A stretch of DNA of 64,000 bases from a virus. The notes under the pieces were generated by a model. It searched no databases and was not told where the DNA came from. It saw only the letters and a list, made by a program, of their open reading frames with translations. The translations under genes were made by a program, and so were the position numbers. Positions 1-64,000 of the stretch are shown here, one piece after another. The first letter of the stretch is position 1; each line of letters opens with the position of its first letter. The stretch lies in IMG/VR virus record IMGVR_UViG_3300045996_004119, positions 62,001-126,000 of that record; one strand, given 5' to 3'.

Positions 1-1
1 C

Positions 2-670
2 GACCAGAACCTGGTCTGGTGGGCCGAGTTCAACTTCGGCGACGCAGGGCTCGCTCCGTGGCCGGTCTGGGACGTGGTGCCGCCGGCCGACCAGAAGGCC
101 AGGGCGGATGTGCTGAGCACCTTTGCGAGCGCCCTCGACAAGCTCACCGAAGCGAACGTCCCGGTGGACATCCCGAAGCTCGCCGAGGAGTTCGAGGTGC
201 CGCTGCGCGAGGTGGCCGAGTCCCGCGTGCAGAGCCCGCGCATCTTCGAGTACCACCTCAAATACGGCATTCTGAAGAAGAACGAGATCCGGCAATCGCT
301 CGGGTACGACCCGGAGTCCGGCGGGGACGTCATCCCCGAACCGATCGTGCAGGTGCCCGGCACGAAGCCGACGGCACAGCGGCCGGAGGAGGAGAACGCC
401 GCGGCGAGCGTTGCGCACCTCGCCTCGCTCGCGGAGGCGCACAACGCCGCGCACGACGACCAGCGACGCCAGACCACCGTGGAAACGCTCCGCGCGGTCT
501 GGGGCCGCGGGGCCGCGCTAGCGACGGGCGTCGACCGCGACGCCTGGGCCATGGGCCGCGTGGAGGCCTTCCTTCACCTCCTGGCCATGGGGGAGCCGGA
601 GCACCCGACGTACGTGGCCGACAACGATCTGCTGCCCGATGGGCACGAGCGGAGGACGACCGATGCCTGA
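2..670 (+). CDS. Portal protein, Mu gp29 (DUF935)-like, C-terminal part
   Basis: The frame is open to the left edge, so only the last 222 residues are present. The opening residues VWWAEFNFGD fit the region where Mu gp29-like portals carry a conserved Phe/Gly turn before the C-terminal helices. Portals form the dodecameric ring at one capsid vertex through which DNA is packaged and to which the tail joins. The next genes (MuF, I-type protease, capsid) match the Mu head order, which supports the call. The stop overlaps the next start by 8 nt. The C-terminal helical module usual in the family appears to be encoded by the next ORF instead. Confidence 0.75.
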   Translation, partial: DQNLVWWAEFNFGDAGLAPWPVWDVVPPADQKARADVLSTFASALDKLTEANVPVDIPKLAEEFEVPLREVAESRVQSPRIFEYHLKYGILKKNEIRQSLGYDPESGGDVIPEPIVQVPGTKPTAQRPEEENAAASVAHLASLAEAHNAAHDDQRRQTTVETLRAVWGRGAALATGVDRDAWAMGRVEAFLHLLAMGEPEHPTYVADNDLLPDGHERRTTDA

Positions 671-1043
671 CGACCTCGGCTACCGCCCGGCCTCCCCGCT
701 GCCGCCCTACCTGGCGCCGGTAACCCTCGCTGCGCGCGCGCCGGCCGTCCTGTCGGCCAGCCGCTCTGGCGTGGGCCCTGCCGTGTCGGCCCAGCTCTAC
801 CTCGACCGCGTGGTGGACCGCGGGCTGCGCGCCGCTCCGGAGGCGCTGCACGAGACGCTCGCCGCCGTCATGGCCGCCATCGAGGGCGCGCGGTCGTACG
901 CGGAGGTCGAGGCGCGCCTCATCGAGCTCGCCCCCGGCGCGGCGGAGCGGTCGGAGGACTTCGCCGCCCTGGTCGAGGGCGCGGTGATGCTCGGCATCGG
1001 GGCGGGCGCGTGGGCGACGGGGGAAGAGGCGGACGCATCATGA
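663..1043 (+). CDS. Small protein resembling the portal C-terminal helical module
   Basis: 126 residues from the ATG that overlaps the portal stop. The middle and end (EALHETLAAVMAAIEGARSY, then a Leu/Ala-rich helix ending in GIGAGAW) resemble the C-terminal helical segment of DUF935 portals, which usually reads as a Leu-rich helix, a 'sYee' segment and a closing Ala/Leu helix. By inference this is a separately translated portal domain or a portal-associated protein. The alternative is an unrelated helical head protein. Confidence 0.6.
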   Translation: MPDDLGYRPASPLPPYLAPVTLAARAPAVLSASRSGVGPAVSAQLYLDRVVDRGLRAAPEALHETLAAVMAAIEGARSYAEVEARLIELAPGAAERSEDFAALVEGAVMLGIGAGAWATGEEADAS

Positions 1044-1447
1044 GCGAGAGCAAGTACCCTCTTATCAACGGCGTCTTCACGCCGGAGCTCCGCGCCGAGG
1101 AAGAGCTCAAGGCCAGCCGCGCGGTTCGCCTCCGCGTCCGGAGCGACGGCACCTTCCCGGGCACGTCCGTGGTCGCTGTTCACGAGGACGGCACGGAGCA
1201 CGCCATCGTGTTTTGCGACCGCATCGACATCAGCATCACGCCTGCCGGAGCGCGCGCCACCATCCATGTCACGGACGTGGTTGTCGACGTCGAGGCGGCG
1301 CCGGGCGCAGCGCCTGTCACCGCAGGCCCGACCATCAACAACTTCGCGGTGCATGTCCACGGCGCCGACGTCTCGCCGGAGGCGGTCAGGGGCGCTCTCG
1401 TGAGCGCGCTGGAGAGCTCCGCGGCCGTCCACGTCAGCGCCGCCTGA
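1040..1447 (+). CDS. Hypothetical head-region protein
   Basis: 135 residues; the ATG overlaps the previous stop as ATGA. Beta-rich in its first 90 residues, then a His-containing segment (NNFAVHVHGADVS) and a short amphipathic helix. I do not recognise a family. Its place between portal and MuF genes suggests a small virion or assembly protein. Confidence 0.7.
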   Translation: MSESKYPLINGVFTPELRAEEELKASRAVRLRVRSDGTFPGTSVVAVHEDGTEHAIVFCDRIDISITPAGARATIHVTDVVVDVEAAPGAAPVTAGPTINNFAVHVHGADVSPEAVRGALVSALESSAAVHVSAA

Positions 1448-1456
1448 CCCCTCCGC

Positions 1457-3034
1457 GTGCTCGTCGCCCTCGACACCATCGCGCCCGGGAGGCGCCCCGG
1501 TCTCCGTGTGTCCGCGGAGCCGGTGAAGCCGCGCGAGGCGATCGACTGGTTCGGACGCAAGACCCCGCTCGACAAGAAGGCGTGGGAGCAGCTCAGCGAG
1601 GACGCCCGAAAGCGCGCGTTCACGGCAGCGTGGGTCACCGACGTCAACGTCCTGCAGAGCGTCAAGGACTCGCTCCGGCAAGCCATCGACTCCGGCGAGA
1701 GCTTCGAGAGCTGGAAGAAGCGCGTCCGGACGGAGCTCGGCGCGAAGTGGCGCCGGGACAACGCCTACCTCGAGACCGTCTTCAGGAACAACGTCCAGAG
1801 CGCCTACGCCGCCGGCCGGTACAAGGCGCAGACCACGCCGCTCATCCTGAAGATGCGGCCGTTCTGGCGGCTTGTGGTGCTGCTGGACGACCGGACGTCG
1901 GAGTACTGCGAGCCGCTGGCGAAGCCGCCTGTCGTGCTTCCGGCGGATGACCCGTGGTGGGTCAGCAACTTCCCTCCGAGGCACCACCGCTGCCGCACGA
2001 CGACGGTGACGGCGAGTCGCCGGCAGGCCGAGCGCATCGGTATCTCGAAGGCGGCCCCGCGCGTCGGCGCGCAGGAGGGCTGGGGCAGCACTGCGGGGCT
2101 CGGCGAGTGGCAGCCGTCCGGAGAGGGCATCGCCCCGGAGTTCTTCAAGCCGGCTGAGAAGGCCGCCGAGAAGGCGCTCCCGAAGACTGAGCCGGCCGTC
2201 GCCGCGCCCGCCAGGGTGGTGCCGGAGATCGTCGCGCCGCCGGCCGAGGCAAAGCCTGATGCGCGACCTCCTGCGGAGTCGCAGCAGCCCCAGCGCGAGG
2301 CGGCCCGCAAGGCCGAAGTCGACGCCAGCACCGTGCCGGCGTGGACCAAGGCGACGGCGGGCAAGCGACGATTCCCGATCGACCGCGACGTCACCCGAGC
2401 CTCCAAGAAGGTGTTCGGCGGCAAGGCTCCGTCGTTCGACGCGCTGGAGAAGGCGTGGTCCGGCGCCGGCGTCAACGCGTCTGTGTCCGGCGTGAACTGG
2501 GACGACGCCTTGCAGACGATGCAGGTCAACGCGACCATCACCGCAGACGGCGAACTCGTCGGCCGCATGACCCGTTCCTTCCGAAGGAAGGCGGGCAAGC
2601 TCGTCGCCTACCACGACTACCTCGAGCTCAACGAGAAGGCCCAGGGCCGCGGGTACGGCGCGGCCGCGCTGAAGAACTCGATCCTGCTGTACCAGGCCAT
2701 CGGTGCGACGGAAGTCGGGCTCGATGCGCGCTGGGTCGGCAGGTACACGTGGGCTCGGTTCGGGTTCAACTGGGACGAGGCCACCGCCGGCCAGATCCGG
2801 CCGAAGCTCATTGAGCATCTCGTGCTCTCCGGCGTGCCGCGGGCAGGCGCCGAGGCGATGGCCGCCGCGACGTACAGGAGCGCAGCAGCGGTCGCAGGGC
2901 TCGAGCACAATGGCAGAGCCGTCGGCAAGGAATTCCTGCTGAGCGACGCGCTGAGCGGCTGGCGCGGCAGCCTGCGGATCGACGACCCAGAGGACCCGGG
3001 TTACCGCCGCGCAGAGGAGCGCCTCGGCCTATGA
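1457..3034 (+). CDS. MuF-type minor head protein fused to a C-terminal GNAT-like acetyltransferase domain
   Basis: 525 residues from a GTG. The N-terminal ~230 residues are a Mu gpF-like (phage_Mu_F) head morphogenesis domain, with a conserved DDRTSEYC segment and the closing PPRHHRCRT motif (about residues 173-182). MuF proteins sit inside the capsid near the portal and can be ejected with DNA. An Ala/Pro/Lys linker of ~90 residues follows. The last ~200 residues carry AQGRGYGAAAL (near residue 395), which fits the GNAT acetyl-CoA motif Q/R-x-x-G-x-G/A, and a following RWVGRYTWARFGF segment like the GNAT motif-B region. MuF proteins are known to carry diverse C-terminal effector domains. The acetyltransferase activity and its target are inferred. 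Confidence 0.85.
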   Translation: MLVALDTIAPGRRPGLRVSAEPVKPREAIDWFGRKTPLDKKAWEQLSEDARKRAFTAAWVTDVNVLQSVKDSLRQAIDSGESFESWKKRVRTELGAKWRRDNAYLETVFRNNVQSAYAAGRYKAQTTPLILKMRPFWRLVVLLDDRTSEYCEPLAKPPVVLPADDPWWVSNFPPRHHRCRTTTVTASRRQAERIGISKAAPRVGAQEGWGSTAGLGEWQPSGEGIAPEFFKPAEKAAEKALPKTEPAVAAPARVVPEIVAPPAEAKPDARPPAESQQPQREAARKAEVDASTVPAWTKATAGKRRFPIDRDVTRASKKVFGGKAPSFDALEKAWSGAGVNASVSGVNWDDALQTMQVNATITADGELVGRMTRSFRRKAGKLVAYHDYLELNEKAQGRGYGAAALKNSILLYQAIGATEVGLDARWVGRYTWARFGFNWDEATAGQIRPKLIEHLVLSGVPRAGAEAMAAATYRSAAAVAGLEHNGRAVGKEFLLSDALSGWRGSLRIDDPEDPGYRRAEERLGL

Positions 3035-3309
3035 GCGAACGCCTGGGCCGCGGGGATGCTGGGCTGGCAGAGGACCTCCTGCCGCTCGCCGATCGGCGCG
3101 AGGTCGGCGCCCCCGTCCCTTGGGTCGCCCTCGGCGACATCGTACTGGAGGCCGAGCGGCTCCGGGAGCACGGAACGCTCTCCCCGGCGGCCTTCGCCTC
3201 GCTGCGGCGGCGGGCGCGCGGGCTGGTTGCCAGCCTCCCCGGCTACAGGCAGGCCGAAGCCTTGATGTCGCTCGACGCGCTGGACCCCAGCCGCTCGAGC
3301 GGCAGCTGA
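3031..3309 (+). CDS. Small hypothetical protein
   Basis: 92 residues; the ATG overlaps the MuF stop as ATGA, the coupling used throughout this block. Mostly helical and charged, with a Ser-rich tail. No family recognised. A long alternative frame of the protease gene runs over its 3' part, but the protease probably begins only at 3375. Confidence 0.6.
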   Translation: MSERLGRGDAGLAEDLLPLADRREVGAPVPWVALGDIVLEAERLREHGTLSPAAFASLRRRARGLVASLPGYRQAEALMSLDALDPSRSSGS

Positions 3310-3374
3310 ACCACGAAGATCTTCGCGTCCGGGCAAGGGCCGCGAGCCCTCACGCATCAACCGGAGACATCGCG

Positions 3375-5909
3375 GTGCAGGACCTCGCAAGCGACACCGA
3401 GCCTCGCGACGCCGGCCACGTTGCCGCCCTCGGCTCGCCGAGCCAGCCCCGGGATGCCGATGGCAAGTGGACGGACGGGCGCGGGGGAGGGCGCTCGGCG
3501 CCCGCTGGTGACGTCGGCGGGCCTGGGCGAGGCGGCAACAGCAGCGATTCCGGCAGCAGCGGCTACAGGCCCGGCGGGAGTTGGCGAGGGCGCAGCCGCG
3601 GCGGGAGCAAGGGCGGCAAGGCCCCAGGTGCAGCTGACGCCTCTGGCGCATCCGACGGCCGCTCGGCGGCGCAGAAGAAGCGCCACGCCGACCAGCGCGA
3701 CACGGCCGACGTCGCGGAGAAGCGGGCGCGGTCTCACGAGGCGAAGGCGCAGAAGGCTCGCGACGAGGCCGCGCAGAAGCGACAGGAGCTCGAGGACACG
3801 AGGGACAGCGTCGAGCCGAAGAGGCGGCGCGCCGAGGAGCTGGAGGAGGCGTACCAGCGCAAGCTCGAGGCGCACGAGGAGGCAGAGCGGCGCTTCGACG
3901 AGGAGAACTTCGAGGACGTCCCCGACGCGCGCCGCAACAAACTCGCCGAGGAGGCAGACCAGGCGCGTGGCGAGATGCGCGCGGCGAAGCGCGAGGTGGC
4001 CGAAGCGGGCAAATCGCACAGGGCGGCCGAGCGCAGGGTGTCCCGCCTAGAAGACGAGTACGACGCGGCGCGCGAGGAGGCTGTCTCTCGTCGCCTCGAC
4101 GCCGACACGGCCCGCAATCGAGCAAACATCGAGCGCGAGCACACGGACCTGCTGGAGCGGCCGCACGCCGAATACTCGGCGGAGGTGCGGAAACGCGCCG
4201 CAGACGCGAAGCGCGACGTCGCCAAGGCGACCGAAAAAGCCGACGTTGCAGAGCGCGATCTCGACACGATGCGGAAGAGCGAACAGGCGGCGATCGACGA
4301 GTCTATCCGCGGGCAGCACGCGAATCAGGCAGAGCGCGCTCGAGCGTACGACCAGGCCAAAGGAGCGGAGGATGCTCGCAAGTCCGCCGAGGAGCGGGCG
4401 ATGGCCGCGGACAACGATCGCAAGGTGGCGAGCATCCGCGCCAAGTACTGGGCCGAGGCCGCTAGGGAAGCCCGCAGGCTCAAGCCAGGCCCCATCGACG
4501 GAGATGGCGACGGCCGCGTGAACGAGGCCGAGCGATCCGACCAACTATCCGACGGCCCGAGCGCCGACGAGGACACCATGACCACCATCGAGACGCTCTC
4601 TGTCGGAGACGACGTCCCGCTCGAGCTCGTCAACGGGCAGGCGCCGCGAGAGCTCCGTCTCTTCCGGAGGGGCGAGAACCCGAGCACGAAGGGGAGCTTC
4701 CTTTTCGACGACACGGCCGCGCAGAAGGTCATGTCGACCTACCAGCGGATGGGCCGCAAGTGGGTCTCCATCGACTACGACCACGGGTCGCTGCAGCGGA
4801 ACCCGGTCGACCCGAGCAAGAGCGCCCGCAGCGCGGGTAGAGCTCCGCTGGAGCTTCGCGACGGCGAGCTGTGGGCGACAAACATCCAGTGGACCCCCGC
4901 GGCGAAGGCCGGAATCGAAGCCGGGGAGTGGCCGTCGGTGTCGCCCGCGTTCGCGCACGGCGAAGACCGGCGTCCCACGTGGGTGATGAACTTCGGGCTC
5001 ACAGGCAACCCGGCACTCCACAGCCCAGCGGAGCTCGTCGCGGCCAACGTGCTGCGCGCGCTCTTCGACCCGACCGAACCAGATGACCAGGGGGTGACTC
5101 CGCTCGCCTCCACCACGACGGGCGACAGGCCCGCGCAAACCGAGGCTCCGGCCACGGAGGAACAGAGCATGAAGAAGCGAACTGCTGCCGAGGTGGCCGA
5201 GTTCTTCGGGGTCACCGAGGACGAGGCGAAGGTGTGGATGGCCGCCGCGCACGGCGAGCCGAAGAAGATGCTGAGCGCGGCTGTCGCGCTGAGCGTGGGC
5301 CTCTCGGCGGAGACCGAGGAGGACGTCCTCGTGACGCGCCTCTCCGCACTCTCGTCGGCGGAGCGGCGCGTGCTCTCCGCGCTCGACGTGAAGAGCATCG
5401 ATGATGCGCTCGGCGCGATCACCGGCCTCAAGAAGGCGGCCAAGGACGCCGAGAGGCTCGCAGCGTCGCTCGCCGACATCCAGGGGAAGCAGATCCGCTC
5501 CGAGGTGGAGACGATGCTCTCCGCAGCCAAGGACGCGAAGAAGCTCACCCCCGCCGAGGTGGCCGACGAGAGCGAGGCGAGCCTGCGCGCGACGGCGCTG
5601 TCCATGGGCGACAAGGGCCCCGGCTGGCTCAAGGCGCACATCGCGCAGCGGCCGGTGATCGAGGTGCTGAACACCACCTTCAAGCAGCCGGAGACGAAGC
5701 CGAATCCGGAGGGCGATCAGAAGCCCAAGGTCGACGTCGGCGGCAAGACGTACGCCCAGCTCTCCAACATGGAGAAGCACGAGCTCTCGCAGCGTGACCC
5801 GCAGCAGTTCGCGGCGCTGCGCGAGGCGCACCTGAACTCGCTCCCGGCGAACACCTACCCGGTCCCCGACCAGCAGCGCGGGGGCATGTTCCGCGACCTC
5901 CCCGGCTGA
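3375..5909 (+). CDS. Mu gpI-like prohead protease/scaffold with a long N-terminal coiled-coil extension
   Basis: 844 residues from the GTG at 3375; an in-frame GTG at 3120 is possible but overlaps the previous gene. Order: a Gly-rich head with a SQPRDADGKWTDG motif common in phage head proteins; a very charged coiled coil (about residues 95-370); an EF-hand-like calcium loop (DGDGDGRVNE, ~374); a Mu-like protease domain from ~402, with DYDHG (His470) and VSPAF (Ser523) matching the conserved His and Ser blocks of the family; a linker; and a helical scaffold region from ~599. In Mu, gpI is cleaved after guiding capsid assembly. Two in-frame internal ATGs with upstream purine-rich sites (4578, 5169) could give a standard-size protease and a separate scaffold. 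Confidence 0.85.
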   Translation: MQDLASDTEPRDAGHVAALGSPSQPRDADGKWTDGRGGGRSAPAGDVGGPGRGGNSSDSGSSGYRPGGSWRGRSRGGSKGGKAPGAADASGASDGRSAAQKKRHADQRDTADVAEKRARSHEAKAQKARDEAAQKRQELEDTRDSVEPKRRRAEELEEAYQRKLEAHEEAERRFDEENFEDVPDARRNKLAEEADQARGEMRAAKREVAEAGKSHRAAERRVSRLEDEYDAAREEAVSRRLDADTARNRANIEREHTDLLERPHAEYSAEVRKRAADAKRDVAKATEKADVAERDLDTMRKSEQAAIDESIRGQHANQAERARAYDQAKGAEDARKSAEERAMAADNDRKVASIRAKYWAEAAREARRLKPGPIDGDGDGRVNEAERSDQLSDGPSADEDTMTTIETLSVGDDVPLELVNGQAPRELRLFRRGENPSTKGSFLFDDTAAQKVMSTYQRMGRKWVSIDYDHGSLQRNPVDPSKSARSAGRAPLELRDGELWATNIQWTPAAKAGIEAGEWPSVSPAFAHGEDRRPTWVMNFGLTGNPALHSPAELVAANVLRALFDPTEPDDQGVTPLASTTTGDRPAQTEAPATEEQSMKKRTAAEVAEFFGVTEDEAKVWMAAAHGEPKKMLSAAVALSVGLSAETEEDVLVTRLSALSSAERRVLSALDVKSIDDALGAITGLKKAAKDAERLAASLADIQGKQIRSEVETMLSAAKDAKKLTPAEVADESEASLRATALSMGDKGPGWLKAHIAQRPVIEVLNTTFKQPETKPNPEGDQKPKVDVGGKTYAQLSNMEKHELSQRDPQQFAALREAHLNSLPANTYPVPDQQRGGMFRDLPG
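5169..5909 (+). CDS. Nested in-frame scaffold protein (Mu gpZ-like arrangement), candidate
   Basis: The in-frame ATG at 5169 is preceded by GGAGG at 5156-5160 with an 8-nt spacer, the best ribosome-binding site inside the long protease gene. It would make 246 residues that start with MKKRTAAEVAEFFGV and are helical to the end. In Mu the scaffold Z is made from an internal start in gene I, so this layout is expected from family knowledge. That it is used here is inferred. Confidence 0.6.
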   Translation: MKKRTAAEVAEFFGVTEDEAKVWMAAAHGEPKKMLSAAVALSVGLSAETEEDVLVTRLSALSSAERRVLSALDVKSIDDALGAITGLKKAAKDAERLAASLADIQGKQIRSEVETMLSAAKDAKKLTPAEVADESEASLRATALSMGDKGPGWLKAHIAQRPVIEVLNTTFKQPETKPNPEGDQKPKVDVGGKTYAQLSNMEKHELSQRDPQQFAALREAHLNSLPANTYPVPDQQRGGMFRDLPG

Positions 5910-6011
5910 CCTGACGGCGCACCCGCCTCGGCAAACCGACCACCACAACCAGAATCAATGGAGCGACGCGCTGCCCGCTGAGGCGGAGATCTGCGCGCCG
6001 AGAAGCCACTC

Positions 6012-6911
6012 ATGGGCGTCACCAAGCGTTCAGACATCATCAACACGTACATCCTGGCAGAGGCGATCCAGGCCGAGTTCGCGGGCGCCGTGGCGCTCTA
6101 CGGATCGCCCGCCGTCGTGCAGAACAACAGCCTCCCGGCGAACACCATCAACGGGGGGAAGCTGAAGGGGGGCGAGACCATCCAGGTCCCCTACTTCAAC
6201 AACCTCGGCGAGCTCGACGAGATCGCTACCGACGGCGACTCGCTCACGCCGGTCGCGCTCACGATGAGCGACGAGACGGCCACGATTCGCCACTTCGGCA
6301 AGGCCGTCGAGCTCACCACCTGGTCGCAGATCAAGGGCCTCTACTCCGACCCGTACAAGGAGTGCGCGCGGCAGCTCGTGCTGGCGGCTCAGCGCAGCTG
6401 GGATGCTGCGCTCATCCAGGTGGCCGGCACGTCGCTGCCGTCGGACAACGTCCACGACGTCTGGAACGCAGTGACGCCGGTCCTGCTGAACTGGGACGTC
6501 ATGGTCGACGCGAAGCTGAAATTCGGCGACGAGCAGTCGAGCATCGTGATGCTCTCCGTGCATTCGAAGGTCTACGGCGACCTGATGAAGCTCAAGGACT
6601 CGACCGGGCGCCCGTTGCTCGTCGACGCGAACGACGGCAGCCTGCCGAAGTTCATGGGCATCCCCGTGAAGGTCTCCGACCGGAACGCGGTGGTCCCGGC
6701 GTCCGGCAGCACCCCGGCGAAGTACAAGTCGCGCATCTACAAGGCCGGCGCGCTCGCGCTCTGGCTCAACGGCCAGCCGTCGGTGAAGGAGGACGAGGAC
6801 ATCCTCAAGGACACCGACCTCGTCGCGATTCACACGTACTTCGTCGGCCACCGGTACAAGCGCACCCCCGGCGCGACCCGCCCGGGCGTCGTCGAGATCG
6901 TCACCAACTGA
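6012..6911 (+). CDS. Major capsid protein (HK97-fold type)
   Basis: 299 residues. It has the usual features of phage coat proteins: a conserved TIRHFGKAVELTTWS beta segment, a central SIVMLSVHSKVYGDLM stretch, and a C-terminal pair of beta strands around KSRIYKAGALALWLNGQ and VAIHTYFVGHRYKRTPG. It directly follows the protease/scaffold gene, after a 102-nt gap. The sequence does not look like Mu gpT. It is closer in style to coat proteins of other tailed phages, which suggests a capsid module swap. It forms the icosahedral shell. Confidence 0.85.
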   Translation: MGVTKRSDIINTYILAEAIQAEFAGAVALYGSPAVVQNNSLPANTINGGKLKGGETIQVPYFNNLGELDEIATDGDSLTPVALTMSDETATIRHFGKAVELTTWSQIKGLYSDPYKECARQLVLAAQRSWDAALIQVAGTSLPSDNVHDVWNAVTPVLLNWDVMVDAKLKFGDEQSSIVMLSVHSKVYGDLMKLKDSTGRPLLVDANDGSLPKFMGIPVKVSDRNAVVPASGSTPAKYKSRIYKAGALALWLNGQPSVKEDEDILKDTDLVAIHTYFVGHRYKRTPGATRPGVVEIVTN

Positions 6912-6941
6912 CCATGGGCGTCGGGTTCTTCAGGGTCCAGC

Positions 6942-7241
6942 ATGCCCGGCGTCGGCACGGTCAGGAGATACCTGCTTCTGAAGGAGCAGGCGGCGACGCA
7001 GCGCGGGGACGAGGAGATAGCGCTGGCCTTTCGGGGGAAGCGCATGTCGGAGCCGGGAACGAACCTCCCAGCGGGGTTCCCCGGGCTGACGGAGCTGGCG
7101 GCGGTGACGCCGCCGTACACCGCGGTGGAGGACCTGAAGGGGCCAACCATCGAACGATCGGCGGACGTGGAGGAGCTGGTAGCAGCGGGCCTCCCCCGCA
7201 AGCTGGCGCGGGAGGTCATCGCCGCGCTCACGGAGCTGTGA
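6942..7241 (+). CDS. Small hypothetical head protein
   Basis: 99 residues. The N-terminal half is basic and helical; the C-terminal half ends in an amphipathic LVAAGLPRKLAREVIAAL helix. It lies between the capsid and decoration-type genes, so a head or head-completion role is likely. The start is the first ATG with an upstream AGGG. No family recognised. Confidence 0.6.
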   Translation: MPGVGTVRRYLLLKEQAATQRGDEEIALAFRGKRMSEPGTNLPAGFPGLTELAAVTPPYTAVEDLKGPTIERSADVEELVAAGLPRKLAREVIAALTEL

Positions 7242-7242
7242 G

Positions 7243-7641
7243 ATGAGCGGAGAAGGCTACATCCGTCCTGGCGAGAGCGGGGCGGGCTATTTCGACGGGA
7301 CGGGCAACCAGTTCCGATCGGTCGGCAAGATCACGCTGGCTGGCGCCATCACGCGCACGGCCGACGGCAACGGCACGACGGTCGAGATCGGCGACAAGGG
7401 CACGCTGCGGCTTCTGCTCAGCGTGACCGCAGCTGACGGCACGAGCCCCACGCTGGACATCACGCTGCAGACGTCGAAGGACGGCAGCACCTGGCGCACG
7501 CTGGGGACCTTCGCGCAGGCGACTGGCACGACGACGGAGAGCAAGAGCTTCTCCGGCTGCGATCGCTACGTGCGCGCGAACGCGGACCTCGGCGGGACGA
7601 CCCCGAGCTTCACCTACACCATCGACGGCGAGGCCGTCTGA
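7243..7641 (+). CDS. Beta-sandwich structural protein, possibly capsid decoration
   Basis: 132 residues, nearly all predicted beta strand (alternating Thr/Val/Leu, Gly turns; ITLQTSKDGSTWRTLGTF). The same pattern of strands and the closing DRYVRAN-to-TIDGEAV region recur in the N-terminal half of the gene at 8066, so the two are probably paralogous domains. Position after the capsid gene suggests an outer capsid or head-fibre protein. Confidence 0.65.
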   Translation: MSGEGYIRPGESGAGYFDGTGNQFRSVGKITLAGAITRTADGNGTTVEIGDKGTLRLLLSVTAADGTSPTLDITLQTSKDGSTWRTLGTFAQATGTTTESKSFSGCDRYVRANADLGGTTPSFTYTIDGEAV

Positions 7642-7651
7642 GGACACCACC

Positions 7652-8059
7652 ATGTCTGTTTCCCCCGACACGTTCGTCTTCACCAGGAACGTCGGCAACA
7701 CCGTCGTTCGCATCCACACGCCGCCGCATGTCGTGGCCCGCCTCGCCTCCACAGCGAACCTCGCGGACCTCACCGCCGTGAGCACCACGATGGATGGCCA
7801 GACGATCGCCGCCGGCGACGTCATCCTCCTCAAGGACCAGACCGACGCGTCCGAGAACGGGCTCTATGCCGCCGGCGAGGTCTCCGGCAGCACGGTCCCG
7901 CTCACGCGCATCTGGCCCATGGAGGACGGCCAGGAGGCCCACCACGGCACGCTCGTGTCGGTCCAGCAGGGCACCGCGGGCGCTGGCGACCTCTACAAGC
8001 TGACGAGCACCGGCGCGCTGACGATCGGCACGAGCAATCTCGCGTTCACGCTGGTCTGA
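7652..8059 (+). CDS. Phage structural protein with the fibre-type 'DGxxIAAGDxxLLKDQT' domain
   Basis: 135 residues. It contains the domain often seen at the start of tail fibres: a strand ending MDGQTIAAGDVILLKDQT, then ASENGLY, then GTAGAGDLYKLTSTG. The protein at 22546 has the same blocks (VDGVALAAQDEVLCVGQ, AQNGIW, GTAGAGSVYRLTTTG), so these are related. Here the domain stands alone in the head/connector block, so it may be a head fibre or decoration protein. Confidence 0.65.
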   Translation: MSVSPDTFVFTRNVGNTVVRIHTPPHVVARLASTANLADLTAVSTTMDGQTIAAGDVILLKDQTDASENGLYAAGEVSGSTVPLTRIWPMEDGQEAHHGTLVSVQQGTAGAGDLYKLTSTGALTIGTSNLAFTLV

Positions 8060-8065
8060 GAGCCG

Positions 8066-8797
8066 ATGCCGGCGACCACGGAGATCACCCCGCTCGAGGC
8101 TGCCGAGCGCAGCGCGAGCGGGGTGAGCGATGCGCTCGACCTGGGCGCGGCCACGTCGGTCGACCTGACGCTCGACGTTACGGCCGCCGCCTCGGCGTCG
8201 CTCATCGTCTACGTGGAGACGGCCAGGTCGGAGACGTCGTCGACGTGGACGCAGGCGGGGGCCTTCTCTCGCACGACCGAGGCCGGCACACGAACGCAGG
8301 TGTTCGCCGACCTCGAGCGGTGGATCCGAGTCCGGTGGGAGATCTCCGGCACGGCCACGTTCGAGGTGGCCGGCGAGAGCGTGACCGTCTACTGCCGCCC
8401 GCGCGACATGGGGCGCGTGGTCGCGGAGCGCGGACTGTTCGCGCAGCAGGGCGAGGCCTACACCCCGGTCCAACTCGACGAATACGCCCGCGACGCGTCC
8501 GACGAGATGGACGGCTCGCTGGGGGCCATGTTCTCGCTCCCGCTCACGGCGTGGGGGCGGGACGTCCGGCGGAAGGCCGCTGAACTGGCCGTCTACTACG
8601 CCTTGTTCAACCGCGGATTCTCGCCGGACGACGAGGGCGGGAAGGGCTACCGGAAGATGCACGATGACGTGCAGGCGTGGCTCAAGGCCGTGCGCGACCA
8701 GAAGCTCGAGCTCCATGGCGTCGTCGACAGCACGCCGGAGGTCGAAGACGGCGGCGCCTACATCGTGACCGACTCGCCGAGGGGCTGGGGCCAGTGA
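8066..8797 (+). CDS. Head-tail connector with N-terminal beta-sandwich and C-terminal Mu gp36 (DUF1320)-like domain
   Basis: 243 residues in two parts. Residues ~1-110 are a beta-sandwich like the product of the gene at 7243. From ~125 the sequence fits Mu gp36/DUF1320 head-tail adaptors: VQLDEYARDASDEMDGSLG, followed by long helices with VRRKAAELAVYYALFNRG and a YRKMHDDVQAWLKAVRD helix. Adaptors of this type bind under the portal to receive the tail. The fusion of a decoration-type domain to an adaptor is unusual. Confidence 0.75.
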   Translation: MPATTEITPLEAAERSASGVSDALDLGAATSVDLTLDVTAAASASLIVYVETARSETSSTWTQAGAFSRTTEAGTRTQVFADLERWIRVRWEISGTATFEVAGESVTVYCRPRDMGRVVAERGLFAQQGEAYTPVQLDEYARDASDEMDGSLGAMFSLPLTAWGRDVRRKAAELAVYYALFNRGFSPDDEGGKGYRKMHDDVQAWLKAVRDQKLELHGVVDSTPEVEDGGAYIVTDSPRGWGQ

Positions 8798-9309
8798 GCG
8801 CGGTCTTCGAGGCGCCCACCGACCAGCTGGAAGCGCTGGCCGATCGGCTTGAAGACGTGGCCAGCGGCGGAGGCCTGAGCGACCTCTACGAGCTCCTGGC
8901 CGAAGAGGGCCGGACGCTCGTCATAGAACGGTTCGAGGCGCAGGCGGACCCGGAAGGTGTGCCGTGGGCGCCGCGCAACCCGGACTTCGGCCGAGGCTCC
9001 GGCGGGCAGATCCTTCGCGACACGGACCGCTTCCAGAACGGCTTCGTCGCAGAGCCCACGGCAGACGGATTCCGGGTCGGATCGAACTTCATCGGCGCGC
9101 GCGTGCTGACCGAAGGGGCCACCATCACGCCGAAGCGCGCGCAACGCCTCCGGGTGCCGCTCGCCGCGGGCGGGTTCGCCTTCCTCAAGAGCGTCAAGAT
9201 CCCGGGCCGCCGCGTCATTCCAGTGGGCGAGGCGGGCCCGATCTGGGGGCCGCGCCTCACCGAGGTCATCGAGGACTACGGCGCTGAGGTGCTGGGAGGC
9301 GGCGCATGA
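8794..9309 (+). CDS. Virion morphogenesis / tail completion protein, Mu gpG-like
   Basis: 171 residues from a GTG that overlaps the previous stop as GTGA. The sequence fits the phage virion morphogenesis (gpG/gpS) family: a helical start with LAEEGRTLVIERFEAQ, then DPEGVPWAPRN, ILRDTDRFQNGF and a VGSNFIGARVLTEGATITPK segment with the usual dense-packed beta region. These proteins act at the end of head or tail assembly. Gene order (after gp36-like, before sheath) agrees with Mu. Confidence 0.85.
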   Translation: MSAVFEAPTDQLEALADRLEDVASGGGLSDLYELLAEEGRTLVIERFEAQADPEGVPWAPRNPDFGRGSGGQILRDTDRFQNGFVAEPTADGFRVGSNFIGARVLTEGATITPKRAQRLRVPLAAGGFAFLKSVKIPGRRVIPVGEAGPIWGPRLTEVIEDYGAEVLGGGA

Positions 9310-9845
9310 TCCTCGATACGAGGACGCCGGAGCGCTACCCGCTCGACGACATCATGGCCCGTATCTGGGAGGACCTGGGCGTCATCCCGATCGCGCAGGC
9401 CACCAAGGGTGACGGCTCGGCCACGTGGCACAAGGGCGCTCGGTCCCTGCGCTCGAATGACCGCCGCCCGCCGAGCTACGTCTGGTTCCGCGGCGACATC
9501 GACCCAGACGCAGGGTTCAAGGGCGACTTCGGCCAGTACCAGTCTGTGCACGGGGGCGGAGAAATCGTCTTCGTTCACTCGTGGGGCGGCACGGAAGCCG
9601 CGTCGTGGGCCATGCAGCACAACCTCGTCTCGTCAGCGCGCCGCCTCCTTGGGGCCGACTGCCGATGGCGCGGGAGCCGCTGGTACGAGCCCGACGAGCA
9701 GGGGAACGGTGCCGGGTTCGTGACCACGCTCGTTTTCAGCGTGCCCGTCATCGGCACCAAGCACGCAGTCGCCGTTCCGGAAACCGTGCTCAACACCGCC
9801 TTCATCACGATCAACGGGACTGATATCCCGGCAACCGGAGCCTGA
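9306..9845 (+). CDS. Tail terminator/joining protein candidate (Mu gp37 position)
   Basis: 179 residues; the ATG overlaps the previous stop. Beta-rich with a long VSSARRLLGADCRWRGSRWY helix-turn and a C-terminal strand pair, as in tail terminators, but I cannot match a family by sequence. It sits where Mu has gp37, between gpG-like and sheath genes. Confidence 0.5.
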   Translation: MILDTRTPERYPLDDIMARIWEDLGVIPIAQATKGDGSATWHKGARSLRSNDRRPPSYVWFRGDIDPDAGFKGDFGQYQSVHGGGEIVFVHSWGGTEAASWAMQHNLVSSARRLLGADCRWRGSRWYEPDEQGNGAGFVTTLVFSVPVIGTKHAVAVPETVLNTAFITINGTDIPATGA

Positions 9846-9850
9846 CCACA

Positions 9851-10249
9851 ATGGCAGATCGAGAGACTCCCGGGGCGGTCGCCCCGGACGAGGGCGAGCG
9901 TGCGCCCGACGCTGGAGGCGTGCGCGACTTCACCGGGCGCGCGCGGCCGCCGTCAGCGACAAAGGAGACCCCGGCGAAGACCGGTATCCAGCAGGAGCCG
10001 GCGAAGGCGCCGGACGCTCCACGCAAGAGCTTCGAGGACTGGGCGAAGGCCAGCTTCGCCGTCGCCATCGACGCGCGCGGCCGCGCGTCTGGCGTGGTGA
10101 AGGGCAAGCGCATCGGCAAGGACAGCACCCGGAACGCCGCACTCGTCAACGCCGCGCGCACGCTGCACCGCGTCCCGATCGGCAAGATCGTGACCGAAGA
10201 CGAGTTCAACAAGCTGCTCGACGCCACCAAGGCGATCCAGGTGAGGTGA
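9851..10249 (+). CDS. Hypothetical protein upstream of the sheath gene
   Basis: 132 residues. The first ~55 are disordered (Pro, Glu, Ala). From ~57 there is a compact domain, FEDWAKASFAVAIDARGRAS, then a basic stretch and ALVNAARTLHRVPIGKI, ending in an acidic helix. No family recognised. Mu has the small gp38 gene here. The stop is 3 nt before the sheath start. Confidence 0.6.
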   Translation: MADRETPGAVAPDEGERAPDAGGVRDFTGRARPPSATKETPAKTGIQQEPAKAPDAPRKSFEDWAKASFAVAIDARGRASGVVKGKRIGKDSTRNAALVNAARTLHRVPIGKIVTEDEFNKLLDATKAIQVR

Positions 10250-10252
10250 CCA

Positions 10253-12010
10253 ATGCCCCTCGGTGACGTACGCACGGAGATCCTGGACGGGGCGCTGGGC
10301 CTCTCGCAGCAGGATTTCTCCGCGATCTCGGCGAAGGTGGGGATGTCCTCCAGCGGGGACTTCAACACCATCAGGCTCTACAGCCGGCCGCGAGACGTGA
10401 AGTCTCGGCTGGGCACCGGCCCACTCGTGGAGTCGGGCGCTTTCCACATCGCGCGTTCGAGCCGCGGCACCTACCTCTGCCGCGTCGACGGCAGCGTGGC
10501 TGGCACGACGAGCGCGGTCACGAAGAGCCGGGCGGAATCCCCCACCATCGTGCTCAGCGGCGCGCCGCTGGACACGTACCAGGGGAGCATTCGCTTCACG
10601 CAGGCTGGCACCGTCGGCAGCGGCACTGGCACCGGCGCGTTCGCATATTCGGTGGACGGCCTCGACTCGGAGAGCCCGGAGATCGCCATGCCGGCCGGGT
10701 CGGTGGACACCGCCACGGTGACCGGCTCCGTGGACATGACCACCGCCGGGCTCTACGGAGGCGGCGGGACCCTGAATGGCACGGGCTTCTCCGTGAACGG
10801 CGATCAGGTGACCTTCTCCTCGCCGGCGAACGCCGCGGCCGTGGTGACCGCCATCAACACGGCGGCCGGCGAGACGATCGCGAGCATCGACGACGACGAT
10901 CACCTCGTGTTCACGAGCGGATCGGAGATCGTCCTGGCCGCTGGTTCGCCAAGCGGCGCTCTCGCGCTGCTCGGCCTGACCGCTGGCACGACGCCGACGG
11001 TGGCCGGAGCGGCCACCTACCCACTCGGGGACACCGGGCTCACGGTGACGTTCCCGCAGGGCAGCTACGCGGTGGACGACACCTACACTTTCACCACGGC
11101 CGAGCCGAGCTACACGCTCTCGGACCTCCAGGACGCACTCGACGTGTTCATCGCAAACCACCAAATCCAGTGGTTCTGCCTGCACGTCGTCGGGGCGCCC
11201 ACGAGCGAGGCGAACGCGCGCGCGATGGCTGACTTGCTCGACACGTACGCCGCCGACTTCGAGGCGGTGCACCGCTTCATGTTCTTCGTGATGGAGACCG
11301 CAGAGGATAGCGACCCCGACATGCTGGAGGAGGAATTCGCCGACTTCGAGTCCACCCGCGTCGCGGTCGGGTTCCGGCACTGTGAGCTCACCAGCGAGGC
11401 CACACGCGACCAACTCAAGCGTGTCTTCACCCGCCCCGTGACGTGGCCGATCGTGGCGCGTTGGGCCGCGGTGCCGATCAGCGAGAAGGGCGCATGGGTC
11501 GGGCGCGGCTCGCTGCCAGGCGTCGTGTCCGTCGACCAGGAGACGCTCGACGCTGCCGAGCAGATGAGCGACGCTCGCTTCCTCGCCCTCAGGGAGGTCA
11601 TCGGCAAGGACGGCTACTACCTGGCCGACGACATGACGATGGCTCCGGTCGGCTCCGACTTCAGCCTCGTCCCGTACCGCAGGATCATGGACGTTGCGTG
11701 CCGCGTCTCGCGACAGAAGCTACTCAACTACCTGCACGCGCGCATCCTGGTCCACGAGGACACGGGCTACATCGTCGAGTCCGTCGCGAAGGCGATCGAG
11801 GATGACGTAAACGTGGCGCTCGAGGCGGAGCTCGTGAACCCGCGCCCGCAGCAGCACGCGACGTCGGCGCGGATGGTGCTGACGCGCGACAACGACATCC
11901 TGAGCACGCAGGAGTTGCTCGCGGAGACGCGCATCGTTCCGCCCGGGTACGCGAAGGACATCGTGCACACCATCGGCTTCATCAACCCGACCGTGACTAC
12001 GGCGGTCTGA
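10253..12010 (+). CDS. Contractile tail sheath protein (DUF2586 / Mu gpL-like) with an inserted domain
   Basis: 585 residues. The C-terminal ~250 residues fit phage sheath proteins: TRPVTWPIVARWAAVPISEK, GYYLADDMTMAPVGSDFS, the RRIMDVACRVSRQKLLNYL helix and a final strand ending before the stop. The sheath surrounds the tube and contracts to drive it through the cell envelope. Residues ~150-265 look like an insertion; within it TAINTAAGETIASIDDDDH followed by LVFTS resembles the flagellin IN motif of hook proteins. It is adjacent to the tube gene, as in Mu. Confidence 0.9.
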   Translation: MPLGDVRTEILDGALGLSQQDFSAISAKVGMSSSGDFNTIRLYSRPRDVKSRLGTGPLVESGAFHIARSSRGTYLCRVDGSVAGTTSAVTKSRAESPTIVLSGAPLDTYQGSIRFTQAGTVGSGTGTGAFAYSVDGLDSESPEIAMPAGSVDTATVTGSVDMTTAGLYGGGGTLNGTGFSVNGDQVTFSSPANAAAVVTAINTAAGETIASIDDDDHLVFTSGSEIVLAAGSPSGALALLGLTAGTTPTVAGAATYPLGDTGLTVTFPQGSYAVDDTYTFTTAEPSYTLSDLQDALDVFIANHQIQWFCLHVVGAPTSEANARAMADLLDTYAADFEAVHRFMFFVMETAEDSDPDMLEEEFADFESTRVAVGFRHCELTSEATRDQLKRVFTRPVTWPIVARWAAVPISEKGAWVGRGSLPGVVSVDQETLDAAEQMSDARFLALREVIGKDGYYLADDMTMAPVGSDFSLVPYRRIMDVACRVSRQKLLNYLHARILVHEDTGYIVESVAKAIEDDVNVALEAELVNPRPQQHATSARMVLTRDNDILSTQELLAETRIVPPGYAKDIVHTIGFINPTVTTAV

Positions 12011-12017
12011 GGGCACC

Positions 12018-12488
12018 ATGTCAGAGCTCGAATACCCGACGATCAACGGGCACGCCGCGTCGTGGGCCAGCATCGGCCTCCAGCTCAGCGGTGCCAACAT
12101 GAACGGCTCCCAGGCGCTGCGCGGCTTCAGGGCGATCAACTACAAGACCACGGTGGAGCGCACCCCGGTTTACGGCGCGGGCCGCGAGATCATCGCCTAC
12201 ACCGAGGGCACCGTGGCCCACGAGGCCAGCGTGACGTGGATCTACGAGACCTACGACCACCTGGTACAGACGCTCGGCGAGGGCTTCATGGACAAGGGGC
12301 TCGTGCTCTCCGTGTCCTTCAAGCTCGGCACCAACGTGGTCAGGAACGTGCAGATCACGGCGAAGGGGATGAAGGAATCCGGCGGCGACTTCTCGCAGGG
12401 GACCGATGGCCTCGAGATCCCAAGCCCGCTCGATGTCCTGCGCATCCTCTACGACGGCAAGAACCCCACTACCACGACCGTACTCTGA
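12018..12488 (+). CDS. Tail tube protein
   Basis: 156 residues, 7 nt after the sheath gene. Beta-rich with INYKTTVERTPVYGAGREII and TVAHEASVTWIYETYDHL, typical of contractile-tail tube proteins (Mu gpM, P2 FII type). It polymerises into the inner tube around the tape measure. Sheath then tube then chaperone then tape measure is the standard order. Confidence 0.85.
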   Translation: MSELEYPTINGHAASWASIGLQLSGANMNGSQALRGFRAINYKTTVERTPVYGAGREIIAYTEGTVAHEASVTWIYETYDHLVQTLGEGFMDKGLVLSVSFKLGTNVVRNVQITAKGMKESGGDFSQGTDGLEIPSPLDVLRILYDGKNPTTTTVL

Positions 12489-12503
12489 GGCAGAAGAGCG
12501 AAC

Positions 12504-12833
12504 ATGGCTGAGATCGAATTCAAGCTGACTGACGAGCAGAAGAAGAAGAAGGCGGAGCTCGAGGCGAAGCACGGCGTCGAGTGCTACCTGATCCGCGGCG
12601 CCGGCGTGGACGCCTGGTACAAAGAGCCGACGATCGGGGACGTCGAACTCTTCATGACCGACAACGGGGATCCGAAGAGTCGGGGCCGCGCGCTGATCGA
12701 CCTCCTGCGGCGCAACCTGGCGGATGGCACCACCGAGACGGTGTTCGGGAAGCGCGCTGGCGCCATCGTCTCGCATGCGGGTAAGTACGCCGACGTGGTC
12801 GGCATCTCGACAGACGCCATCCTGGGAAAATAA
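12504..12833 (+). CDS. Tail assembly chaperone, zero-frame product
   Basis: 109 residues, helical and charged, between tube and tape measure genes as in nearly all long-tailed phages. A strong site (GGCAGAAGAG) lies before the ATG. The gene ends in GGGAAAA-TAA, a canonical slippery heptamer placed exactly at the stop codon, so a longer -1 product is also expected. Chaperones of this kind bind the tape measure and recruit tube subunits. Confidence 0.8.
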   Translation: MAEIEFKLTDEQKKKKAELEAKHGVECYLIRGAGVDAWYKEPTIGDVELFMTDNGDPKSRGRALIDLLRRNLADGTTETVFGKRAGAIVSHAGKYADVVGISTDAILGK

Positions 12834-13009
12834 AGCGCGCACGCGCCGGCGCGAAGAAGACGCCGTATCTCGCAGCGCGGCAGCTGCTCGCGGCGCGCGG
12901 CGTGGACCCGTCCGTCATGGCGCTCGCTGGAGCCTGGGACGAGGTGGAGCACCGCCGCAAGGTCGACGCCCTCATCGAGGGTATCTGCTCGGCCGGGAAG
13001 AAGAAGTAG
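12504..13009 (+). CDS. Tail assembly chaperone, -1 frameshift extension product
   Basis: Slipping back by one base at GGGAAAA (12824-12830; zero-frame codons GGA AAA) continues as ATA AAG CGC and stays open to TAG at 13007-13009, directly before the tape measure ATG. The extension is 59 residues and gives 168 in total. It has sensible composition, with an amphipathic stretch (VMALAGAWDEVEHRRKVDAL) and a Lys tail. The downstream GCGCGC-N8-GCGCG sequence could form a stimulatory stem. This matches the G/GT logic of lambda and the frameshift known for Mu-like phages. Confidence 0.8.
12824..12830 (+). promoter_or_regulatory. -1 ribosomal frameshift slippery heptamer GGGAAAA
   Basis: The heptamer is in the right phase (G GGA AAA) and immediately precedes the zero-frame stop TAA (12831-12833). 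The -1 frame is open until the base before the tape measure start. Confidence 0.8.
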
Positions 13010-15346
13010 ATGGCGAACGTCGTCGAGTGGCAGCTGAAGGTCAGCCAGGCCGGCGCGAATCAGGCGGCCCAGGCGATCGACAAGATCGCTGCGGCGGCCG
13101 GCGGCGCCGTTGGTGATGTGGGCAAGCTCGGCGACGCCACGGAGAGGGCAGCCGACGCTGCCATCAAGGCCGCGGGCGCCTACCGCGATGCCGGCGGGCG
13201 ACTGCGCGAGGCCAACGGCAGGTTCGTCAAGGGCGGCGTCGAGGGCCTGTTGGCGGCGCAGGCAGCGGCCGCGAAGCTCGCTGATACGGTCGATGGCGCT
13301 CAGCGAGTAGGCCCGGTGCTCGGTGATGGCGACATCCCGAAGCCGGCCATGGTCCGCAGCCTGTCGAGCGAATTCGACAAGTTGCAAGCGTCCCTTGGCG
13401 GCGCGAACGCGAACGCGGTCCTGTGGGCGCAGTCGATCAAGCGCGGCGCCGACAACCTGAAGGCGATCCGCGCTGCGTCGCGCGCGTCGGCTGGAGCGAC
13501 CGACGCGGAGAAGATGATCGGCGGCGCCACACCCGCGCACCTGAAGCAGGCGCAGGACCTGTCGCTCACTCAGCGTGCGGTCCGGCGCGTTCTGCAGGAA
13601 CTGAACGCCTCGACCGGGGGCGCAGCGTTCCGCGGCATCGCGCGGGTGTCGGACGGGTTCGACAAGCTGAGGCCCGCGATGGGGCTTGTGCGCGACGTCG
13701 GCAGCGACCTCGCACCCGTGTTCGGCAAGATCGGCGGCGCTGCGAGTTCGGTCCTGGGTATCCTGGGGCCGCTGACGGCTGCGGCGCTAGCCGCCGGTGG
13801 GGCCTTCGCCGCCATGACCGCCGGCGCTGCGTTTGGAGGCGCCAAGCTCGTCTCCTCCGTCGTAAAGGCTCAGGCTCAGCGCGAAGACCTCACGCGAGGC
13901 CTCTCGATTCAGCTGAAGTCGTCTGCTGCCGGCTGGGACACCCTCCAGAGAGCGGCTCGCACTGCCGACATGATTGGCGAGTCCAGGGTCGAGACCGCGG
14001 GGCAGTTCAACGACCTGCTCGCCAAGGGGTTCACGGTAGACCGCGTCGACGAACTCGTCAGGCGCATGGCCGACATGAAGGTCGTGGACCCGAAGGCCGA
14101 CATGGCCGGTATCACCCGCGCTATTGGGCAGATCGCTGGCACGGGCCGCCTCCAGGGCGATGAGCTGAACCAGCTGGCAGAGAACGGGCTGGAGACGGGC
14201 GCCGTCTACGACGCGCTGGCGAAGCGCCTCGGCAAGACGCGCGCGGAGATCATCAAGCTCAAGGAGGCCGGCAAGATCGATAGCGACACGGCAATCCAAG
14301 GCATCATGGATGCCATCGCCACCCAAACCGGTGGCAAGGCGGCCGGCGTCGTGGCGGGCGAAGCGTCAAAGGGTCTTTCGGGCACGATGAAGCGCCTGGA
14401 GAACTTCTGGGAGAACCTGACGTTCTCCATGGACGCGCGCGAAGGACTTGGCGCAGTGCGCACGTCCTTGGGTGCGATCAACGACCTGCTCGACCTCAAC
14501 ACCGAAAGCGGTGCGAAGTTCGCCACGGCCATCGAAGGGACGTTCAACGCTCTCGCCGCTGGGTTCGTCGAAGGGTTCGGCGGCAAGGCCGCAGATGGCC
14601 CGGAAGCGCTCCGACAGAACATCCAGAAGGTGCTGGACGGCATCATCGCCGCGAAGCCCGATATCAAGGAATTCGCCGCGGCACTCGGTAAGGCGGCGGA
14701 CGCCGGCGTGAGGCTCGCTGGTGCCTTTGGCGAGTCAGGCGCCATCGGCAAGGCGTTCAAGGTGATGGGGGTCGGCGTCAACGCAGGGCTCCTCGCCGGA
14801 GAGACCGTCTCGAACCAGGCGACGACGATTGGTAACGTCGGGAGGGTGCTTGAGGGCAAGCCCCCCGAGGCTCTAGCCTCCGAGCAGCGGTCGGCGTACA
14901 CGCCAGTCGGGGCGGCCATTGTGGACGGCATCGTCACTGGGATCTTCGGCAACTCATATCAGCTCCTCCAGGCGATGACGAGCCTGACGAACATCGGGAT
15001 CGACGCGTTCACCACGCAAAACAAGATCCATTCGCCGTCCAAGCTGTACGAGGAACTTGGCGGCTACCTGCCGATGGGGTTGGAGCGCGGCATCGTCGCG
15101 AACAGCAACGGCATCTTCGACGCAATGCTCGCCGCACCAGACCTTCAGCCGCCGGACCTCGGCGCCATCACCGGCGGAGCCGCGGCTGCGATCGGGCTCG
15201 TCGGCGGGCGCGGCGCCATCTCTGTCGGCGACATCTACGTGGACGCGCGCGGCGCTCAGGAGCCGGAGCGGGTCGCGGAGCTCGTGCGTGAGGAGTTGCT
15301 CAGGACCATGGAGAGCATGGGCCTGGCCACGGGAGCGGCAGCCTGA
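13010..15346 (+). CDS. Tail tape measure protein
   Basis: 778 residues, the longest tail gene, Ala/Gly-rich and helical. Residues ~300-430 fit the tape-measure N-terminal domain (QFNDLLAKGFTVDRVDELVR, then RLQGDELNQLAENG and TRAEIIKLKEAGKIDSDTAI). Near residue 673 is the common C-terminal signature IHSPSKLYEELGGYLPMGLE. A hydrophobic Ala/Gly segment (~240-265) could insert in the membrane during DNA entry. At the usual ~1.5 angstrom per residue, the tail would be about 117 nm long; this is an estimate from length only. Confidence 0.92.
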   Translation: MANVVEWQLKVSQAGANQAAQAIDKIAAAAGGAVGDVGKLGDATERAADAAIKAAGAYRDAGGRLREANGRFVKGGVEGLLAAQAAAAKLADTVDGAQRVGPVLGDGDIPKPAMVRSLSSEFDKLQASLGGANANAVLWAQSIKRGADNLKAIRAASRASAGATDAEKMIGGATPAHLKQAQDLSLTQRAVRRVLQELNASTGGAAFRGIARVSDGFDKLRPAMGLVRDVGSDLAPVFGKIGGAASSVLGILGPLTAAALAAGGAFAAMTAGAAFGGAKLVSSVVKAQAQREDLTRGLSIQLKSSAAGWDTLQRAARTADMIGESRVETAGQFNDLLAKGFTVDRVDELVRRMADMKVVDPKADMAGITRAIGQIAGTGRLQGDELNQLAENGLETGAVYDALAKRLGKTRAEIIKLKEAGKIDSDTAIQGIMDAIATQTGGKAAGVVAGEASKGLSGTMKRLENFWENLTFSMDAREGLGAVRTSLGAINDLLDLNTESGAKFATAIEGTFNALAAGFVEGFGGKAADGPEALRQNIQKVLDGIIAAKPDIKEFAAALGKAADAGVRLAGAFGESGAIGKAFKVMGVGVNAGLLAGETVSNQATTIGNVGRVLEGKPPEALASEQRSAYTPVGAAIVDGIVTGIFGNSYQLLQAMTSLTNIGIDAFTTQNKIHSPSKLYEELGGYLPMGLERGIVANSNGIFDAMLAAPDLQPPDLGAITGGAAAAIGLVGGRGAISVGDIYVDARGAQEPERVAELVREELLRTMESMGLATGAAA

Positions 15347-15948
15347 TGGCGACCATCCCTTGGCCGGAGACCCAGCCTGGCGCCTGGGACGTGCTGTTCC
15401 TTGCGGGGCGCGTGTTCCCTGGTCTCGCCAAGATCAAGGTGAAGGGCGGCCAGAAAATCGACCGCAAAGACGCGCCGGGCTCCGACGGGGAGACGACGGT
15501 GCAGCAGGGCGAGAAGGCGAAGGACGTCGACATCGTCCACCGGATGTGGACGCAGAAGCAGTGGGACGAGTTCGAGTCGTGCTTCCTGCTCATCGAGCCC
15601 ATCAGCGAGAAGCGGCGCCCGGTCGACATCGTGACCAGCCAGACGGCGTTCAGGCTGATCACCTCGGTTATCGTCGAGGAGATCGATGGCCCCGAATGGG
15701 CGGAGGACAAGCGGTGGATGGAGTTCCGGTACAAGTGCATCGAGCACAAGCCGCCTCCGCCGAAGAACACGACTAAAAAGAACGTGGCTTCGCTCTCGAC
15801 GCCGAACGCTGGGAACATGAACGACCGCATCGACCTTGGTTCGGGCGGCGGAAGGATCGGCATTTACGACGCGGCGCAGGCGAGCGTGACGACGGCGGTC
15901 TATCGCTCGATGCTCGGCTTCCCGCGCTCCGGCCTGCCGAGCGGCTGA
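15346..15948 (+). CDS. Tail/baseplate protein between tape measure and hub
   Basis: 200 residues; the ATG overlaps the tape measure stop. An N-terminal beta domain (FLAGRVFPGLAKIKVKGGQK, MWTQKQWDEFESCFLLIEP) is followed by a Pro/Lys hinge and a Gly-rich tail. Position suggests an adaptor joining tube to hub (the place of Mu gpN), but I do not see clear DNA-circulation or LysM features. Confidence 0.6.
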   Translation: MATIPWPETQPGAWDVLFLAGRVFPGLAKIKVKGGQKIDRKDAPGSDGETTVQQGEKAKDVDIVHRMWTQKQWDEFESCFLLIEPISEKRRPVDIVTSQTAFRLITSVIVEEIDGPEWAEDKRWMEFRYKCIEHKPPPPKNTTKKNVASLSTPNAGNMNDRIDLGSGGGRIGIYDAAQASVTTAVYRSMLGFPRSGLPSG

Positions 15949-17159
15949 TGCTCGTCTCCTGCAACGGTATCCGCGTCAACAGCGGCGAGATCGTGATGCC
16001 CCGCGTGGGCACGTGGATCGCCGACATGGCGATCGACGGCGCGCCTCCCACGGGCGCATGCACGATCAGCGTGAACGACGGCGCGGTCGTGTTCCGCGGG
16101 ACCGTGGTGCGCCCGAGTTCGTTCCGTGAGCGGCATTCGGTCCTCGTGGTCGGCGGCGCCGGCGGGCTCTCGAGCTACATCCCGCACACCCACCACCGCG
16201 CGGTGCCCGTGGAGACGCCGGTCAAGGCCATCCTCTCCGCCGCTGGAGAGACGCTCTCGTCGACGTCCGACGCGGCCACGTTGCGCAAGCGCCTGGACGC
16301 TTGGAGCCGCAGGGCAGGCACGGCCGGCGACGCGCTGACGACCCTGCTCGACGACGTGGGGGCCGCATGGCGCGTCCTGGACGACGGCACGGTCTGGGTC
16401 GGGGCCGAGACGTGGCCGGCGGTCACGGTGGCCATGCAGGTCACTGGCGACGGCGGCTCGATGGACTCCGCCGAGGTTGCCACCGATCTGCCAGTGCTCC
16501 GGCCGGGGACGACCGTGGGCGGCCGCAAGGTCTCCACCGTCATCCACCGCTTCGACCCGTCGCGGGTCCGCACCAGGTTGCTCTACGAGCGCGGGACCAT
16601 GGACCGCCTCCGCGGGGCCTTCTTCGGCCTCGCGCGACAGGCGCTCGCCGCGGTCGACTACCACCCGTCCTACGCGGCCACGGTCGTCCAGCAGCAGGGC
16701 AACGGGGATCTCGTGGTCCGGGTCGACGACGAGCGCTTCCAGCGCGGGTCGGACGGCACGGGCATCGCCGGGGTCAAAGCGTGGCCCGGCGTGCCCGGGA
16801 TCAGCTACCTCGTGCGGCGCGGCACCCGCGTGCTCGTGGGCTTCCTCGACGGGCGCGGCGAGGTGCCGATCGTGACCGGCTGGCGCAGCGAGACACCGGA
16901 GCGGGTCACGCTCGAGGCCGACCGGATCAACCTCGGTGAGAACGCAACGCGCGGCGTGGCCCGGCTCAACGACACGGCGAACGCTGGCGCGATCTCCGCG
17001 ACGCAGGTTGCGACCAACGTTGTCGCCATCACCTACGCCCCGCCGAGCGGTGCCCCGGTGGTCATCACCCTGGGCGCGCCCGGCCTGACCGTGACGCCGG
17101 CGAACGGCGCCATGACGGCCGTTATCAACTCCTCATCTTCCAAGGCCTTCGCGGAGTAG
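15948..17159 (+). CDS. Baseplate hub-spike fusion (gpP/gp27-like plus gp45/gpV-like)
   Basis: 403 residues. The first ~230 are a hub-type beta protein of the Mu gp44/phage protein D kind. From ~240 (YHPSYAATVVQQQGNGDLVV) the sequence looks like the OB-fold of gpV/gp45 spike proteins, with VRRGTRVLVGFLDGRGEVPI as the closing strands. It ends in an Asn/Thr/Ser-rich beta tail that may form a short spike. Mu and P2 encode hub and spike separately, so this is a compact fusion. The trimeric spike would pierce the outer membrane. Confidence 0.7.
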   Translation: MLVSCNGIRVNSGEIVMPRVGTWIADMAIDGAPPTGACTISVNDGAVVFRGTVVRPSSFRERHSVLVVGGAGGLSSYIPHTHHRAVPVETPVKAILSAAGETLSSTSDAATLRKRLDAWSRRAGTAGDALTTLLDDVGAAWRVLDDGTVWVGAETWPAVTVAMQVTGDGGSMDSAEVATDLPVLRPGTTVGGRKVSTVIHRFDPSRVRTRLLYERGTMDRLRGAFFGLARQALAAVDYHPSYAATVVQQQGNGDLVVRVDDERFQRGSDGTGIAGVKAWPGVPGISYLVRRGTRVLVGFLDGRGEVPIVTGWRSETPERVTLEADRINLGENATRGVARLNDTANAGAISATQVATNVVAITYAPPSGAPVVITLGAPGLTVTPANGAMTAVINSSSSKAFAE

Positions 17160-17162
17160 AGC

Positions 17163-17576
17163 ATGGCTGACGAAGACCTCGACATCCGCATGTTCGTGAA
17201 CGGCGAAGGGCCACCGGACCTGGACCCGTACTTCAACGAGATCGAGGGCGCGGAAGCCATCGCGCAGTCCGTGGCGCTCCGCTGCTATACGCCCAAGGGC
17301 TACGCCGTCGGGCACAACATCGACGCCCCGAACGACGGCGTTTTCCTCCCGGACTTCGTGCAGTCTGCGATGACGAAGCAAACCATGTTCACGGTCAAGA
17401 CCCTGGTCAACGGCGAGACACGCAAGGATGATCGGGTGGAGACCGCGCGCGTCGAGGTCACCGGCGACGCCGCATCGCAGACCATGACGATCGCTGTCTC
17501 TGGAGAGGGCATCTCGGAAGACTTCGAATTCGCCCTGTCCGTCGACGCCGATGGCGTGGCGCTCACGAGTACCTAA
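17163..17576 (+). CDS. Baseplate wedge protein, gp25/gpW (Mu gp46)-like
   Basis: 137 residues. GAEAIAQSVALRCYTPKG and the following Gly/Asp turn are typical of the gp25-like wedge family, which starts sheath assembly at the baseplate. Its stop overlaps the ATG of the J-like gene by 1 nt. Hub-spike, gp46-like, gp47-like, gp48-like is the Mu order. Confidence 0.75.
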   Translation: MADEDLDIRMFVNGEGPPDLDPYFNEIEGAEAIAQSVALRCYTPKGYAVGHNIDAPNDGVFLPDFVQSAMTKQTMFTVKTLVNGETRKDDRVETARVEVTGDAASQTMTIAVSGEGISEDFEFALSVDADGVALTST

Positions 17577-18697
17577 TGCCGGTCACATTCGCGCAACTCC
17601 TGACGCCGGTCACCGAGGCCGAGGCGGAGCAGCTGATCCTGGCCTTGCTCGAGGCGGTCGGCTTCCCGGCCCAGGTCTGGAAGAAGTTCCGCGTCCCGCG
17701 CACGTTCGTCCGGCTGTTCGCCCAGCTGTACGCCGACTCGCGCACGGGCCTGACGAACGTCACCAAGAGCCGCCTGCTCGGGTACGCGACGGGCGACGCA
17801 CTGACCTACCTCGCGCACCACTGGTTCGACGAGGAGCGCGACCCCGCGGTTGCCACCGAGGGGGTGTTTCTGCTGACGGACGACGGGGGCGCCCCGTACG
17901 ATATCGAGCCTGGCCAGCTCGTCGTGCGCGTCGCGGCCAACCCGTCGCTCCGGTACACGAACACCGGGAGCGGCCGACTGGAGATCGACGGCTCGCTCTC
18001 GCTCGCATTCAAGGCTGAGCAGACGGGGGCCGACCACAATATCCAGCCGGGCACGGGCCTGGAGTTCGAGGAGGCGCTCGAGGGCGTCCTCGTGAGCGCC
18101 GAAGCGGACCCGGGCACGGGGACGTGGATCACCACCGCTGGCGCGGACGAGCAGAGCGACGAAAGCCTAGTCCAGGCGTGCCGGGCGAAATGGGCGACGC
18201 TCGGCGCGGGCACCGAGAACTCCTACCGCGCATGGGCGCTTGAGGGCGCGCCGACCGCCACCAAGATCCAGGTCTACGGCGACGAACTCTCTCCGCCTGG
18301 CGAGGTTCGCGTGATCCTGGCCACCGACGTTGGGGCCGCTACGAACGACGAGGTAGATGCCGCTGATGCGGTCATTCAGGCGAAGCGTCCAATCGGGCTT
18401 CGAGCGGTGTCCACGTCCGCGGCGTCCCCCGACGTGGTCACCATCGATGCGACGGTGAACACCTACCTCACCGAGGAAGCCTACATGGCAGCGCTCGTTG
18501 CCAACGCGACCGCGCTCCAGCGGGAGCTCCAGATCGGTGAAATCCTCTACCTTTCGCGCATCAGCGCGCTCCTGCACTCCCCTGGCGACGTGCGCAACGT
18601 GACCATCACAAATCCGCCGACGACTCCGGGCGGCATCGCCGAGCAGATCACCGTGATCGAGTTGGGCACGATCGTCGTCAACACGCTGGTGCGCTGA
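17576..18697 (+). CDS. Baseplate J-like protein (Mu gp47)
   Basis: 373 residues. Features of the baseplate J family are clear: GYATGDALTYLAHHWFDEER near the start, repeated beta segments in the centre, DEQSDESLVQACRAKWATLG (the conserved 'ES..R.Rv...' region), and the late GLRAVSTSAASPDVVTIDAT segment. It forms wedges with the gp46-like and gp48-like proteins. Confidence 0.9.
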   Translation: MPVTFAQLLTPVTEAEAEQLILALLEAVGFPAQVWKKFRVPRTFVRLFAQLYADSRTGLTNVTKSRLLGYATGDALTYLAHHWFDEERDPAVATEGVFLLTDDGGAPYDIEPGQLVVRVAANPSLRYTNTGSGRLEIDGSLSLAFKAEQTGADHNIQPGTGLEFEEALEGVLVSAEADPGTGTWITTAGADEQSDESLVQACRAKWATLGAGTENSYRAWALEGAPTATKIQVYGDELSPPGEVRVILATDVGAATNDEVDAADAVIQAKRPIGLRAVSTSAASPDVVTIDATVNTYLTEEAYMAALVANATALQRELQIGEILYLSRISALLHSPGDVRNVTITNPPTTPGGIAEQITVIELGTIVVNTLVR

Positions 18698-19449
18698 TGA
18701 ACGTAGCCCAGATCGCTGGTCTCCTTTCGCGCGGTGTGCGCATCACGTTCGAGCAGTACCTGCGCGACGTGCTCGCGCCGGCCCACATGCGCGGCACCTG
18801 GTCGCAACGCTGGCTCGGCGTGTTCGGCGCGTTCTCGGAGCTGGTCTGGGAGGGGGCGCAGCGGTCCGCGGACGTTGGGTTCCCGGCGACGGCGCCGGAC
18901 GACGCACTCGACGCGGTCGGCTTCAACCTGAACATCGAGCGGCTCGTCGAGGAGCAGAACGGCTCGTACCGGGCCAGGCTGCTGCACCCGTTCGACCAGT
19001 GGGGCGCGAGCGGGCGCATCGGCAACGACGAGGCGCCCAACATCCAGGCGCAGCTCGAGGCGATCGGCCTGCGCAACGTCGAAGTGTACGACCTCGCGGC
19101 TGGGTGGGATCCGGGCGACGGCAATGTCTACAGCTACAACCGCTTCTGGATCGTCGCTGAGCCGCCGGCCACGTGGACGCTGAGCGGCATCGACGAGATC
19201 GACGGGATGAGCGCCGTCGACGCGCAGAACATCCGCCGCATTGTTCACAAATGGCGCTCGAAGCACAGCGCACCTGTCTCGCTCTACGTCATCTTCGACG
19301 GCACGCTCGCCGACACGACCACTGACGACGCGGACGCCATGGTGGCCGCAGGCGATGCCGCGGAGATCCCCATCACGGCGCCGTGGGCCGCGGACGACCT
19401 GATCGCCGCGGACGACCTGATCGCCGGTTTCTACATCGAGCCCATCTGA
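18697..19449 (+). CDS. Baseplate/tail protein I-like (Mu gp48, DUF2313 type)
   Basis: 250 residues; the ATG overlaps the J-like stop by 1 nt. It follows the J-like gene as gp48/tail protein I does and has the matching N-terminal helices (WLGVFGAFSELVWEGAQRS), the ERLVEEQNGSYRARLL segment and a central Trp-rich region. The C-terminus contains an exact in-frame 18-bp tandem duplication encoding AADDLI twice. The protein links wedge and fibres. Confidence 0.75.
   Translation: MNVAQIAGLLSRGVRITFEQYLRDVLAPAHMRGTWSQRWLGVFGAFSELVWEGAQRSADVGFPATAPDDALDAVGFNLNIERLVEEQNGSYRARLLHPFDQWGASGRIGNDEAPNIQAQLEAIGLRNVEVYDLAAGWDPGDGNVYSYNRFWIVAEPPATWTLSGIDEIDGMSAVDAQNIRRIVHKWRSKHSAPVSLYVIFDGTLADTTTDDADAMVAAGDAAEIPITAPWAADDLIAADDLIAGFYIEPI
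19387..19422 (+). repeat. Exact 18-bp tandem duplication in the gp48-like gene
   Basis: GCCGCGGACGACCTGATC occurs twice back to back (19387-19404, 19405-19422), in frame, giving AADDLIAADDLIAG. A recent slippage duplication is the simplest explanation. Confidence 0.95.
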
Positions 19450-19455
19450 GGACGG

Positions 19456-20142
19456 ATGCTCTCCCAGCCATTTACCTCGCCCGCGCCCGCATGGCCGACT
19501 GGCCTGCGCTACATTCAGAACGGCGACAACCTCGGCACGGGCAACCACGAGACGCAAGCCGGAGACATCGCCCAGGCGCTGAGCTACCTCAAGCAGGCTA
19601 TCGGCGGCGACTCGACGGTGCCGGTGACGCTGCACGACGTCACCGTCACCGACGAGATCAAGACCAGTATCGGCGGCATCACGCGGGTGGTGCAGGCGAT
19701 CCCGACGGCCGAGGACCCGTCGGTGTGGTCGATCAACTACGCCGGTTTCGCCATTCAGACCGACGATACGCTGGCGCATCTCCGATGGGAGCTCGATCTG
19801 CCGCACGGGGCGACTCTCGTGTCCGCGTCTGTCTACGTGAAGGGCGCTGCCGGGCACATGTCGCTCCCGGCGGGGACCGACAGACTGCTGTTTGCGGTGG
19901 GATACAGCACCAACGCTGGGTCCACGCCGGGACTCGGAGACGCGTACGACTCGTCGGAGTCTGTGGAGGACTACGAAGAGACGCACGCGATCAACGTGGC
20001 TGTATCGTCGCACGTAGTGGACCGGACCGCGAATCGCTACTACGCGTACCTGCGGAATGAGCGAGGAGCTAACTACGTGGTCGGCGCCGAGGTCTACAAC
20101 GTAGAGCTCTCGTTTACGCCAGCGATCTACGACCCTGGCTGA
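19456..20142 (+). CDS. Tail fibre or minor tail protein
   Basis: 228 residues. An N-terminal helix/turn region (TQAGDIAQALSYLKQAI) is followed by a beta-rich C-terminal half with Tyr/Asn-rich strands. It lies directly after the gp48-like gene, where fibre genes start. No family recognised. The last codons overlap the 3' end of the convergent gene at 20127. Confidence 0.6.
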   Translation: MLSQPFTSPAPAWPTGLRYIQNGDNLGTGNHETQAGDIAQALSYLKQAIGGDSTVPVTLHDVTVTDEIKTSIGGITRVVQAIPTAEDPSVWSINYAGFAIQTDDTLAHLRWELDLPHGATLVSASVYVKGAAGHMSLPAGTDRLLFAVGYSTNAGSTPGLGDAYDSSESVEDYEETHAINVAVSSHVVDRTANRYYAYLRNERGANYVVGAEVYNVELSFTPAIYDPG

Positions 20143-20729
20143 GCTCGCACGCAGTTCCCTGCGCCGTCGCACCGCATGCCATCACCGCATATCGCGCCGT
20201 CGCCGTCAGGCTCCCAATACGGGCCATCGCGCGAGCATCTGGCGCTAGCGCACAGGGCCTCTTCCAGAGGCATGTCGGAGGACCAGTAGACGGTCTCCGT
20301 TCCGCCAAGCCCGTTGCAGACGACGCGCTGGCAGTCGCCGTCGACCTGCTCCTCGATGGGCGTGCCGCGCGGCTCCATCCGGAACACGCAGCGTCCGTCC
20401 TCGCACGTGGTGTGCCGGCAGTCGTCGTTGGCCCCGTTGCAATCGCCGTCGACGACGCACTGCGGCTCGACGACGCCGGTGCTGGCGGATGCGGTGGTCG
20501 ACGTCGCGCCGCCTGAGCCTCCGGCGCCGGGGCCTCCGGTTCCCCCAGCCCCGCCTTCACCTCCTGCGCCTGCTTCGCCGCCGGCGCCAGCGGCACCACC
20601 TGACCAGGCCTCGCCGCCCGATCCGCCCACGCCGGCGACCTCTGGCGGGTCGGGCGGAAAGAGCGGCTCGTCGTCGTCATCGGCCGCGCACGGGCCGAGC
20701 AGCAAAAGCAACAGAATCAGCAGCTCCAT
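20127..20729 (-). CDS. Secreted Cys-rich protein with Gly/Ala linker (myxobacterial style), cargo gene
   Basis: 200 residues. A hydrophobic start (MELLILLLLLLGPCAA) looks like a signal peptide; the Cys after LGP could be a lipid site, although Pro at -1 is unusual. Then comes an acidic patch, a Gly/Ala/Ser/Thr-rich low-complexity linker, and a Cys-rich domain with repeated D-x-D-C and C-x(4-6)-C patterns (CVVDGDCNGANDDCRHTTC). Such linker plus Cys modules are common in Polyangiales exported proteins. It is opposite to the virion genes, so it is probably cargo expressed in the lysogen. Confidence 0.7.
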   Translation of the reverse strand: MELLILLLLLLGPCAADDDDEPLFPPDPPEVAGVGGSGGEAWSGGAAGAGGEAGAGGEGGAGGTGGPGAGGSGGATSTTASASTGVVEPQCVVDGDCNGANDDCRHTTCEDGRCVFRMEPRGTPIEEQVDGDCQRVVCNGLGGTETVYWSSDMPLEEALCASARCSRDGPYWEPDGDGAICGDGMRCDGAGNCVRAQPGS

Positions 20730-20825
20730 GGGGTCCCCGAAGCCGTCAGGATAAGGACTCGGGGCGCCCGCTGCTACTGGGATCCCGTTCAGCGGATCGA
20801 CGCCCCAGATGGAGAGGGGCGCCGG

Positions 20826-21587
20826 TCAGTTCATCACGCTCGCGTTGAACGTCATGACAGGGAAGCCGCCTACCTCGCTCTGCGGCTCTGCGGATGCGTT
20901 GCCGCGAAGCGTAAGGCTGATCTCATGGTTCCCGGCCTTGTTCGGCGACAGGACGATCCTCGGCGTGAGTTCAAGCCCGGGTTTAAGTGGGCGCGTGTAG
21001 GTGTACCGGGCGTTGCCGAACAGCTTCTCGACGGACGCGGCGGGGACCTCGATCGTCTGGAACTCGTCGCCGCCGCAGCCGTGACACAGGATGGTGAAGC
21101 TCTCGAGCGTCTGGCTGTCGAGGTTCTTCACCCTGAGATCAATGACCACGCGGCCGCCGACGCGGGAGATTGCTGGCGCGAGCTCGCCGCTCCACTCGAC
21201 GCGAACGCGCTGAGGAGGTGGTGCAGAGGGCGGCGGCACGGAAGAAGCTGCCGATGGCGCCGTTTTCGTGCCGCGCGGCGCCGAAGGAACGAGGGCCAGG
21301 AAGGCGCCGGCCATTACCAGCAAGCTGGCGATGATGGTCCACCCGGCCTTCGAGCTCTTGCTGAACGCGGGCGACGTCCACAGGAGACCGATCCCCACCG
21401 GAAAGCAGCAGAACGTCGCCATGAGGACCACCGACGCCTCGTGGAACCACTTCGGCTTCGGCGGCGGCGGCTGACCCCACCACGGAGGCGGACCGTACGG
21501 GCCCTGCGGGTGCTGCTGCGGATGCGGTGGGTACCCTTGCTGCTGGTACCCAGGAGGCGGGCCCCACCCGCTCGGCGGCTGTTGCAT
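20826..21587 (-). CDS. Membrane-anchored protein with Pro/Gln/Gly-rich cytoplasmic head, cargo gene
   Basis: 253 residues. Residues 1-45 are Pro/Gln/Gly/Trp-rich. Two membrane segments follow (about 50-72, with a CC pair, and 83-103), with the WTSPAFSKSSKAGW loop often seen in small bacterial membrane proteins. After an Ala/Pro/Ser linker comes a beta-sandwich domain (~130-253) with a CHGCGG motif. It reads opposite to the virion genes, like the gene at 20127. Its role is unknown; surface modification or superinfection exclusion are guesses. Confidence 0.7.
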   Translation of the reverse strand: MQQPPSGWGPPPGYQQQGYPPHPQQHPQGPYGPPPWWGQPPPPKPKWFHEASVVLMATFCCFPVGIGLLWTSPAFSKSSKAGWTIIASLLVMAGAFLALVPSAPRGTKTAPSAASSVPPPSAPPPQRVRVEWSGELAPAISRVGGRVVIDLRVKNLDSQTLESFTILCHGCGGDEFQTIEVPAASVEKLFGNARYTYTRPLKPGLELTPRIVLSPNKAGNHEISLTLRGNASAEPQSEVGGFPVMTFNASVMN

Positions 21588-21931
21588 GTGCTCGAGGCTA
21601 CGAGCGCCGGTCAGCGGCCGTCCACCGCTTTCGGCTCAGGCCGGCCGCCTCACTTTCGCGAGCGCTTCGTCTTGCCGGTCGGAGCCTCCGGAGCCGGGCC
21701 TCGCCGTCGAGTTCGACGACCCGCTCGCCTGGCGCAGGGCGCTCCTTCGCGGCGGCAGACTGGGCGCCGTAGCCGAGGTCGGTGGTCTCGGCGACGCGGA
21801 GGGGCTGGGCAGGCTGCACGTCATAGCTTGCCGGCCAGGACACGCCTCGCCGTCGGCACTCTTCCTCCATGCCAGAAGCGATGCGGCGACGTCGTGAGCC
21901 TGGCCGAGGCGAGGGCGCGTAGGGCGAACGC
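21588..21931. other. 344-nt gap with a possible gene remnant
   Basis: No convincing start and ribosome site for a gene here. Reading + strand towards 21935, the last codons give VVSLAEARARRANA and end in an ATGA overlap with the next gene. This tail resembles that of the protein encoded at 46625 (VVSLAAARARRAG). So the gap may hold the decayed end of a small phage gene, or the upstream control region of the genes on both sides. Confidence 0.4.
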
Positions 21932-22456
21932 ATGAACGACGACGACAAGTCGCTCGTCGAGTACGCTTCAAGCATAAAAGGCGTGTCCGCTGAAGCGCTC
22001 GCCAAGTTCCTGTCCAGCGATCTGAGCGCCATCCCAAGCGACATCTTGGCGCCGGCATTGCAGGACGCGATCCGCGGCTTGATCAAGGTCTACGCGGCCT
22101 ACCAAGAGGCGGAGAAAGAGCGTGACCGATACGTCGACATCGTGGCTCGGGTCGTCGGCATGTCCTCTCGCGAGGCATCTCGCGGCAAATGGCATGTGTA
22201 CTACATCCGATCCGAGGCGAACGGACTGATCAAGATCGGGTTCTCCAATTACCCAGAGGGGCGTCGGAGGACGCTGGAGAGCCATGGCGGCTCGGCGATG
22301 ACGTTGCTCGCCAAGCACCGCGGTACCAAGACCGACGAGGCCAAGCTCCACCGTCGATTCAAGGCCCTCAGGGAACGAGGCGAGTGGTTTCGCCCCGGGC
22401 CCGCACTACTGAAGCACATCGCCTCGATCGCGCCTGGCAGCTCCACCTCGGCCTGA
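21932..22456 (+). CDS. T5orf172/MUG113-type GIY-YIG-like domain protein
   Basis: 174 residues. A helical N-terminus (~1-80) is followed by the domain: VYYIRS (89-94), KIGFS (101-105), an Arg-rich helix start (EGRRRTL) and the closing HRRFKALRERGEWFRPG (140-156). This is the signature of the T5orf172/MUG113 branch of the GIY-YIG nuclease superfamily, often found alone in phages. DNA cleavage or DNA binding is plausible but unproven. It lies among fibre genes and its GC is a little lower, which suggests a mobile insert. Confidence 0.75.
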   Translation: MNDDDKSLVEYASSIKGVSAEALAKFLSSDLSAIPSDILAPALQDAIRGLIKVYAAYQEAEKERDRYVDIVARVVGMSSREASRGKWHVYYIRSEANGLIKIGFSNYPEGRRRTLESHGGSAMTLLAKHRGTKTDEAKLHRRFKALRERGEWFRPGPALLKHIASIAPGSSTSA

Positions 22457-22504
22457 ACTGACCTCCCGCCGGCCACCCCGGCTCCACATCACCACCAAGC
22501 CCTC

Positions 22505-22537
22505 GCGGCCCGCCTCCACCACCGGAGTGCGGGCCGC
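22505..22537 (+). other. Strong hairpin just before the gene at 22546
   Basis: Perfect 9-bp arms GCGGCCCGC / GCGGGCCGC with a 15-nt loop; the loop holds the only GGAG near the start codon. No T-run follows except CATTT. It could stop transcription weakly or hide the ribosome site. Confidence 0.5.
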
Positions 22538-22545
22538 TCGCATTT

Positions 22546-23547
22546 ATGGCCGACCAATCCAGCTTCCTCGTCCCGATCCTCCAGGAGATGGTCTACGGCA
22601 TCGACGCGTGGAAGAAGCCCGCGAAGGTCGTAGCGACCAGCAATCTGACGCTGACCGGCCTCCAGACCGTCGACGGCGTGGCGCTCGCGGCTCAGGACGA
22701 GGTCCTCTGCGTCGGGCAGAGCAGCGGCGCGCAGAACGGCATCTGGGTCGTCACCGCGGGCGCGTGGACGCGGCGGTTCGATGCGTCCACCTCCGAGCGC
22801 CTCTTCGAGGGCGTTCGCGTGCCGATCACCCGTGGCACGGCCGGCGCCGGGTCCGTCTACCGCCTGACGACCACGGGCAAGATCAACGTCGGCACCACGG
22901 CGCAGACCTGGGAGCTGGATTCGCAGGGAGCCGAGACCTCCCCCGAAGCCGTCGCCCCCACGCCCGACACGCTCGCCCTGCGCGGCTCCGCTGGCGAGGT
23001 GCGCGCGGTGCGGATCGAGCTCGCGGACGCTCGGATCCTCCCCGGCGATCCGACGCAGGCCGGCGACCTTGGCTTCACGTCGACCGTGCGCCGGCCGCAG
23101 GCGTGGAATCCTGGGACGGGCGCGGCAGAGCCCGTGTTACTCCAGTCGGACATCCGGCGGGAGGTGGCAATCCATCGCACTGCCGAGACCAGCGGCATGG
23201 AGACAGAATGGTTTCTCCTGGTACTTTCCCTGCCGGCATCACAGCGAATGCAATTGCTAACAGTCGGATGGTTTCAGTACGAGAACGCAACGTTCACGCC
23301 GCCGAACACCGCGACCGTCGAGGTCCGAGCCGTGCAGCCTGGCGGAGGGTTTGTGAGTCTCGCCTCCGAGGAGATCGTCTCCACCGCCGAAGAAAACCTC
23401 AACGGGTTCACCATTTCGGAAGACGAAATTCCGCCGGGTTACTGTCTCTACTTTCAGATCACGAAGGGTGGGTCGGGGTGCCTCCTGCCGAAACTGTCTT
23501 TCTTCGTCGCATGGACTATCGACCCGACATACGTCGTACCGCCGTGA
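22546..23547 (+). CDS. Tail fibre/appendage protein
   Basis: 333 residues. Residues ~25-125 are the fibre-type domain shared with the protein at 7652 (VDGVALAAQDEVLCVG, AQNGIWVV, GTAGAGSVYRLTTTG). A linker and a beta-rich C-terminal half follow, possibly the receptor-facing part. The 3' third has lower GC than its surroundings, as is common in exchanged receptor-binding ends. Confidence 0.7.
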   Translation: MADQSSFLVPILQEMVYGIDAWKKPAKVVATSNLTLTGLQTVDGVALAAQDEVLCVGQSSGAQNGIWVVTAGAWTRRFDASTSERLFEGVRVPITRGTAGAGSVYRLTTTGKINVGTTAQTWELDSQGAETSPEAVAPTPDTLALRGSAGEVRAVRIELADARILPGDPTQAGDLGFTSTVRRPQAWNPGTGAAEPVLLQSDIRREVAIHRTAETSGMETEWFLLVLSLPASQRMQLLTVGWFQYENATFTPPNTATVEVRAVQPGGGFVSLASEEIVSTAEENLNGFTISEDEIPPGYCLYFQITKGGSGCLLPKLSFFVAWTIDPTYVVPP

Positions 23548-23566
23548 TCGCGGCCTCGGAGACGCC

Positions 23567-23998
23567 ATGACCATCGTCGAGACGATCGTCCCAGTCATCG
23601 CCGCTCTCGGCGTCGCCGGCGGCGGCATCTACACCGCGTCGAAGGCCTTCCCCGTGATCCTCGGCGCGCTCCGTGGGCGCAGCGTGCCGGGCGCCGACCG
23701 CGAGAGCCCCGTGCCGCCGGACCGGGCCGCCGAGCGCTCGCGCTGCGTGACGCACGCGGAGCTCGCGGCCGCAGTCGGCGCCGCCCTGACCCAGCATCGC
23801 GTCGAGTTCGGCGCCAGGATCGACGCCGTCGAAGCGGACTGCGAGCGGCGTGCGGATGAGGCGGAACGGCGGAGCGAGGAGCGTTACGAGAAGCTCGTCG
23901 ATCGGATCGGTGGAGCCGATCAGAAGGTGGCGCACGTGGTCGGCATCCTGGAGGGGCTCAGGAGCGGACAGCCGCAGAGTCGCAGGGGGCGCGGATGA
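23567..23998 (+). CDS. Single-span membrane protein with coiled coil, lysis-region candidate
   Basis: 143 residues. One N-terminal membrane segment (IVPVIAALGVAGGGIYTAS), then a charged alpha-helical tail with Glu/Arg heptads (~75-130). The shape fits a holin/antiholin-like or inner-membrane spanin-like protein. It is the first of a run of small membrane proteins that leads to the endolysin. Confidence 0.6.
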   Translation: MTIVETIVPVIAALGVAGGGIYTASKAFPVILGALRGRSVPGADRESPVPPDRAAERSRCVTHAELAAAVGAALTQHRVEFGARIDAVEADCERRADEAERRSEERYEKLVDRIGGADQKVAHVVGILEGLRSGQPQSRRGRG

Positions 23999-24186
23999 GG
24001 CCCTCGTGGACATCAGGGGACGGCCTCGATAGCGGGGCCACCCACCGGGGCATGGGCGCCACGGACGGCGGCTACAACGAGGCGCTGCGAGAGGCCGACG
24101 CCCTACACGACAGCCTCGACGAACTCCTGCGCCTGCTCGACGACGCGCCGCTGGAGGCCCTGCTGGACCCGCACGGCTCCGGCTGA
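23995..24186 (+). CDS. Small acidic protein
   Basis: 63 residues; the ATG overlaps the previous stop. The C-terminal half is a Leu/Asp-rich helix (LHDSLDELLRLLDDAPLEAL). No family recognised; coupled to the membrane protein before it. Confidence 0.5.
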   Translation: MRPSWTSGDGLDSGATHRGMGATDGGYNEALREADALHDSLDELLRLLDDAPLEALLDPHGSG

Positions 24187-24190
24187 TGAC

Positions 24191-24460
24191 TCAGTGGGCG
24201 CGGCCACGTGCCGCCAGCGCCTGCTCTACTTGCCGCTCGTGCGCCTCACGCCGCGCGCGCTGACGGAGCGCCCTCTGCCGCGCTGGCTCGAGGTCGTCGA
24301 GTTTCACCCGGTCCGCGCGCTGGTCGGCGCGGTACCGCCGGAGCTGCGCCTCGAGCGCCCGCACCTTGGACCACAGCCAGAAGATGAAAAGCCCGCAAAG
24401 CCCTGTGCACGCCGCGCACACGGCCAGTAGCAGAATCAAGATCCGCGCCGGTTCGTCCAC
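24191..24460 (-). CDS. Small membrane protein with basic coiled-coil tail
   Basis: 89 residues. One membrane span (ILILLLAVCAACTGLCGLFI), then a strongly charged Arg/Glu/Gln helix. Topology resembles an inner-membrane spanin, but it is on the opposite strand from the endolysin and overlaps the 3' end of the seven-span protein upstream. Function unknown. Confidence 0.55.
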   Translation of the reverse strand: MDEPARILILLLAVCAACTGLCGLFIFWLWSKVRALEAQLRRYRADQRADRVKLDDLEPARQRALRQRARREAHERQVEQALAARGRAH

Positions 24461-25083
24461 AGGACGAGCGTTTCATAGCTCACAACGGCGCCGAACGCGA
24501 TGAACTGGACCGTGCGAGCGACGCTCCAGTCCTCCACGGGTACACCGCGGGCGTAGGCGAAGAGCGCCGACGCCTGCCCGACCGTGAGCGCGAGCGGCAC
24601 GAGATGATGAGCCATCAGGATCTCGCCCTCCCGGAGGCGCCTCGCGATCTCGATGCCACCCAGGACGAACACCCCCGCGCAGCAGAGCCCCGTGAAGGCC
24701 GCGTAGAACCACCACCGCGGCTCAAGCCGAAGGGCGGGGTAGGCGAGCGCGGCGCCCACGGAGGCCACGGCCCAGAGCGCCGCAGCCGGCCACGGCGAGC
24801 GCCTCCGGAACACCACGAGCGCTACGCCGAGGAGCGCGGCCGGCCAGCTCAGGAGCAGCGCGGCGTGCACGTGCAGCAGGAGGGCCTCGGTGCCCGCGTA
24901 CGGCGCCGGCTCTCGCTCGAGGCGGGCAGCGATCGCCCACTGCGCCACGTCATGCAGCGGCGCCCACGCCAGCGCCAGCGCGACGGGCCGGTAGAACGGC
25001 CAGATGCCGCGCGTGCCCCAGCCCCGCCAGAGGGCGAGGCCGAGGAGCGCTGCGAGCGTGGTGAGGACCGAGAGCAAGGTCAT
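24436..25083 (-). CDS. Multi-span membrane protein (about seven helices)
   Basis: 215 residues, almost all hydrophobic, with roughly seven predicted membrane helices, Trp/His at the helix ends (HDVAQWAI, HHLVPLAL) and a short charged C-terminus. No family recognised. Opposite to the virion genes, so probably expressed separately, perhaps as cargo that alters the host membrane. Confidence 0.6.
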   Translation of the reverse strand: MTLLSVLTTLAALLGLALWRGWGTRGIWPFYRPVALALAWAPLHDVAQWAIAARLEREPAPYAGTEALLLHVHAALLLSWPAALLGVALVVFRRRSPWPAAALWAVASVGAALAYPALRLEPRWWFYAAFTGLCCAGVFVLGGIEIARRLREGEILMAHHLVPLALTVGQASALFAYARGVPVEDWSVARTVQFIAFGAVVSYETLVLWTNRRGS

Positions 25084-25120
25084 GGAGCCCGCGAGGGTAT
25101 CCCCGCAGGCTGGCGTGGGC

Positions 25121-25318
25121 CTACTTCGCCGCCTGGTGCCCGCCGATCGGGGGCGGGTCGATGGCGACGGAGCGCGAGGTGGCGGCGTTGAGCGCCGACG
25201 AGGCGGCCTCCACGATCCGGATCTTGTCGCCGATGGTCATGGTGCGGCCGTACTCATCGAGCAGCGCCTTGGCCTTGTCCAACAGCAACTCTCGCACGTC
25301 ATCAGCAGTGTTTGACAT
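25121..25318 (-). CDS. Small helical protein
   Basis: 65 residues from the ATG at 25318. Two helices rich in Asp/Ala/Leu (ELLLDKAKALLDEYGRT and IRIVEAASSALNAATS). Longer upstream in-frame starts exist but would overlap the divergent lipoprotein gene. No family recognised. Confidence 0.5.
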   Translation of the reverse strand: MSNTADDVRELLLDKAKALLDEYGRTMTIGDKIRIVEAASSALNAATSRSVAIDPPPIGGHQAAK

Positions 25319-25387
25319 CACGCAGCTGTAGCACGGCGCGGCATACCGCGCCTTGGCTCTCTGAAAACCGATCACCCCAAGGACCAG

Positions 25388-25912
25388 ATGCATCGTTTCG
25401 CCATCTTGCTCATCTCGTTGCTCGCGCTCACCCTCACCGCGTGCCCGCCTGCGCCCACTGCGCCGCCGGCCGAGGTGACCGCCTCCTCGACCGCCGCCGG
25501 CGCCACCGGAGCTGGAGGTGACGCGGGGCCCGCTGACCCGGTCGACGCTGCGACCGCTGACGCCGCGGCCACGAGCGCCGAGGCCTCGACCACGACATCC
25601 GCGGCGACGGGCGCGCCCGCTCCTGCTTGCGAGGGCCCCACCAAGGCCCCGACGTACTGCGACTACGACAACGAATGTTGGAACGGAAACCAGTGCGATG
25701 TCGACGTCTGCGACCTCGGCGCGCCGCCGAATCCGCCGGCCCCGGACGGCCGGAAGGGCACGTGCCGCTGGACGCTGCTGCCCGACAACTCGCCGTGCGA
25801 CGTGAGCGGCCCGAGCGACACCCACGACGCCTGCCGCGCCGGCGCGTGCTGCCCGGGCGCCGCTGAGCCGCCCGCGGTCCCCGTCGCCAACGTCCTGCCG
25901 GAGGCGAGGTGA
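25388..25912 (+). CDS. Cys-rich lipoprotein
   Basis: 174 residues. Signal peptide ending in the lipobox LTAC (Cys19), an Ala/Thr/Ser/Gly-rich linker (~20-80), then a Cys-rich part with CDYDNECWNGNQCDVDVCD and two further Cys pairs. The D-N-E-C/N-Q-C spacing resembles repeats in myxobacterial exported proteins and in the gene at 20127. It may be an outer-membrane lipoprotein of the lysis region or cargo. Confidence 0.65.
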   Translation: MHRFAILLISLLALTLTACPPAPTAPPAEVTASSTAAGATGAGGDAGPADPVDAATADAAATSAEASTTTSAATGAPAPACEGPTKAPTYCDYDNECWNGNQCDVDVCDLGAPPNPPAPDGRKGTCRWTLLPDNSPCDVSGPSDTHDACRAGACCPGAAEPPAVPVANVLPEAR

Positions 25913-26154
25913 TGCTCGCCGCCCTCAAGAGCTGGAAGAGCTCGATCGCTGGCATCCTCGCCGGCATCAGCCTCGCCGCGCAGGCCGTGCTCGAGGTTGC
26001 CGAGGCGCCCGCGCGGCTGCGCGTGGTCGCGGGGCTCGTCAACGCCATCGCGATCGCGGCGCTCGGCATCGTCTGCCGCGACAACGACAAGACCTCGGAG
26101 CAGGTCGGCGCCCCGAAGGCCGGCCAGCTCCCGCCCGCGGAGCCGCCGCGATGA
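25912..26154 (+). CDS. Holin candidate
   Basis: 80 residues from the ATG overlapping the previous stop (a GTG 3 nt earlier is possible). SWKSSIAGILAGISLAAQA is very like the first segment of small phage holins. A second hydrophobic segment (VVAGLVNAIAIAALGIV) and a charged RDNDKTSEQ tail follow. Holins make the membrane lesion that lets endolysin out. The endolysin lies two genes downstream. Confidence 0.6.
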   Translation: MLAALKSWKSSIAGILAGISLAAQAVLEVAEAPARLRVVAGLVNAIAIAALGIVCRDNDKTSEQVGAPKAGQLPPAEPPR

Positions 26155-26633
26155 GAAAGGCGCTCGCGGTCCTCCTCGCCGCGCTGGCGCTGCTGCTCTC
26201 GGGGTGCGCCGGACCGCTCCAGGATGTCGGCCAGCAGGACAGGCGACCGATCACGGTGGCCGATGCGGCGAGCGCTCTCGTCGCCGCCCACGACCTGCTC
26301 GAGGACGTCGGCGATGCCCTCGAGGCCGTGCACACGGCGGCCGCTGCCCGGGCGCGCGCGGCGGCGCCGGACGACGAGGCGAAGCACCGCGCGATCGACG
26401 AGGTGCACGCCAAGTTCAAGCCGGCCTGGGACGCCTACGAGGGCGCGCAGGCCGTCTACATCGCCGCGGCCGCCGTGGTGCGCGCCGCGCAGCTGGCCGA
26501 GCTCGCGGGGAGGGCCCCCGACCCGACCGCGGTGGCCGCTGCCGTGCTGGCGCTGATGAGCGCGTGCGATGCCCTCGCGCGCGCCGCCGAGGCGGTGGGG
26601 CTGCCGGCGCTCCAGAAGGCGGGGAACCGATGA
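26151..26633 (+). CDS. Lipoprotein, outer-membrane spanin candidate
   Basis: 160 residues; the ATG overlaps the holin-candidate stop. Signal peptide with lipobox LLSGC (Cys19). The rest is an Ala-rich helical bundle. Place between holin candidate and endolysin suggests a lysis role such as outer-membrane spanin, but helical bundles are not typical of those. Confidence 0.5.
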   Translation: MRKALAVLLAALALLLSGCAGPLQDVGQQDRRPITVADAASALVAAHDLLEDVGDALEAVHTAAAARARAAAPDDEAKHRAIDEVHAKFKPAWDAYEGAQAVYIAAAAVVRAAQLAELAGRAPDPTAVAAAVLALMSACDALARAAEAVGLPALQKAGNR

Positions 26634-26929
26634 AGGCCGAGTCCACCTGGGCCGCCGTGGCTCTCGCCGTTGTCGGCCTCGCTACGGCCATCGTCCGCGT
26701 CATCGCCGGCAGGAAGCGCGCTGAGCCCCCGCCGGCGCCCGTCCAGCCAGCGCCGCCCATCCCGCCCGCGCCTGCCGGGCGCCGCGACGACGCCATCACC
26801 GCCGCCGAGCACGAACGGGTCCGCCAGGAGGCTGCGCGGCGCGCCCAACCTCCTCCCGCGGCCGACCTGACCAAGATCGCGCCGTCGCCGCCGAGCGACA
26901 ACGCCATCGAGCCGAGAGACCTCCAGTGA
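26630..26929 (+). CDS. Small membrane-anchored protein with Pro-rich stalk
   Basis: 99 residues; ATGA overlap with the lipoprotein. One membrane span (WAAVALAVVGLATAIVRVIA), then a Pro/Ala stalk and a short charged helix. It could be the inner-membrane partner of the lipoprotein. Its stop overlaps the endolysin GTG. Confidence 0.55.
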   Translation: MKAESTWAAVALAVVGLATAIVRVIAGRKRAEPPPAPVQPAPPIPPAPAGRRDDAITAAEHERVRQEAARRAQPPPAADLTKIAPSPPSDNAIEPRDLQ

Positions 26930-28401
26930 CCGCACGCATCATTTCCGCTGGAGCCGGCGCGACCAGGCCGCTCGTCCTCGCCTTCCTGGTGCCTCCTGTC
27001 CGCCGCCCGGGCGACCCGCACCTCGACGACCAGATCCGCGCGGCGCTGCCCGGGGCCTGCGTGATCGCGCACAGCGACGCCGACGGCGAGCCGCTCGCCG
27101 CCTCCGAGGAGCGGGCTCGCCGCGCCGGGCGGACGGGCGGGCCGCTCGTTCTCGTCGGCTATTCGGCCGGGTGCCTCCGGGGCGTGCGGAAGCGCCTCCT
27201 CGACGGCGCCGAGCCCGCCGCGGTCATCGCGATCGACGGCACGCACGCCTCGGTGCCTCCGGCCGCATGGCAGTTCGACGCCTGGCGATCGGTCATCGCG
27301 GACGCGCGCGACGGGCGCCGGCTGTTCGTGGCCACGGCGACACAGCAGACGTACGTGGAATCGCTGCCGGCCCATCAGCGCTACCTCGCGACCATCTCCG
27401 TGTTGCGCCGGCTGACCGGCTGGCCGCTCGCGAGCCCAGGGCCGCTGCCGCTCGGGGAGCACGTCTCCGAGGGGGACTGCCACGTCCACAGCTACGCGAG
27501 CGCCTCGATGGACGGCAATGCCCACAGCGACCAGCTCACGCGCGTGCTGCCCGAGATGCTCCGGCTGCACCTCGCGCCGTGGCTTGCGCGGCAGGGTGGC
27601 GCCGCGCCTGTCCCCGCCGAGGACCGCCACACGCCGGCGCCACCGACGCCCGAGGCGGACACGCCGCGGGTGCCGCGCGTGCTGCGCCGGGGTGACAAGG
27701 GCGACGACGTGGGCGACTGGCAGCGGCGCCTGCTGGAGCTCGGCTACGACCCCGGTTCGGCGGACGAGTCGTTCGGTCCGCTGACCGAGAGCGCCACGAA
27801 GGAGCTCCAGCGCGACGCCGGGATCGGCGTGGATGGCGTGGTCGGGCCGATGACGCGCGCCGCCGCCGAGAGCGCGGCCCCGAAGACGCTCCCGCCTGCG
27901 CCGCCCGCCGGGCTCGCCAGGGTGTTCCTCGGCAGAGCTCGTGCTGACCTCGATGCAGGCGTGCGCGAGGAGCGCCCCAACGACGGCGAGCGCGTGGGCG
28001 CCTACCTCCAGGCGTGCGGGGCGACGCCGCCGGCGAACTGGTGCGCGGCCGCGGTGACGTGCTGGCTTCGCGATGCTGCCCGCGAGCTCGGAGTCGAGCC
28101 GCCCGTGCGCGGATCGGCGGGCGCCAAGGCCTTGATGGCGCAGTTCCAGCAGGCCGGGCGGTTCATCTCGGCGGAGGAGCTGCGGCGGGACACCGCGTTG
28201 CTTCAGCCCGGCATGGTGGCCGTCTGGCACAGGGGCGCCCCCGGCGCGTGGACCGGGCACACCGCCGCCGTCGCGAGCGCGGCGACTGGGACGCGGTTCC
28301 TGAGCCTCGACGGGAACGGGGGGCAGAACGGCGATCGCGTGGCAGAGACGCAGCGCAGCCTGAACGACCCGCTGTTCCTCGGCGTCGGCCGGGTCGGCTA
28401 G
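26926..28401 (+). CDS. Three-domain endolysin: alpha/beta-hydrolase-like, peptidoglycan-binding, CHAP/NlpC-like amidase
   Basis: 491 residues from a GTG (GTGA overlap). Residues ~10-225 look like an alpha/beta hydrolase, with the nucleophile elbow GYSAG (Ser80). A Pro-rich linker leads to a PG_binding_1 domain (~250-310: LRRGDKGDDVGDWQRRLLEL and the GIGVDGVVGPMT closing motif). The C-terminal ~150 residues look like a CHAP/NlpC-type Cys peptidase, with NWCAAAVTCW (Cys373), WTGHTAAV (His445) and a FLSLDGNGG strand. So it probably cuts a peptide or amide bond in the wall. The hydrolase domain is unusual in lysins and recalls the separate LysB esterases of actinophages. Confidence 0.8.
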   Translation: MTARIISAGAGATRPLVLAFLVPPVRRPGDPHLDDQIRAALPGACVIAHSDADGEPLAASEERARRAGRTGGPLVLVGYSAGCLRGVRKRLLDGAEPAAVIAIDGTHASVPPAAWQFDAWRSVIADARDGRRLFVATATQQTYVESLPAHQRYLATISVLRRLTGWPLASPGPLPLGEHVSEGDCHVHSYASASMDGNAHSDQLTRVLPEMLRLHLAPWLARQGGAAPVPAEDRHTPAPPTPEADTPRVPRVLRRGDKGDDVGDWQRRLLELGYDPGSADESFGPLTESATKELQRDAGIGVDGVVGPMTRAAAESAAPKTLPPAPPAGLARVFLGRARADLDAGVREERPNDGERVGAYLQACGATPPANWCAAAVTCWLRDAARELGVEPPVRGSAGAKALMAQFQQAGRFISAEELRRDTALLQPGMVAVWHRGAPGAWTGHTAAVASAATGTRFLSLDGNGGQNGDRVAETQRSLNDPLFLGVGRVG

Positions 28402-28622
28402 GCGCCGCGTCTCGGCTGCCTGGCGCTGCGAGGGTACGTCTCCGTGAGCCAGGCCCGAAGGCCGAGCGCGTTGATGCGGCGGTCCAGGGTCCTCCGGTTC
28501 ACCGAGAGTGCCTCCGCAGCGCGCTCCACGTTGCCGGACGCGGCGGCGAGCGCCTCGCGGATGGCTGCGGCGTCGGCCGCGCTCGCCTGCATGATGGCGT
28601 CTGCCGTGAGCGGCCGCGTCAT
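28398..28622 (-). CDS. Fis-type helix-turn-helix protein
   Basis: 74 residues. GNVERAAEALSVNRRTLDRR (30-49) fits the Fis-family HTH (HTH_8) seen at the end of sigma-54 activators. It stands alone here, so it may be a small DNA-binding regulator. It is the last gene of a three-gene reverse operon; its ATG overlaps the upstream stop. Confidence 0.7.
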   Translation of the reverse strand: MTRPLTADAIMQASAADAAAIREALAAASGNVERAAEALSVNRRTLDRRINALGLRAWLTETYPRSARQPRRGA

Positions 28623-28945
28623 CCGCCGGCCTCGAGCTCTCGCAGCCGGATCGCCTCGCGCTGCACGGACTGCGGCGGCTCCTCCGGCAGCCGGCGCCCG
28701 TCGGGAGCTACGAAGCTCCACGGCCCGAGCTCGCGGGCCACGGCGCCGCTGTTCCGCCGCGCCCGCACGTAGCGGGTGGTCGGGCGCCCGAGATCGTCCG
28801 TCGTCTCCCACTTGGCGCAACCGTCGGGCTCGTAGCCGGGCCGGCGGATCGACCCGCACAGGCCGAGTCCGTTGCCGTCGTGCAGGATTATGTGCGTGGT
28901 GCGCCCGCAGTTGCGGCAGGGGCGCTCAAGCGTTTCGACGTCCAT
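28619..28945 (-). CDS. Small zinc-binding-type protein
   Basis: 108 residues. The N-terminus has CRNCGRTTHIILHDG followed by GLCG, a likely zinc site, then a charged helical tail. The start at 28945 is chosen; another in-frame start lies 9 nt upstream. No family recognised. Confidence 0.55.
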   Translation of the reverse strand: MDVETLERPCRNCGRTTHIILHDGNGLGLCGSIRRPGYEPDGCAKWETTDDLGRPTTRYVRARRNSGAVARELGPWSFVAPDGRRLPEEPPQSVQREAIRLRELEAGG

Positions 28946-28947
28946 GG

Positions 28948-29205
28948 TCACCACCTTCCTCGGCTGAACACGTCCTGCGCGAGGCCGCGGACCGTCTCCT
29001 GGATCTGCTCCTCCTCGACCGCGGACGGCCCGTCCACGAAGACGCGGTCGCGATCGCCATCGTCGCTCAGCCCGACGCTCACCTCGTCGCCCGCGTACGC
29101 ACCACGCAGACGCGCTTCGACTGCCGCGCGGTACCGCTCATGGTCCGCTGGCGAGCTGAGCGTGCCGAGGTTGCTGGTCGCGATGTCGAGGTGGATGGAC
29201 GTCAT
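28948..29205 (-). CDS. Small protein, first gene of the Fis-type operon
   Basis: 85 residues from the ATG at 29205, which has AGGAG 8 nt upstream. Short beta start (SIHLDIATSNLGTL), then acidic helices. No family recognised. A promoter with an internal palindrome lies ~45 nt upstream. Confidence 0.6.
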   Translation of the reverse strand: MTSIHLDIATSNLGTLSSPADHERYRAAVEARLRGAYAGDEVSVGLSDDGDRDRVFVDGPSAVEEEQIQETVRGLAQDVFSRGRW

Positions 29206-29249
29206 GGCTGTTTGCTCCTGCGTCGCCGGCCCCGCGCCGTCGATGCTTA

Positions 29250-29279
29250 GACAGTAGGACTCACGTGTCCGACTGTCAA
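29250..29279 (-). promoter_or_regulatory. Promoter with operator palindrome (reverse strand)
   Basis: On the reverse strand: TTGACA (29279-29274), 17-nt spacer, TACTGT (29256-29251). Nearly all of it is covered by an imperfect inverted repeat, GACAGT-n-GGAC ... GTCC-n-ACTGTC (29250-29277). This is the layout of a repressed sigma-70-type promoter and would drive 29205 to 28398. Confidence 0.6.
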
Positions 29280-29315
29280 CCCGGTCCGGTCGATTCCTGA
29301 GCGCCGCCGCGTCGG

Positions 29316-29693
29316 CTAGGCGGACAGCGTGAACGACAGCGCGTCGATGCTGCACGGAACGCCGTCGCGCGCATCGATACCCTCGAACATCAGCGCGGAG
29401 CCGACGTGTCCGGGCGTGCGCCACGCATCCTGAATCGGCACGCCTGCGCCGGCTTCACGCTCGCGCCACACGGCGACCCACCGCACGAATTGCTTCACAC
29501 GCAGATTCAGCGGCACTCGCCCGGTGACACCGAAGTCCGCCGGCACCCGCACGACGCGCGGCTCCGGGAATAGCTCGCGCCCGTCCTGCCCATAGACGCG
29601 GACGAACACGTCCGACCCTGGCTTCAGCAGGCTTTCGCGCGAGGCGCGAATCGCGTCATCGGCGCGGCAGCCCGTCTCTTCGCAACTCTGCAT
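29316..29693 (-). CDS. Hypothetical beta-rich protein
   Basis: 125 residues. A Cys-containing start (MQSCEETGCRADD) leads to a beta-rich body (GSDVFVRVYGQDGRELF, VPLNLRVKQFVRWVAVW). No family recognised. Divergent from the fibre block that begins at 29744. Confidence 0.5.
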   Translation of the reverse strand: MQSCEETGCRADDAIRASRESLLKPGSDVFVRVYGQDGRELFPEPRVVRVPADFGVTGRVPLNLRVKQFVRWVAVWREREAGAGVPIQDAWRTPGHVGSALMFEGIDARDGVPCSIDALSFTLSA

Positions 29694-29743
29694 CTCGAAA
29701 CCCTATCACGCGCCGGCTGCGCATGCAGCCTCGGAGCATATCA

Positions 29744-30142
29744 ATGCGCGTATCCGTAGTTGTCCGAAACGATTTGGTCGACGCCTTCACCGCGGCTCTC
29801 GACGACGGCGAGATCCGCTTCTACGACGGCACCCGCCCGGCGTCCGTGGAGACGGCGATCACCACGCAGGAACTGCTCGTCACGCTGACGTTCGCCGCCA
29901 CCGCGTTCGGCGCCGCATCGAGCGCGAGCGCCGCGGCGAATGCCATCGGCAGCGGCACGGTCGCCGCCACCGGCCAGGCTACTTGGGCGCGCCTCGTGAA
30001 CAGCGGCGGCACCGCGGTGGCCGACGCGACCGTCTCGGCGACCGGCGGGGGCGGAGACATCCAGGTGAGCGGCGTGGATTTCGGCGCCGGCGGCACCGTG
30101 AGCCTGAGCTCGTTCACCATCTCGCAGCCGGCCGGGTCATGA
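29744..30142 (+). CDS. Phage structural protein (fibre-block opener)
   Basis: 132 residues. The ATG at 29744 has CGGAG 9 nt upstream. The sequence fits a phage protein family with RFYDGTRPASVETAITTQEL near the start and GQATWARLVNSGGTAVADATV plus a GGGGDIQVSG turn later, usually encoded next to tail fibres. It opens the second fibre block. Confidence 0.65.
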   Translation: MRVSVVVRNDLVDAFTAALDDGEIRFYDGTRPASVETAITTQELLVTLTFAATAFGAASSASAAANAIGSGTVAATGQATWARLVNSGGTAVADATVSATGGGGDIQVSGVDFGAGGTVSLSSFTISQPAGS

Positions 30143-30444
30143 GCGCGCGCGTCGGCCTCTTCGCCATCCGTCACCAGCGCGGCGGCGTCATCACCGCGCT
30201 GCTCTTCTCCGCGCCGCCGAGCGAGGCGCGCCTCGCCGCCGAGAAGGTGCGGCTCGACAAGCGCTACGGCTCCGGCTGGGTGCGCGTGGTGCCCGTCGCC
30301 CTGGAGCTCGCCGACGAGCACGCCGACCTCGCCGCGCGCTTTTCCTCGCCGCCGGAGGAGCCGCCGCCGCCCGAGCCGGGGACCGCGGGCGCGCTGCCCG
30401 GCATCGTCATCCACGCCGTCGGCACGTACACCCCGCCCCGCTGA
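30139..30444 (+). CDS. Small hypothetical protein in the fibre block
   Basis: 101 residues; ATGA overlap with the gene before. Compact alpha/beta start (VGLFAIRHQRGGVITALLFS) and a Pro-rich tail. No family recognised. Confidence 0.55.
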   Translation: MSARVGLFAIRHQRGGVITALLFSAPPSEARLAAEKVRLDKRYGSGWVRVVPVALELADEHADLAARFSSPPEEPPPPEPGTAGALPGIVIHAVGTYTPPR

Positions 30445-30447
30445 ACC

Positions 30448-32391
30448 ATGGCAATCCGCACCAGCAGAGTCGAGTACGGGTGGACGACCGACGCCACCAA
30501 CCTCAACGCGGCCACGCGTCGGGAATTCGGCGCGATCACGGCCGTCATCGAGGAGACGTCGAGCCGCACCATCGTCAGCGCCTACCTCGAGGTCGCGCTG
30601 CGCGGCAACGAGACCACCGGCACGTCGATGACGTCGCGGCTCATCGGGATCCGGGTCGACGCGGTAGCCTGGAACGACGAGACGAAGAGCGAGACCATCC
30701 CCACCACGGGCGACCAGGACTCGTTCCGCTTTCGTCGGGACGTCACGAGCTACCTCCAGACGAACTTCACCGGCACGTCGCACTCGATCCAGGTTGCGCT
30801 CCAGTTCGGGACGCTGGCGACGATCAACCACTCCGCCAAGCTCGTCATCAACTACAGCTACGACGACGCGAGCGCCTCGACGCGGACGAAGACGGCGTGC
30901 ATCCCGCTGGAGTCGATCACCGGGACGCTGACCGACACGCTGGCCGAGATCGGGACGAGCCAAGTCCCGCAGCTGACGGGCGTCGGGGGCTTCCTCCCGG
31001 AGGCCAGCGTCTCCATCAAGGACATGTTCTTCGTCGTCATGGCGAACGAGGGGCACGCGTCGGGGACCACCGACTTCTCGCTCGCGGTCTCGCTCGACGC
31101 CGAGGGGGAGACGACGCTCGGGGTCTGCGAACAGGCGCTCGACAGCTCGCCCTGGTACGAGGGCGTCTGGAAGCGCACGGACATGGACCCGGCGACGACC
31201 CACGCCTTCAAGGCGAGGGGCACGGTGACCGGCAAGTTCCCGCAGATCTTTGCGCTGCTCTACGTCACGTACACGTACGACGAGAGCGCGAGCACGGACA
31301 TCCTCAACAGCCTCGACATGCCGATGCCCACCGAGCCGGGCAGCTTCGGCGGGGCCACGTCCGGGCTCCAGAGCAAGATCTCGATGGTGGTGCCCATCGA
31401 GGAGCCCGGGACCATCACGCTGAAGCAGAGCGCGGTCCTCGCCGGCTACAACATGCCGAACAGCACGTTGAGCGGGCTCACCATCGGCGTCGGGTCGCAG
31501 ACCCCGCGGGCGTACAGCCCGAGCACGCTCTACAACAGCCCTTCCGGCCAGCAGACCGTCTGCCACCGGTTCGACAGCGGGGCCGCGGCGGGCTCCGGGG
31601 TGACGCTCGCACGCGGCGAGAACACGATCACGCTGTCCTGGTACCGCACGAGCACCGGCTCCGGCGGCGCCGGCTACGGGTGGAACGCGCGCCTCATCCT
31701 CAACTACGTGTCGAGCAAGGCCTCCGCCGGCTCCGGCGCGCACAACCACACGATCAAGCTCTGGGGCGGCGGGACGGACGCCGTGGGCTCATCCACCGTG
31801 CGCGACTACACCTTCCAGCCGGCGATCCCGGAGTCGGACTACTGGGTCAGCTGCCTCGGGTTCGAGATCGACTTCTTGCAGGCCGGCCGCGGGATGTTCG
31901 CCTTCCTCGCTGAGCGCCTGTCGGGGGAGGGCGTCGCAGACGGGTGGGAGACGCTGCACACCAATGGGTTTTGCGTCAGCAACGAGAACAGCGTCAACAC
32001 GCTGTGGTGCAACGCCTCCGCGCACTTCGACCGGCACCCGGCGGACCCTGACGGGGAGCGCCTCGCTGTCGAGAGCTCGCGCACCTGGCGCATGTCGAGC
32101 TTTCTCGACGGCACGAACAGCCACGGCGGGTTCGCCGACTTCGTCGCGAGCATCACCTACAACACGCTCACGCGCTCCGTGAGCGGCGCGGTCTCCGGCT
32201 ACGACGGCGACGGCTCCGGGATCGTGGTGAACGTCCACCGCACGGACAACGGAGAGCTGCTCTACCAGGCGACGACGTCCGCGGGCGGCGGCTACTCGTT
32301 CACCGCGTACTCGGACGTGACATCGCTGTTCGCCGAGGCCCGGCAGGACGGGACGCACGTGGGGCGCTCCAACAACTTCACGCCGAGCTGA
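30448..32391 (+). CDS. Large beta-rich tail fibre/appendage protein
   Basis: 647 residues, almost all beta strand with Thr/Ser/Asn-rich loops. Two halves show similar strand patterns (LVINYSYDDASAS and LILNYVSSKASAG), suggesting an internal duplication of a jelly-roll-like domain. The last ~75 residues look like a transthyretin/carboxypeptidase-regulatory-like module (SGYDGDGSGIVVNVHRTDNG, TTSAGGGYSFTAY). Likely virion surface and host contact. Confidence 0.65.
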   Translation: MAIRTSRVEYGWTTDATNLNAATRREFGAITAVIEETSSRTIVSAYLEVALRGNETTGTSMTSRLIGIRVDAVAWNDETKSETIPTTGDQDSFRFRRDVTSYLQTNFTGTSHSIQVALQFGTLATINHSAKLVINYSYDDASASTRTKTACIPLESITGTLTDTLAEIGTSQVPQLTGVGGFLPEASVSIKDMFFVVMANEGHASGTTDFSLAVSLDAEGETTLGVCEQALDSSPWYEGVWKRTDMDPATTHAFKARGTVTGKFPQIFALLYVTYTYDESASTDILNSLDMPMPTEPGSFGGATSGLQSKISMVVPIEEPGTITLKQSAVLAGYNMPNSTLSGLTIGVGSQTPRAYSPSTLYNSPSGQQTVCHRFDSGAAAGSGVTLARGENTITLSWYRTSTGSGGAGYGWNARLILNYVSSKASAGSGAHNHTIKLWGGGTDAVGSSTVRDYTFQPAIPESDYWVSCLGFEIDFLQAGRGMFAFLAERLSGEGVADGWETLHTNGFCVSNENSVNTLWCNASAHFDRHPADPDGERLAVESSRTWRMSSFLDGTNSHGGFADFVASITYNTLTRSVSGAVSGYDGDGSGIVVNVHRTDNGELLYQATTSAGGGYSFTAYSDVTSLFAEARQDGTHVGRSNNFTPS

Positions 32392-32397
32392 CCGAAC

Positions 32398-33354
32398 GTG
32401 GCCGACCAGGACATCGTCCTCCGCGACCCGGGTGGCGGGGTCGGCGCGATCGCGTTCGACGACAGCCTCCCGCCCGTCACCGGCGATGGTGACGCGGAGC
32501 TCCCCACGCTCGCCGCGGCTGCCGTCGGGACGCTCAGCTACACGGGATCCGCCTCCGTGGCGCTGCCCGCGCTCGCGGCGGCGGGGGCGGGCGCCCTGGC
32601 CTACTCTGGCGCCGCGTCCGCCGCGCTGGCAGCGCCGGAGGCCACCGCCGCCGGCGCGCTCACCTACACCGGGAGCGCCTCCATCGCGCTCCCAGCGATC
32701 GCCGCGGCCTCCTCCGGCCTGCTCTCGTACACCGGCGCGGGCGCGGCTGTCCTGCCGGCGCTCTCCGCCGCCGGTTCCGGCGCCCTGGCGTTCGTCGGCA
32801 CCGGCGCTGCGTCCCTGCCCGCCCTCGGCGCCGCGGCGGCAGGCACACTCCTCGTCGTCATCACGGGCGTCGGCGCTGCGGCGCTCCCTGCGCTCGCCGC
32901 CGCCGCGACCGGCACGCTCATCCCGCCGTCGGGCGGGGAAGAGCCCGGCTTCATCACGTTGCCGCGCGCGGGGACTCTGTACGAGCTCGCGCTGCCCGCG
33001 GTCGCCTCCCTCTACGTCATCACCCTCGCGAGGCCCATGTTCAGGCTCCACATCGGCGACACCGCCGTTCTCACCGGCGTCACCATCCGCGACGCCGCGG
33101 GCGATCTCGTCGACCCCGCGACGCTCACCATCCTGATCCTCTCGCCGCTCGGGGTCGAGGTCGAGCTCGTCTACGGCACCGCGCCCACGAGCGGCTCGGG
33201 GGACGCCGTCATCCGGACGGCGGAGGGGACGTTCACGGTGCAGATCGAGATCACCGACGAGCGCGGCGCGGGGGTGTACCGCTACACGGTGGTGACCACC
33301 GGGGCGCGCGCGGCTGAGACGGGCACGTTCACCGTCTACGCGAGGGCGGTCTGA
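32398..33354 (+). CDS. Repeat protein: about seven 21-residue Ala-rich repeats plus C-terminal beta domains
   Basis: 318 residues. Residues ~32-180 are about seven tandem repeats near 21 residues long with consensus S-x-ALPALAAAGAGALAYTG, regular enough to form a beta-solenoid or stacked fibre shaft. The end (~200-318) has two beta domains. Such repeats occur in phage appendage proteins. Copy number may vary between strains. Confidence 0.7.
   Translation: MADQDIVLRDPGGGVGAIAFDDSLPPVTGDGDAELPTLAAAAVGTLSYTGSASVALPALAAAGAGALAYSGAASAALAAPEATAAGALTYTGSASIALPAIAAASSGLLSYTGAGAAVLPALSAAGSGALAFVGTGAASLPALGAAAAGTLLVVITGVGAAALPALAAAATGTLIPPSGGEEPGFITLPRAGTLYELALPAVASLYVITLARPMFRLHIGDTAVLTGVTIRDAAGDLVDPATLTILILSPLGVEVELVYGTAPTSGSGDAVIRTAEGTFTVQIEITDERGAGVYRYTVVTTGARAAETGTFTVYARAV
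32491..32936 (+). repeat. Tandem ~63-bp coding repeats (about 7 copies)
   Basis: The repeats encode the 21-residue units of the protein above. The copies differ at DNA level but keep the LPAL...G.L pattern, so they are old or diverged repeats rather than a fresh expansion. Confidence 0.7.
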
Positions 33355-33644
33355 TGGCGGTCAGGACGATGCTCATCGTGGTCAAGGTGGCGCACACCGA
33401 CCCTGCGGTCACCCCCACGGAGGCCGAGGCGCTCGCCGTCATCGGCGCCGACCGCTGGGACACGGCCCGCGGTGGCCAGCGCCCGGGGAACGGCGCCTAC
33501 CTCCTCAGCTACCGGACGGACCTAGGCCGGCGCGGCGACGAGCGGGACGCCCGCGGCGCGGCGCACGTGGAGGACACGGCAGCCAAGGGGCGGCCGGCGG
33601 ACGCGGGGCAGGGCGGCGGCGGGGGTCGAGACACGCCGGGGTAG
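33354..33644 (+). CDS. Small protein ending the fibre block
   Basis: 96 residues; the ATG overlaps the previous stop by 1 nt. Short beta-alpha start (RTMLIVVKVAHTDPAVTPTE) and a Gly/Arg-rich tail. No family recognised. Followed by a terminator. Confidence 0.5.
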   Translation: MAVRTMLIVVKVAHTDPAVTPTEAEALAVIGADRWDTARGGQRPGNGAYLLSYRTDLGRRGDERDARGAAHVEDTAAKGRPADAGQGGGGGRDTPG

Positions 33645-33669
33645 GCCGGCTGCGCAGGAAAGCGAGAAC

Positions 33670-33693
33670 GCGCCGGGTACGCCCGGCGCTTTT
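33670..33693 (+). terminator. Rho-independent terminator
   Basis: Perfect 8-bp stem GCGCCGGG / CCCGGCGC with a TACG tetraloop, followed by TTTT. An outer inverted repeat (GAACGCG ... CGCGTTC) surrounds it. It ends the structural block. Confidence 0.85.
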
Positions 33694-33724
33694 CGCGTTC
33701 CATAGGCAACTTGACGCAGGCGGG

Positions 33725-34666
33725 ATGAAGAATGTACCAAAGCGCATGCGCTCGAACGCCCGCTGCGCTCTGGTCCTGACCGCCGCGTGCTTCGTCGGCT
33801 GCGGAAAATCACAGACGACGCAGGATCGAGCGGCGGCAGCGACGGCAACATCGCCACCTACAGAGACTGCACCGCCTGCCTCGCCAGCGGCTGCTCCGGC
33901 AGTCGCGCCAGACCTACCACCCCCGTCTCTGCCGCCACTCGCGAGCGGAGCGGTAATCGAGCTGGACACAGCATATTTCGCCAGGGGTGGAGCATCGGCC
34001 ATTCGCGGCGTGACGAACCTACCAGATCATACCGTACTATCTATCTCAGCGGAAGAGCCGGGGGACTTCGGCAAGTCTGACAGCGCACAGGCAACCGTTC
34101 GAGCCGGGCGTTTCGGCGGCATGGCCTCGAGCGCTGGCTCTGATGTGCCGGAGGGGATCTACGCGGTCGAGGTGAACACGATTTTGCCAATGGCTCAGCC
34201 GGAGGATGTGCAGGAGGTCATCGGGAAAGCTGGCGAGCGACTCAGCGGAAAGCTGGTGAAAGCAGATGCCGGTGGCAAGATCGTCTCTGTGCGGACCGTG
34301 GCGATGGTCGGCATGAAAGGTGCCGCGGAGTCTGCCTCTCTCAAGAGGGCCACAGACCGGCGAACTGCATTGCAGCGCGCGCTGGCTAGGCTGGATCAGC
34401 TAGAGCGCAGGGGTAGGATGTCGCCACACGAGTTCACGCCAGAGTGCATGACCAGGATGCGCGCCGACCATGAAGCGCTAGATGTTGTCGCCCGCGATCT
34501 GGACCAGATGGCGCTCACACTCCCGGGCGTAGTAGATCTTCGGTACGCCTCGAGAATATTGCAAACCTGCGTTTCATGCGCGGACAGCTTCGTAGATTCA
34601 TGCGACGACGGACGAAGCAAGCTTCGTGCGGCATCCTCCGCCATCGCTGCCGGAAAGCTCCGCTAG
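33725..34666 (+). CDS. Lipoprotein of foreign composition, cargo gene
   Basis: 313 residues. Signal peptide with lipobox FVGC (Cys26), an Ala/Pro/Thr-rich linker, a beta domain (~75-180), and a helical C-terminal half with three late Cys (LQTCVSCADSFVDSC). The body has clearly lower GC and a different codon choice from its neighbours (for example the AT-rich run near 34020-34050). Terminator on its left, no partner gene on its right: a free-standing cargo unit. Function unknown. Confidence 0.7.
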   Translation: MKNVPKRMRSNARCALVLTAACFVGCGKSQTTQDRAAAATATSPPTETAPPASPAAAPAVAPDLPPPSLPPLASGAVIELDTAYFARGGASAIRGVTNLPDHTVLSISAEEPGDFGKSDSAQATVRAGRFGGMASSAGSDVPEGIYAVEVNTILPMAQPEDVQEVIGKAGERLSGKLVKADAGGKIVSVRTVAMVGMKGAAESASLKRATDRRTALQRALARLDQLERRGRMSPHEFTPECMTRMRADHEALDVVARDLDQMALTLPGVVDLRYASRILQTCVSCADSFVDSCDDGRSKLRAASSAIAAGKLR

Positions 34667-34714
34667 CCGACCTCGCGCCAACGCTCTTCGTCGCTCGCTA
34701 CCTCTACCTCTACC

Positions 34715-34888
34715 TCACCGCGCCCGTCGCCCCGATCGCCTCGCCACGCGACCTCCGCGGCGCTCGGGCAAGCTCTCGCCGGCGTACACCACGACGGCGC
34801 CAGCCCAGGGCCAGTGCGCCACCACCTCGGCCACCGGGGCGGCGTCGCCGATGGCCAGCACGCGGCCCGCGCTCTCAGCCCAGTGCAT
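34715..34888 (-). CDS. Small hypothetical protein
   Basis: 57 residues; its ATG (34888) lies inside the last codons of the gene upstream. Reads MHWAESAGRVLAIGDAAPVA, then a compact HWPWAGAVVVYAGESLP segment and an Arg-rich tail. Last gene of the reverse operon starting at 35845. Confidence 0.5.
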   Translation of the reverse strand: MHWAESAGRVLAIGDAAPVAEVVAHWPWAGAVVVYAGESLPERRGGRVARRSGRRAR

Positions 34889-35096
34889 CGGCCATCTCCT
34901 CCCTGCCGAACTCCTCCACCCGCCCGGCCACGCAGACCCGGGCGCTCCCGTCCCCCGCGCGGCCGACGAGTTCGCAGGGGATCTCGACCACCTCCCCGCG
35001 GCACATCGCCCGCACCATGCCGCCGCGCTCCACCGCGAGGCCTTGCCGCCGCCACGTGGCCTCGAGCATCTCCAGGCTCCACCTCATCGCTGCCAT
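34875..35096 (-). CDS. Small hypothetical protein
   Basis: 73 residues, ATG with GGAGGGG just upstream. N-terminal helix (MRWSLEMLEATWRRQGLAVE), then strands with AMCRGEVVEIPCELVGRAG and an acidic end. No family recognised. Confidence 0.6.
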   Translation of the reverse strand: MAAMRWSLEMLEATWRRQGLAVERGGMVRAMCRGEVVEIPCELVGRAGDGSARVCVAGRVEEFGREEMADALG

Positions 35097-35172
35097 GATC
35101 CCCTCCGACGCCGCGAGCCCGGTCCGGAGATCCGGCCGGGCTGCGACGTGCTGAGCTGGCGGTGCGCGGCCG

Positions 35173-35385
35173 TCAGGCGGTGGCGATCCGCTGCCGTGCC
35201 TCGCGCGCCTCGCGGCGGAGCTTGCGGGCCGTGACGATGCAGCAGACGTAGAGCACGCGGTCATGCCGGCGCCACCGCGCCTCCCGCAGGACCTTGCGCG
35301 CCCGCTCGTAGCGCTCGGCGATGAAGGCCTTCGTCTCCGCGTCGCCCGCGATATCCCCACCCGCCGCGTTCGTCGCCTCGTCCAT
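35173..35385 (-). CDS. Small basic helical protein
   Basis: 70 residues; GGGAGGG precedes the ATG at 35385. Mostly one long charged helix (FIAERYERARKVLREARWRR ... ARKLRREAREARQ). Could bind nucleic acid; no family recognised. Confidence 0.55.
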   Translation of the reverse strand: MDEATNAAGGDIAGDAETKAFIAERYERARKVLREARWRRHDRVLYVCCIVTARKLRREAREARQRIATA

Positions 35386-35464
35386 GACCGTCCCTCCCAC
35401 GCCGACAAGCCCGGTCTGGCGTGGCCAGCCGGGCTGTGGCGCGAAGAGCTGTCGGACGAGGCGG

Positions 35465-35845
35465 TCAGGCGATGTGGGTGCGGCCAGGCGCGATGCTCCG
35501 CGGCGGCGCGGTGAAGTCTCGCACCAGCCGCGCGGTGCCTCCCGGGTCCGGATCCTGGCGATCGAGGCCCAGCGCCCATCGGCAGACCTGCGCCTCCACC
35601 GCGTCCGCCGGGACGTCGCTCCCGTCGGCCGCTTTCATCGCGACCGCCCACCCCATCCGGACGGCCCTCGCGATCACCAGCTGCGCGCGCTCGCGCGTCG
35701 CCGAGCCGTAGCCCCTGCGGCTCGTCTCGACGGCCACCTCGGGGATGGGCTCGCCGATGATCGAGAGCTGCCCGGCGCGGGCCATGAGCTCGAAGCGGGC
35801 GCGGAAGCCACGCGGGCTGGTGACGGTGGTGATGGTGTTGGTCAT
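35465..35845 (-). CDS. Hypothetical protein, first gene of the 35.8 kb reverse operon
   Basis: 126 residues; GAGGAGG 8-9 nt before the ATG. Mixed alpha/beta with SPRGFRARFELMARAGQLSI and RERAQLVIARAVRMGWAVAM. No family recognised. The operator-promoter at 35888-35916 lies ~45 nt upstream. Confidence 0.6.
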   Translation of the reverse strand: MTNTITTVTSPRGFRARFELMARAGQLSIIGEPIPEVAVETSRRGYGSATRERAQLVIARAVRMGWAVAMKAADGSDVPADAVEAQVCRWALGLDRQDPDPGGTARLVRDFTAPPRSIAPGRTHIA

Positions 35846-35887
35846 GGCCTGATCCTCCTCCGCGGCGCCACGCCGCCTCATGAGCTA

Positions 35888-35916
35888 TTGATAGACCATT
35901 GGTCTACCAATGTCAA
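35888..35916 (-). promoter_or_regulatory. Promoter with perfect TAGACCA-T-TGGTCTA operator (reverse strand)
   Basis: Reverse strand: TTGACA (35916-35911), 17-nt spacer, TATCAA (35893-35888). The spacer is filled by a perfect palindrome, TAGACCA-T-TGGTCTA (35892-35906). This is the best copy of an operator repeated at 37.5, 39.5 and 44.2 kb. A protein bound here would block RNA polymerase. Confidence 0.7.
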
Positions 35917-35956
35917 GTGGTCAACGCGCGATGCCCGCGTCGCTGCCGCGCGCGGC

Positions 35957-36346
35957 CTACGGCCGAGGATCAGCGGGCGCCGTCGGGTCGACTCCGAGGT
36001 GGCGGAGCTCCTCGTGAGCGGCCTCCCGCTCCTCGTCTGTGCTGGCGAGCGCGAGGCGCTTCCAGGCCCGCGCCACGGTGGGGCCAGGTCCGGGCCACGC
36101 GTTCAGGGTGGCGATGAGTGCCTCCCACGCGTGGAACTGCTCCGGGGCCATGAGCTCGGCGAGTACGTTCCGCTCGAGGTCATGCTGGCGGATCAAGCCC
36201 GCCATCGCCTGGGAGACCACATAGCGCCAGTCGGCGTCACGCGGCAGGGCCTCCCGCGCACCAGCCAAGCACGCGGCGATGGCCCCGGAGAGCTCGTCTG
36301 CGACCCGCAGCCGCGGGTCGAGCAGGTGGACAACGACGCCGGCCAT
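35957..36346 (-). CDS. Hypothetical helical protein
   Basis: 129 residues; its ATG overlaps the stop of the gene upstream (TGATG). All-helical, with DADWRYVVSQAMAGLIRQHD and an acidic STDEEREAAHEELRHL helix. No family recognised. Confidence 0.6.
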   Translation of the reverse strand: MAGVVVHLLDPRLRVADELSGAIAACLAGAREALPRDADWRYVVSQAMAGLIRQHDLERNVLAELMAPEQFHAWEALIATLNAWPGPGPTVARAWKRLALASTDEEREAAHEELRHLGVDPTAPADPRP

Positions 36347-36651
36347 CACAGGGCCAGCGCGAGCCCGCCCTTGTCGGAGGCGGGCAGGGTGGCGAGGTGT
36401 CCGCGCACCATCTCGGTCAGCGCCTCCCAGATGGCGGACTCGCCGTCCCCCAGGTCCAGCGGCCGCCCGTCGAGGCCCACGCAGTCCTCGAATCCCTCCA
36501 CGTCCCACCGACCGGAGCCAATGCGCTCGCCGTCGCGGTAGAACGCGACGGCGGCCTCGTAGCCGCGTGCGCCGTTGGCCAGCTCGCCAGCGTCACGCAC
36601 CTCGCTCACCTCGACCCCGAACGCGCGCCCATTGATCGTCTTGCTCAGCAT
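36346..36651 (-). CDS. Hypothetical protein
   Basis: 101 residues with AGGAGGTGCGAG right before the ATG. An alpha/beta fold start (NGRAFGVEVSEVRDAGELAN, then YEAAVAFYRDGERIGSG) and acidic helices. No family recognised. Confidence 0.6.
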   Translation of the reverse strand: MLSKTINGRAFGVEVSEVRDAGELANGARGYEAAVAFYRDGERIGSGRWDVEGFEDCVGLDGRPLDLGDGESAIWEALTEMVRGHLATLPASDKGGLALAL

Positions 36652-36706
36652 CTCGCACCTCCTGACGCCGAAGGCCCGCTCGGGTGACCCCGGCGAGCCT
36701 TGGCTT

Positions 36707-37210
36707 TCACCCCACGATCTCGATGTCGCCCTTCTCTCGCTTGGAGAGGCGCCGGCAGGCGTCGTCGGCGTCCGGGTCCAGCGAGGCGAGCTGTTCCTCC
36801 TCGTAGCTCGATGGGACCTCGATCCAGCCGTGCTTGGGGTGGCGGAACCAAATCAGGCCTCCGCCCACATCGACCCGACCACTGTAGGTCCTCACCCGAA
36901 TGACCCCCTCGTCCTGGAGCCCGCGCCGCGCGCGCAGCCAGGATGCCGTCTCTCCGTGGACCACGAGAACCATGCCCACTTTCTGCGCCGGTGGCGCATC
37001 CCGCGCGGCCAGGCGCGCCTCGGCGTCCGAGGTAGCGGAGTCCTCGTCTGTGTACAGCGAGAGGGCGAGCACGCTGGCCGTGTCGCCCAACTCGTTCCTC
37101 ATGAGGATCCCCTCCACGAGACCCTTCACGGTGGTCTCGTAGCAGATCCCGTCGAACGCACTCTTCGGCCCCGGGTTGAAGACGACCCACATCGTGTCGA
37201 TCTTTGCCAT
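36707..37210 (-). CDS. Hypothetical protein
   Basis: 167 residues. Beta-alpha start (MWVVFNPGPKSAFDGICYET), a central GMVLVVHGETASWLRARRGL segment, and the late GLIWFRHPKHGWIEVPSSYE stretch. No family recognised. Its 5' side holds a GC-rich hairpin pair. Confidence 0.6.
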   Translation of the reverse strand: MAKIDTMWVVFNPGPKSAFDGICYETTVKGLVEGILMRNELGDTASVLALSLYTDEDSATSDAEARLAARDAPPAQKVGMVLVVHGETASWLRARRGLQDEGVIRVRTYSGRVDVGGGLIWFRHPKHGWIEVPSSYEEEQLASLDPDADDACRRLSKREKGDIEIVG

Positions 37211-37259
37211 CGTCGTTGTCGCGCGCGGCACTTGGCCACGCTCTCCTCCTAACGGCAAA

Positions 37260-37312
37260 GGACCGGGGCTCGAGGCCTACCGGTCCATGTGCGCGGCCCC
37301 CTTTCGGGGGCC
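37260..37312 (-). other. Two adjacent hairpins between reverse-strand genes
   Basis: GGACCGG/CCGGTCC (37260-37266, 37280-37286) and GGCCCCC/GGGGGCC (37295-37301, 37306-37312). Read on the reverse strand the second has a GAAA (GNRA) tetraloop. No T-run follows on either strand, so this is more likely an RNA stability or processing element than a terminator. Confidence 0.45.
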
Positions 37313-37320
37313 CGGCCGTT

Positions 37321-37512
37321 TCAGTCTTCGCCGCGGCGCCCGAGCTCCGCGCAGTACTTGTCGATCAGCCTCTGGGCCCCCTGCTGCTCCTTACTGCCCT
37401 CGGCGGCCACCGTGTGGTGCCCCTCCGCCTCCCGGATCCAGACCCGGAGCATCTCCGTGGTCACGTTGGCGTAGTCGTTCAGGTCAACCGTCGCAGCGCC
37501 GTCGTTCATCAT
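37321..37512 (-). CDS. Small protein directly behind an operator-promoter (possibly leaderless)
   Basis: 63 residues from the ATG at 37512. Acidic helix start, then a RLIDKYCAELGRRGED end. The -10 box lies only 7-8 nt upstream of the first ATG, so the mRNA would begin at or next to the start codon. No family recognised. Confidence 0.55.
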   Translation of the reverse strand: MMNDGAATVDLNDYANVTTEMLRVWIREAEGHHTVAAEGSKEQQGAQRLIDKYCAELGRRGED

Positions 37513-37519
37513 GAAAGTT

Positions 37520-37547
37520 ATGATAGATCACTGGTCTACCATGTCAA
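37520..37547 (-). promoter_or_regulatory. Promoter with TAGATCA-C-TGGTCTA operator (reverse strand)
   Basis: Reverse strand: TTGACA (37547-37542), 16-nt spacer, TATCAT (37525-37520). The spacer holds TAGATCA-C-TGGTCTA (37524-37538), one mismatch from the perfect palindrome at 35.9 kb. Confidence 0.65.
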
Positions 37548-37703
37548 TGGCGGCGACCAACTTTTTTCGGAGAGCGCGGCGGCCGGCGTTGCGTCGACAT
37601 GCCTCCGAGCGTGACAGCGTCGATGGGGTGCGGCATCCGCAGATCTGCGGACGGCGTCGCGCTCGCGCGGTGCGCATAGCTGACCGGGTCACCAGGAGGT
37701 CCC

Positions 37704-39011
37704 ATGTCACGCGTGCCGCTCATCTCATTGATCATCGCCACCGCTGCCGCCTGCTCGCCGGAGGCGCCGCTCGAACAGCTCGGGCAGGTCGACGCCTCGT
37801 TCTCCGCTGGCCCGTTCACAGTCCAGCCTGGGGAGGACCGGACGGTCTGCTCCTACGTCCGCGCGGACAACCAGGAGGCCGCCGACATCTCCGCCTTCAT
37901 CACGCAGCAGGCGCGGGGCGGGCACCACATCATCGTCTACGCCGTGGACCACCCGATCGACTCGGAGCCGCACGTCTGCACCCAGGGCGGACAGCCCGGG
38001 TGGGACACCATGCTCATCTCGCAGCAGGAGCGCGAGGAGGTCCGGTTCCCGGCGGGCGTCGGCTACCGGATCGGTCCCAAGCAGCAGTTCGTGCTGGAGA
38101 CGCACTTCATCAACTCGAGCCCGGAGCCGGTCGACGTGTCGAGCCGCTTCGGCGTGGTCTATGCCGCGCCCGGGTCGGTCCGCGATCGCGCGGCCACGTA
38201 CTACTTCGGGACGATGAATATCGACGTCCCGGCTCGCGGGCGCGCGACGTCGGCCGGGTCATGCGCCCCGCCGGTGCCGATGACGGTGCGCACGATGTTC
38301 GGGCACCAGCACGAGCACGGCACAGCGCTGGACGTCCAGCTCGTACCGGGTGACGGGAGCGCGCCGCGGGCCCTCTACCGCTCGACCGACTGGGCCAACG
38401 CGCCGCTCACGACGTTCGAGGGCGGGCTCTTGGTCGGTCCCGCCGACCGGCTGCGGGTGACCTGCGACTGGGAGAACACGGGCGCCGACCGGCTGCGGTT
38501 CCCGGACGAGATGTGTTTCTCCATCGGCTACTACTGGCCGGCCGAGATGTCCTTCACGTGCGCATCGGGCGGCGGTGGGCCGGAGGACCAGTGCACCTGC
38601 TTCGCCCGCGGCGGTCTCGACGTGGGGCCGGGCGGCGGGTCGGCGGAGCTCGCGGCGCGGCGCGCTGAGGAGGTGCCGGGCGCCGGTGGGCCGCTCAGCG
38701 CGGGGGACGCCATCTACTGCTTCCTCTACGCGCCGGAGGACTACGGCCCCGCGGGCCCGCTCCCGACGGCGCGCCCGCGCTATTTCCGCGACGCGCAAGG
38801 GGCGGAGCTCGGGAGCTCCGAGGACGCGGCGGTGATCGCGTTCGCGGACGTGACGCCGGGGAGCTACGTGGCGAGCTGCATGATGGACGTGGTTGGCGGC
38901 GGCTTCATCGCTGGGAGCGGCGACGTCGTGAACGCGACGCCGGCTCTCCTCGAGGTGGGCGCCGAGGGCACCGCTCGCGCCGAGGTCGTGCTCGACTACG
39001 CGATCCCGTAG
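37704..39011 (+). CDS. Lipoprotein resembling copper type II ascorbate-dependent monooxygenases (PHM/DBM fold)
   Basis: 435 residues, strong AGGAGG site before the ATG. Signal peptide with lipobox AAAC (Cys17). The body matches the peptidylglycine/dopamine-beta monooxygenase layout with all six expected copper ligands: HHIIVY (His74, His75), LETHFIN (His134), GHQHEHG (His201, His203) and DEMC (Met270); the DEMC block is identical to that in animal PHM. So an O2- and reductant-dependent hydroxylase on the cell surface is a fair inference; the substrate is unknown. A C-terminal ~150-residue region is extra. It is isolated between reverse-strand genes and looks like lysogeny cargo. Confidence 0.75.
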   Translation: MSRVPLISLIIATAAACSPEAPLEQLGQVDASFSAGPFTVQPGEDRTVCSYVRADNQEAADISAFITQQARGGHHIIVYAVDHPIDSEPHVCTQGGQPGWDTMLISQQEREEVRFPAGVGYRIGPKQQFVLETHFINSSPEPVDVSSRFGVVYAAPGSVRDRAATYYFGTMNIDVPARGRATSAGSCAPPVPMTVRTMFGHQHEHGTALDVQLVPGDGSAPRALYRSTDWANAPLTTFEGGLLVGPADRLRVTCDWENTGADRLRFPDEMCFSIGYYWPAEMSFTCASGGGGPEDQCTCFARGGLDVGPGGGSAELAARRAEEVPGAGGPLSAGDAIYCFLYAPEDYGPAGPLPTARPRYFRDAQGAELGSSEDAAVIAFADVTPGSYVASCMMDVVGGGFIAGSGDVVNATPALLEVGAEGTARAEVVLDYAIP

Positions 39012-39019
39012 CCGCTGGG

Positions 39020-39376
39020 CTACCGCTCGTCGAGGTACCGCGCGATGGCCGTCAGGATGGCGGCCTCGCGGTTCTCCAGCCCGTACACCCCCTCCACCCG
39101 GGTCGCCAGCTGCCGGTCCATCCACACCTGCTGGGCGTCCTCGGGGGCGCCGATGTCGACGTCGGCGGGCAGAACCGGCCGCGGCTTCGCGGCGAGCAGC
39201 CGGGCGACGGCGGCCTGCACGTGCTGCGTCGGCTTGAGCTCGCGCCGCTGCTCGAGCCGGGCCCACATCCGCGCCGGAATCTGAAGACGCAGGCGCACCC
39301 GGCCGTTGCGGGCAGCCATCTCGGCGGCGGGCTTGATGCCGCGGGCCTCGCCGCGTAGGTCGCTGCCGCTCACCAC
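39020..39376 (-). CDS. Small DNA-binding-type protein (ribbon-helix-helix-like start)
   Basis: 118 residues from a GTG; an in-frame ATG at 39319 gives 99. VRLRLQIPARMWARLEQRRE looks like the strand plus helix of a ribbon-helix-helix repressor; the rest is helical. It is behind a degenerate copy of the TAGACCA operator, so it could be an autoregulator. The family call is weak. Confidence 0.5.
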   Translation of the reverse strand: MVSGSDLRGEARGIKPAAEMAARNGRVRLRLQIPARMWARLEQRRELKPTQHVQAAVARLLAAKPRPVLPADVDIGAPEDAQQVWMDRQLATRVEGVYGLENREAAILTAIARYLDER

Positions 39377-39441
39377 GGGCGGGCACCGACGAGGACAGGG
39401 GACGCGTAGCGGGCGGGGCTGTGGTCGGGCGACATGGCCAT
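39370..39441 (-). CDS. Short leader ORF coupled to the gene at 39376, candidate
   Basis: MAMSPDHSPARYASPVLVGA plus three residues, ending in a TGGTGA that overlaps the next GTG. The -10 box at 39450-39445 puts transcription start near or just after the first ATG, so translation may begin leaderless and pass on by coupling. Composition alone cannot prove it is translated. Confidence 0.3.
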   Translation of the reverse strand: MAMSPDHSPARYASPVLVGARPW

Positions 39442-39444
39442 GGC

Positions 39445-39473
39445 ATGGTAACCCGCCGGTCTACCAAGTGCAA
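39445..39473 (-). promoter_or_regulatory. Degenerate operator-promoter (reverse strand)
   Basis: TTGCAC (39473-39468), 17-nt spacer, TACCAT (39450-39445). One half-site, CGGTCTACCAA, is kept; the other half is lost. Confidence 0.45.
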
Positions 39474-39534
39474 CGGGGCAGCGGGCAGCCGGCGAGGCGC
39501 CGGGTGCGACACCGTCGCCGTAATCGACGCAACA

Positions 39535-39556
39535 TTGATGGTAGACCACTGGACAA
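39535..39556 (+). promoter_or_regulatory. Degenerate TAGACCA operator before the rightward operon
   Basis: TTGATGGTAGACCACTGGAC: a -35-like TTGATG followed by TAGACCA-C-TGGACAA, with one good half-site. The -10 is poor. It lies ~30 nt before the gene at 39585, back to back with the reverse copy at 39445-39473. Confidence 0.45.
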
Positions 39557-39584
39557 CCATGCGACTCGGATCCACCATCTGGAC

Positions 39585-40103
39585 ATGGCGAAGCGCCCCG
39601 CATCCGCAGACTGGTCCGGCACCCCGCAGCAAGCGCTCGCTCTCCTGCGGGTGGAGCTCTCCTACCTGCTCGCGGTGCCAGCGATGCTGCTTCTGGGCAC
39701 CGAGCTCAAGCGGCACCCGGTCCACGCGCGCTGGCTCCGCAGCATCCCTGGCAGCGATGCCCGCAAGCTCGGCGTCCTGTGCGCGGCCGCGCCGGCCGAG
39801 AAGCGCGCTGCCGTCAAGGCGGCGTTCTCGCAGGTGCTCTCGGCGGTCGACGCGGCGACGATGCGCGGGGTCTGCGATGGGACGGAGTACGCGATCGAGG
39901 TCCGCGTCTCGGGCGCCGATGGGTTCTACCCGTCCGACGAGGTGATCCTCGACAGCTCGGGCGGCGACGGCGTGCGCCGGCTCGCGTACTGCCGGCGCGT
40001 TCCGGCTGACCGGCAGGGCGCTGAGGAGATCCGTGGCCTGATCGAGCAGGAGGCGTGGGAGGCGGGGGCGGACGCGGTTCAGGTCACCGTGAGGGCGGCG
40101 TGA
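39585..40103 (+). CDS. Hypothetical protein, first gene of the 39.6-44.1 kb operon
   Basis: 172 residues. Helical first half with a hydrophobic stretch (LSYLLAVPAMLLLGTELK), then a beta-rich half (TEYAIEVRVSGADGFYPSDE). No family recognised. Followed by six to seven coupled genes. Confidence 0.6.
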   Translation: MAKRPASADWSGTPQQALALLRVELSYLLAVPAMLLLGTELKRHPVHARWLRSIPGSDARKLGVLCAAAPAEKRAAVKAAFSQVLSAVDAATMRGVCDGTEYAIEVRVSGADGFYPSDEVILDSSGGDGVRRLAYCRRVPADRQGAEEIRGLIEQEAWEAGADAVQVTVRAA

Positions 40104-40360
40104 TGACTCCTACGCTCGCCGAGAATGCCACTCGACGAAAGGCCATGTCCATGTCACACCTCATCTCCGCGCGCCGGCTCATCCTCTCCGCCATTAACGA
40201 CCCTGGCGCCGCCGCGGAGCTGCTGAGCCGAGCGGTGGACTACATCCGCGCGGCGCTCGCAGGCGTGACGCCGGAGACGCCGGCCGCCGTGGCGAAGGCG
40301 GTGACCACGGAGGCGGAGGGGCTGTTCGCCATCATGGAGTGCTTTGAGGAGGTGTCCTGA
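40103..40360 (+). CDS. Small helical protein
   Basis: 85 residues; TGATG overlap with the gene before. ISARRLILSAINDPGAAAEL and LLSRAVDYIRAALAG helices. A later in-frame start (40145) is possible. No family recognised. Confidence 0.5.
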   Translation: MTPTLAENATRRKAMSMSHLISARRLILSAINDPGAAAELLSRAVDYIRAALAGVTPETPAAVAKAVTTEAEGLFAIMECFEEVS

Positions 40361-40788
40361 TGACCTGTCGGCATGCGAAGGGCGATCCGAATTGCAGCAG
40401 CCATCCGTCCAACGTGGCGGCTCGTGTGCGCGATGAAGTCGCGGCGGAACGACGTGACTTCGAGGCGAAGCGCGCCGAGGCTGAAACCAAGACGCCGGAC
40501 GCCGAGCGCTACGAGATCGTCGACACCGTGCGCGTCGGTCCGCATCTCGTCGCCAAGGTCCTCTACCCGAACTGCAAGAAGTGCAGCTACGAGGGAAACA
40601 AGGTGATGGTCTGGCTCAACGTCACGGAGGCCGATGCGCTCCGCTGGCGGCGCATCGATCCGCACTTTCGCGACCCGGGCGCGCAGCGGTCGCCGCGGGA
40701 GGCGCCCGGACCCGCCGCGCGATTCCCCGCGTCGGACGATGGCTGGCATGATGCGCTCAGCTACGCGCGCACGAAGGCGGCCCTGTGA
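40360..40788 (+). CDS. Small Cys/His-containing protein
   Basis: 142 residues. MTCRHAKGDPNCSSHPSN at the start and CKKC in the middle suggest a zinc site. Charged helix (VRDEVAAERRDFEAKRAEAE). No family recognised. The first base of its ATG is the last base of the previous stop codon. Confidence 0.55.
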   Translation: MTCRHAKGDPNCSSHPSNVAARVRDEVAAERRDFEAKRAEAETKTPDAERYEIVDTVRVGPHLVAKVLYPNCKKCSYEGNKVMVWLNVTEADALRWRRIDPHFRDPGAQRSPREAPGPAARFPASDDGWHDALSYARTKAAL

Positions 40789-41150
40789 CCATCCCTCCCT
40801 CCAAGCTCACCGCCGCCCGCCTCGCCGCCGCGGAGGTCATCATCGCCGAGGGGCTCACGGGAACGAACTGGGCCGGACGTGGCCCGGAATGGCTCCGTCG
40901 TGCGGCCACGAACCTGAAGTTCTCCTTCGATGTCAGCTACCACGTGCATCCCAAGCAGGATGAGCAGTCGCCGGCAGCAATCCTCGTGCACGTGTACGAG
41001 GAGTGCGGCGGCGTCAGCGTCGCGGTGGAGCCGCGGCACCTCGGCAAGCTGAGCACGGCTCAGGCCGCTGAGACGGTGACCCAGCTCGCACGAATCGCCG
41101 AGGTCGCCCGCAAGGTCGAGGCGGCCATCGCGGAGGCGCTCGCGTCATGA
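40785..41150 (+). CDS. Hypothetical protein
   Basis: 121 residues from a GTG overlapping the previous stop. Helix, then beta strands (FSFDVSYHVHPKQD, AAILVHVYEECGGVSVAVEP), then a long C-terminal helix. No family recognised. Confidence 0.55.
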   Translation: MTIPPSKLTAARLAAAEVIIAEGLTGTNWAGRGPEWLRRAATNLKFSFDVSYHVHPKQDEQSPAAILVHVYEECGGVSVAVEPRHLGKLSTAQAAETVTQLARIAEVARKVEAAIAEALAS

Positions 41151-41890
41151 CTCGCCGCCTCGCAAAGACTCGACCGTCGCCTCCGGCGCCCGCCCCGTGG
41201 TCGCCGCAGCAGCCTTCCCGCGAGCCCTTCGTGCCGGGGTGGGTCGCAGAGCGCCACACGGCGAGCGGGCTGCCGTGTCACGTGGGCTCGATCGTCACCG
41301 GCATCGCCAGCGGCGTCTACCGTCTGCCGCGGTTCCAGCGGCCATGGCGGTGGAGCGACGAGGACACGCTCTACCTGCTCGACTCCATTCTCGCCGGGTA
41401 CCACACCGGGCAGCTGCTGCTCTGGGATCGGAACGACCTGCCGGCTTCCACGGAGCGCTTCGGCGAGATCGAGGTCACTGCGCCGGCCGGTCGTGGACGC
41501 CTCGTGGTCGACGGCCAGCAGCGACTCGGCGCGATCGCGACGGCGGCGCTCGGCCAGCGCTTCGCGTTCCACCTGCTCGACGGGCGGTTCGCAACGGACG
41601 CTGCTGGTCCGTGGTGGTGCCCTGCTGGGCTGGTCATGTGCACGAGCCCCCGCTCGATCGACTGGATCGTGCACCACGCTCGCGAGCATCGGCTCGACGA
41701 GCACCAGCTCATCGGCGCGTTTGGGGCTGCGATTGACTCGCTGTGCTTCACGTCGCTGTACACCGTGACCATGGATCCGCAGTGGCCGCTCGACCGCGTG
41801 ATCGAGAGCTACCGCCGGCTGAACACCACGGGCGTGCGGATGTCGGCGGAGGACCTCGAGGCGGGGCTGCGGCGGGCGGTGGAGCCGTGA
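41147..41890 (+). CDS. DUF262-domain protein (ParB/GmrSD N-terminal type), stand-alone
   Basis: 247 residues. The DUF262 signatures are clear: LPRFQRPWRWS (60-70), a LLDSILAGYHTGQLLLW helix-strand, VDGQQRLGAIA (121-131), and LNTTGVRMSAEDLE near the end. DUF262 is the NTP-dependent N-terminal half of GmrSD type IV restriction enzymes and of several defence proteins. The HNH-type DUF1524 nuclease half is missing, so it may act with a partner (perhaps the next gene) or as an inhibitor of such enzymes. Confidence 0.8.
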   Translation: MTRRLAKTRPSPPAPAPWSPQQPSREPFVPGWVAERHTASGLPCHVGSIVTGIASGVYRLPRFQRPWRWSDEDTLYLLDSILAGYHTGQLLLWDRNDLPASTERFGEIEVTAPAGRGRLVVDGQQRLGAIATAALGQRFAFHLLDGRFATDAAGPWWCPAGLVMCTSPRSIDWIVHHAREHRLDEHQLIGAFGAAIDSLCFTSLYTVTMDPQWPLDRVIESYRRLNTTGVRMSAEDLEAGLRRAVEP

Positions 41891-42453
41891 CCACCTTCCG
41901 CCTCTCCGCTCACCGGCGCCTCGTTGCCGACCCTCGCCGCGGGCGCCTGCTGCTCCAGCTCGCCTACGTGGCGACCGCGGACGCCGACGCGCTGTGGGAC
42001 GCGCACGCATGGCCGCCGGTGCTGTGGACCGAGCTCTCGGACGAGCAGCGCGCCGAGATCGAGGGGTTGCGTGCGCTGGGAGATGAACTCGCCGCGGAGG
42101 CTGCCCGGCTCGGGGTGCGCGGCGGGACGGACGAGGCCTTCCGCGATGTGCTCGCCTGGGCCGCGCCGCGCATCGAGGCCGCCGTGGAGCGCGAGCACCT
42201 GGTCTGGGAAGTGGCGCGAGCGCTGGAGGAGGGGGCGGTCCTCGAGGCGGGCGACGTCGAGGCGGCGCAGATCGGCAGCGCGCGGTCTGGGGCGCCGCTC
42301 TTCGCGGCGTACCGGGACGGCGAGCCGCTCACCAGCGTGCTCAGCGCGGATGCTGCCGCGGCGGCGTTCTGCGGCGAGCGCGGGGCAGGGGAGGAGGCCG
42401 CGCGGGCGGCCCTGGAGGCGTGGGAGCAGAAGGAGGAGGAGCGAGCGGCATGA
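41887..42453 (+). CDS. Hypothetical protein coupled to the DUF262 gene
   Basis: 188 residues from a GTG overlapping the DUF262 stop (GTGA). An early beta region (FRLSAHRRLVADPRRGRLLL) then Ala/Glu-rich helices. No nuclease motif visible. Coupling makes it a candidate partner. Confidence 0.55.
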   Translation: MTTFRLSAHRRLVADPRRGRLLLQLAYVATADADALWDAHAWPPVLWTELSDEQRAEIEGLRALGDELAAEAARLGVRGGTDEAFRDVLAWAAPRIEAAVEREHLVWEVARALEEGAVLEAGDVEAAQIGSARSGAPLFAAYRDGEPLTSVLSADAAAAAFCGERGAGEEAARAALEAWEQKEEERAA

Positions 42454-42767
42454 GCGAATTCAAGGTCGGCGACCGGGCGACGTTCGAGCTGGACGGCAAC
42501 GTGCGCACCGTCTTCACGGTGGAGGAGATCGACGACGGGCGCCTCTATGCGAACGGCCGCGGGCTCATGGTCCGCGCCGCCCGCGCGCGTCCGTGGCGCC
42601 CGGGAGATGACGAGGCCGCGCAGCACTGGCGCGACCGGCGCAACTGCATCGAGTTCAGCCGGTGGGCCGAGCTGTCGCCGGCGGACGCTGCGGCGGTGGC
42701 TGCCATCCTGCGGAAGTACCTGCCCGCGCCGGACGAGGACGACGGCGACGCCCCGGAGCCTCGATGA
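42450..42767 (+). CDS. Small protein with an SH3-like start
   Basis: 105 residues; AGGAGGAG before the ATG. FKVGDRATFELDGNVRTVFT looks like a small beta-barrel (SH3/KOW-like), with a helical acidic tail. No firm family. Confidence 0.55.
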   Translation: MSEFKVGDRATFELDGNVRTVFTVEEIDDGRLYANGRGLMVRAARARPWRPGDDEAAQHWRDRRNCIEFSRWAELSPADAAAVAAILRKYLPAPDEDDGDAPEPR

Positions 42768-43450
42768 CCGCCGCCTACTCCATCGCCTACCTCCAGGACG
42801 GCCGCGACCGCGGCGCGCTCATGTACTGGTACGTGTGGGCCGCCTGGCTCGACGCGCCCGCGGGCAAGCCGTGGACGACGCCGATCGCGACCGGACGCGT
42901 GCTCCAGAGCGGCTACAGCATGGGCATCCAGCACGCCGACGAGCACGCGGAGATCGAGGCCGACGATGCCATCCGCGTGCGGCTCGGCCCTGGCGCGGAG
43001 ACCCGGCGCCTCGACGACAGCTTCGCCAGGGCCGCCTACCGCGAAGCCCAGGGCGCCGCCCCGAACTGGCGGCCGAAGCGGCCGACGAAGCACCGCTACG
43101 CCACCCCGCGCGGGTTCTCGCGGCCGCCGGCGACGTCTGCGCGCACGTTCTTCGAGGCGGTGTGGGCGGCGGACGAGGCGAAGCTCCGCGAGCTCGAGGA
43201 ACTGCTGCAGCGCGCTCGCCGGGCGGGAGTGGGCCACGACTTCGGCTGGATGCGCGGGCAGGCGCCGGCGCCGGCGTCGTCCGCCCTTGCCGCTCTCGGC
43301 CTCTCCCGCGGCGCCACCGAGGCCGACGTGCGCCGGGCGTACCGGAAGCTCGCGCTGCAGACGCACCCGGACCGCGGCGGCTCGGCGGAGGCGTTCAGGC
43401 GGGCCACGGAGGCGAGAGACGCGGCGCTCCGGGCGGTGGGAGGCCGCTGA
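42764..43450 (+). CDS. J-domain (DnaJ-like) phage protein
   Basis: 228 residues; ATGA overlap. The C-terminal ~55 residues are a J domain: ALAALGLSRGATEADVRRAY, then the HPD motif (His201-Pro202-Asp203) and GGSAEAFRRATEARDA. It has no Cys-rich or client-binding region like full DnaJ. The N-terminal ~140 residues are beta-rich and unassigned. It probably recruits host DnaK to a phage client. Confidence 0.8.
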   Translation: MTAAYSIAYLQDGRDRGALMYWYVWAAWLDAPAGKPWTTPIATGRVLQSGYSMGIQHADEHAEIEADDAIRVRLGPGAETRRLDDSFARAAYREAQGAAPNWRPKRPTKHRYATPRGFSRPPATSARTFFEAVWAADEAKLRELEELLQRARRAGVGHDFGWMRGQAPAPASSALAALGLSRGATEADVRRAYRKLALQTHPDRGGSAEAFRRATEARDAALRAVGGR

Positions 43451-43511
43451 AGAATCGACGCGGCCGCGATCGATCCGCCGCTGGACGGCATCTTCCCCAG
43501 CAGGAGGCGTG

Positions 43512-43775
43512 ATGCAGCAGATCGATGGATGGAAGCGCGCGGCCGGGGCGTGGCAGGGGGCTGAGCCGGCCGCCGCCGAGGTGGCGGGCTGGGAGCGGTG
43601 GACCGGCGACGCCCGGGTGGAGCTCCGGCGGAGCGGCTCGCGGTGGGCGGTGGCCCGGGACGGCGAGGTCGTGCTGTTCGGCGAGCTGCCGGCTGGCGGA
43701 GAGATGCGGCATGCCGGGCTGCTGGCGCTCGGCGTGGCGTGTGGGGACGAGGACGTGACGAGGAGGGATCGATGA
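43512..43775 (+). CDS. Small hypothetical protein
   Basis: 87 residues, AGGAGG before the ATG. Trp-rich strands (WERWTGDARVELRRSGSRWA) and a LLALGVACGDED end. No family recognised. Confidence 0.55.
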   Translation: MQQIDGWKRAAGAWQGAEPAAAEVAGWERWTGDARVELRRSGSRWAVARDGEVVLFGELPAGGEMRHAGLLALGVACGDEDVTRRDR

Positions 43776-44146
43776 GGCTGAAAACCTGGCACTTCGAACA
43801 CGCGGTGGTGGTCTCGGTGCTCGCCGCGGTGTGGTGGGCGACTGGACACGAGCTCCGGGAGGCAGCCGGATCGCTCGCCGTCTATCTCTCCTTCGGGCAC
43901 GCCTCGGTGAGCGAGCGCCTGCGAGAGCGCGAGGCGGCGCGGCCGGTGCCGTCGGTGGAGTGCCACCGCAAGGCGACGCTCTACTTCGTCGGCAAGGAGA
44001 TCGTCTGGGCCTGCTACTTCGTCTGGTCGGGCACCTACGCGGCCCTCGTCGGCTGCGCGGTGTTCGCGGCGTACCCGCTGTGGAGGCGATGGTGGCGGCG
44101 CGTCCACCCGATGACGTCGGCCGCCGCACCGGTCCTTGACAGCTGA
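43772..44146 (+). CDS. Small multi-span membrane protein
   Basis: 124 residues; GAGGAGGGATCG before the ATG. Three hydrophobic segments (VVVSVLAAVWWATGHELREA; TLYFVGKEIVWACYFVWSG; AALVGCAVFAAYPLW) with a Trp/Arg-rich junction. Such proteins are frequent in phages of varied hosts. Function unknown. The next promoter overlaps its 3' end. Confidence 0.6.
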   Translation: MRLKTWHFEHAVVVSVLAAVWWATGHELREAAGSLAVYLSFGHASVSERLREREAARPVPSVECHRKATLYFVGKEIVWACYFVWSGTYAALVGCAVFAAYPLWRRWWRRVHPMTSAAAPVLDS

Positions 44147-44175
44147 TAGCGCAAACGCTATCGATAGACCATTGG
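44136..44175 (+). promoter_or_regulatory. Promoter with two operator types
   Basis: TTGACA (44136-44141), 17-nt spacer, TATCGA (44159-44164). The spacer and -10 carry a perfect inverted repeat, GATAGCG-CAAA-CGCTATC (44145-44162). Directly after comes a TAGACCATTGG half-site (44165-44175) like the 35.9-39.5 kb operators. It would drive 44201 and the XRE gene. Confidence 0.6.
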
Positions 44176-44200
44176 CGCGCAGCGCTGGGAGGGAGCAAGC

Positions 44201-44449
44201 ATGTCGAATATCATCGACGCGATTCGGGCAGAGCTCGACCGGCTGGACGCAGGCGGCGACGACGGCATCGAGGTGGAGGCGCATCCGGCCGGCGTTCGCT
44301 TCTACGATACCCAGGAAAGCGCCGTGTACGACGCGGCAGAGGCGCTCGCGGCACTGCGCGCGGTCGGACCGGACGACATCAACCCCGACGATGGTGGCGG
44401 CTTCGGGGCCGCGTGGAATGCGCTCGCGCACCTCCAGGAGGTGCCTTGA
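44201..44449 (+). CDS. Small acidic protein before the XRE regulator
   Basis: 82 residues with GGAGGGAGC before the ATG. AIRAELDRLDAGGDDGIEVE then an alpha helix and an acidic turn. No family recognised; the stop overlaps the start of the regulator gene. Confidence 0.6.
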   Translation: MSNIIDAIRAELDRLDAGGDDGIEVEAHPAGVRFYDTQESAVYDAAEALAALRAVGPDDINPDDGGGFGAAWNALAHLQEVP

Positions 44450-44961
44450 CGCAGCAGCTTGACTCCGCAACCCTCGCCGCCGAGCTGCGCCGGGAGATCG
44501 CCGCCGCCCTCGCCTCTGCGGGGCTCTCGCAGCGCGACCTTTCCGAGTCGACCGGGATCGCCCAGAGCGGCATCAGCCGGGCGCTCACGGGCACGGCCGA
44601 CCCTCAGCTCTCCACGTTGGTGCGCCTGCTCGCGGCGGTAGGCTGCCGGCTGCGGGTGGAGCTGGTCGACACGCCCAACGACGTAGAGATCGCCACAGGG
44701 ACGAACTACCGAACACGTTTCAGCGACAAGAGGGAGCAAATGCCTACAACCAAGTTCAACGTATCTAGAAACGAAGTCTGCGTGCTGCATAGCAGCGACT
44801 GGGCTGGCGACGTGGAAATTGTCTGGAGCGACAGCGGGACAGAGCGTCGCGTCAAAATGCCGGGCAACATGCTGCTCAGCATCTCCTCGGCTATCTTCCA
44901 GGCGAAGCTCGCTCAGAGGGCGAAGGCGTTCGTGGATCGCCTGACGTTCAGGCGCTCTTGA
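44446..44961 (+). CDS. XRE (Cro/CI-type) transcription regulator with C-terminal extension
   Basis: 171 residues from a TTG overlapping the previous stop (TTGA). LSQRDLSESTGIAQSGISRA (about 28-47) and LTGTADPQLSTLVRLLAAVG are a clear Cro/CI-type helix-turn-helix. The C-terminal half has lower GC and a possible own start (ATG at 44740 with AGGGAG), so it may be two fused or overlapping genes. Placed behind the dual-operator promoter, it is a candidate for the protein that reads one of these operators. Confidence 0.75.
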   Translation: MTQQLDSATLAAELRREIAAALASAGLSQRDLSESTGIAQSGISRALTGTADPQLSTLVRLLAAVGCRLRVELVDTPNDVEIATGTNYRTRFSDKREQMPTTKFNVSRNEVCVLHSSDWAGDVEIVWSDSGTERRVKMPGNMLLSISSAIFQAKLAQRAKAFVDRLTFRRS

Positions 44962-45293
44962 CTCCACATCAGACGCTGTCACGCTATCTGCGTCCGTCGC
45001 CATGTTGCGACGCCGTCCGTCGGGTGAGAGCTCGGCGGAGGGGCTAGCCCTGATGGGCTGAGGTCCGGGACCACCGGCGCAAGCCGACCCCGGAGCCCCA
45101 TGGAAGCGGATTCCAAATCCGTGCCCTCCCGGGGCGGTGGGTGCCGGCGCGCTGGAAGCCGGCCGTGTCAGGACGTCACGCGGGCGATTGGAAGGCCCGT
45201 ACGCCTCAGGCGGTGACCACACCGGGCGCGAGGCGCTGAAGGGCTCGACGGTCGACCGCCGGGCCCTTCGTCTTTGCGTAGGGTGGAGGCGAG
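44962..45293 (+). ncRNA. 332-nt non-coding stretch with stacked hairpins, structured RNA candidate
   Basis: No gene fits. Between 45075 and 45195 the + strand can form consecutive hairpins: CGGC-GCAA-GCCG (GNRA loop, 45075-45086); CCCCGG/CCGGGG (45088-45093, 45129-45134) enclosing CGGAT-TCCAA-ATCCG (45107-45121); GCCGGC/GCCGGC (45143-45148, 45158-45163); and a GGGC/GCCC stem near 45182-45198. The enclosed arm looks like a tRNA anticodon arm with CCA, but D- and T-arms are missing. A phage regulatory RNA, a degenerate tRNA-like element or an RNA leader for the gene at 45294 are options. Confidence 0.4.
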
Positions 45294-45608
45294 ATGCTGA
45301 AGGCGTTGAACGTCGGGATGATGCTGGCCGCGCACCCCGTCATGGCCGCCGCTGCGGAGCGCGCGCGGGAGCGGGAGGAGACCATCTGCCGGCTCACAGT
45401 TCTCGTGGGCGACCGCGCCGAGGCGCAGCGCGCCGAGGCGCAGCGCGCCGTGGAGCTGGCGGAACGGGTCGGCCTCGGCGCGAGCGCCGTCTACAACATC
45501 GCCGCGCGCGGGGAGCCGCTGCCGAAGACCGAGGAGGAGCTCCTGGCCACCAGCGAGGCGGGGCAGAGGCGGGTCGAGGACCTCGCCAGGATCCTGGGGG
45601 TCCGGTGA
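45294..45608 (+). CDS. Small helical protein
   Basis: 104 residues, GGAGGCGAG before the ATG. Charged helices with a duplicated AEAQR unit (AEAQRAEAQRAVELAERVGL). No family recognised. Confidence 0.6.
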   Translation: MLKALNVGMMLAAHPVMAAAAERAREREETICRLTVLVGDRAEAQRAEAQRAVELAERVGLGASAVYNIAARGEPLPKTEEELLATSEAGQRRVEDLARILGVR

Positions 45609-45814
45609 GCCTGAGCGCGACGGAGCTCTGCATCGTCGTCGCGACCCTCGTCGGCTTGGCCAAGCCGGCGCTCGCGCTGATTGGCCTGCTCGGGGGACGG
45701 ATGGAGCGGCCACCCGTTGAGCCACTCTTCATGGAGCGCCTGTCGCGCTCGGATCCGCCCGCGCTCCCCGAGCACGTCGGCGGATACCGGACGAGCCCAT
45801 CGGAGCCGCGCTGA
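45605..45814 (+). CDS. Small membrane-type protein
   Basis: 69 residues from a GTG overlapping the previous stop. One hydrophobic segment (ELCIVVATLVGLAKPALALI) and a Pro/Arg tail. The stop overlaps the HD-domain ATG by 1 nt. Confidence 0.55.
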   Translation: MSLSATELCIVVATLVGLAKPALALIGLLGGRMERPPVEPLFMERLSRSDPPALPEHVGGYRTSPSEPR

Positions 45815-46371
45815 TGTTCTGGAACCACCACCCCGTCCTCCGCTTCGGCCCGCTCGACATCGACACGGGCGCCATCCCCGAGCTCCGGGCCCTCGCTGGC
45901 GTCCCGCAGCCGGCGAGGCATCACCCGGAGGTGGACTCCTGGACGCACGTGCTCATGGCCGTCGACCAGGCGCGCATCCTGACGGACGAGCCGGCGGTGC
46001 GGTTCGCCGTCCTGCTCCACGACCTGGGGAAGGGGACGACGCCGGCCGAGGTCCTGCCGCAGCACATCGACCACGAGGAGCGCGGCGTTCCGCTGGTGCA
46101 CGCCGTCTGCGATCGCCTCGACGTGCCGCCGGCTTGGCGCGAGCTCGCCGCCTTGGTCTGCGAGCACCACACGCGCTGCCACCGGGCGACGGAGATGAGC
46201 CCGGCCGGGAAGCGGAGGCTACTGCGTCGGGTCGGCGCCGCCGAGGAGCCCGAACGGCTGGAGCTGTTCCTGCTGGCCTGCGAGGCTGACGCCCGCGGTC
46301 GGCTCGGCCTGGAGCGCCGGGAGTACCCGCAGCGGTGCCTCGTGCTGGAGGCGGCGCGCCGTAGCCCATGA
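45814..46371 (+). CDS. Stand-alone HD-domain phosphohydrolase related to the HD domain of CCA-adding enzymes
   Basis: 185 residues. HHPEVDSWTHVLMAVDQARI (His45), the metal pair in VRFAVLLHDLGKGTTP (His69-Asp70), LPQHIDHEERGVPLVHAVCD and ELAALVCEHHTRCHRATEM follow in order. These are the same blocks, in the same order, as the C-terminal HD domain of bacterial tRNA nucleotidyltransferases such as E. coli Cca, which hydrolyses 2',3'-cyclic phosphates. The nucleotidyltransferase part is absent. A role in tRNA or RNA end processing, or against tRNA-cutting host defences, is an inference. Confidence 0.85.
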   Translation: MFWNHHPVLRFGPLDIDTGAIPELRALAGVPQPARHHPEVDSWTHVLMAVDQARILTDEPAVRFAVLLHDLGKGTTPAEVLPQHIDHEERGVPLVHAVCDRLDVPPAWRELAALVCEHHTRCHRATEMSPAGKRRLLRRVGAAEEPERLELFLLACEADARGRLGLERREYPQRCLVLEAARRSP

Positions 46372-46574
46372 TCCGCCTCCGCCGCGACACCCTCTTCCGC
46401 GCCGACGTCACCGCCCTGGAGCGCCTGGCCCGCTGGCTGGGCCTGCCGGAGCCACGGCGCTGGCGCACGGAGCGCGAGCGCAAGGCGAAGCTCGTCGAGG
46501 CGATCGAGCGCCACGAAAAGCGGCTCCAGCGTGAGCACGGCGGGGGCACTGGGCCGCGCCGACGGATCGGGTAG
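46368..46574 (+). CDS. Small basic protein
   Basis: 68 residues; ATGA overlap with the HD gene. Very rich in Arg/Lys/Glu and helical (ERERKAKLVEAIERHEKRLQ). May bind nucleic acid. Confidence 0.55.
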   Translation: MIRLRRDTLFRADVTALERLARWLGLPEPRRWRTERERKAKLVEAIERHEKRLQREHGGGTGPRRRIG

Positions 46575-46624
46575 CGCACGATTCCGACGGCAACCTACCG
46601 CGCTCGCTCGCCGACCTCACGGGC

Positions 46625-47005
46625 ATGCACAACCGTCCGCGTCGTAAGGCGCAGGCCGCCCCCGTCATCACCGCTCTCCAGGACATCCACGCCGCCACGC
46701 ACCTCCTCGCCGAGGTGCGCGCCCATCTCGGCCAGGCCCGAGCGGCGCCGAACGCCCGGCGGCGGGCCTACGCGATGCAGATGGCGTGGATCTACCTGGC
46801 CGAGGCCGAGAAGAGGATCGCCGCCATCGCCGCGCCAGGGCTGCGCCGACGCGTCGCGGAGCTCCAGCGGGAGCTGGACCGGCTGGGGCTCGAGGTGACC
46901 GTCGCGGCGGTGGAGCTGAGCCGGCGGGAGCGAGGCGGGGAGGTTGTCAGCCTCGCTGCGGCGCGGGCGCGGAGGGCGGGGAGACCCGGGCGGCGGCCGC
47001 GCTGA
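46625..47005 (+). CDS. Small helical protein with a VVSLAAARARR tail
   Basis: 126 residues. Helical with ALQDIHAATHLLAEVRAHLG, a long coiled part (RVAELQRELDRLGLEVTVAA) and an Arg-rich end. The tail resembles the decayed sequence before 21932. No family recognised. Confidence 0.6.
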   Translation: MHNRPRRKAQAAPVITALQDIHAATHLLAEVRAHLGQARAAPNARRRAYAMQMAWIYLAEAEKRIAAIAAPGLRRRVAELQRELDRLGLEVTVAAVELSRRERGGEVVSLAAARARRAGRPGRRPR

Positions 47006-47262
47006 TCCTGGCCCGCGTCAGCGCGCTCCCACGCAACCGGCGCCGGGCCCGCGTCGACATCCTCGGCATGGACGACCTGGACCTTGCTGACCTCGACGAC
47101 CTCGCCGCCATCGCAGAAGCCGCTCTCGACGAGCCCGTGGAGACGCTCGCCGTGGCGCATCCCGTCGCGCCGGAACTGCGGCTCGAGGTGACCTTCGACG
47201 GCGGCGGCCTCGTCGCGGCGACGTGGCGCCTCGGCGGCTGGTGGCGCGTGGCGGAGGGCTAG
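47002..47262 (+). CDS. Small acidic protein, start codon uncertain (CTG or internal ATG)
   Basis: The open frame continues upstream without an ATG/GTG until it overlaps the previous stop as CTGA (CTG at 47002), giving 86 residues; the first ATG (47068) gives 64 but lacks a ribosome site. Sequence: basic start (ARVSALPRNRRRARVDILGM), Asp/Leu-rich middle, WRLGGWWRVAEG end. The CTGA overlap copies the ATGA/GTGA/TTGA style of its neighbours. Confidence 0.5.
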   Translation: MILARVSALPRNRRRARVDILGMDDLDLADLDDLAAIAEAALDEPVETLAVAHPVAPELRLEVTFDGGGLVAATWRLGGWWRVAEG

Positions 47263-47321
47263 CCCAGGCGGCATGGCAATTCTGCCGCAAGTCCAAGCAC
47301 TTACAGTGACCGGCCGTCGCC

Positions 47322-47371
47322 GCGTTAACACATAATTTGCACGTGTCAACTGCAAATCGACACGAAGTGTT
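47322..47371. promoter_or_regulatory. AT-rich nested inverted repeat (operator or origin-like)
   Basis: ATTTGCA/TGCAAAT (47332-47338 and about 9 nt later) sits inside an outer TAACAC ... GTGTTA repeat. It is the most AT-rich patch of this region. A CATAAT box overlaps it (+ strand) and a TTGACA lies on the reverse strand, but neither has a well-spaced partner. Confidence 0.4.
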
Positions 47372-47421
47372 AGCTAGATCGCTTGCACGCTGACGCTGCC
47401 GGGTCACGCTCACCAAAGTAG

Positions 47422-47456
47422 CGCGCCCTGAGAGGCTGGCGGTCTCTCAGGGCGCG
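47422..47456 (+). other. Perfect 13-bp stem hairpin
   Basis: CGCGCCCTGAGAG / CTCTCAGGGCGCG with a 9-nt loop GCTGGCGGT. No T-run follows, so it is not a standard terminator. It lies in the 283-nt gap between 47262 and 47546, ~90 nt before the next gene, and would be an extremely stable RNA structure. Confidence 0.75.
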
Positions 47457-47545
47457 GAGGACGACCCGTGCTTGCAGGTCATCCTCTGGATGGCTGAGAA
47501 GCCCTTCCGCGAGGAAGGTTACTCCACCCACTGCGCGCCGCAAGC

Positions 47546-48016
47546 GTGACGACTGCGCCTCGCGCGAGGCGCAGCTACGCGGAGTATTGCACCTTGCACG
47601 ACAGCGCCGATTCATCAGCTCCCACCATCGAAGACCTGCGACGCGAGATCACAGCTGCCATTAGGCACAAGGGAAGGAACCCTCAGCGCTCCGATGAGGA
47701 GGCAAGGCTGCCATTCTGGTCCTGCGATCCCGCAAGCGGGGGCGACGGCGTTAGGTGGGCAAAGCTGACGGCCCAGACCATCTCGGTCGGAGCCCGGGAC
47801 ATCCCGGTTTGGGTTTACGAAGGGTCGGTGAATGTGTCTGCACTGGACAGTGACGAACGCATGAGCGCCTCGACCCTGCGCGGCTTCGTCGAGCAAAGCC
47901 TCGGCCCGCAATGCCGGAAGGTGCACCTCGTCTCGCGCGAAGGCGACATCGCTAGGATCGTCGCCAAGTTCCGCTTCGTTGCCGACGAGCACCAACAGCA
48001 CCGCGCGAAAATCTGA
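47546..48016 (+). CDS. Hypothetical protein of lower GC
   Basis: 156 residues from a GTG. TIEDLRREITAAIRHKGRNP helix, a central VWVYEGSVNVSALDSDERMS strand region, and SREGDIARIVAKFRFVADEH. No family recognised. Base composition is less GC-rich than its neighbours, suggesting recent gain. Confidence 0.55.
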   Translation: MTTAPRARRSYAEYCTLHDSADSSAPTIEDLRREITAAIRHKGRNPQRSDEEARLPFWSCDPASGGDGVRWAKLTAQTISVGARDIPVWVYEGSVNVSALDSDERMSASTLRGFVEQSLGPQCRKVHLVSREGDIARIVAKFRFVADEHQQHRAKI

Positions 48017-48224
48017 AGCCGCCGCCCGCTGTGGACGACGACCTCGGTACTCCTTCTGCGCGTGGTGGGCGGCAGAGATGGGGGAGGCCTAGGAGCTCCA
48101 TCGTTGCCGCGCCAGCAAAATTCACCGCGACATCGCCGCGGGTTCGATGGCATGCTCTGCCCAGGTCAACGAACTCCGTGCCCGCGCTGTTGCGGGGCGG
48201 GATTCGTGCGCCTGAAAGCAGAAA

Positions 48225-48260
48225 CCCGGTCCCCACCTCCGGTAAGAGTCTGGGACCGGG
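48225..48260 (+). other. Hairpin before the small membrane protein gene
   Basis: Perfect 9-bp arms CCCGGTCCC / GGGACCGGG with an 18-nt loop, ending 3 nt before the AGGAG of the next gene. Could control its expression. The rest of 48017-48276 shows no gene. Confidence 0.5.
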
Positions 48261-48276
48261 CTCAGGAGAGTCGCCC

Positions 48277-48492
48277 GTGAAGAATCACGAACGAATTCCG
48301 AGACCAGTTGTAACTGGTTACAACCGCCTGGGCAATGAGAACCGCGTCCATGATGGACACGGCGTCCATGACGCGCATGGACGGCAGGGTTCCTTCGAAC
48401 TGAAGCTCACCGGGCCAGCCGTCACATTCATCGCCGGCGCCATCGTGGTGTTCATGGGCCTGGTCGCCGCGCGTCTGGCCGGCGGAGGGTAG
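48277..48492 (+). CDS. Small membrane protein with His/Asp repeats
   Basis: 71 residues from GTG 48277, AGGAGAG 8 nt upstream. A HDGHGVHDAHG segment, then one membrane span (AVTFIAGAIVVFMGLVAARL). Its coding part contains several perfect palindromes (next entry). Function unknown. Confidence 0.6.
   Translation: MKNHERIPRPVVTGYNRLGNENRVHDGHGVHDAHGRQGSFELKLTGPAVTFIAGAIVVFMGLVAARLAGGG
48304..48382. repeat. Cluster of perfect short palindromes inside a coding region
   Basis: CCAGTT-GT-AACTGG (48304-48317) overlaps GTTGTAAC-TG-GTTACAAC (48307-48324); then GTCCAT-G-ATGGAC (48346-48358) and GTCCATG-ACGCG-CATGGAC (48364-48382). The spacing looks like protein-binding sites or a recombination or origin element laid over the start of the small membrane protein gene. 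Confidence 0.55.
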
Positions 48493-48541
48493 CCGAGCGC
48501 GAGCCGGAGGCGTCGGCGCACTGGCGCCTCCGGCTTGCTGC

Positions 48542-51500
48542 TCACCACCCCATTCCGATCTGCCGCGGCTCGCTCCCCCGCCGCGCCGTGGGCGCCGGCC
48601 TCTCCGGCGGCGCCTCCTCGCGCTCATCTCTGGTGAGCATCTCGTAGAGCAGCCGCCCCAGGTCGCGCCCGGCCAGCTCATCCGCAGCCCCGACGCCGGC
48701 AGCCTGGAGCGCCGCGGTCGCGTCGAGCCCGTCCGCGGCCTCGCTCACCCCGACCTTGTGCAACAAGAGCCGGTGCAGCACCTCCTGCAGCGTCCCCTTG
48801 TAGACCGGGGTGTAGACGCGCGCCTGCTTCCGCTGCCCGATGCGCCGCACGCGCCCGATCGCCTGCCGGCGGATCAGCGGGTTGCAGGCCGGGTTTTCGT
48901 ACCAGACCTCGGTCGCGAAGTGGACGAGGTTGTTCAACCCGGTCTGCACCGCGACCGGGTTGACCACGAGAATCCGCCGGCCCTTGCCGACGATCTCCTT
49001 ATCGATCCACGCTTCCCGCTTCTTCGGCGCCACCTTGTCGGCCCACAGGATCGGCGCCTTCTCGCCCGTCGCCTCCTCGAGCAGACGCGCGAGCCGAGGC
49101 ATGAGCTCGAGGTGCCAGACGAAGACCATGACGTTGCGGCCCTCGGCGAGCTCCCGGCGCACCACGTCGACGAGCCACGCCTCCTTCGGGAGCGGATCGC
49201 CCGCGGGGAGCCCCGGCTGCACGGCGACGGTGCCACCGCCGACCGCCTCGGGATAGCGGATCTCGTAGGAGCCGCCATCGGTGTTGCCGACGTCCGCCGT
49301 CGCGCGGTCGAGGTACGACGGGAGCTCGGCCAGCTGCCCGAACAGCCGCCCGGCGAGCTGGGAGAAGCGGTCGCGCTTGATCTGCTGGATCAGCGTCCGC
49401 TGGAGCGCGTGGTACCGCCTGCCGAGCTCGGGGCCCGGGTCAATCTGCTCGACGATCTCCACGGCCGGCGGGAGGTCGATCCCGAGGTCGTCGACGTGGA
49501 GGGTCACCGCGATCGGGAGCAGGTGCCGCAGGAGCAGCGCGGGCAGCACGCCGGGCGCCTGGCCGCTCGTTCGCTCGACACGCTCCACGCGGTCGGTCAT
49601 CGCGCCAAACGACACGGGCTTCCTCGAGTCCTTGTCGCGCATCTCGACCACCTGCTTGAGGTACCCGTACCGCCGGACGAACTCGCCCTGCTCCTCGCGG
49701 CCGAACTCCGCCCGGAAGGCGCTGGAGAGGCTCCAGAGCAAGATGAACAACGAGGACGCGTAGCCGTTCATGACGCTTCCCGTGAGCGCGATCGTCGGCC
49801 GGCGGAGCTGGAACAGCTGCTGCGCGGCGAGGCTCTGCGCGCTGTCCTGACAGCCCGCTTCATGCACCTCGTCGACCACGATCAGGTCGAACAGCCGCGG
49901 ATGCCGGCGCGCGATGTAGTGGGCGAGCGGGACGCGCCTCGGCGACGGGATCGCGTGGAAGAGCGGTTCGTCGCAGGGGGCAGACTCGACCCAGCGCCCG
50001 TGAGCGGTGAGCTTCGCGAGCGCCGTGTGCGCTGCCTCGGCGGAGCCCGCGGGGAGCTTCTCGATGCACACCCGCCCGTCCTGCAGGCGGTACGCGCGCC
50101 AGTCGTACTCGCCGTCGCGCCCGGCGATCATGGCAGCGACGTGCCGCTCCCAACGCTCCCAGGAGGCCCCAGGCGAGGCGTACTGGTCGTCATCCACCGC
50201 ATGCCCGCGGAGCTCCTCCGCGAGCGCCCGCTGCGCCTCCCCACGCGGCGGCAGCAGCAGCATCAGCTCGCGGGCCACCTTCCGGAACTGCGCGCCCCAG
50301 CCCCAGGCCTTTGGGTCCTCGAGCGACGCGAGGTAGATGCCGCGCGCGACCTTGACGGTGGCCGCCTCGTCGTTCGCAGCGAGCAGCAGGTGAGCCGGGA
50401 TGTCGACGAACTCGCGCTTCGGCTCGCTCTTCTGGCCCATGATCCACGTCCCGACCCGACGCGCGAGCGGCGCGATCTTCGGCTGCACGGCCGGCCACGA
50501 ATCCGCGCCGGCCTCGCGACGCTTCGCCAGTACGCCGAGGAACCGCTGCGCGACGTGGCCGCGGATGAGCTGCTGCACCCCGGCCCGCTCGGGGAACACG
50601 GGCGCGAGCAGCGCGGCGAGGCGCACGGCCATCCGGGCCGCCCGGCCGCTGGCGACGAACTCGGTGTGCTCGCACCGGAGGCGCTTGCGGGCGTTCTCGT
50701 CGGCCGGCGTCTCGATCGCGGTGCCGCACCGAGGGCACCGGCCGGAGATGCCCGCCCAGGCGTGGCCGAGCTTGGCCGCCTCGCGCGACAGGATGCCGAT
50801 GACCATGCCGTCGGTCCGGTCCGCCGCGAAGGACTCGACGGCGGCGACGTCATCGAGCACCACCGTGCGCGCCCAGGGGACGACGGCGGCGGCCTGGTCG
50901 GTCCAGTTCTTGAGCAGGTGCGGCGGGCACATCACGAGCACCCGGCGCGCGCCGCGGGTCGCTGCCGTCGCGAGCGCGCACGACGTTTTCCCCGCCCCGA
51001 TTTCCCCCAGCAGAATCGCCGCCTTGTCCGGCCCGTCGAGCAGCCGGCAGACCGCCCGCACGGCGTGCCCCTGGGCTGTGTAGAGCTTCCGCGGCAGTTC
51101 CGGCAGATGGATGGCCTCCGCGTCGCGCGCCGGGTCGTACATGGCCGGGCAGCGCTCGCGCAGCGTCGCGAGCAGGGAGCGGCCGTAGGTGGCCAGCAGG
51201 TCGCCCGCGGTCATGCCTGCGACGCCGCGCGCGCCCGTGACGGCCACGTCCGAACCGAGCCGGTGGTAGCGCCCGGCGCGCAGGTCGAGCGCCGTGATCT
51301 CGAGCTCCGGGTGCTGCACCTGGATCTCGGCCGTAACGTCACCGTCTTTGTTCGTCCGGTGATCCACCGTGGCGAACCGCTTCCTGAACGTTCCCTTCAC
51401 CAGGAGGGGCGGCAGGCCGGCGGCCGCGTCGTCCGGGTCGAGTCGCGCGCCCGAGAGCGCGCCGGAGGCGATCCCCGCGGCGATGTGCGCCGGCTTCGGG

Positions 51501-52465
51501 GCGACCGCGAGCGGGAAGGTCGGGGCGAGCAGCTGGTCGAACGGCTCGACGGGAAGCACGCCCGGGATCGGCGCCTGGCGTCCACCGCGATCGGTGGCGT
51601 GCCAGGGCCGCAGCTGACCGAGCAGCCCGCGCACGTCGAGCGGCGCGATCTCCCACCGGCCGAACCCGGCGCCGTCGAGCGGGGCCACCTCGAGCACAGC
51701 CGGACCCGCCGCGGGGAGCTCGGGGATGGCGTCCGCGTCGGCGCCCCACGCCCGCACGCGCGCCTCGACGGCAGGATCGGGGGCGAGCAGCGCCGGGCGG
51801 CGCCGGGCCACGAGGACGATCTGCTTGAAGGCCTCGAAGTGCGGGGCCGGGACGCGCCAGCAGGTGAGCTCCTCGAAGTGCGTCGCCAGCGTCGCCGCCG
51901 ATGCGCCGAGCGCGTAGAACGGGACGAAGAAGAGCAGAGCGCCGCCGCTCGCGACGGCCGGCGCGAACCGGCGAAGCCAGCGCTCCTCGAGGCGCCCGTG
52001 CTCCGGGTCGAGGTCGTACGGCGGGTTGAGCCACATCACGGTGGCCCCGGCGCCGCGCCCGTACTGCTCGCCCCATTGCAGACGGAACGCGTCGCCCTTC
52101 GCGACCGAGACACGGTGCTCGCGCGAGGCCGCGCGGATCTTTCGGTGGCACGCCTCAGCGCGCGTCGCCTCGAGCTCGCACGCATAGATCTTGTAGCCTT
52201 CGGTGAAGCCCCAGCCGGCGCCGAGCCACCGCTCGACAAGACCCATGATGGCGTCGCCCTCGCCCGCGCACGGGTCGACGATGGCGTGCTCGCGACCCTC
52301 CTCGATGCGAAGCCGCACGAGCGCAGCGATCGACGGGAGCAACTCCTCCGGGGCCGCGTAGAAACCCCCGACGGAAACGGACTCTGGCCTAGCGATGACG
52401 CACCTTCCTCTCCGACTTCTCGAACAACACCACCTGCTCCGCGAGGATCTCCTCGAGCCGCTCAT
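48542..52465 (-). CDS. Adenine-methyltransferase / SNF2-type helicase fusion (DarB-like anti-restriction candidate)
   Basis: About 1,285-1,307 residues. N-terminal N6-adenine methyltransferase: DPCAGEG (64-70, SAM loop) and MWLNPPY (144-150). Then a superfamily-2 helicase: GEIGAGKT (~490), a zinc-finger insert (GRCPRCG ... RCEH), DEVHEAG (~860), ALTGSVMNG, and the C-terminal QAIGRVRRIGQRKQARVYTP, typical of SNF2. Methylase plus helicase without nuclease recalls phage P1 DarB, which protects DNA from type I restriction. The start is unclear: family members begin near IARPESVSVGG, where only ATC/GTC codons exist; the GTG used here overlaps the upstream gene. Confidence 0.85.
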   Translation of the reverse strand: MSGSRRSSRSRWCCSRSRRGRCVIARPESVSVGGFYAAPEELLPSIAALVRLRIEEGREHAIVDPCAGEGDAIMGLVERWLGAGWGFTEGYKIYACELEATRAEACHRKIRAASREHRVSVAKGDAFRLQWGEQYGRGAGATVMWLNPPYDLDPEHGRLEERWLRRFAPAVASGGALLFFVPFYALGASAATLATHFEELTCWRVPAPHFEAFKQIVLVARRRPALLAPDPAVEARVRAWGADADAIPELPAAGPAVLEVAPLDGAGFGRWEIAPLDVRGLLGQLRPWHATDRGGRQAPIPGVLPVEPFDQLLAPTFPLAVAPKPAHIAAGIASGALSGARLDPDDAAAGLPPLLVKGTFRKRFATVDHRTNKDGDVTAEIQVQHPELEITALDLRAGRYHRLGSDVAVTGARGVAGMTAGDLLATYGRSLLATLRERCPAMYDPARDAEAIHLPELPRKLYTAQGHAVRAVCRLLDGPDKAAILLGEIGAGKTSCALATAATRGARRVLVMCPPHLLKNWTDQAAAVVPWARTVVLDDVAAVESFAADRTDGMVIGILSREAAKLGHAWAGISGRCPRCGTAIETPADENARKRLRCEHTEFVASGRAARMAVRLAALLAPVFPERAGVQQLIRGHVAQRFLGVLAKRREAGADSWPAVQPKIAPLARRVGTWIMGQKSEPKREFVDIPAHLLLAANDEAATVKVARGIYLASLEDPKAWGWGAQFRKVARELMLLLPPRGEAQRALAEELRGHAVDDDQYASPGASWERWERHVAAMIAGRDGEYDWRAYRLQDGRVCIEKLPAGSAEAAHTALAKLTAHGRWVESAPCDEPLFHAIPSPRRVPLAHYIARRHPRLFDLIVVDEVHEAGCQDSAQSLAAQQLFQLRRPTIALTGSVMNGYASSLFILLWSLSSAFRAEFGREEQGEFVRRYGYLKQVVEMRDKDSRKPVSFGAMTDRVERVERTSGQAPGVLPALLLRHLLPIAVTLHVDDLGIDLPPAVEIVEQIDPGPELGRRYHALQRTLIQQIKRDRFSQLAGRLFGQLAELPSYLDRATADVGNTDGGSYEIRYPEAVGGGTVAVQPGLPAGDPLPKEAWLVDVVRRELAEGRNVMVFVWHLELMPRLARLLEEATGEKAPILWADKVAPKKREAWIDKEIVGKGRRILVVNPVAVQTGLNNLVHFATEVWYENPACNPLIRRQAIGRVRRIGQRKQARVYTPVYKGTLQEVLHRLLLHKVGVSEAADGLDATAALQAAGVGAADELAGRDLGRLLYEMLTRDEREEAPPERPAPTARRGSEPRQIGMGW

Positions 52466-53204
52466 GGCTCACCCAGCAGGCCACGCCCGGGGCGAGCCCC
52501 ACGGCGGCCGTGTCGACCTCGCGGAACCCGAGAGCGCCGGCCTCGCCGAACGTCCCCCGGTCCGGGTTGCCGTACCGGGTCGAGATGCCCCACGAGGCGA
52601 TCCCCGCCGCGAGCGCCGCGCAGTAGAGCTGTGCCCAGAACCGCGGGTCGGGCGGAATCGGCAGCGGCGAGCGCCGGGCGAGCGCCGCGCAGAACAGCGC
52701 CCCCATCGGGGCGAGCCAGCACCACAGGCGCGCGTCCTCGCTCTTGCAGCCGAGCCGCCGCACGTGGGCCTCGACAGCGCGCCGATCGAACCGCGCAGCC
52801 TCCGCCTCCAGCCGCGCACGCGGTGGCATCAGGACGAACTTCACGCTGGTCGCGTCGACGAGCCCCGGGTCGAAAACGAAGAGCTCGTGCAGGTACGCCG
52901 TGAGGATCACGCCCTCCGCGAAACGTTGCTGGCGGTGGACGTAGCCGACCGACTTGAGCAGCTCCACGCGGTCGCCCTTCGACACGCAATCCTCGCCGCG
53001 CATGGTGGCCTTCCGGCCAGCCTGGAGGTTCGCGAGCACCGGCCGCGCCTCGGCCTCGCTGCACGCGAGCTGGAGGAACACGGGGCGGATGGCCTCCGCG
53101 GCGCCGCCGTCCCAGAGGGCGCTCGCGGTCGCGTAGGCGAGCACCGTCGCCGAGAACGAGCGGCCTTTGCCGCCCTCGCCGGTCTCGATCGTCAGCGTGC
53201 GCAT
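52389..53204 (-). CDS. Hypothetical protein coupled to the methylase-helicase
   Basis: 271 residues from the ATG at 53204 (a longer frame extends upstream but lacks support). Begins MRTLTIETGEGGKGRSFSAT, rather like a P-loop-less start; helical core with FVFDPGLVDATSVKFVLMPP and a SRYGNPDRGTFGE-like Gly region. No family recognised. Overlaps the helicase start, so probably the same operon and function. Confidence 0.65.
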   Translation of the reverse strand: MRTLTIETGEGGKGRSFSATVLAYATASALWDGGAAEAIRPVFLQLACSEAEARPVLANLQAGRKATMRGEDCVSKGDRVELLKSVGYVHRQQRFAEGVILTAYLHELFVFDPGLVDATSVKFVLMPPRARLEAEAARFDRRAVEAHVRRLGCKSEDARLWCWLAPMGALFCAALARRSPLPIPPDPRFWAQLYCAALAAGIASWGISTRYGNPDRGTFGEAGALGFREVDTAAVGLAPGVACWVSHERLEEILAEQVVLFEKSERKVRHR

Positions 53205-53263
53205 TGCGCGTTCCCCGGCGCGCCGTCGCCAAACAGCCCTGGCTGGGCCATGCCGCTCGGCAC

Positions 53264-53284
53264 TTGTTGCGTTCCGCGCAACAA
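53264..53284. other. Hairpin in the 85-nt gap 53205-53289
   Basis: Perfect 8-bp arms TTGTTGCG / CGCAACAA around TTCCG. No T-run, so not a clear terminator. Confidence 0.45.
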
Positions 53285-53289
53285 CTCCC

Positions 53290-54024
53290 TCACGCGAAAC
53301 CCCTCCAGTCGTGGGCGTCGTGGACCGATTGAACGAAGCGGCGGCGCACGATCTGCGCCCGCGTGCGCGCCTGTCCAAGGTCAACGCGCGCCGCCTGCCA
53401 CCCAGGCGCGCCGGCGCCGAGCGCCCCGTAGGCCTCCTCGGCAGCGCGCACCTGCTCTGCGGCGCGAAGGCACTCGGCGTCTACGTCCGCGGCCGCCTGA
53501 GCCGCAGCCTCTCGGCGCTGGCCCGGCGTGATGACCGCCTCGCCACGGAGAGCACGCGAGAGGAGCACCTCGGCATGCGCCACCGCGTCGGCAGCCTCGC
53601 GCGCGGCTTCTTCGCGGGTGGCGAACGTCCGCGTCGCGGACCAGGAGGCCCCGGCGCGGCCCGGAAGGTCGAGGCGCATCTCGGCCAGCCACGCCGCGGG
53701 CTTCCAGCCGAGACACGGGACCACGCTCGCCTCGATTCCGCACAGGAGATGCGGCGCCGCTGGGTCCGGCGCCGTCGCGCGATAGCCGACCCCGGACCGG
53801 TCGTCGCTGGACCAGAGCTCGCGGGACACGCGGACCGGCGCGGCGTACCAGCCGAACGTGCGGGCCATGAGCGGGTCCGGCCTGTCGCCGGAGCGATGGC
53901 GAGGAGCCGCTACGGCGATCCCAGCTCGCCATGGCAGGAGCCACTGAGAGAGCCCGCTCCACCAGATCGCCAGCGTGACCGGCGTCGGTCCGCTGGAGCG
54001 GAACTTGAGCTCGAGTTGGCTCAT
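53290..54024 (-). CDS. Hypothetical protein in the methylase-helicase operon
   Basis: 244 residues; the ATG overlaps the stop of the small basic gene upstream (ATGA). The first half is beta-rich with many Trp (LAIWWSGLSQWLLPWRAGI), the second half is a long Ala/Glu/Arg helix (coiled coil, ~150-215). No family recognised. Confidence 0.65.
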   Translation of the reverse strand: MSQLELKFRSSGPTPVTLAIWWSGLSQWLLPWRAGIAVAAPRHRSGDRPDPLMARTFGWYAAPVRVSRELWSSDDRSGVGYRATAPDPAAPHLLCGIEASVVPCLGWKPAAWLAEMRLDLPGRAGASWSATRTFATREEAAREAADAVAHAEVLLSRALRGEAVITPGQRREAAAQAAADVDAECLRAAEQVRAAEEAYGALGAGAPGWQAARVDLGQARTRAQIVRRRFVQSVHDAHDWRGFA

Positions 54025-54191
54025 GCCTCACCCCGTCGCGCAGCCTCGACGAGGCGGCGCTCCTGGTCCCGCTGACGCCGGGCGCGCCGATCGCGCATCG
54101 GGCCCGCGCTGACACGGCGCTGCGCCGCGACGGCGGTCCCGCTGCGCTTGGGTCGCGACTCGCAGCGACTGGCGATCATGATGACTCGCAT
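54021..54191 (-). CDS. Small Arg-rich protein, first gene of the leftward operon
   Basis: 56 residues; AAAGGAG 8 nt before the ATG. About a quarter Arg (SAGPMRDRRARRQRDQERRL). It may bind nucleic acid. Directly behind the palindromic control region, in the position of a Cro-like or leader gene. Confidence 0.6.
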   Translation of the reverse strand: MRVIMIASRCESRPKRSGTAVAAQRRVSAGPMRDRRARRQRDQERRLVEAARRGEA

Positions 54192-54201
54192 GCAACACGC
54201 T

Positions 54202-54280
54202 CCTTTCACGGTGAAAGGTAGTGACGCGTGGGGCAGCGTCAAGAATAATTCTTGACGTAATGTCACCCCGATCCCATGCT
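54202..54280. promoter_or_regulatory. Divergent control region with two perfect palindromes
   Basis: CCTTTCAC-G-GTGAAAGG (54202-54218) and GTCAAGAAT-A-ATTCTTGAC (54238-54256). The second palindrome carries TTGAC on both strands: reverse TTGACG (54242-54237) with TACCTT 16 nt on, and forward TTGACG (54252-54257) with CATGCT 17 nt on. So one symmetric operator would hold both -35 boxes. The first palindrome covers the leftward -10 and ribosome site. Confidence 0.6.
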
Positions 54281-54316
54281 TCAGTTGTCGGCCGCGAGGG
54301 CCGCAGCGGAGGCGCC

Positions 54317-54631
54317 ATGAAGCGATTCCAGGCGAGGAGAGGTAACGGTCGGTTCACGCGGAACACGCTCGAGAACGTGTTCGGTCTTCATGCCGACGTG
54401 TGCGCATGCGGCGCGCTGACCCCTTACGGCATCAACGAAGTTCCGCCGGACGCATGCCAGCGCTGCGGTGCGGTCATCGTCCGAGAGCGGTGCGCGCACG
54501 GGCGCCGCACGGATCGGTTCATCGACCCGGAGACGTTTCAGCGGGGCGGATACCGCGAGTGCGGCAAGCCAGCCGTCGCGTGCTCGGTCGACCGCCGCTG
54601 GGGCCTGTGTGAGGAGCACGTGCCGCAATGA
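54317..54631 (+). CDS. Cys-rich zinc-binding-type protein
   Basis: 104 residues; GCGGAGGC before the ATG. Basic start (MKRFQARRGNGRFTRNTLEN), then several Cys pairs: CACG, CQRC, RECG and the CEEH end, likely two zinc knuckles. First rightward gene of the divergent region, so a regulator is plausible; not proven. Confidence 0.6.
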   Translation: MKRFQARRGNGRFTRNTLENVFGLHADVCACGALTPYGINEVPPDACQRCGAVIVRERCAHGRRTDRFIDPETFQRGGYRECGKPAVACSVDRRWGLCEEHVPQ

Positions 54632-55380
54632 ACCGGCACGTCATCAAGGGGCGTGGCGCGCACCGCGGAAAGTACCTCTGCTACGCCCGCGTGGATGAGT
54701 TGCCCCCGGAGGCTGGATACGTTGGGTACGTGTGGCTTCCGGAGCAGCGGAAGGCGGCGCGGTGGGAGGATCCTCGCTACAGCGGTCGCACATACGCGGC
54801 CAATGTCGCGGCGAAGCACAACGGCTACTTCGTCAAGCTCGTCGCTCCCGCGGCCATCATCGCGATCGTTCGCGAGCTCCAGGCGTTCATCGCCGCGCAC
54901 GCCGCCGGTGCCGAGGAGGGTCTTGCCTGTTATTGGTTCGGCGCTGACTTCCACGATGCCGGCGAGAACTTCTGCCGGGAGTGCGCCGAGCAGCTCGTCG
55001 ATGAGAAGTACGCCGCGGACCCCAAGCGCTTCGAGGATCTCTTCGGCGAATGCGAGGACAACGAGGCCCGCTACTGGGCGGCCATCGACGGCGGGTGGGA
55101 TATCGACCACGGCTCGACGCCGTTCTGCAAGACGTGCGGCGCAAAGCTCTCGGGAAACCTCACAGAATACGGCGCAGACGAGGAGATCGCGGCTCTCACC
55201 GGCGACTGCGCCCCGAAATTCGACGACGTCGAGGGCTGGGCTGCGCTCGACCACGCGATCGTCAACCTGAGCGACGACGACCCGCGCTGGCGCAAGATCG
55301 CGAAGGTCGTCGAGGCCGCGCGCGCAGCGGAGCGTGAGAAGGATGAGCGGGAGGCCGCCGGCGCCTCGGCGAGGCCATGA
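54628..55380 (+). CDS. Hypothetical protein with two Cys-pair sites
   Basis: 250 residues; ATGA overlap. Alpha/beta start (GKYLCYARVDELPPEAGYVG), a middle with ENFCRECAEQLVDEK and PFCKTCGAKLSGN (zinc sites), and a charged helical end. No family recognised. Confidence 0.65.
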   Translation: MNRHVIKGRGAHRGKYLCYARVDELPPEAGYVGYVWLPEQRKAARWEDPRYSGRTYAANVAAKHNGYFVKLVAPAAIIAIVRELQAFIAAHAAGAEEGLACYWFGADFHDAGENFCRECAEQLVDEKYAADPKRFEDLFGECEDNEARYWAAIDGGWDIDHGSTPFCKTCGAKLSGNLTEYGADEEIAALTGDCAPKFDDVEGWAALDHAIVNLSDDDPRWRKIAKVVEAARAAEREKDEREAAGASARP

Positions 55381-55904
55381 CGCCGCCCGCTTGCCCGGCG
55401 CTCGCGGATCCTGCGACCCTGCGCGCCGTGCCGACCCGCAGGCCCCATCCGGTCCAGATCGCTCCGTCGCCCGGAGGCTTCCGCCTCGTGCGCCCCGGCG
55501 CCCGCTACGCCGTCGAGCGGCGCGGCGAGGAGCACCGGGGCGAATGGCTGCCGGACGACGAGGCGCTGCCGAAGGGGTGGGTCGACACCTTCACCGAGGA
55601 CCTCGCGCGCGCCGTGCTCCCGCTGCTGCGCCGGCTGGAAGGCGCGGCGACGGGCAGGGGCGGGCGCAAGGGGGCCGAGCCGACGACGCCGGACGGGCGG
55701 CTCATCGCGCGCGCCTGCAAGCGCCTGGGCCTCTCCGCGGCCGCGCTCGCGGAGGCCATCGGCGCCCATGAGAGCGTGCTCTCAAGGGCGAGGCACGGGG
55801 AGCTTCCGGAGAAGCACCGGGAGGCGATCAAGGCTCTGCTGCGGGGGAGGGCGGCGGGGGAGACTACGGCGACTGGGAAGCCGCGGCGGCGGAAACATCA
55901 ATGA
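55377..55904 (+). CDS. XRE-type helix-turn-helix protein
   Basis: 175 residues; ATGA overlap. The first ~85 residues are a small unassigned domain; a Gly/Lys linker follows, then LGLSAAALAEAIGAHESVLS RARHGE (split here at the turn), a Cro/CI-type HTH, and a basic tail (GKPRRRK). It may regulate the divergent region. Its end overlaps the convergent exonuclease gene by ~40 nt. Confidence 0.7.
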   Translation: MTPPACPALADPATLRAVPTRRPHPVQIAPSPGGFRLVRPGARYAVERRGEEHRGEWLPDDEALPKGWVDTFTEDLARAVLPLLRRLEGAATGRGGRKGAEPTTPDGRLIARACKRLGLSAAALAEAIGAHESVLSRARHGELPEKHREAIKALLRGRAAGETTATGKPRRRKHQ

Positions 55905-56889
55905 TTCCGACGTTCGCCGTACGGTGCGGCGAACGATCGACCGCCGCCAGCAACTCCGCCTCGGCCGCGCAGATCGCCGCCGCGGCCTCCCCGCTCGACC
56001 ACGCCGCGTCGCGCTCCAGCACCTCGGCCGGTACCGGCGGCTTCGGCCCACCGCGCACCCGGCTGGCGTCGATGCCGTCCCGATCGAGGAGCGCGCGCAG
56101 CCGGTCCGCGTCTACCCCGCCGAGGCGCATCGCTGGGAGGCTCCACCGGATCGGAGCGTCGGCGCGCAGGGTCACCAGTTGCCGGGACAGCACCGCAGAG
56201 CGGGCGTGCGCCCGCAGGCTCTCGCCGGCCTTGCGGGAGACCGTGCCGGCGTTCCGGAGCAGCGACGCCGCCTTGACCGCACCGATGCCTGGCACCCCGG
56301 GCACGCCGTCCGTCGGATCGCCAGCGAGCGCCAGGAGGTCGCCGAGCAGCTCGGGGCCGATCTTCCAACGGGCGCGCACCTCGTCCGGGCCGACGACCTC
56401 GGGGATGTTGCTGGACGGGAAGGGGTTCCACAACGTCACCCGGTCGCTGGCGAGCTGCTGAAGGTCCTTGTCGGAGGCGACAACCACGACGCGCAGGCCG
56501 GCGGCAATGGCGCGGGCGCACCCGGCGGCGATCGCGTCGTCCGCCTCGAAGCCGGGCGCCTCCAGGATGGGGATCGCCATTGCCTCGACAATCGCCCGGA
56601 CACGCCGCTCCAGCTCGATGAGCTCCGGCGGCTTCGGCGGACGCTCGGCCTTGTAGCCTGGAAATAGATCGTGCCGCCACGTCGCGAGGCCGTCCCGGCG
56701 CGGACTCTCGACGGCCGCGGCCAGGTACGCGGGGCGCTGCTCGCTGACGTGCCGGCGGATGCAGTTGATGGTGCCGCGCACGGCCGCGGAGACGTCGCCG
56801 TGAGCCGCGTGGTGGTACCGGTGGACCAGGCCAGGGAGATCGAGCAGGTAGGCCACGTCCGACGCGCCGGGGGCGGGGAGGGCGGTCAT
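55864..56889 (-). CDS. 5'-3' exonuclease / flap endonuclease (PIN plus H3TH)
   Basis: 341 residues. The acidic residues of the family are in place: LLDLPGL (Asp17), GFEADDAI (Glu115, Asp117, Asp118), ASDKDLQQL (Asp140, Asp142), GDPTDGVPGVPGIGAVKAA (Asp191, Asp194, then the helix-3-turn-helix). It resembles the N-terminal nuclease of DNA polymerase I and T4/T5-type phage exonucleases that remove RNA primers. A C-terminal ~90-residue tail is extra. No polymerase is next to it. Confidence 0.88.
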   Translation of the reverse strand: MTALPAPGASDVAYLLDLPGLVHRYHHAAHGDVSAAVRGTINCIRRHVSEQRPAYLAAAVESPRRDGLATWRHDLFPGYKAERPPKPPELIELERRVRAIVEAMAIPILEAPGFEADDAIAAGCARAIAAGLRVVVVASDKDLQQLASDRVTLWNPFPSSNIPEVVGPDEVRARWKIGPELLGDLLALAGDPTDGVPGVPGIGAVKAASLLRNAGTVSRKAGESLRAHARSAVLSRQLVTLRADAPIRWSLPAMRLGGVDADRLRALLDRDGIDASRVRGGPKPPVPAEVLERDAAWSSGEAAAAICAAEAELLAAVDRSPHRTANVGIIDVSAAAASQSP

Positions 56890-57257
56890 GACCAGAAAAG
56901 CACGACCGCCCAGTCCGTCGGCAGCGCCGTCACGTACGCGAGCGCCGCGCGGTTCCTCGGGGCGGCCGTGACCTGTGGATGGCCCGCGAGCTTCGCGAGA
57001 TCGCCGGCGCGCACCCACTTCAGCGGCTCGCCGAAGTCGTCCTCGGTGACCTCGCCGTAGGCGCGCTCGCCTTCTTCGTTCCGGGCGAGCCGGCAGGAGA
57101 AGCCCCTCGGGACGTCGCGCGATGGCAGGGCCTCCAGCAGTTCGGCCAGATCTAGGCGCTCGGCTCCCCAATCGAGCTCGACGTGGAGCAGGTCATCGGC
57201 GCGGGCGTTCCGGTCGTTGTTCGTGGCGTACGGCAGCAGGTACACGTTGCGGCTCAT
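56886..57257 (-). CDS. Hypothetical protein
   Basis: 123 residues; strong AGGAGG before the ATG; the stop overlaps the exonuclease start. YLLPYATNNDRNARADDLLH and SFCRLARNEEG-like middle; WAVVLFWS end. No family recognised. Confidence 0.6.
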   Translation of the reverse strand: MSRNVYLLPYATNNDRNARADDLLHVELDWGAERLDLAELLEALPSRDVPRGFSCRLARNEEGERAYGEVTEDDFGEPLKWVRAGDLAKLAGHPQVTAAPRNRAALAYVTALPTDWAVVLFWS

Positions 57258-57622
57258 CTCGTTGTTCCTCCTGGTGTCCAACACACCGCCGCCGCCAGCT
57301 CGATCGCTCCGGCCGCCTCCGGGTACCACCGCTCCAACTTCAGCTTGGCCACGCCCAGGTCGAGCGGCGTCACCGGCTCCAGCGCGACCACGCGGATGCG
57401 CAGCCCGTCCGCGCCGGCGCAACAGGGGATGCCGAGGGCGAAGAAGCCGAGGAAGGACGCCTGCTCCAGCGCTTCGGGCGAGGGCGGCGGGAAACGCGCG
57501 TCGAGCTCGGCCTTGAAGCGGGCGATGTCCGCGAGGATCTCATCGGCGCTCGTGGTCGCCGGCGGATCGTTCGCGTAGGGGTTGGCGTAGGTCACGGTGC
57601 TCAGGTCCGGCCACCACGTCAT
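57254..57622 (-). CDS. Hypothetical protein
   Basis: 122 residues; ATGA overlaps at both ends. Begins MTWWPDLSTVTYANPYANDP; helix and a LGFFALGIPCCAGADGLRIR strand region. No family recognised. Confidence 0.55.
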   Translation of the reverse strand: MTWWPDLSTVTYANPYANDPPATTSADEILADIARFKAELDARFPPPSPEALEQASFLGFFALGIPCCAGADGLRIRVVALEPVTPLDLGVAKLKLERWYPEAAGAIELAAAVCWTPGGTTR

Positions 57623-58137
57623 CGCGCGCCTCCGGCCTTGAGCGCGCGGAGCGGGGCGGCGAGCGGCAGATCCGTCGAGTCCTCCCAGCGGTGCTGGTCG
57701 CAGTGGACCAGCCGATCGCCGACGCTCCACACCTCGGTGGTCGCCGGCTCGGTGCAGTCCTTGGCCGTCCACGCCTCGCACTTCGGCAGCGCGTCCACGA
57801 GCTCGTCCATCTGCCGCTCTGCCGCCGCCAGCCTCTCCCGCAGTTCGTCCCGCTCCCGCTCTGCCTGCTCCAGCGCGTCGAGCAGCGCGAGCACGGCGGA
57901 CGGGCGCGACTCCAGGGCGTGCTGCACGTAGGCGCCGCGCTCGCGGGATGCCACGATGACCTCGCCGCCACGGGCGTCCTCGATCCACGGGTCGGGCCAG
58001 CCGCCGCCGCGCAGGACCAGCGGCTCCTCGGCCACGCGGGCAGCAGCCTCTGCCGCCTCTCGCATCCGGCGGCGCTGCTCGGCGTCCATGGGAGAAGGAT
58101 CCTGCTGGTCGGCGGAAGAAGTCTTCTGGTCGCTCAT
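57619..58137 (-). CDS. Coiled-coil protein with a Cys/His end
   Basis: 172 residues. A central coiled coil (LLDALEQAERERDELRERLA, about 83-115), then CEAWTAKDCTEPATTEV and HCDQH, a likely zinc site. Similar segments are common in phage and actinobacterial small proteins. Function unknown. Confidence 0.6.
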   Translation of the reverse strand: MSDQKTSSADQQDPSPMDAEQRRRMREAAEAAARVAEEPLVLRGGGWPDPWIEDARGGEVIVASRERGAYVQHALESRPSAVLALLDALEQAERERDELRERLAAAERQMDELVDALPKCEAWTAKDCTEPATTEVWSVGDRLVHCDQHRWEDSTDLPLAAPLRALKAGGAR

Positions 58138-58964
58138 CGGCTCGACATCTCCTCGAACTCACGGAACGCGCGCTGCACCTCCGGACCGTACTCGCCGCGG
58201 CGCACGGCGTTTTGCACGACGCGCTGAATGTCGGAAAACTGGCGCTGGTCGGAGCATCGACTAGCCAGCGACGCGTCCCACGCAGCCTTCCAGGCTCGCA
58301 ATCGCCGCTCGCGCTCAGTGGCCCACGCTTCATGCGAGACGAGCATTTGGCGCCATGGTTGCCCTAGACGCAGGACGGCGACATCCGGATCGTTCTCGCG
58401 GAACGGCAAGTGCTGACGCCACCTTGCGTACTCTCCGCATGCCCTGCATGCGTACGAGCCCTCCAGGGTCAGAAAGAATCCCTTGCCGCACGCGACACAG
58501 AGCCAGCACTGAGCCTCGCTGCCTTCTACGTCATGTCGGAACGCGCCTACTAACCCGGTAGGATCCTCGCGGCAACCGTCGTCGCCGTCCCATAAGACCG
58601 CGGCGCTATCCGGCCGCAACAGCAAAAAATCGGCGTTCTTCCACTGAGGTCTCGGCGGTGCGCCTGCCGAGCGAGGCCCGTGAGCCTCGGACCCACCGAA
58701 GTAAAGCCGCTCACAGAAGCGCTGGATCTGCCGGCGGCCCTTCTCGCTGTCGTACCCGCGGCACTCGATCCAGAGGCACAGGTCATCCACCCAGAAGTCC
58801 GGCAGGTAGCTGACCCCGCCGCGCAGCTCGAACCTGCGCGGCTCGTACACCCATCCAAGACCGAGCGCGTCCAGCATCTTGGCACACTCCGCCTCCAGCC
58901 GACTCCGGAAGACGGTGCCGCGGTAGATGCTCGGCTGCACGGTGTAAATGCGGTCGTCGCTCAC
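58134..58964 (-). CDS. PDDEXK-type nuclease with C-terminal zinc ribbon
   Basis: 276 residues from a GTG (GTGA overlap with the HNH gene). RSRLEAECAKMLDALGLGWV, YEPRRFEL, then YLPDFWVDD (Asp56) and LWIECRG (Glu67, Arg69) form the PD-(D/E)xK core, with Arg in place of the usual Lys. The second half has CWLCVACGKG and CRACGEY, a four-Cys zinc ribbon. Likely a DNA-end or branched-DNA nuclease, or a Vsr-like or restriction-type enzyme. Confidence 0.75.
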   Translation of the reverse strand: MSDDRIYTVQPSIYRGTVFRSRLEAECAKMLDALGLGWVYEPRRFELRGGVSYLPDFWVDDLCLWIECRGYDSEKGRRQIQRFCERLYFGGSEAHGPRSAGAPPRPQWKNADFLLLRPDSAAVLWDGDDGCREDPTGLVGAFRHDVEGSEAQCWLCVACGKGFFLTLEGSYACRACGEYARWRQHLPFRENDPDVAVLRLGQPWRQMLVSHEAWATERERRLRAWKAAWDASLASRCSDQRQFSDIQRVVQNAVRRGEYGPEVQRAFREFEEMSSR

Positions 58965-59854
58965 GCCAGTGCCTCCGTGCGCGCATCTGCTACCGGCGAA
59001 CGGATCGCTGCGGTGTAGCCTCCGCGGTCCGTCCGCATGACTCGTCCCGCCGTGGCCAGTTTCGCGATTGCGGTTTTGATAGACCTCAGCGGCCAACGTC
59101 GGCCGAGCGCCTCGAAGACATCCCGCGCTCTCGTGACGCCGGAGCCGTTCGCGTCGACAACGCCGGCGATGGCGTCGATGAGTCTGGGTTCGGGCGAGCG
59201 CTGCCGCTCCGGGCGGCTCCGCCTCGACGCCCTGGCGACCTCGCCAGCCTTGCGCTGATGCTCACCGTTCGATTTGTACCTCCCACGCCCGATGCGAAAC
59301 AGCGGCCTCTGGACGTGCTTCCACGACCTGCCGCGGAGGATGTTGCCGACCTCCGTTTGCGAGATCCCGAACTCGGACGCCAACTGCTTCTGGGTTGCGC
59401 CGTCAGCGTACCGCTCCGAGATGCGCAGCACGTCCGCGTCGGTCAGCTTCGCTTGCCCGCTGCGCTCACCGATTGCACGGTTGCGAGGCGGCACCACCCT
59501 ATGCCGACCCTTCGCGTCGCGGTCCGCGCTGTTTTCCTGCGCCGTCCCTAGGAATATGTGGTCCGGGTTCACGCATGGCGGGTTGTCGCACTTGTGACAA
59601 GCCATGAGCCCGACCGGTATAGGGCCTTTTGTGAGTTCGTAGGAGAGCCGGTGCGCCCGGAGCGAAGTCCGCTTTCCATCTACGTCGACGCTGATCGCGC
59701 CGTAGCCTGCCGCATCCTTTGATGCGCACCAGAGCCAGCAGTCGCTCAACTTCCAAACGTGCGCCCAGAATCGACAGGCCAGCCCGCAGTATCGGTGCGT
59801 AGCGGTGCGCGTCGCAAAAAGCTTACCGCACGTCTTGCAGTGACGATCTCCCAT
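58961..59854 (-). CDS. HNH homing endonuclease with DNA-binding repeats
   Basis: 297 residues. A Cys-rich start (HCKTCGKLF, HRYCGLACRFW), then the HNH_3 domain: RAHRLSYELTKGPIPVG (His68), MACHKCDNPPCVNPDHIFLG (His87, Asn96, His99). Then KLTDADVLRISERYADGATQ and QLASEFGISQTEVGNILRG (HTH used for site binding) and a winged-helix-like C-terminus. Its GC is below that of its neighbours and it fits exactly between two coupled genes, as expected for a free-standing homing gene. Confidence 0.88.
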   Translation of the reverse strand: MGDRHCKTCGKLFATRTATHRYCGLACRFWAHVWKLSDCWLWCASKDAAGYGAISVDVDGKRTSLRAHRLSYELTKGPIPVGLMACHKCDNPPCVNPDHIFLGTAQENSADRDAKGRHRVVPPRNRAIGERSGQAKLTDADVLRISERYADGATQKQLASEFGISQTEVGNILRGRSWKHVQRPLFRIGRGRYKSNGEHQRKAGEVARASRRSRPERQRSPEPRLIDAIAGVVDANGSGVTRARDVFEALGRRWPLRSIKTAIAKLATAGRVMRTDRGGYTAAIRSPVADARTEALA

Positions 59855-60732
59855 TCAGAGCTCTCCTCCGTCTACCGCACCAAGCGCCGGCAAAATCTCG
59901 GCGCGGAGCATCGTCCGGTGACAACGAGATGAGTCCGAACAGTAGCATACTAAGACCCTTAAACAACTCCTCAGCAGCCGCCTCCACGCCTCTGGGCACG
60001 GCCGCACGCCGCGCTCCCAGGCTTCCTCGGCGAGCGCCCGCGCTTCGGGAGGCTGCCGAGCCCAGGCAGGCGTGCCGCGCGCGAGGCCGTAGCTGACGCG
60101 GGCCTCGGCCTTGTAGCGGGGCGCGTACCAGGACCACATCTCCGCATCGATCTGCTCAGCCTCCTCCGCCAGCGCTGCCGCACGCCGCTCCCGCGCCTCC
60201 ACGTCGCCCCGGGTCTCGCCGAGGTCGAGCTGGCGCCCGCGGAGCTCCGCAGCGGCCTCCCGGAGCTTCTCGGCCCGCCCGCGCGCGGCGAGCGCCCGGT
60301 CGAGCAGTCCCTCGCTCGGCGCGAACGGGAAGCCGGCCGGGTCGCAGCCCTCGCCACGGCGGGTGATCTGGAGCGTGCCCGGCCCGGAGTAGCTCACCCG
60401 CGCCGAGAAGACGAGTAGCCGCTCCGCGCCCGGGTCGGGGTGGTGGACGGTGCAGTCGTCGCCCTCCACGAGCCGCGCGAGCCGGTCGACGTCGAGCCCG
60501 GGGCCCTCGTCCGCCCATGGGAAGAGCTCCAGCCGGTCCGCGCCATCAGCGAGCCGCGCGTGCTCTACGTGCTCCACAGCAAGCCCTCGCTGCCGCGCCG
60601 CGATCCCCGCCACGGCCGCCGCGTCGCCCTCCTGCTGGAGGACCAGGGTGGCGCCGTCGGGGAGCTCGCGGACCCGGCTCCACACCTGGGCCAGGGCGCG
60701 GTGAGCGCGGGCGCCGATGATGGCGACGCGGG

Positions 60733-60757
<25 letters not shown>
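59855..60757 (-). CDS. SLOG (DprA/DUF2493-like) plus DUF488-like fusion protein
   Basis: 300 residues. [20 protein letters not shown] and the following [10 protein letters not shown] strand resemble a SLOG-type Rossmann domain. The remainder looks like DUF488-type proteins: [26 protein letters not shown], long helices, then [19 protein letters not shown] with [19 protein letters not shown] proteins bind nucleotide signals in several immune systems. A signalling or modification role is an inference. Confidence 0.65.
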
Positions 60758-61484
<727 letters not shown>

Positions 61485-61488
<4 letters not shown>

Positions 61489-62414
61489 CGGCTCGCGCTC
61501 TCCCACGGCGACACCGCGTCGTTGGCGGCGGGCCGCATCACGACTGTCTTCGCCCGCCGCCTCGGTGCGGCGACAACGCCGGACGCCGGCGCTGGTTCTG
61601 CGGTGGGCGCCCGCCGGGCAGCAGGGCGCCTCGGGCGCATCGGCCCGGCCGGCAGGTCGCCTCCCCACAGCACCGCGTCGTCCTGCGCCAGCACCCGGCG
61701 GAGCGCCCGTTCGAGCTTCGGCATGGCGCTCTCCAGTACCTGCTGGGCGCGCTGCTTGGTGAAGCCGAACGACTTGCCGATCGCTTCGTAGCACTCCGGC
61801 TCCTCTGCGAGGAGGTGGCGCTCGACGATGTCGCGCTCCTGTGGGTTGAGCCAGGTGAGCGCGCGCTCGACGAGTTCCTTGCTGCGCGCCTTGGATTCGT
61901 CGTCCGCCAGCAACGCCTCCGGGCTCAGCGCCTCGCTCACCGAGAGGTCGCCCCGGGTGGAGCCGTCTCTCCCGACCGGCACATCAAGGCTCGGCGTGCG
62001 CAGCAGACGAATCGCCTCCGCGCGGTCGTCGTCCAGCGTCTCCCCTGCTCGCGCCGCCTGATACATGGCGTCATGCAGATGCTGCGGGAGGCGGATCGTG
62101 GGCCCTTCCACCTGGAGCGCATTGATCGCCTCGTTCCTCGCCCAGTGGAGTGCGTACGTGGTGAGCCGCGCGCCCTCCGAAGGGTCGAACCGCAGGATGC
62201 CGCGGAAGAAGCCTAGCCGGGCAGCCTGCATGATGTCCTCCGTGCGGACGCCCTTGTTGAGGTAGCGGCGCACGAACTTGTAGATCATCGGCTCGTTCGC
62301 CGTGACCAGGACGCCGCCGGCCGCCTTGTCGCCAGCCTGGCACCGGCGAGCAAGCTCGATCTCGAGCTCTGGCGTGATGTCTCGGTAGCTGAGCCGTCGG
62401 CCGGTTGGGAGCAT
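61485..62414 (-). CDS. Phage-encoded RNA polymerase sigma factor (sigma-70 family)
   Basis: 309 residues. Region 2: [40 protein letters not shown] and [18 protein letters not shown] (core binding and -10 reading). Region 4: [19 protein letters not shown] and [20 protein letters not shown]. Size and layout resemble RpoH/group-3 factors. A basic Pro-rich tail (~250-309) is extra. It could switch host polymerase to phage genes. The gap upstream (62415-62467) has a weak TTGCGC / CACAAT promoter on the reverse strand. Confidence 0.88.
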
Positions 62415-62467
62415 TGGTGTCTATTGTGATGCCGTTTCGGAGATGCGCAATCTGTCGTCGGGCCCGC

Positions 62468-62848
62468 CTACTCCTCCGGCCACGCGCCGCTGCGGTCGAC
62501 GGCCTCATAAAGGTCCGGCCACTCAGGCGCTTTGCTGCGCACACGGCCAGCGGTCACCAGTTCATCCAGCGCCGCTCGGACATCCGTCTCATTGGCGCTG
62601 AGGTCCTTCGCGATGCGCGTCGGAGTCATGTAGCAGAGCCGTGCGAGGAACAGACGGACGCTCTCGACGAGCGGGAGAGCCCGCTCCTCTGCGGCCCGCA
62701 TCTTCGCCGTAGCGGCCGCGGCGATGAGCGCGTAGCCCACCGCCTCAGCCTCCTCGGTCGGCATGATGTAGTTGACGCCTCCGCGGAGAAGCTCCACGCG
62801 CCACCCATCGAATCCGGGCATGGCCCGCACGTCGGAACGGCCGCCCAT
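62468..62848 (-). CDS. Small winged-helix-type DNA-binding protein
   Basis: 126 residues; GGAGG before the ATG and TGATG overlap upstream. MTPTRIAKDLSANETDVRAA then LDELVTAGRVRSK is a winged-helix pattern (MarR/GntR-like). It may regulate early genes; the specific family is unclear. Confidence 0.6.
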   Translation of the reverse strand: MGGRSDVRAMPGFDGWRVELLRGGVNYIMPTEEAEAVGYALIAAAATAKMRAAEERALPLVESVRLFLARLCYMTPTRIAKDLSANETDVRAALDELVTAGRVRSKAPEWPDLYEAVDRSGAWPEE

Positions 62849-63189
62849 CACCCCGCCTCCAGCGTGCTCGCCGGCACCGGCCCGAACTCCGCCGCCAGCC
62901 GCGCGCCGAGGTCGTACCAGGGCATGGGCAGGTCGTAGACCTCGGCGGTGACGCTGTCGCCGTCCCAGCCTCGCTCGATGGCTTCGTACTCGGGCGGCTC
63001 GACGCCGAGGTCCGGCTGCTCTCGACCACCGGTGAGGTCGCGCGCGCCCCACGCGCAGCAGCCGACGGCGACGCCAGCCATCGGCACCGTGTACGCGCCC
63101 CGCACCAGCACGAGCCCCTGCTCCCGCGCCTCCACGCACGCTGCCCGCAGCGCTGCCTCCGTCGCCTCGATCCGCTCTTGCTCGGTCAT
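62848..63189 (-). CDS. Hypothetical protein
   Basis: 113 residues; ATGA overlap with the gene upstream. EATEAALRAACVEAREQGLV helix, VLVRGAYTVPMAGVAVGCCA strands, and an acidic end. Similar small proteins occur in other phages of high-GC hosts, but I cannot name a family. Confidence 0.55.
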   Translation of the reverse strand: MTEQERIEATEAALRAACVEAREQGLVLVRGAYTVPMAGVAVGCCAWGARDLTGGREQPDLGVEPPEYEAIERGWDGDSVTAEVYDLPMPWYDLGARLAAEFGPVPASTLEAG

Positions 63190-63548
63190 GACATCTCCTC
63201 CATCGCGATCTTGTCCAGCAGCTCGTCCAGGATCGCGCACGGCCCGACGTGCCGCTGGCCCAGCGACAGGCCCCAGAGCCCGTCGACCTCGCTGTGGACC
63301 AGCGCGTCGCCCTGGGCGGCCTGCCTCGCGGTCTCCTTCTCTGCGCACTCGTCGTCGCAGACCGGGCGCCCGGCGACGTCCTGCCAGGCGATGGGACGGT
63401 GGCGGTGGACGAAGCCGGGGTGATAGCCGCAGAAACAGCACCGGTCCGGATCGCGCCGCCGCGGCGGTGGGTCGTGCTCGTCTTGGCACGTCGCGCACTC
63501 GTAGATGCTGCACCCGCCGTGTGGGCAGTAAGGCGTCATCCCGATCAT
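63186..63548 (-). CDS. Cys-rich zinc-binding-type protein
   Basis: 120 residues; ATGA overlaps on both sides. YCPHGGCSIYECATC, DRCCFCGYHPGFVHRH and VCDDECAEKE provide several zinc-ligand sets. Likely a small multi-knuckle protein; function unknown. Confidence 0.6.
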   Translation of the reverse strand: MIGMTPYCPHGGCSIYECATCQDEHDPPPRRRDPDRCCFCGYHPGFVHRHRPIAWQDVAGRPVCDDECAEKETARQAAQGDALVHSEVDGLWGLSLGQRHVGPCAILDELLDKIAMEEMS

Positions 63549-63979
63549 CCCAACGCCTCCAGCACGCGCGCCCGCTCCACGGCAAATTCACCGGGCATCC
63601 CCCGCTGCGCGAATGGCCGCCGGAACGGCCAGCAGCGCTCGATGACCATCGCCTTCCGCCCGGGCGCCCAGAACCAGGCCCGCGGCTCGTCTTCGGGCAC
63701 CAGCGGTCTGCTCTCGCCGATCGTCACCAGCGCGATCGCGTGCCCGTAGACGCGGAGGTCATGCAGCGCCCAGTCGGGCACCCGGGGGAGAAGCCGATCC
63801 ATCCAGTCCTGGTCGGCCTGGAGCCCCGCGCAGACGACTAGCGGCCCCGGCGCGATGCGGTATTCGCGGGTCTCCAGGTCCTTGAGCCCGACGCGCCCGC
63901 CCTCGGGGACAGCGGCAACGAGCCCCGCCCACGGCTGCCGCAGGGTGCGGGCGCGGACGAGCTCGGGGAGCTCCGGCAT
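63545..63979 (-). CDS. ASCH/PUA-like domain protein
   Basis: 144 residues. RTLRQPWAGLVAAVPEGG, KDLETREYRIA and the VVCAGLQADQDW region match the ASCH domain (PUA-like, RNA-binding fold). Such proteins can cleave modified nucleosides or bind RNA. First gene of the leftward run as far as visible; the start is the only ATG, and the 21 nt beyond it reach the window edge. Confidence 0.7.
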   Translation of the reverse strand: MPELPELVRARTLRQPWAGLVAAVPEGGRVGLKDLETREYRIAPGPLVVCAGLQADQDWMDRLLPRVPDWALHDLRVYGHAIALVTIGESRPLVPEDEPRAWFWAPGRKAMVIERCWPFRRPFAQRGMPGEFAVERARVLEALG

Positions 63980-64000
63980 CTCAGCGGGCCCGGCGTGCAG

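Follow-up and report, generated by a model that had tools for sequence, protein, structure and literature searches.

The copper enzymes PHM and DBM are textbook animal proteins, which act in hormone amidation and noradrenaline synthesis, respectively. Rat PHM (1OPM/1PHM) has two beta-sandwich domains, six copper ligands in a set order, a DEMC motif and cysteine pairs, and human dopamine beta-hydroxylase (DBH; 4ZEL) has the same catalytic core and ligands. PHM also has three residues, R240, N316 and Y318, which we take from 1OPM to hold the carboxylate of the peptide C-terminus. In bacteria, copper type II monooxygenase-like lipoproteins of Myxococcota (PF03712/PF01082 members) belong to the same family, and no description of the function of these myxobacterial PHM/DBM relatives was found in the literature searched. 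Among phages, the known copper monooxygenase subunit genes are pmoC and amoC. Two reports describe such subunits in freshwater and soil phages (PMC7674155, PMC11849493). Their likeness to the protein studied here, P0001, is that of copper-oxygenase-related phage cargo, whereas their products belong to an unrelated membrane protein family and provide one subunit, not a whole enzyme.

We analyzed a window of 64,000 nucleotides, bases 62001-126000 of the 126,110-base IMG/VR record IMGVR_UViG_3300045996_004119. The P0001 gene (37704..39011, plus strand) is an uninterrupted reading frame of 435 codons, running from the ATG at 37704 to a TAG ending at 39011, with a third-position GC content of 0.93. 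A strong Shine-Dalgarno sequence, AGGAGG (37694..37699, plus strand), ends 4 bases before the ATG, and the gene is intact and real. The product, recognized by open reading frame, alignment, profile and AlphaFold model, is a 435-residue lipoprotein with the PHM/DBM-type dicopper monooxygenase fold. Its N-terminus, MSRVPLISLIIATAAAC, consists of a short signal peptide (37704..37754, plus strand) whose end resembles a lipobox (ATAAAC) and closes on Cys17 (codon TGC, 37752-37754). This cysteine lined up with the lipobox cysteine of both closest relatives, in agreement with the acyl anchor proposed by the first-pass annotation.

To place P0001 in a family, we searched it alone against Pfam. PF01082 matched residues 60-138 (E 0.0053, 17.4 bits) and PF03712 matched residues 194-288 (E 0.12, 12.3 bits), in the right order and both under the curated cut-offs of 30 and 23 bits, which are a convention and no biological feature. 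PF03712 was matched at E<0.01 by 63 of the 71 sequences in the family alignment, which comprises P0001 and 70 relatives, and a profile of bacterial relatives from which P0001 had been left out aligned to its residues 31-281, covering both domains, with 159 bits. When PDB sequences were searched with the family profile, rat PHM (E 1.9e-21) and human DBH (E 1.7e-18) were recovered and nothing else of note.

The AlphaFold model of P0001 had a mean pLDDT of 86, and the residues in the stretch 30-280 mostly scored 92-98. PHM and DBH structures accounted for every one of its 31 best PDB matches, with E-values as low as 4.8e-14 and TM-scores of up to 0.69 by target length. The top TM-scores came from citrate-crystallised PHM structures (5wja_D and 6ala_A); a closed form of PHM has been seen in citrate crystallisation conditions (PMC6123673). 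The model contained the two beta-sandwich domains expected from the comparison with PHM, whose absence would have counted against the first-pass annotation, and P0001 is almost certainly a PHM/DBM-fold protein. No comparable PHM-fold protein was present in a library of viral structures (best TM 0.36), and PHROGs gave no match for P0001.

The CuH-type domain (residues ~31-155; 37794..38168, plus strand) contains H74 and H75 (37923-37928) and H134 (38103-38105), and the CuM-type domain (residues ~160-288; 38181..38567, plus strand) contains H201 (38304-38306), H203 (38310-38312) and M270 (38511-38513), where the domain limits were drawn from the alignment, the PHM profile and the AlphaFold model. 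These residues aligned with H107/H108/H172 and H242/H244/M314 of PHM, respectively. The five histidines were invariant in all 71 aligned sequences, as were N137, N258, E269 and C271, and the columns of M270, C254 and P116 were kept at 90% or more. The M270 column held methionine in 68 sequences and histidine in 3. Because the ligand columns are invariant or nearly so over 71 sequences, the pattern, judged from the alignment, is no product of chance, and the HH, H, HxH and DEMC methionine named as copper ligands in the first-pass annotation were found in place. From the residue-level alignment to PHM, we infer that the ligands would come together as two copper sites in the folded protein. P0001 is likely to be copper-loaded and catalytic. 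The three histidine-bearing sequences are chromosomal homologues (L185:1483-2409, L189:1483-2409 and L140:830-1768) with DEHC or QEHC for DEMC, and represent a natural three-histidine CuM variant.

P0001 also has cysteine pairs in the CuH-type domain (C49/C92) and the CuM-type domain (C187/C286 and C254/C271). These are the equivalents of the DBH disulfides C232-C283, C390-C503 and C466-C488 (PMC4846438), whereas the fourth core pair of DBH, C269-C295, had no evident equivalent. Residues ~297-435 (38592..39008, plus strand) form a C-terminal domain without a Pfam match that is common only to P0001 and its two closest relatives. In the AlphaFold model this domain is beta-rich and not helical, unlike the dimerisation domain of DBM. 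Overall identity is ~20% with PHM and 16% with DBH. P0001 differs from PHM in being a bacterial lipoprotein with an additional C-terminal domain, and from DBH in lacking the dimerisation domain and a DOMON domain, for which no Pfam match was obtained. The positions of R240, N316 and Y318 in PHM are occupied by F199, F272 and I274 in P0001, and the PHM residues are not conserved across the 71-sequence family. The contig, possibly incomplete, gave no NHL-repeat (PAL-like) match above the cut-off. P0001 has the anatomy of a dicopper monooxygenase but is neither PHM nor DBM proper.

The genes to the left of P0001 encode an integrase, a DnaB-like helicase, RecT, terminase, major head protein, sheath, tape-measure, baseplate and endolysin, and those to the right encode a large helicase, a 5'-3' exonuclease, an HNH nuclease and a sigma factor. 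With phage genes flanking P0001 to the left and to the right, we rejected a chromosomal origin of the contig and conclude with high confidence that the gene is borne by a phage, deep inside a temperate contractile-tail genome. The description of P0001 as isolated cargo of a phage-like element therefore holds, and nothing near the gene was recognised as an electron donor or a substrate partner.

The P0001 gene is a single plus-strand gene amid minus-strand genes, and no sigma70-like promoter was found on the plus strand of its region. A palindromic 21-mer, TGRTAGAYCAYTGGTCTACCA, occurs at 35889-35909, 37521-37541 and 39539-39559, with a weak copy at 39446-39466. These copies lie within 2 kb on either side of the gene, where zero would be expected by chance. 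The copy at 37521-37541 is situated between TTGACA (at 37547) and TATCAT (ending at 37520), which constitute a minus-strand sigma70-type promoter divergent to the P0001 gene; no other sigma70-like promoter was found in the region. The 21-mers are probable phage operators for the minus-strand genes, likely bound by a repressor of the phage, for which the HTH protein encoded at 44413-44961 is a possible candidate.

Other reading frames of this phage were also noted. A lipoprotein-like frame with the lipobox FVGC, no Pfam family and a lower GC3 than its neighbours is located at 33725-34666 (plus strand) of the window. The frame at 41147-41890 (plus strand) encodes a GmrSD/DUF262 N-terminal domain alone, with partial matches to candidate defence proteins, and that at 48542-52465 (minus strand) encodes a 1307-residue protein with a helicase match and what looks, by eye, like a DNA methylase part at its N-terminus. 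Left of the window, at 39107-41620 of the contig (L003:19107 to L004:1620), the DnaB-like helicase has an intein-like insert at its Walker A motif (GKA..HNTSK).

Relatives of P0001 in chromosomes were sought by several approaches. At E<=1e-20, the fold family was found in 69 of 379 sampled Myxococcota genomes, with up to 8 matches per genome. The first-pass annotation had assigned such enzymes to animals and some bacteria, which understates a family that is abundant in Myxococcota chromosomes, often in several copies. The Myxococcota lipoproteins have the same invariant columns as P0001 and are the probable source of the phage gene. Nearly all of the matches were 25-32% identical to P0001, the exception being genome G382 (10.8 Mb), whose relative was 46% identical over P0001 residues 13-435 (E 9e-129). 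The G382 contig carries genes that we named by eye as gdh (glutamate dehydrogenase), cdsA and uppS, and it had no gene in common with the P0001 phage besides the cargo. A search with an alignment of the P0001 subtype recovered it in just 1 of 318 genomes of the class to which G382 belongs, namely G382 itself.

With the single protein as query, no close relative was returned from genomes, viral contigs, phages or plasmids; close relatives surfaced only in profile and whole-genome searches. The DNA pattern DEMCxxxGYY in genome contigs led to relatives in Myxococcales, Kofleriaceae, Poribacteria, Gemmatimonadota and others, beside many unrelated beta-proteobacterial matches (DEMCASGGYY), and its match in viral contigs was an unrelated intein-bearing terminase. 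The pattern EMCxxxxYYYP hit two AT-richer viral contigs, neither of which contained a relative.

Scanning viral contigs with the P0001/G382 alignment, we identified a second phage contig, IMGVR_UViG_3300009032_000007 (40 kb), which encodes head, sheath, tube, tape-measure and baseplate proteins and is thus a myovirus. Its relative (L206:2600-3928) is full-length, with a lipobox and all ligands, and is 48-49% identical to P0001. The cargo gene is the sole gene common to the two phage contigs, and in both it occupies an accessory region after the tail module. In the second phage it adjoins two further lipoprotein reading frames. P0001, the second phage protein and the G382 protein form one clade (support 100/99), separate from the other Myxococcota members and with the C-terminal domain as its private feature, and the second phage protein is nearer to the G382 copy (62%) than to P0001 (48%). 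The dN/dS estimates (omega 0.44-0.65) were uninformative, as dS is saturated by a third-position GC content of 93%, and were set aside.

These results bear on where the subtype resides. That two of its three known members are phage-borne is suggestive of an association with phages, although the collections searched differ in size and sensitivity and the figure is not a rate. The single occurrence among the 318 class genomes, together with the second, unrelated myovirus, argues for recurrent phage cargo, and the chromosomal member means that the subtype is not exclusive to phages. Phages thus seem to move the P0001-type enzyme between hosts. As for these hosts, terminase and head-protein scans returned only distant or short phage relatives, and, within the order of G382, 6 genomes out of 184 contained relatives of the head protein at 31-40% identity. 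Based on the 70% GC of the phage and the myxobacterial relatives of its cargo, the host is likely a myxobacterium, probably of Polyangia type.

We propose that P0001 is probably a lysogenic-conversion lipoprotein which a temperate contractile-tail phage carries as an accessory "moron" and which oxidises a surface or secreted substrate. In lysogens, high expression of the accessory loci of temperate phages is common (PMC7067206). According to this model, P0001 would leave the cytoplasm through Sec and, with a lipid attached to Cys17, stay anchored in the host envelope. Its two beta-sandwiches would be loaded with two coppers outside the cytoplasm. The copper at H74/H75/H134 would serve electron transfer and that at H201/H203/M270 would handle O2 and substrate, such that O2 and reductant are used to hydroxylate, at a C-H bond, a molecule that is secreted or exposed at the surface. 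Unlike that of PHM, this substrate would be something other than a peptide with a C-terminal glycine. The surface or secretions of the host would be altered upon lysogeny, and we rate the chance that the phage benefits by such conversion as about even.

An alternative that we consider unlikely is that P0001 acts in superinfection exclusion or receptor masking, keeping other phages out as a scaffold on the cell surface whose copper chemistry is incidental or lost. The known superinfection-exclusion lipoproteins are smaller than P0001 and unrelated to it, and those of the Ltp type have, to our knowledge, another fold and size and no metal site. Nevertheless, Ltp-type lipoproteins resemble P0001 in being phage-encoded and at the surface, and are established temperate-phage cargo (PMC3952083); moreover, in both phages the cargo gene is near further lipoprotein reading frames in the region after the tail module. 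However, the six copper ligands and the cysteine pairs are kept between the phages at less than 50% identity, which goes beyond the needs of a scaffold. It is improbable that the gene was captured from a host without any selected benefit to the phage, either as a chance-transduced myxobacterial paralogue or as a host stretch in the assembly. The spread of the fold family through Myxococcota genomes, with its multiple copies, and the chromosomal subtype member beside gdh, cdsA and uppS would fit such a capture, but a subtype this rare in its class was found in two phages with no other detectable gene in common, and the P0001 gene is intact and embedded between phage genes and repeated phage operators. 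Finally, a true peptidylglycine-type monooxygenase, which would hydroxylate the C-terminal glycine of secreted peptides and start their amidation, is very improbable even though PHM is the closest solved structure, because the carboxylate-holding residues are absent and no PAL partner was found on the contig; the earlier suggestion of a role on secreted peptides is accordingly weak as far as PHM-type amidation is concerned.

Altogether, we favor P0001 as a lysogenic-conversion enzyme. Its family is known; what is new, as far as tested here, is a whole PHM-type protein in phages that recurs as a distinct subtype. More tentatively, the subtype may constitute a phage-associated dicopper monooxygenase clade, repeatedly carried by unrelated myxobacterial phages to let their lysogens oxidise a compound that is secreted or on the surface. 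The presence of a single-gene version in two otherwise unrelated phages suggests that one enzyme alone can benefit a lysogen, and a comparison of lysogens that have the gene with lysogens that lack it should therefore bring its substrate within reach. If the view of such a clade is correct, phage receptors or social or predatory signalling would be changed in lysogens, and P0001 would mark the first description of a complete PHM-type enzyme from a virus, within the scope of our searches.

Follow-up and report, generated by a model that had tools for sequence, protein, structure and literature searches.

The cassette genes at 48542–54191 of the window, meaning the whole 64,000-nt stretch of viral DNA that was analyzed, are genuine and are henceforth referred to as P1 to P4. 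Coordinates of the genes, of the regions of the P1 protein and of the upstream palindromes are collected in Table 1.

Table 1 Features of the cassette and its upstream region.
Feature	Position	Strand	Remarks
P1, fusion of DUF6094 methylase and SNF2 motor	48542–52396	−	1284 aa (1307 aa from ATG 52465)
Gamma-class N6-adenine methylase fold, residues ~10–235	51692–52369	−	model ma7687201a4d7; DPCAGEG and NPPY intact
Central region, residues 236–435	51092–51691	−	beta-rich from about residue 331
Walker A GEIGAGKT of SNF2 motor	50984–51007	−	intein insertion site in L034 and L035
CPxCG...RC zinc-finger-like segment	50672–50737	−	between Walker A and DE box
Post-finger insert, residues 576–806	49979–50671	−	168–261 aa in the P2-linked branch
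SNF2 C-terminal RecA lobe, motif VI QAIGRVRRIGQ	48707–49198	−	SNF2/Rad54-type by profile
P2, conserved partner, 271 aa	52389–53204	−	beta-rich N-terminal domain and helical C-terminal domain
P3, 244-aa ORF, apparently lineage-specific	53290–54024	−	relatives searched, none found
P4, 56-aa basic ORF	54021–54191	−	ATGA overlap with P3 start; relatives searched, none found
Perfect 8-1-8 palindrome	54202–54218		spans AAAGG ribosome-binding stretch of P4
Perfect 10-1-10 palindrome	54237–54257		candidate operator

Architecture of the methylase-motor protein

Two start positions were considered for P1: ATG 52465, which creates a 77-nt overlap with P2, and the codon ATC 52396, indicated by alignment with relatives. 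The initial annotation had described a DPCAGEG/NPPY methylase joined to a zinc-finger-bearing SNF2 motor without a nuclease, and each element of that description was recovered. The 1307-aa ORF (48542–52465, minus strand) carries both methylase motifs and matches DUF6094 (PF19587) over residues 46–249 with 45.8 bits, against a Pfam cut-off of 22.8. Profile matches to SNF2/Rad54 family chains place the motor on the same chain, which also contains the CPxCG...RC segment. The family profile search additionally gave weak SF2/SNF2 family matches for P1 and found no nuclease family in P1–P4, such as a restriction-modification system would include. In PHROGs, P1 matched phrog_62.

In the predicted model (pLDDT 83.6), the methylase region resembled M.BseCI (Z 16.4, rmsd 3.4, 198 residues aligned), M.TaqI (Z 15.3) and M.EcoKI (Z 14.9). 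None of the fold matches extended into the central region, and no target-recognition domain was recognized. Motif X was located at residues 12–16, with AP in place of the usual TP. Across 19 aligned rows the DPC/NPPY and motor motifs were retained, except that L034 lacks the N-terminus and motif VI differs in L017, L033 and L035. Three cysteines of the zinc-finger-like segment were conserved in 19/19 rows. The post-finger insert measured 168–261 aa across the P2-linked branch and was skipped by the profile match in nearly all other relatives. In two relatives, L034 and L035, an intein is inserted at the Walker A site.

P2 and the UP family

All three genes in front of P1 had been annotated as lacking a known family. 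This was true of each, as P2, P3 and P4 had no match in Pfam, NCBIfam or PADLOC and the sole PHROGs match was to P3 at E 0.028, but the three are not equivalent, since P2 alone is conserved with the methylase-motor. P2 was upstream of, or fused to, P1 in all 22 related IMG/VR contigs, including the 18 of 18 long fused contigs that had been found with P1. In the reverse direction, P1 lay downstream in 14/14 loci found with P2, four of them on new contigs. In the scan of bacterial genomes, in which 80 loci were kept among at least 442 relatives listed, P2 was present, among the matches listed, at 4/4 long-fused loci and at 0/76 of the others. On a 435-kb phage contig (L128), one in-frame ORF of 1539 aa encodes P2, methylase and motor together.

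No neighbor other than P2 recurred at more than three loci of the first locus set, and P2 is the sole neighbor conserved throughout the phage branch of the family. Because L002 and L021 represent the same phage, L021, which also carries P2, was left out of this count and of one further locus comparison. The remaining loci include the near-identical-looking pairs L016/L019 and L123/L124. A mirror-tree comparison gave r 0.89 over 19 rows, a value for which shared inheritance alone may account. An Ulx-like downstream gene was also considered and rejected, as no downstream gene recurs beyond small groups of loci.

A Foldseek search of the P2 model against PDB and BFVD returned nothing at E ≤ 0.001. 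The best VIA match, at Z 4.9 and under the level that the tool calls meaningful, was between the N-terminal domain and tail-tube/Hcp-like barrels. The GxGGKGRS start of P2 had suggested a ParA-like P-loop protein; this assignment was dropped, since the family as a whole has KGRSF as its consensus, which contains no P-loop pattern, and the model begins with a beta-rich domain.

An unannotated family of ~200-aa proteins, defined in the present analysis and termed UP, accompanies the same methylase-motor in ICEs, plasmids, chromosomes and phage contigs. With UP profiles built from 63 of the same 85 loci that were then counted, UP was found near the methylase-motor at 82/85 loci, where it lay upstream (68), between the two genes (7), fused to the motor ORF (4) or farther upstream (3); of the other loci, one gave a weak match and two gave none. 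Phmmer clustering, which is independent of the profiles, placed UP at 64/85 loci. Comparison of P2 with the Chloroflexi-type UP profile by hhalign gave 50.9% and a score of 39.2, which was reached by none of 100 shuffles (maximum 17.8). The score against the ICE-type UP profile alone was not above shuffles (reached by 10/100), and the homology therefore depends on the intermediate Chloroflexi-type profile. The UP HMM also matched the P2 of L017 at E 4e-4 (Z set to 1e5). Taken from these sequence comparisons, P2 is probably a divergent member, the phage branch, of the UP family.

Proposed function and alternatives

Methylase-SNF2 dyads of phages and conjugative elements have already been published, and DarB of phage P1 is the one dyad member with a protective effect described there, according to the available portion of PMC5512222; what is new here is the P2/UP partner. 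The same portion describes DarB as a gamma-class adenine methylase and C-terminal SWI2/SNF2 ATPase in one chain, in a mobile-element setting. The earlier designation of the cassette as DarB-like stands as to this kind of domain pair and fails as to family membership. BLASTP of the window P1 against DarB gave no significant match (best E 0.092, one pair, Walker A only), and hhalign profile comparison gave 2.0%. DarB belongs to phrog_1685, which the window P1 reaches only at E 0.57 over the Walker A stretch. DarB has 2255 aa with LPD36, whereas the window P1 lacks an LPD36-sized N-terminus, because motif X already lies at residues 12–16. The partners also differ, being Ulx and DarA for DarB and P2 for the window protein. 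Homology to DarB was rejected on the sequence comparisons; with a domain pair of the same kind and no nuclease found, it is reasonable that the cassette works like DarB.

The nearest non-phage relatives of P1 are the DUF6094 and DEAD/SNF2 helicase pairs of ICEs and conjugative plasmids, such as pKLC102 and pOCEPR01. These share the methylase family PF19587, the motor family and an upstream gene of ~200 aa that matches the UP profiles, but they are separate genes, their motor lacks the long post-finger insert and their partner is much diverged from P2. The initial annotation had held that best matches to ICE or housekeeping helicases with unrelated neighbors would speak against its reading; the ICE relationship was indeed found, but the key neighbor, P2/UP, is conserved. 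Type I and type ISP restriction-modification enzymes such as LlaBIII resemble P1 in their gamma methylase fold (LlaBIII Z 13.8) and DNA motor but bear a nuclease, whereas no nuclease family was found in P1–P4, and no target-recognition domain was recognized.

The explanation favored here, at a probability of about 0.5, sees the cassette product as a DNA-modifying translocase of mobile elements that has three subunits and no nuclease, and that most likely shields element DNA from restriction. On roughly even odds, its subunits are P2, a gamma-class N6-adenine methylase (DUF6094) and a double-strand DNA motor of SNF2 type, with methylase and motor fused in the window. Computed support consists of the intact catalytic motifs, the P2–P1 pair across diverse phages, one three-domain fusion and the several arrangements of UP, and the other DNA methylases that cluster near the cassette (below) also speak for it. 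Against it count the AP of motif X, the lack of a recognized target-recognition domain, the absence of a significant fold match for P2 and the finding of no PF01555 or PF02086 methylase in the window's own record. Association of the subunits is well supported; a physical complex, adenine methylation and translocation are predicted. The DarB precedent and the mobile-element distribution are the two observations that suggest an anti-restriction role. P2 would dock onto the methylase-motor and assist it in choosing or loading DNA, the ATP-driven motor would travel along phage DNA, the methylase would mark adenines on the way, and host restriction would spare the marked DNA.

More tentatively, UP/P2 may be a so far overlooked third subunit and the defining part of a class of motor-driven DNA modification enzymes without nuclease, shared by very large phages, Chloroflexi, ICEs and conjugative plasmids. 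In this view UP/P2 might fill the DNA-recognition or loading role of HsdS in type I enzymes, so that phages would carry a 'modification-only type I-like' machine and pass as host DNA. A third subunit would be the concrete missing part of the methylase-SNF2 dyads, one that lends itself to expression, pull-down and add-back, and the DNA choice of the dyads and their effect against restriction thereby become testable. The UP profile allows annotation of many genes now labeled hypothetical and ties ICE backbones to very large phages.

An accessory function in replication, recombination or transcription of large phages and ICEs, with the motor remodeling DNA and a regulatory methyl mark, appears rather unlikely. 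For SNF2 helicases of jumbo phages, a role in recombination or in conjunction with RNA polymerase has been proposed (available part of PMC7824862), and the closest split pairs are located in ICE/plasmid backbones. Against this, the methylase motifs are intact alongside the motor, and other DNA methylases cluster near the cassette, being found within 8 kb in 9/18 contigs against 3.3 expected (P about 0.001; four distances were tried, and the 5-kb version was not significant at P 0.085).

A virion protein like DarB, packaged and injected with the DNA to protect it in cis, is improbable: the shared kind of domain pair (PMC5512222, in part) and the tail-tube/Hcp-like resemblance of P2 would fit it, but the absence of a DarB sequence relation and of an LPD36-sized N-terminus, the sub-threshold Z of that resemblance, and the distance of at least 29 kb between cassette and terminase match in 10 of the 11 contigs with such a match argue against it. 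A search for DarA, run without a positive control, gave no match in 18 contigs (0/18).

Phage-borne defense or superinfection exclusion of the BREX, DISARM or MADS kind, in which methylation marks host or self DNA and competitor DNA lacking the mark is blocked, was assigned a similarly low probability. A nuclease-free methylase with an SNF2 motor resembles such systems, and the methylase of plasmid/ICE and chromosomal DUF6094 relatives matched PADLOC mad2 (E 1.5e-15, 5e-8 and 2.5e-13), a model that we take to be the Mad2 methylase of MADS. The window P1 itself had no mad2 match at E ≤ 1, and its PADLOC matches were those of generic SF2 helicases. The DISARM marker MZB (PF09369), which presumably marks DrmB, was found in 0/18 contigs and in 8/14 control genomes, and the BREX marker PglZ (PF08665) in 0/18 contigs and 2/14 controls. 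No effector gene is conserved with the P2–P1 pair, and the defense system proposed in the initial annotation is accordingly less likely. A literature search on MADS returned unrelated papers only. The anti-restriction genes vcrx089-090 were set aside, no relationship to the cassette being established in the available part of their source.

P3, P4 and the upstream palindromes

Translational coupling had been proposed for all three front genes; it fits the overlaps at P4–P3 (ATGA) and P2–P1, the only ones present, but P3 and P2 are 85 nt apart. Relatives of P3 were absent from the loci of the family, viral contigs and phage records, apart from one weak match (E 0.006, L024), and P4 had none at the loci of the family. 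As judged from these searches P3 and P4 are lineage-specific, and both were rejected as core parts.

The two palindromes previously reported upstream are both exact. Over 64 kb, four odd palindromes with arms of at least 8 were observed against 4.3 expected, and one with arms of at least 10 against 0.5. They were rejected as rare events, their window-wide frequency being no higher than chance. Their unusual aspect is limited to two falling within one short upstream gap, and the 10-1-10 palindrome is possibly an operator.

Gene layout and the methylase-motor protein

The virus record is 126,110 bases long (IMG/VR), of which the window covers bases 62001-126000, and belongs to a contractile-tailed phage with minor head protein, prohead protease, major head protein, tail sheath and tape measure genes at 1.5-15 kb. 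The operon contains four ORFs, including P1, a fusion of a DUF6094 methylase and an SNF2 motor, and its adjoining partner P2.

Features of the phage record (window coordinates unless stated)
Feature	Position	Strand	Length or match
Operon, four ORFs (P4-P3-P2-P1)	54191 to 48542	minus	
P4		minus	56 aa
P3		minus	244 aa
P2		minus	271 aa
P1		minus	1284 or 1307 aa, depending on start
Open frame antisense to P1	48758-52903	plus	1381 aa
RNA polymerase sigma factor gene	61485-62414	minus	phrog_351, E 4.6e-35
tRNA nucleotidyltransferase-like protein	45814-46371	plus	phrog_2244, E 7.5e-22
Second ORF of the P1 helicase family cluster, same phage record, outside the window	G000:C1:39107-41620	plus	

The start region of P1 (window 52380-52480) is devoid of ATG, GTG or TTG where its relatives begin, and translation could start at ATG 52465 or at an ATC at 52396 preceded by GGAGAGGAAGG. 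The antisense frame, which has counterparts in relatives, probably results from the high GC content.

The initial annotation of P1 as a methylase joined to an SNF2 motor with a finger and no nuclease was upheld: DPCAGEG and NPPY methylase motifs, Walker A, a DE box, a CPxCG...RC finger and SNF2 motif VI were all seen. In the Pfam search, DUF6094 scored above its cut-off, helicase families matched weakly and no nuclease family was found. Against the PDB, a profile of 11 relatives matched SNF2/Rad54 chains (best 1.4e-13) and M.BseCI (3.3e-4). Residues 1-440 were modelled with AlphaFold2 (pLDDT 83.6, pTM 0.59); within the model, residues about 10-235 resemble gamma-class adenine methylases: M.BseCI (Z 16.4, rmsd 3.4, 198 aligned), M.TaqI (Z 15.3), M.EcoKI (Z 14.9) and LlaBIII (Z 13.8). 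The listed fold matches cover residues 9-234 and say little about the remainder, so no target-recognition domain was identified. Motif X reads AP in P1 and TP in most relatives.

Insertions of ~370 aa lie exactly within Walker A in two relatives (L034 6723-11441 and L035 8001-12812). Both carry a cysteine after GSGK and LAGFFDSDG/LAGLLDSDG-like stretches, with an HN/T end seen in L034, and probably represent motor inteins. In L028, L048, L056, L058 and L062, insertions also occur close to this profile position.

The conserved partner and the UP family

Queried with P1 alignments, IMG/VR yielded 25 related loci, 18 of which encode long fused proteins with 37-47% identity to P1. A P2 homologue lay a short way upstream on the same strand in all 18 long fused loci. 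Where the P2-P1 spacing was measured, in 18 loci, it ranged from an 89-nt overlap up to 3142 nt. The P2 profile found none in the seven remoter phage-contig loci and two plasmid loci examined. The reverse scan with P2 yielded 14 loci, every one with P1, including four on contigs missed by the P1 scan. On one of these four, a 435-kb contig (L128), P2, methylase and motor form one stop-free ORF of 1539 aa. Among GTDB genomes (80 loci kept of at least 442), P2 accompanied 4/4 long-form loci and 0/76 others. Mechanical antisense frames aside, a comparison of ORFs from the first-fetched loci and the window's record showed no further neighbour shared by more than three loci, and P3 had no relatives in the viral contigs or phage records searched. 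In locus L020, a ThyX gene with an HNH intein (5607-7208) lies immediately upstream of P2.

The P2 model is of high confidence (pLDDT 84.8, pTM 0.84) and has a beta-rich N-terminal and a helical C-terminal domain. No function was read from this fold, since Foldseek gave no significant match and the best VIA-align Z was only 4.9.

A further 85 loci were surveyed, two on plasmids, seven on remote viral contigs and 76 on genome contigs. By phmmer clustering, upstream ORFs of 64 formed one family, named UP here. UP profiles located it no more than 1.7 kb upstream of the methylase in 68/85 loci and farther upstream in three; it was a separate ORF between methylase and motor in seven and an N-terminal fusion to the motor ORF in four (L087, L093, L099, L114). 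One match was weak (L024), and the profile search showed no UP in L028 or L088. No Pfam family matched the UP proteins of pKLC102 and pOCEPR01, the two that were tested. P2 scored 39.2 against the Chloroflexi-type UP profile, compared with 17.8 for the best of 100 column shuffles, 15.8 for the reversed control and at most 21.3 for P1 segments; its match to the ICE-type profile alone was not significant. The ICE and Chloroflexi types match each other at 98.1%. P2 is probably, on profile similarity, the phage branch of a wider UP subunit family. The varying gene order and the two fusion modes would be hard to explain unless P2/UP, methylase and motor work together.

In several genomes of Chloroflexi and other groups (L045-L116), the system, fused or split, is present at least twice, with the copies on separate contigs, for example under accession prefixes WBUL, PHBX, PHBZ, DDSH, JABLXC and LBMP.

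Relation to DarB and defence systems, and a proposed mechanism

The operon had been proposed as a possible DarB-like anti-restriction or defence system. Descent from DarB, the methylase-helicase protein of phage P1, was rejected: BLASTP and profile comparison matched the Walker A stretch only, DarB belongs to phrog_1685 while our P1 and the plasmid helicases match phrog_62, and the LPD36 domain that precedes the DarB methylase (PMC5512222) has no room in our P1. A DarB query against the 18 carrier contigs picked out other helicase-like ORFs in seven and the cassette in none.

Assignment to DISARM or BREX found no support, the MZB and PglZ marker families each being present in 0/18 contigs. The methylases of pKLC102 (L004), Oceanithermus (L003) and Chloroflexi (L050) match PADLOC mad2, the MADS defence methylase; these matches suggest that methylases of mobile elements and of defence systems are connected.

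DNA methylases were the commonest Pfam families among the relatives' neighbours (10 and 90 proteins scanned of 281 picked). Searched over whole contigs, 9/18 had another PF01555/PF02086 methylase no farther than 8 kb from the cassette, versus a mean of 3.3 by random placement (P 0.0012), and 5/18 had one within 5 kb (P 0.085); the window's own record has none. Of the 11/18 contigs with a terminase match, 10 had it at least 29 kb away from the cassette, which is mild evidence against a packaging-module gene.

Conserved catalytic motifs, a conserved partner and natural fusions were demonstrated computationally. The cassette most likely performs P2-guided marking that spares DNA from restriction: P2 would load or guide the methylase-motor onto phage DNA, the SNF2 motor would travel along the duplex, adenines would become methylated, and the marked DNA would evade host restriction. 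This proposal draws on the protective logic put forward as a model for DarB (PMC5512222) and on the role of the phage P1 Dar proteins, described as co-ejected (PMC12810830). The protein family and the partner differ, however, and the cassette shows no sign of packaging. Methylase-SNF2 pairs of phages, plasmids and conjugative elements are already published (PMC5512222). The accessible literature on DUF6094, the pKLC102 methylase/helicase and adenine methylase with SNF2 helicase gave no account of a third subunit, and the search on DUF6094 returned no paper.

The phage also encodes a tRNA nucleotidyltransferase-like protein and a sigma factor, and may therefore redirect host transcription through the latter.
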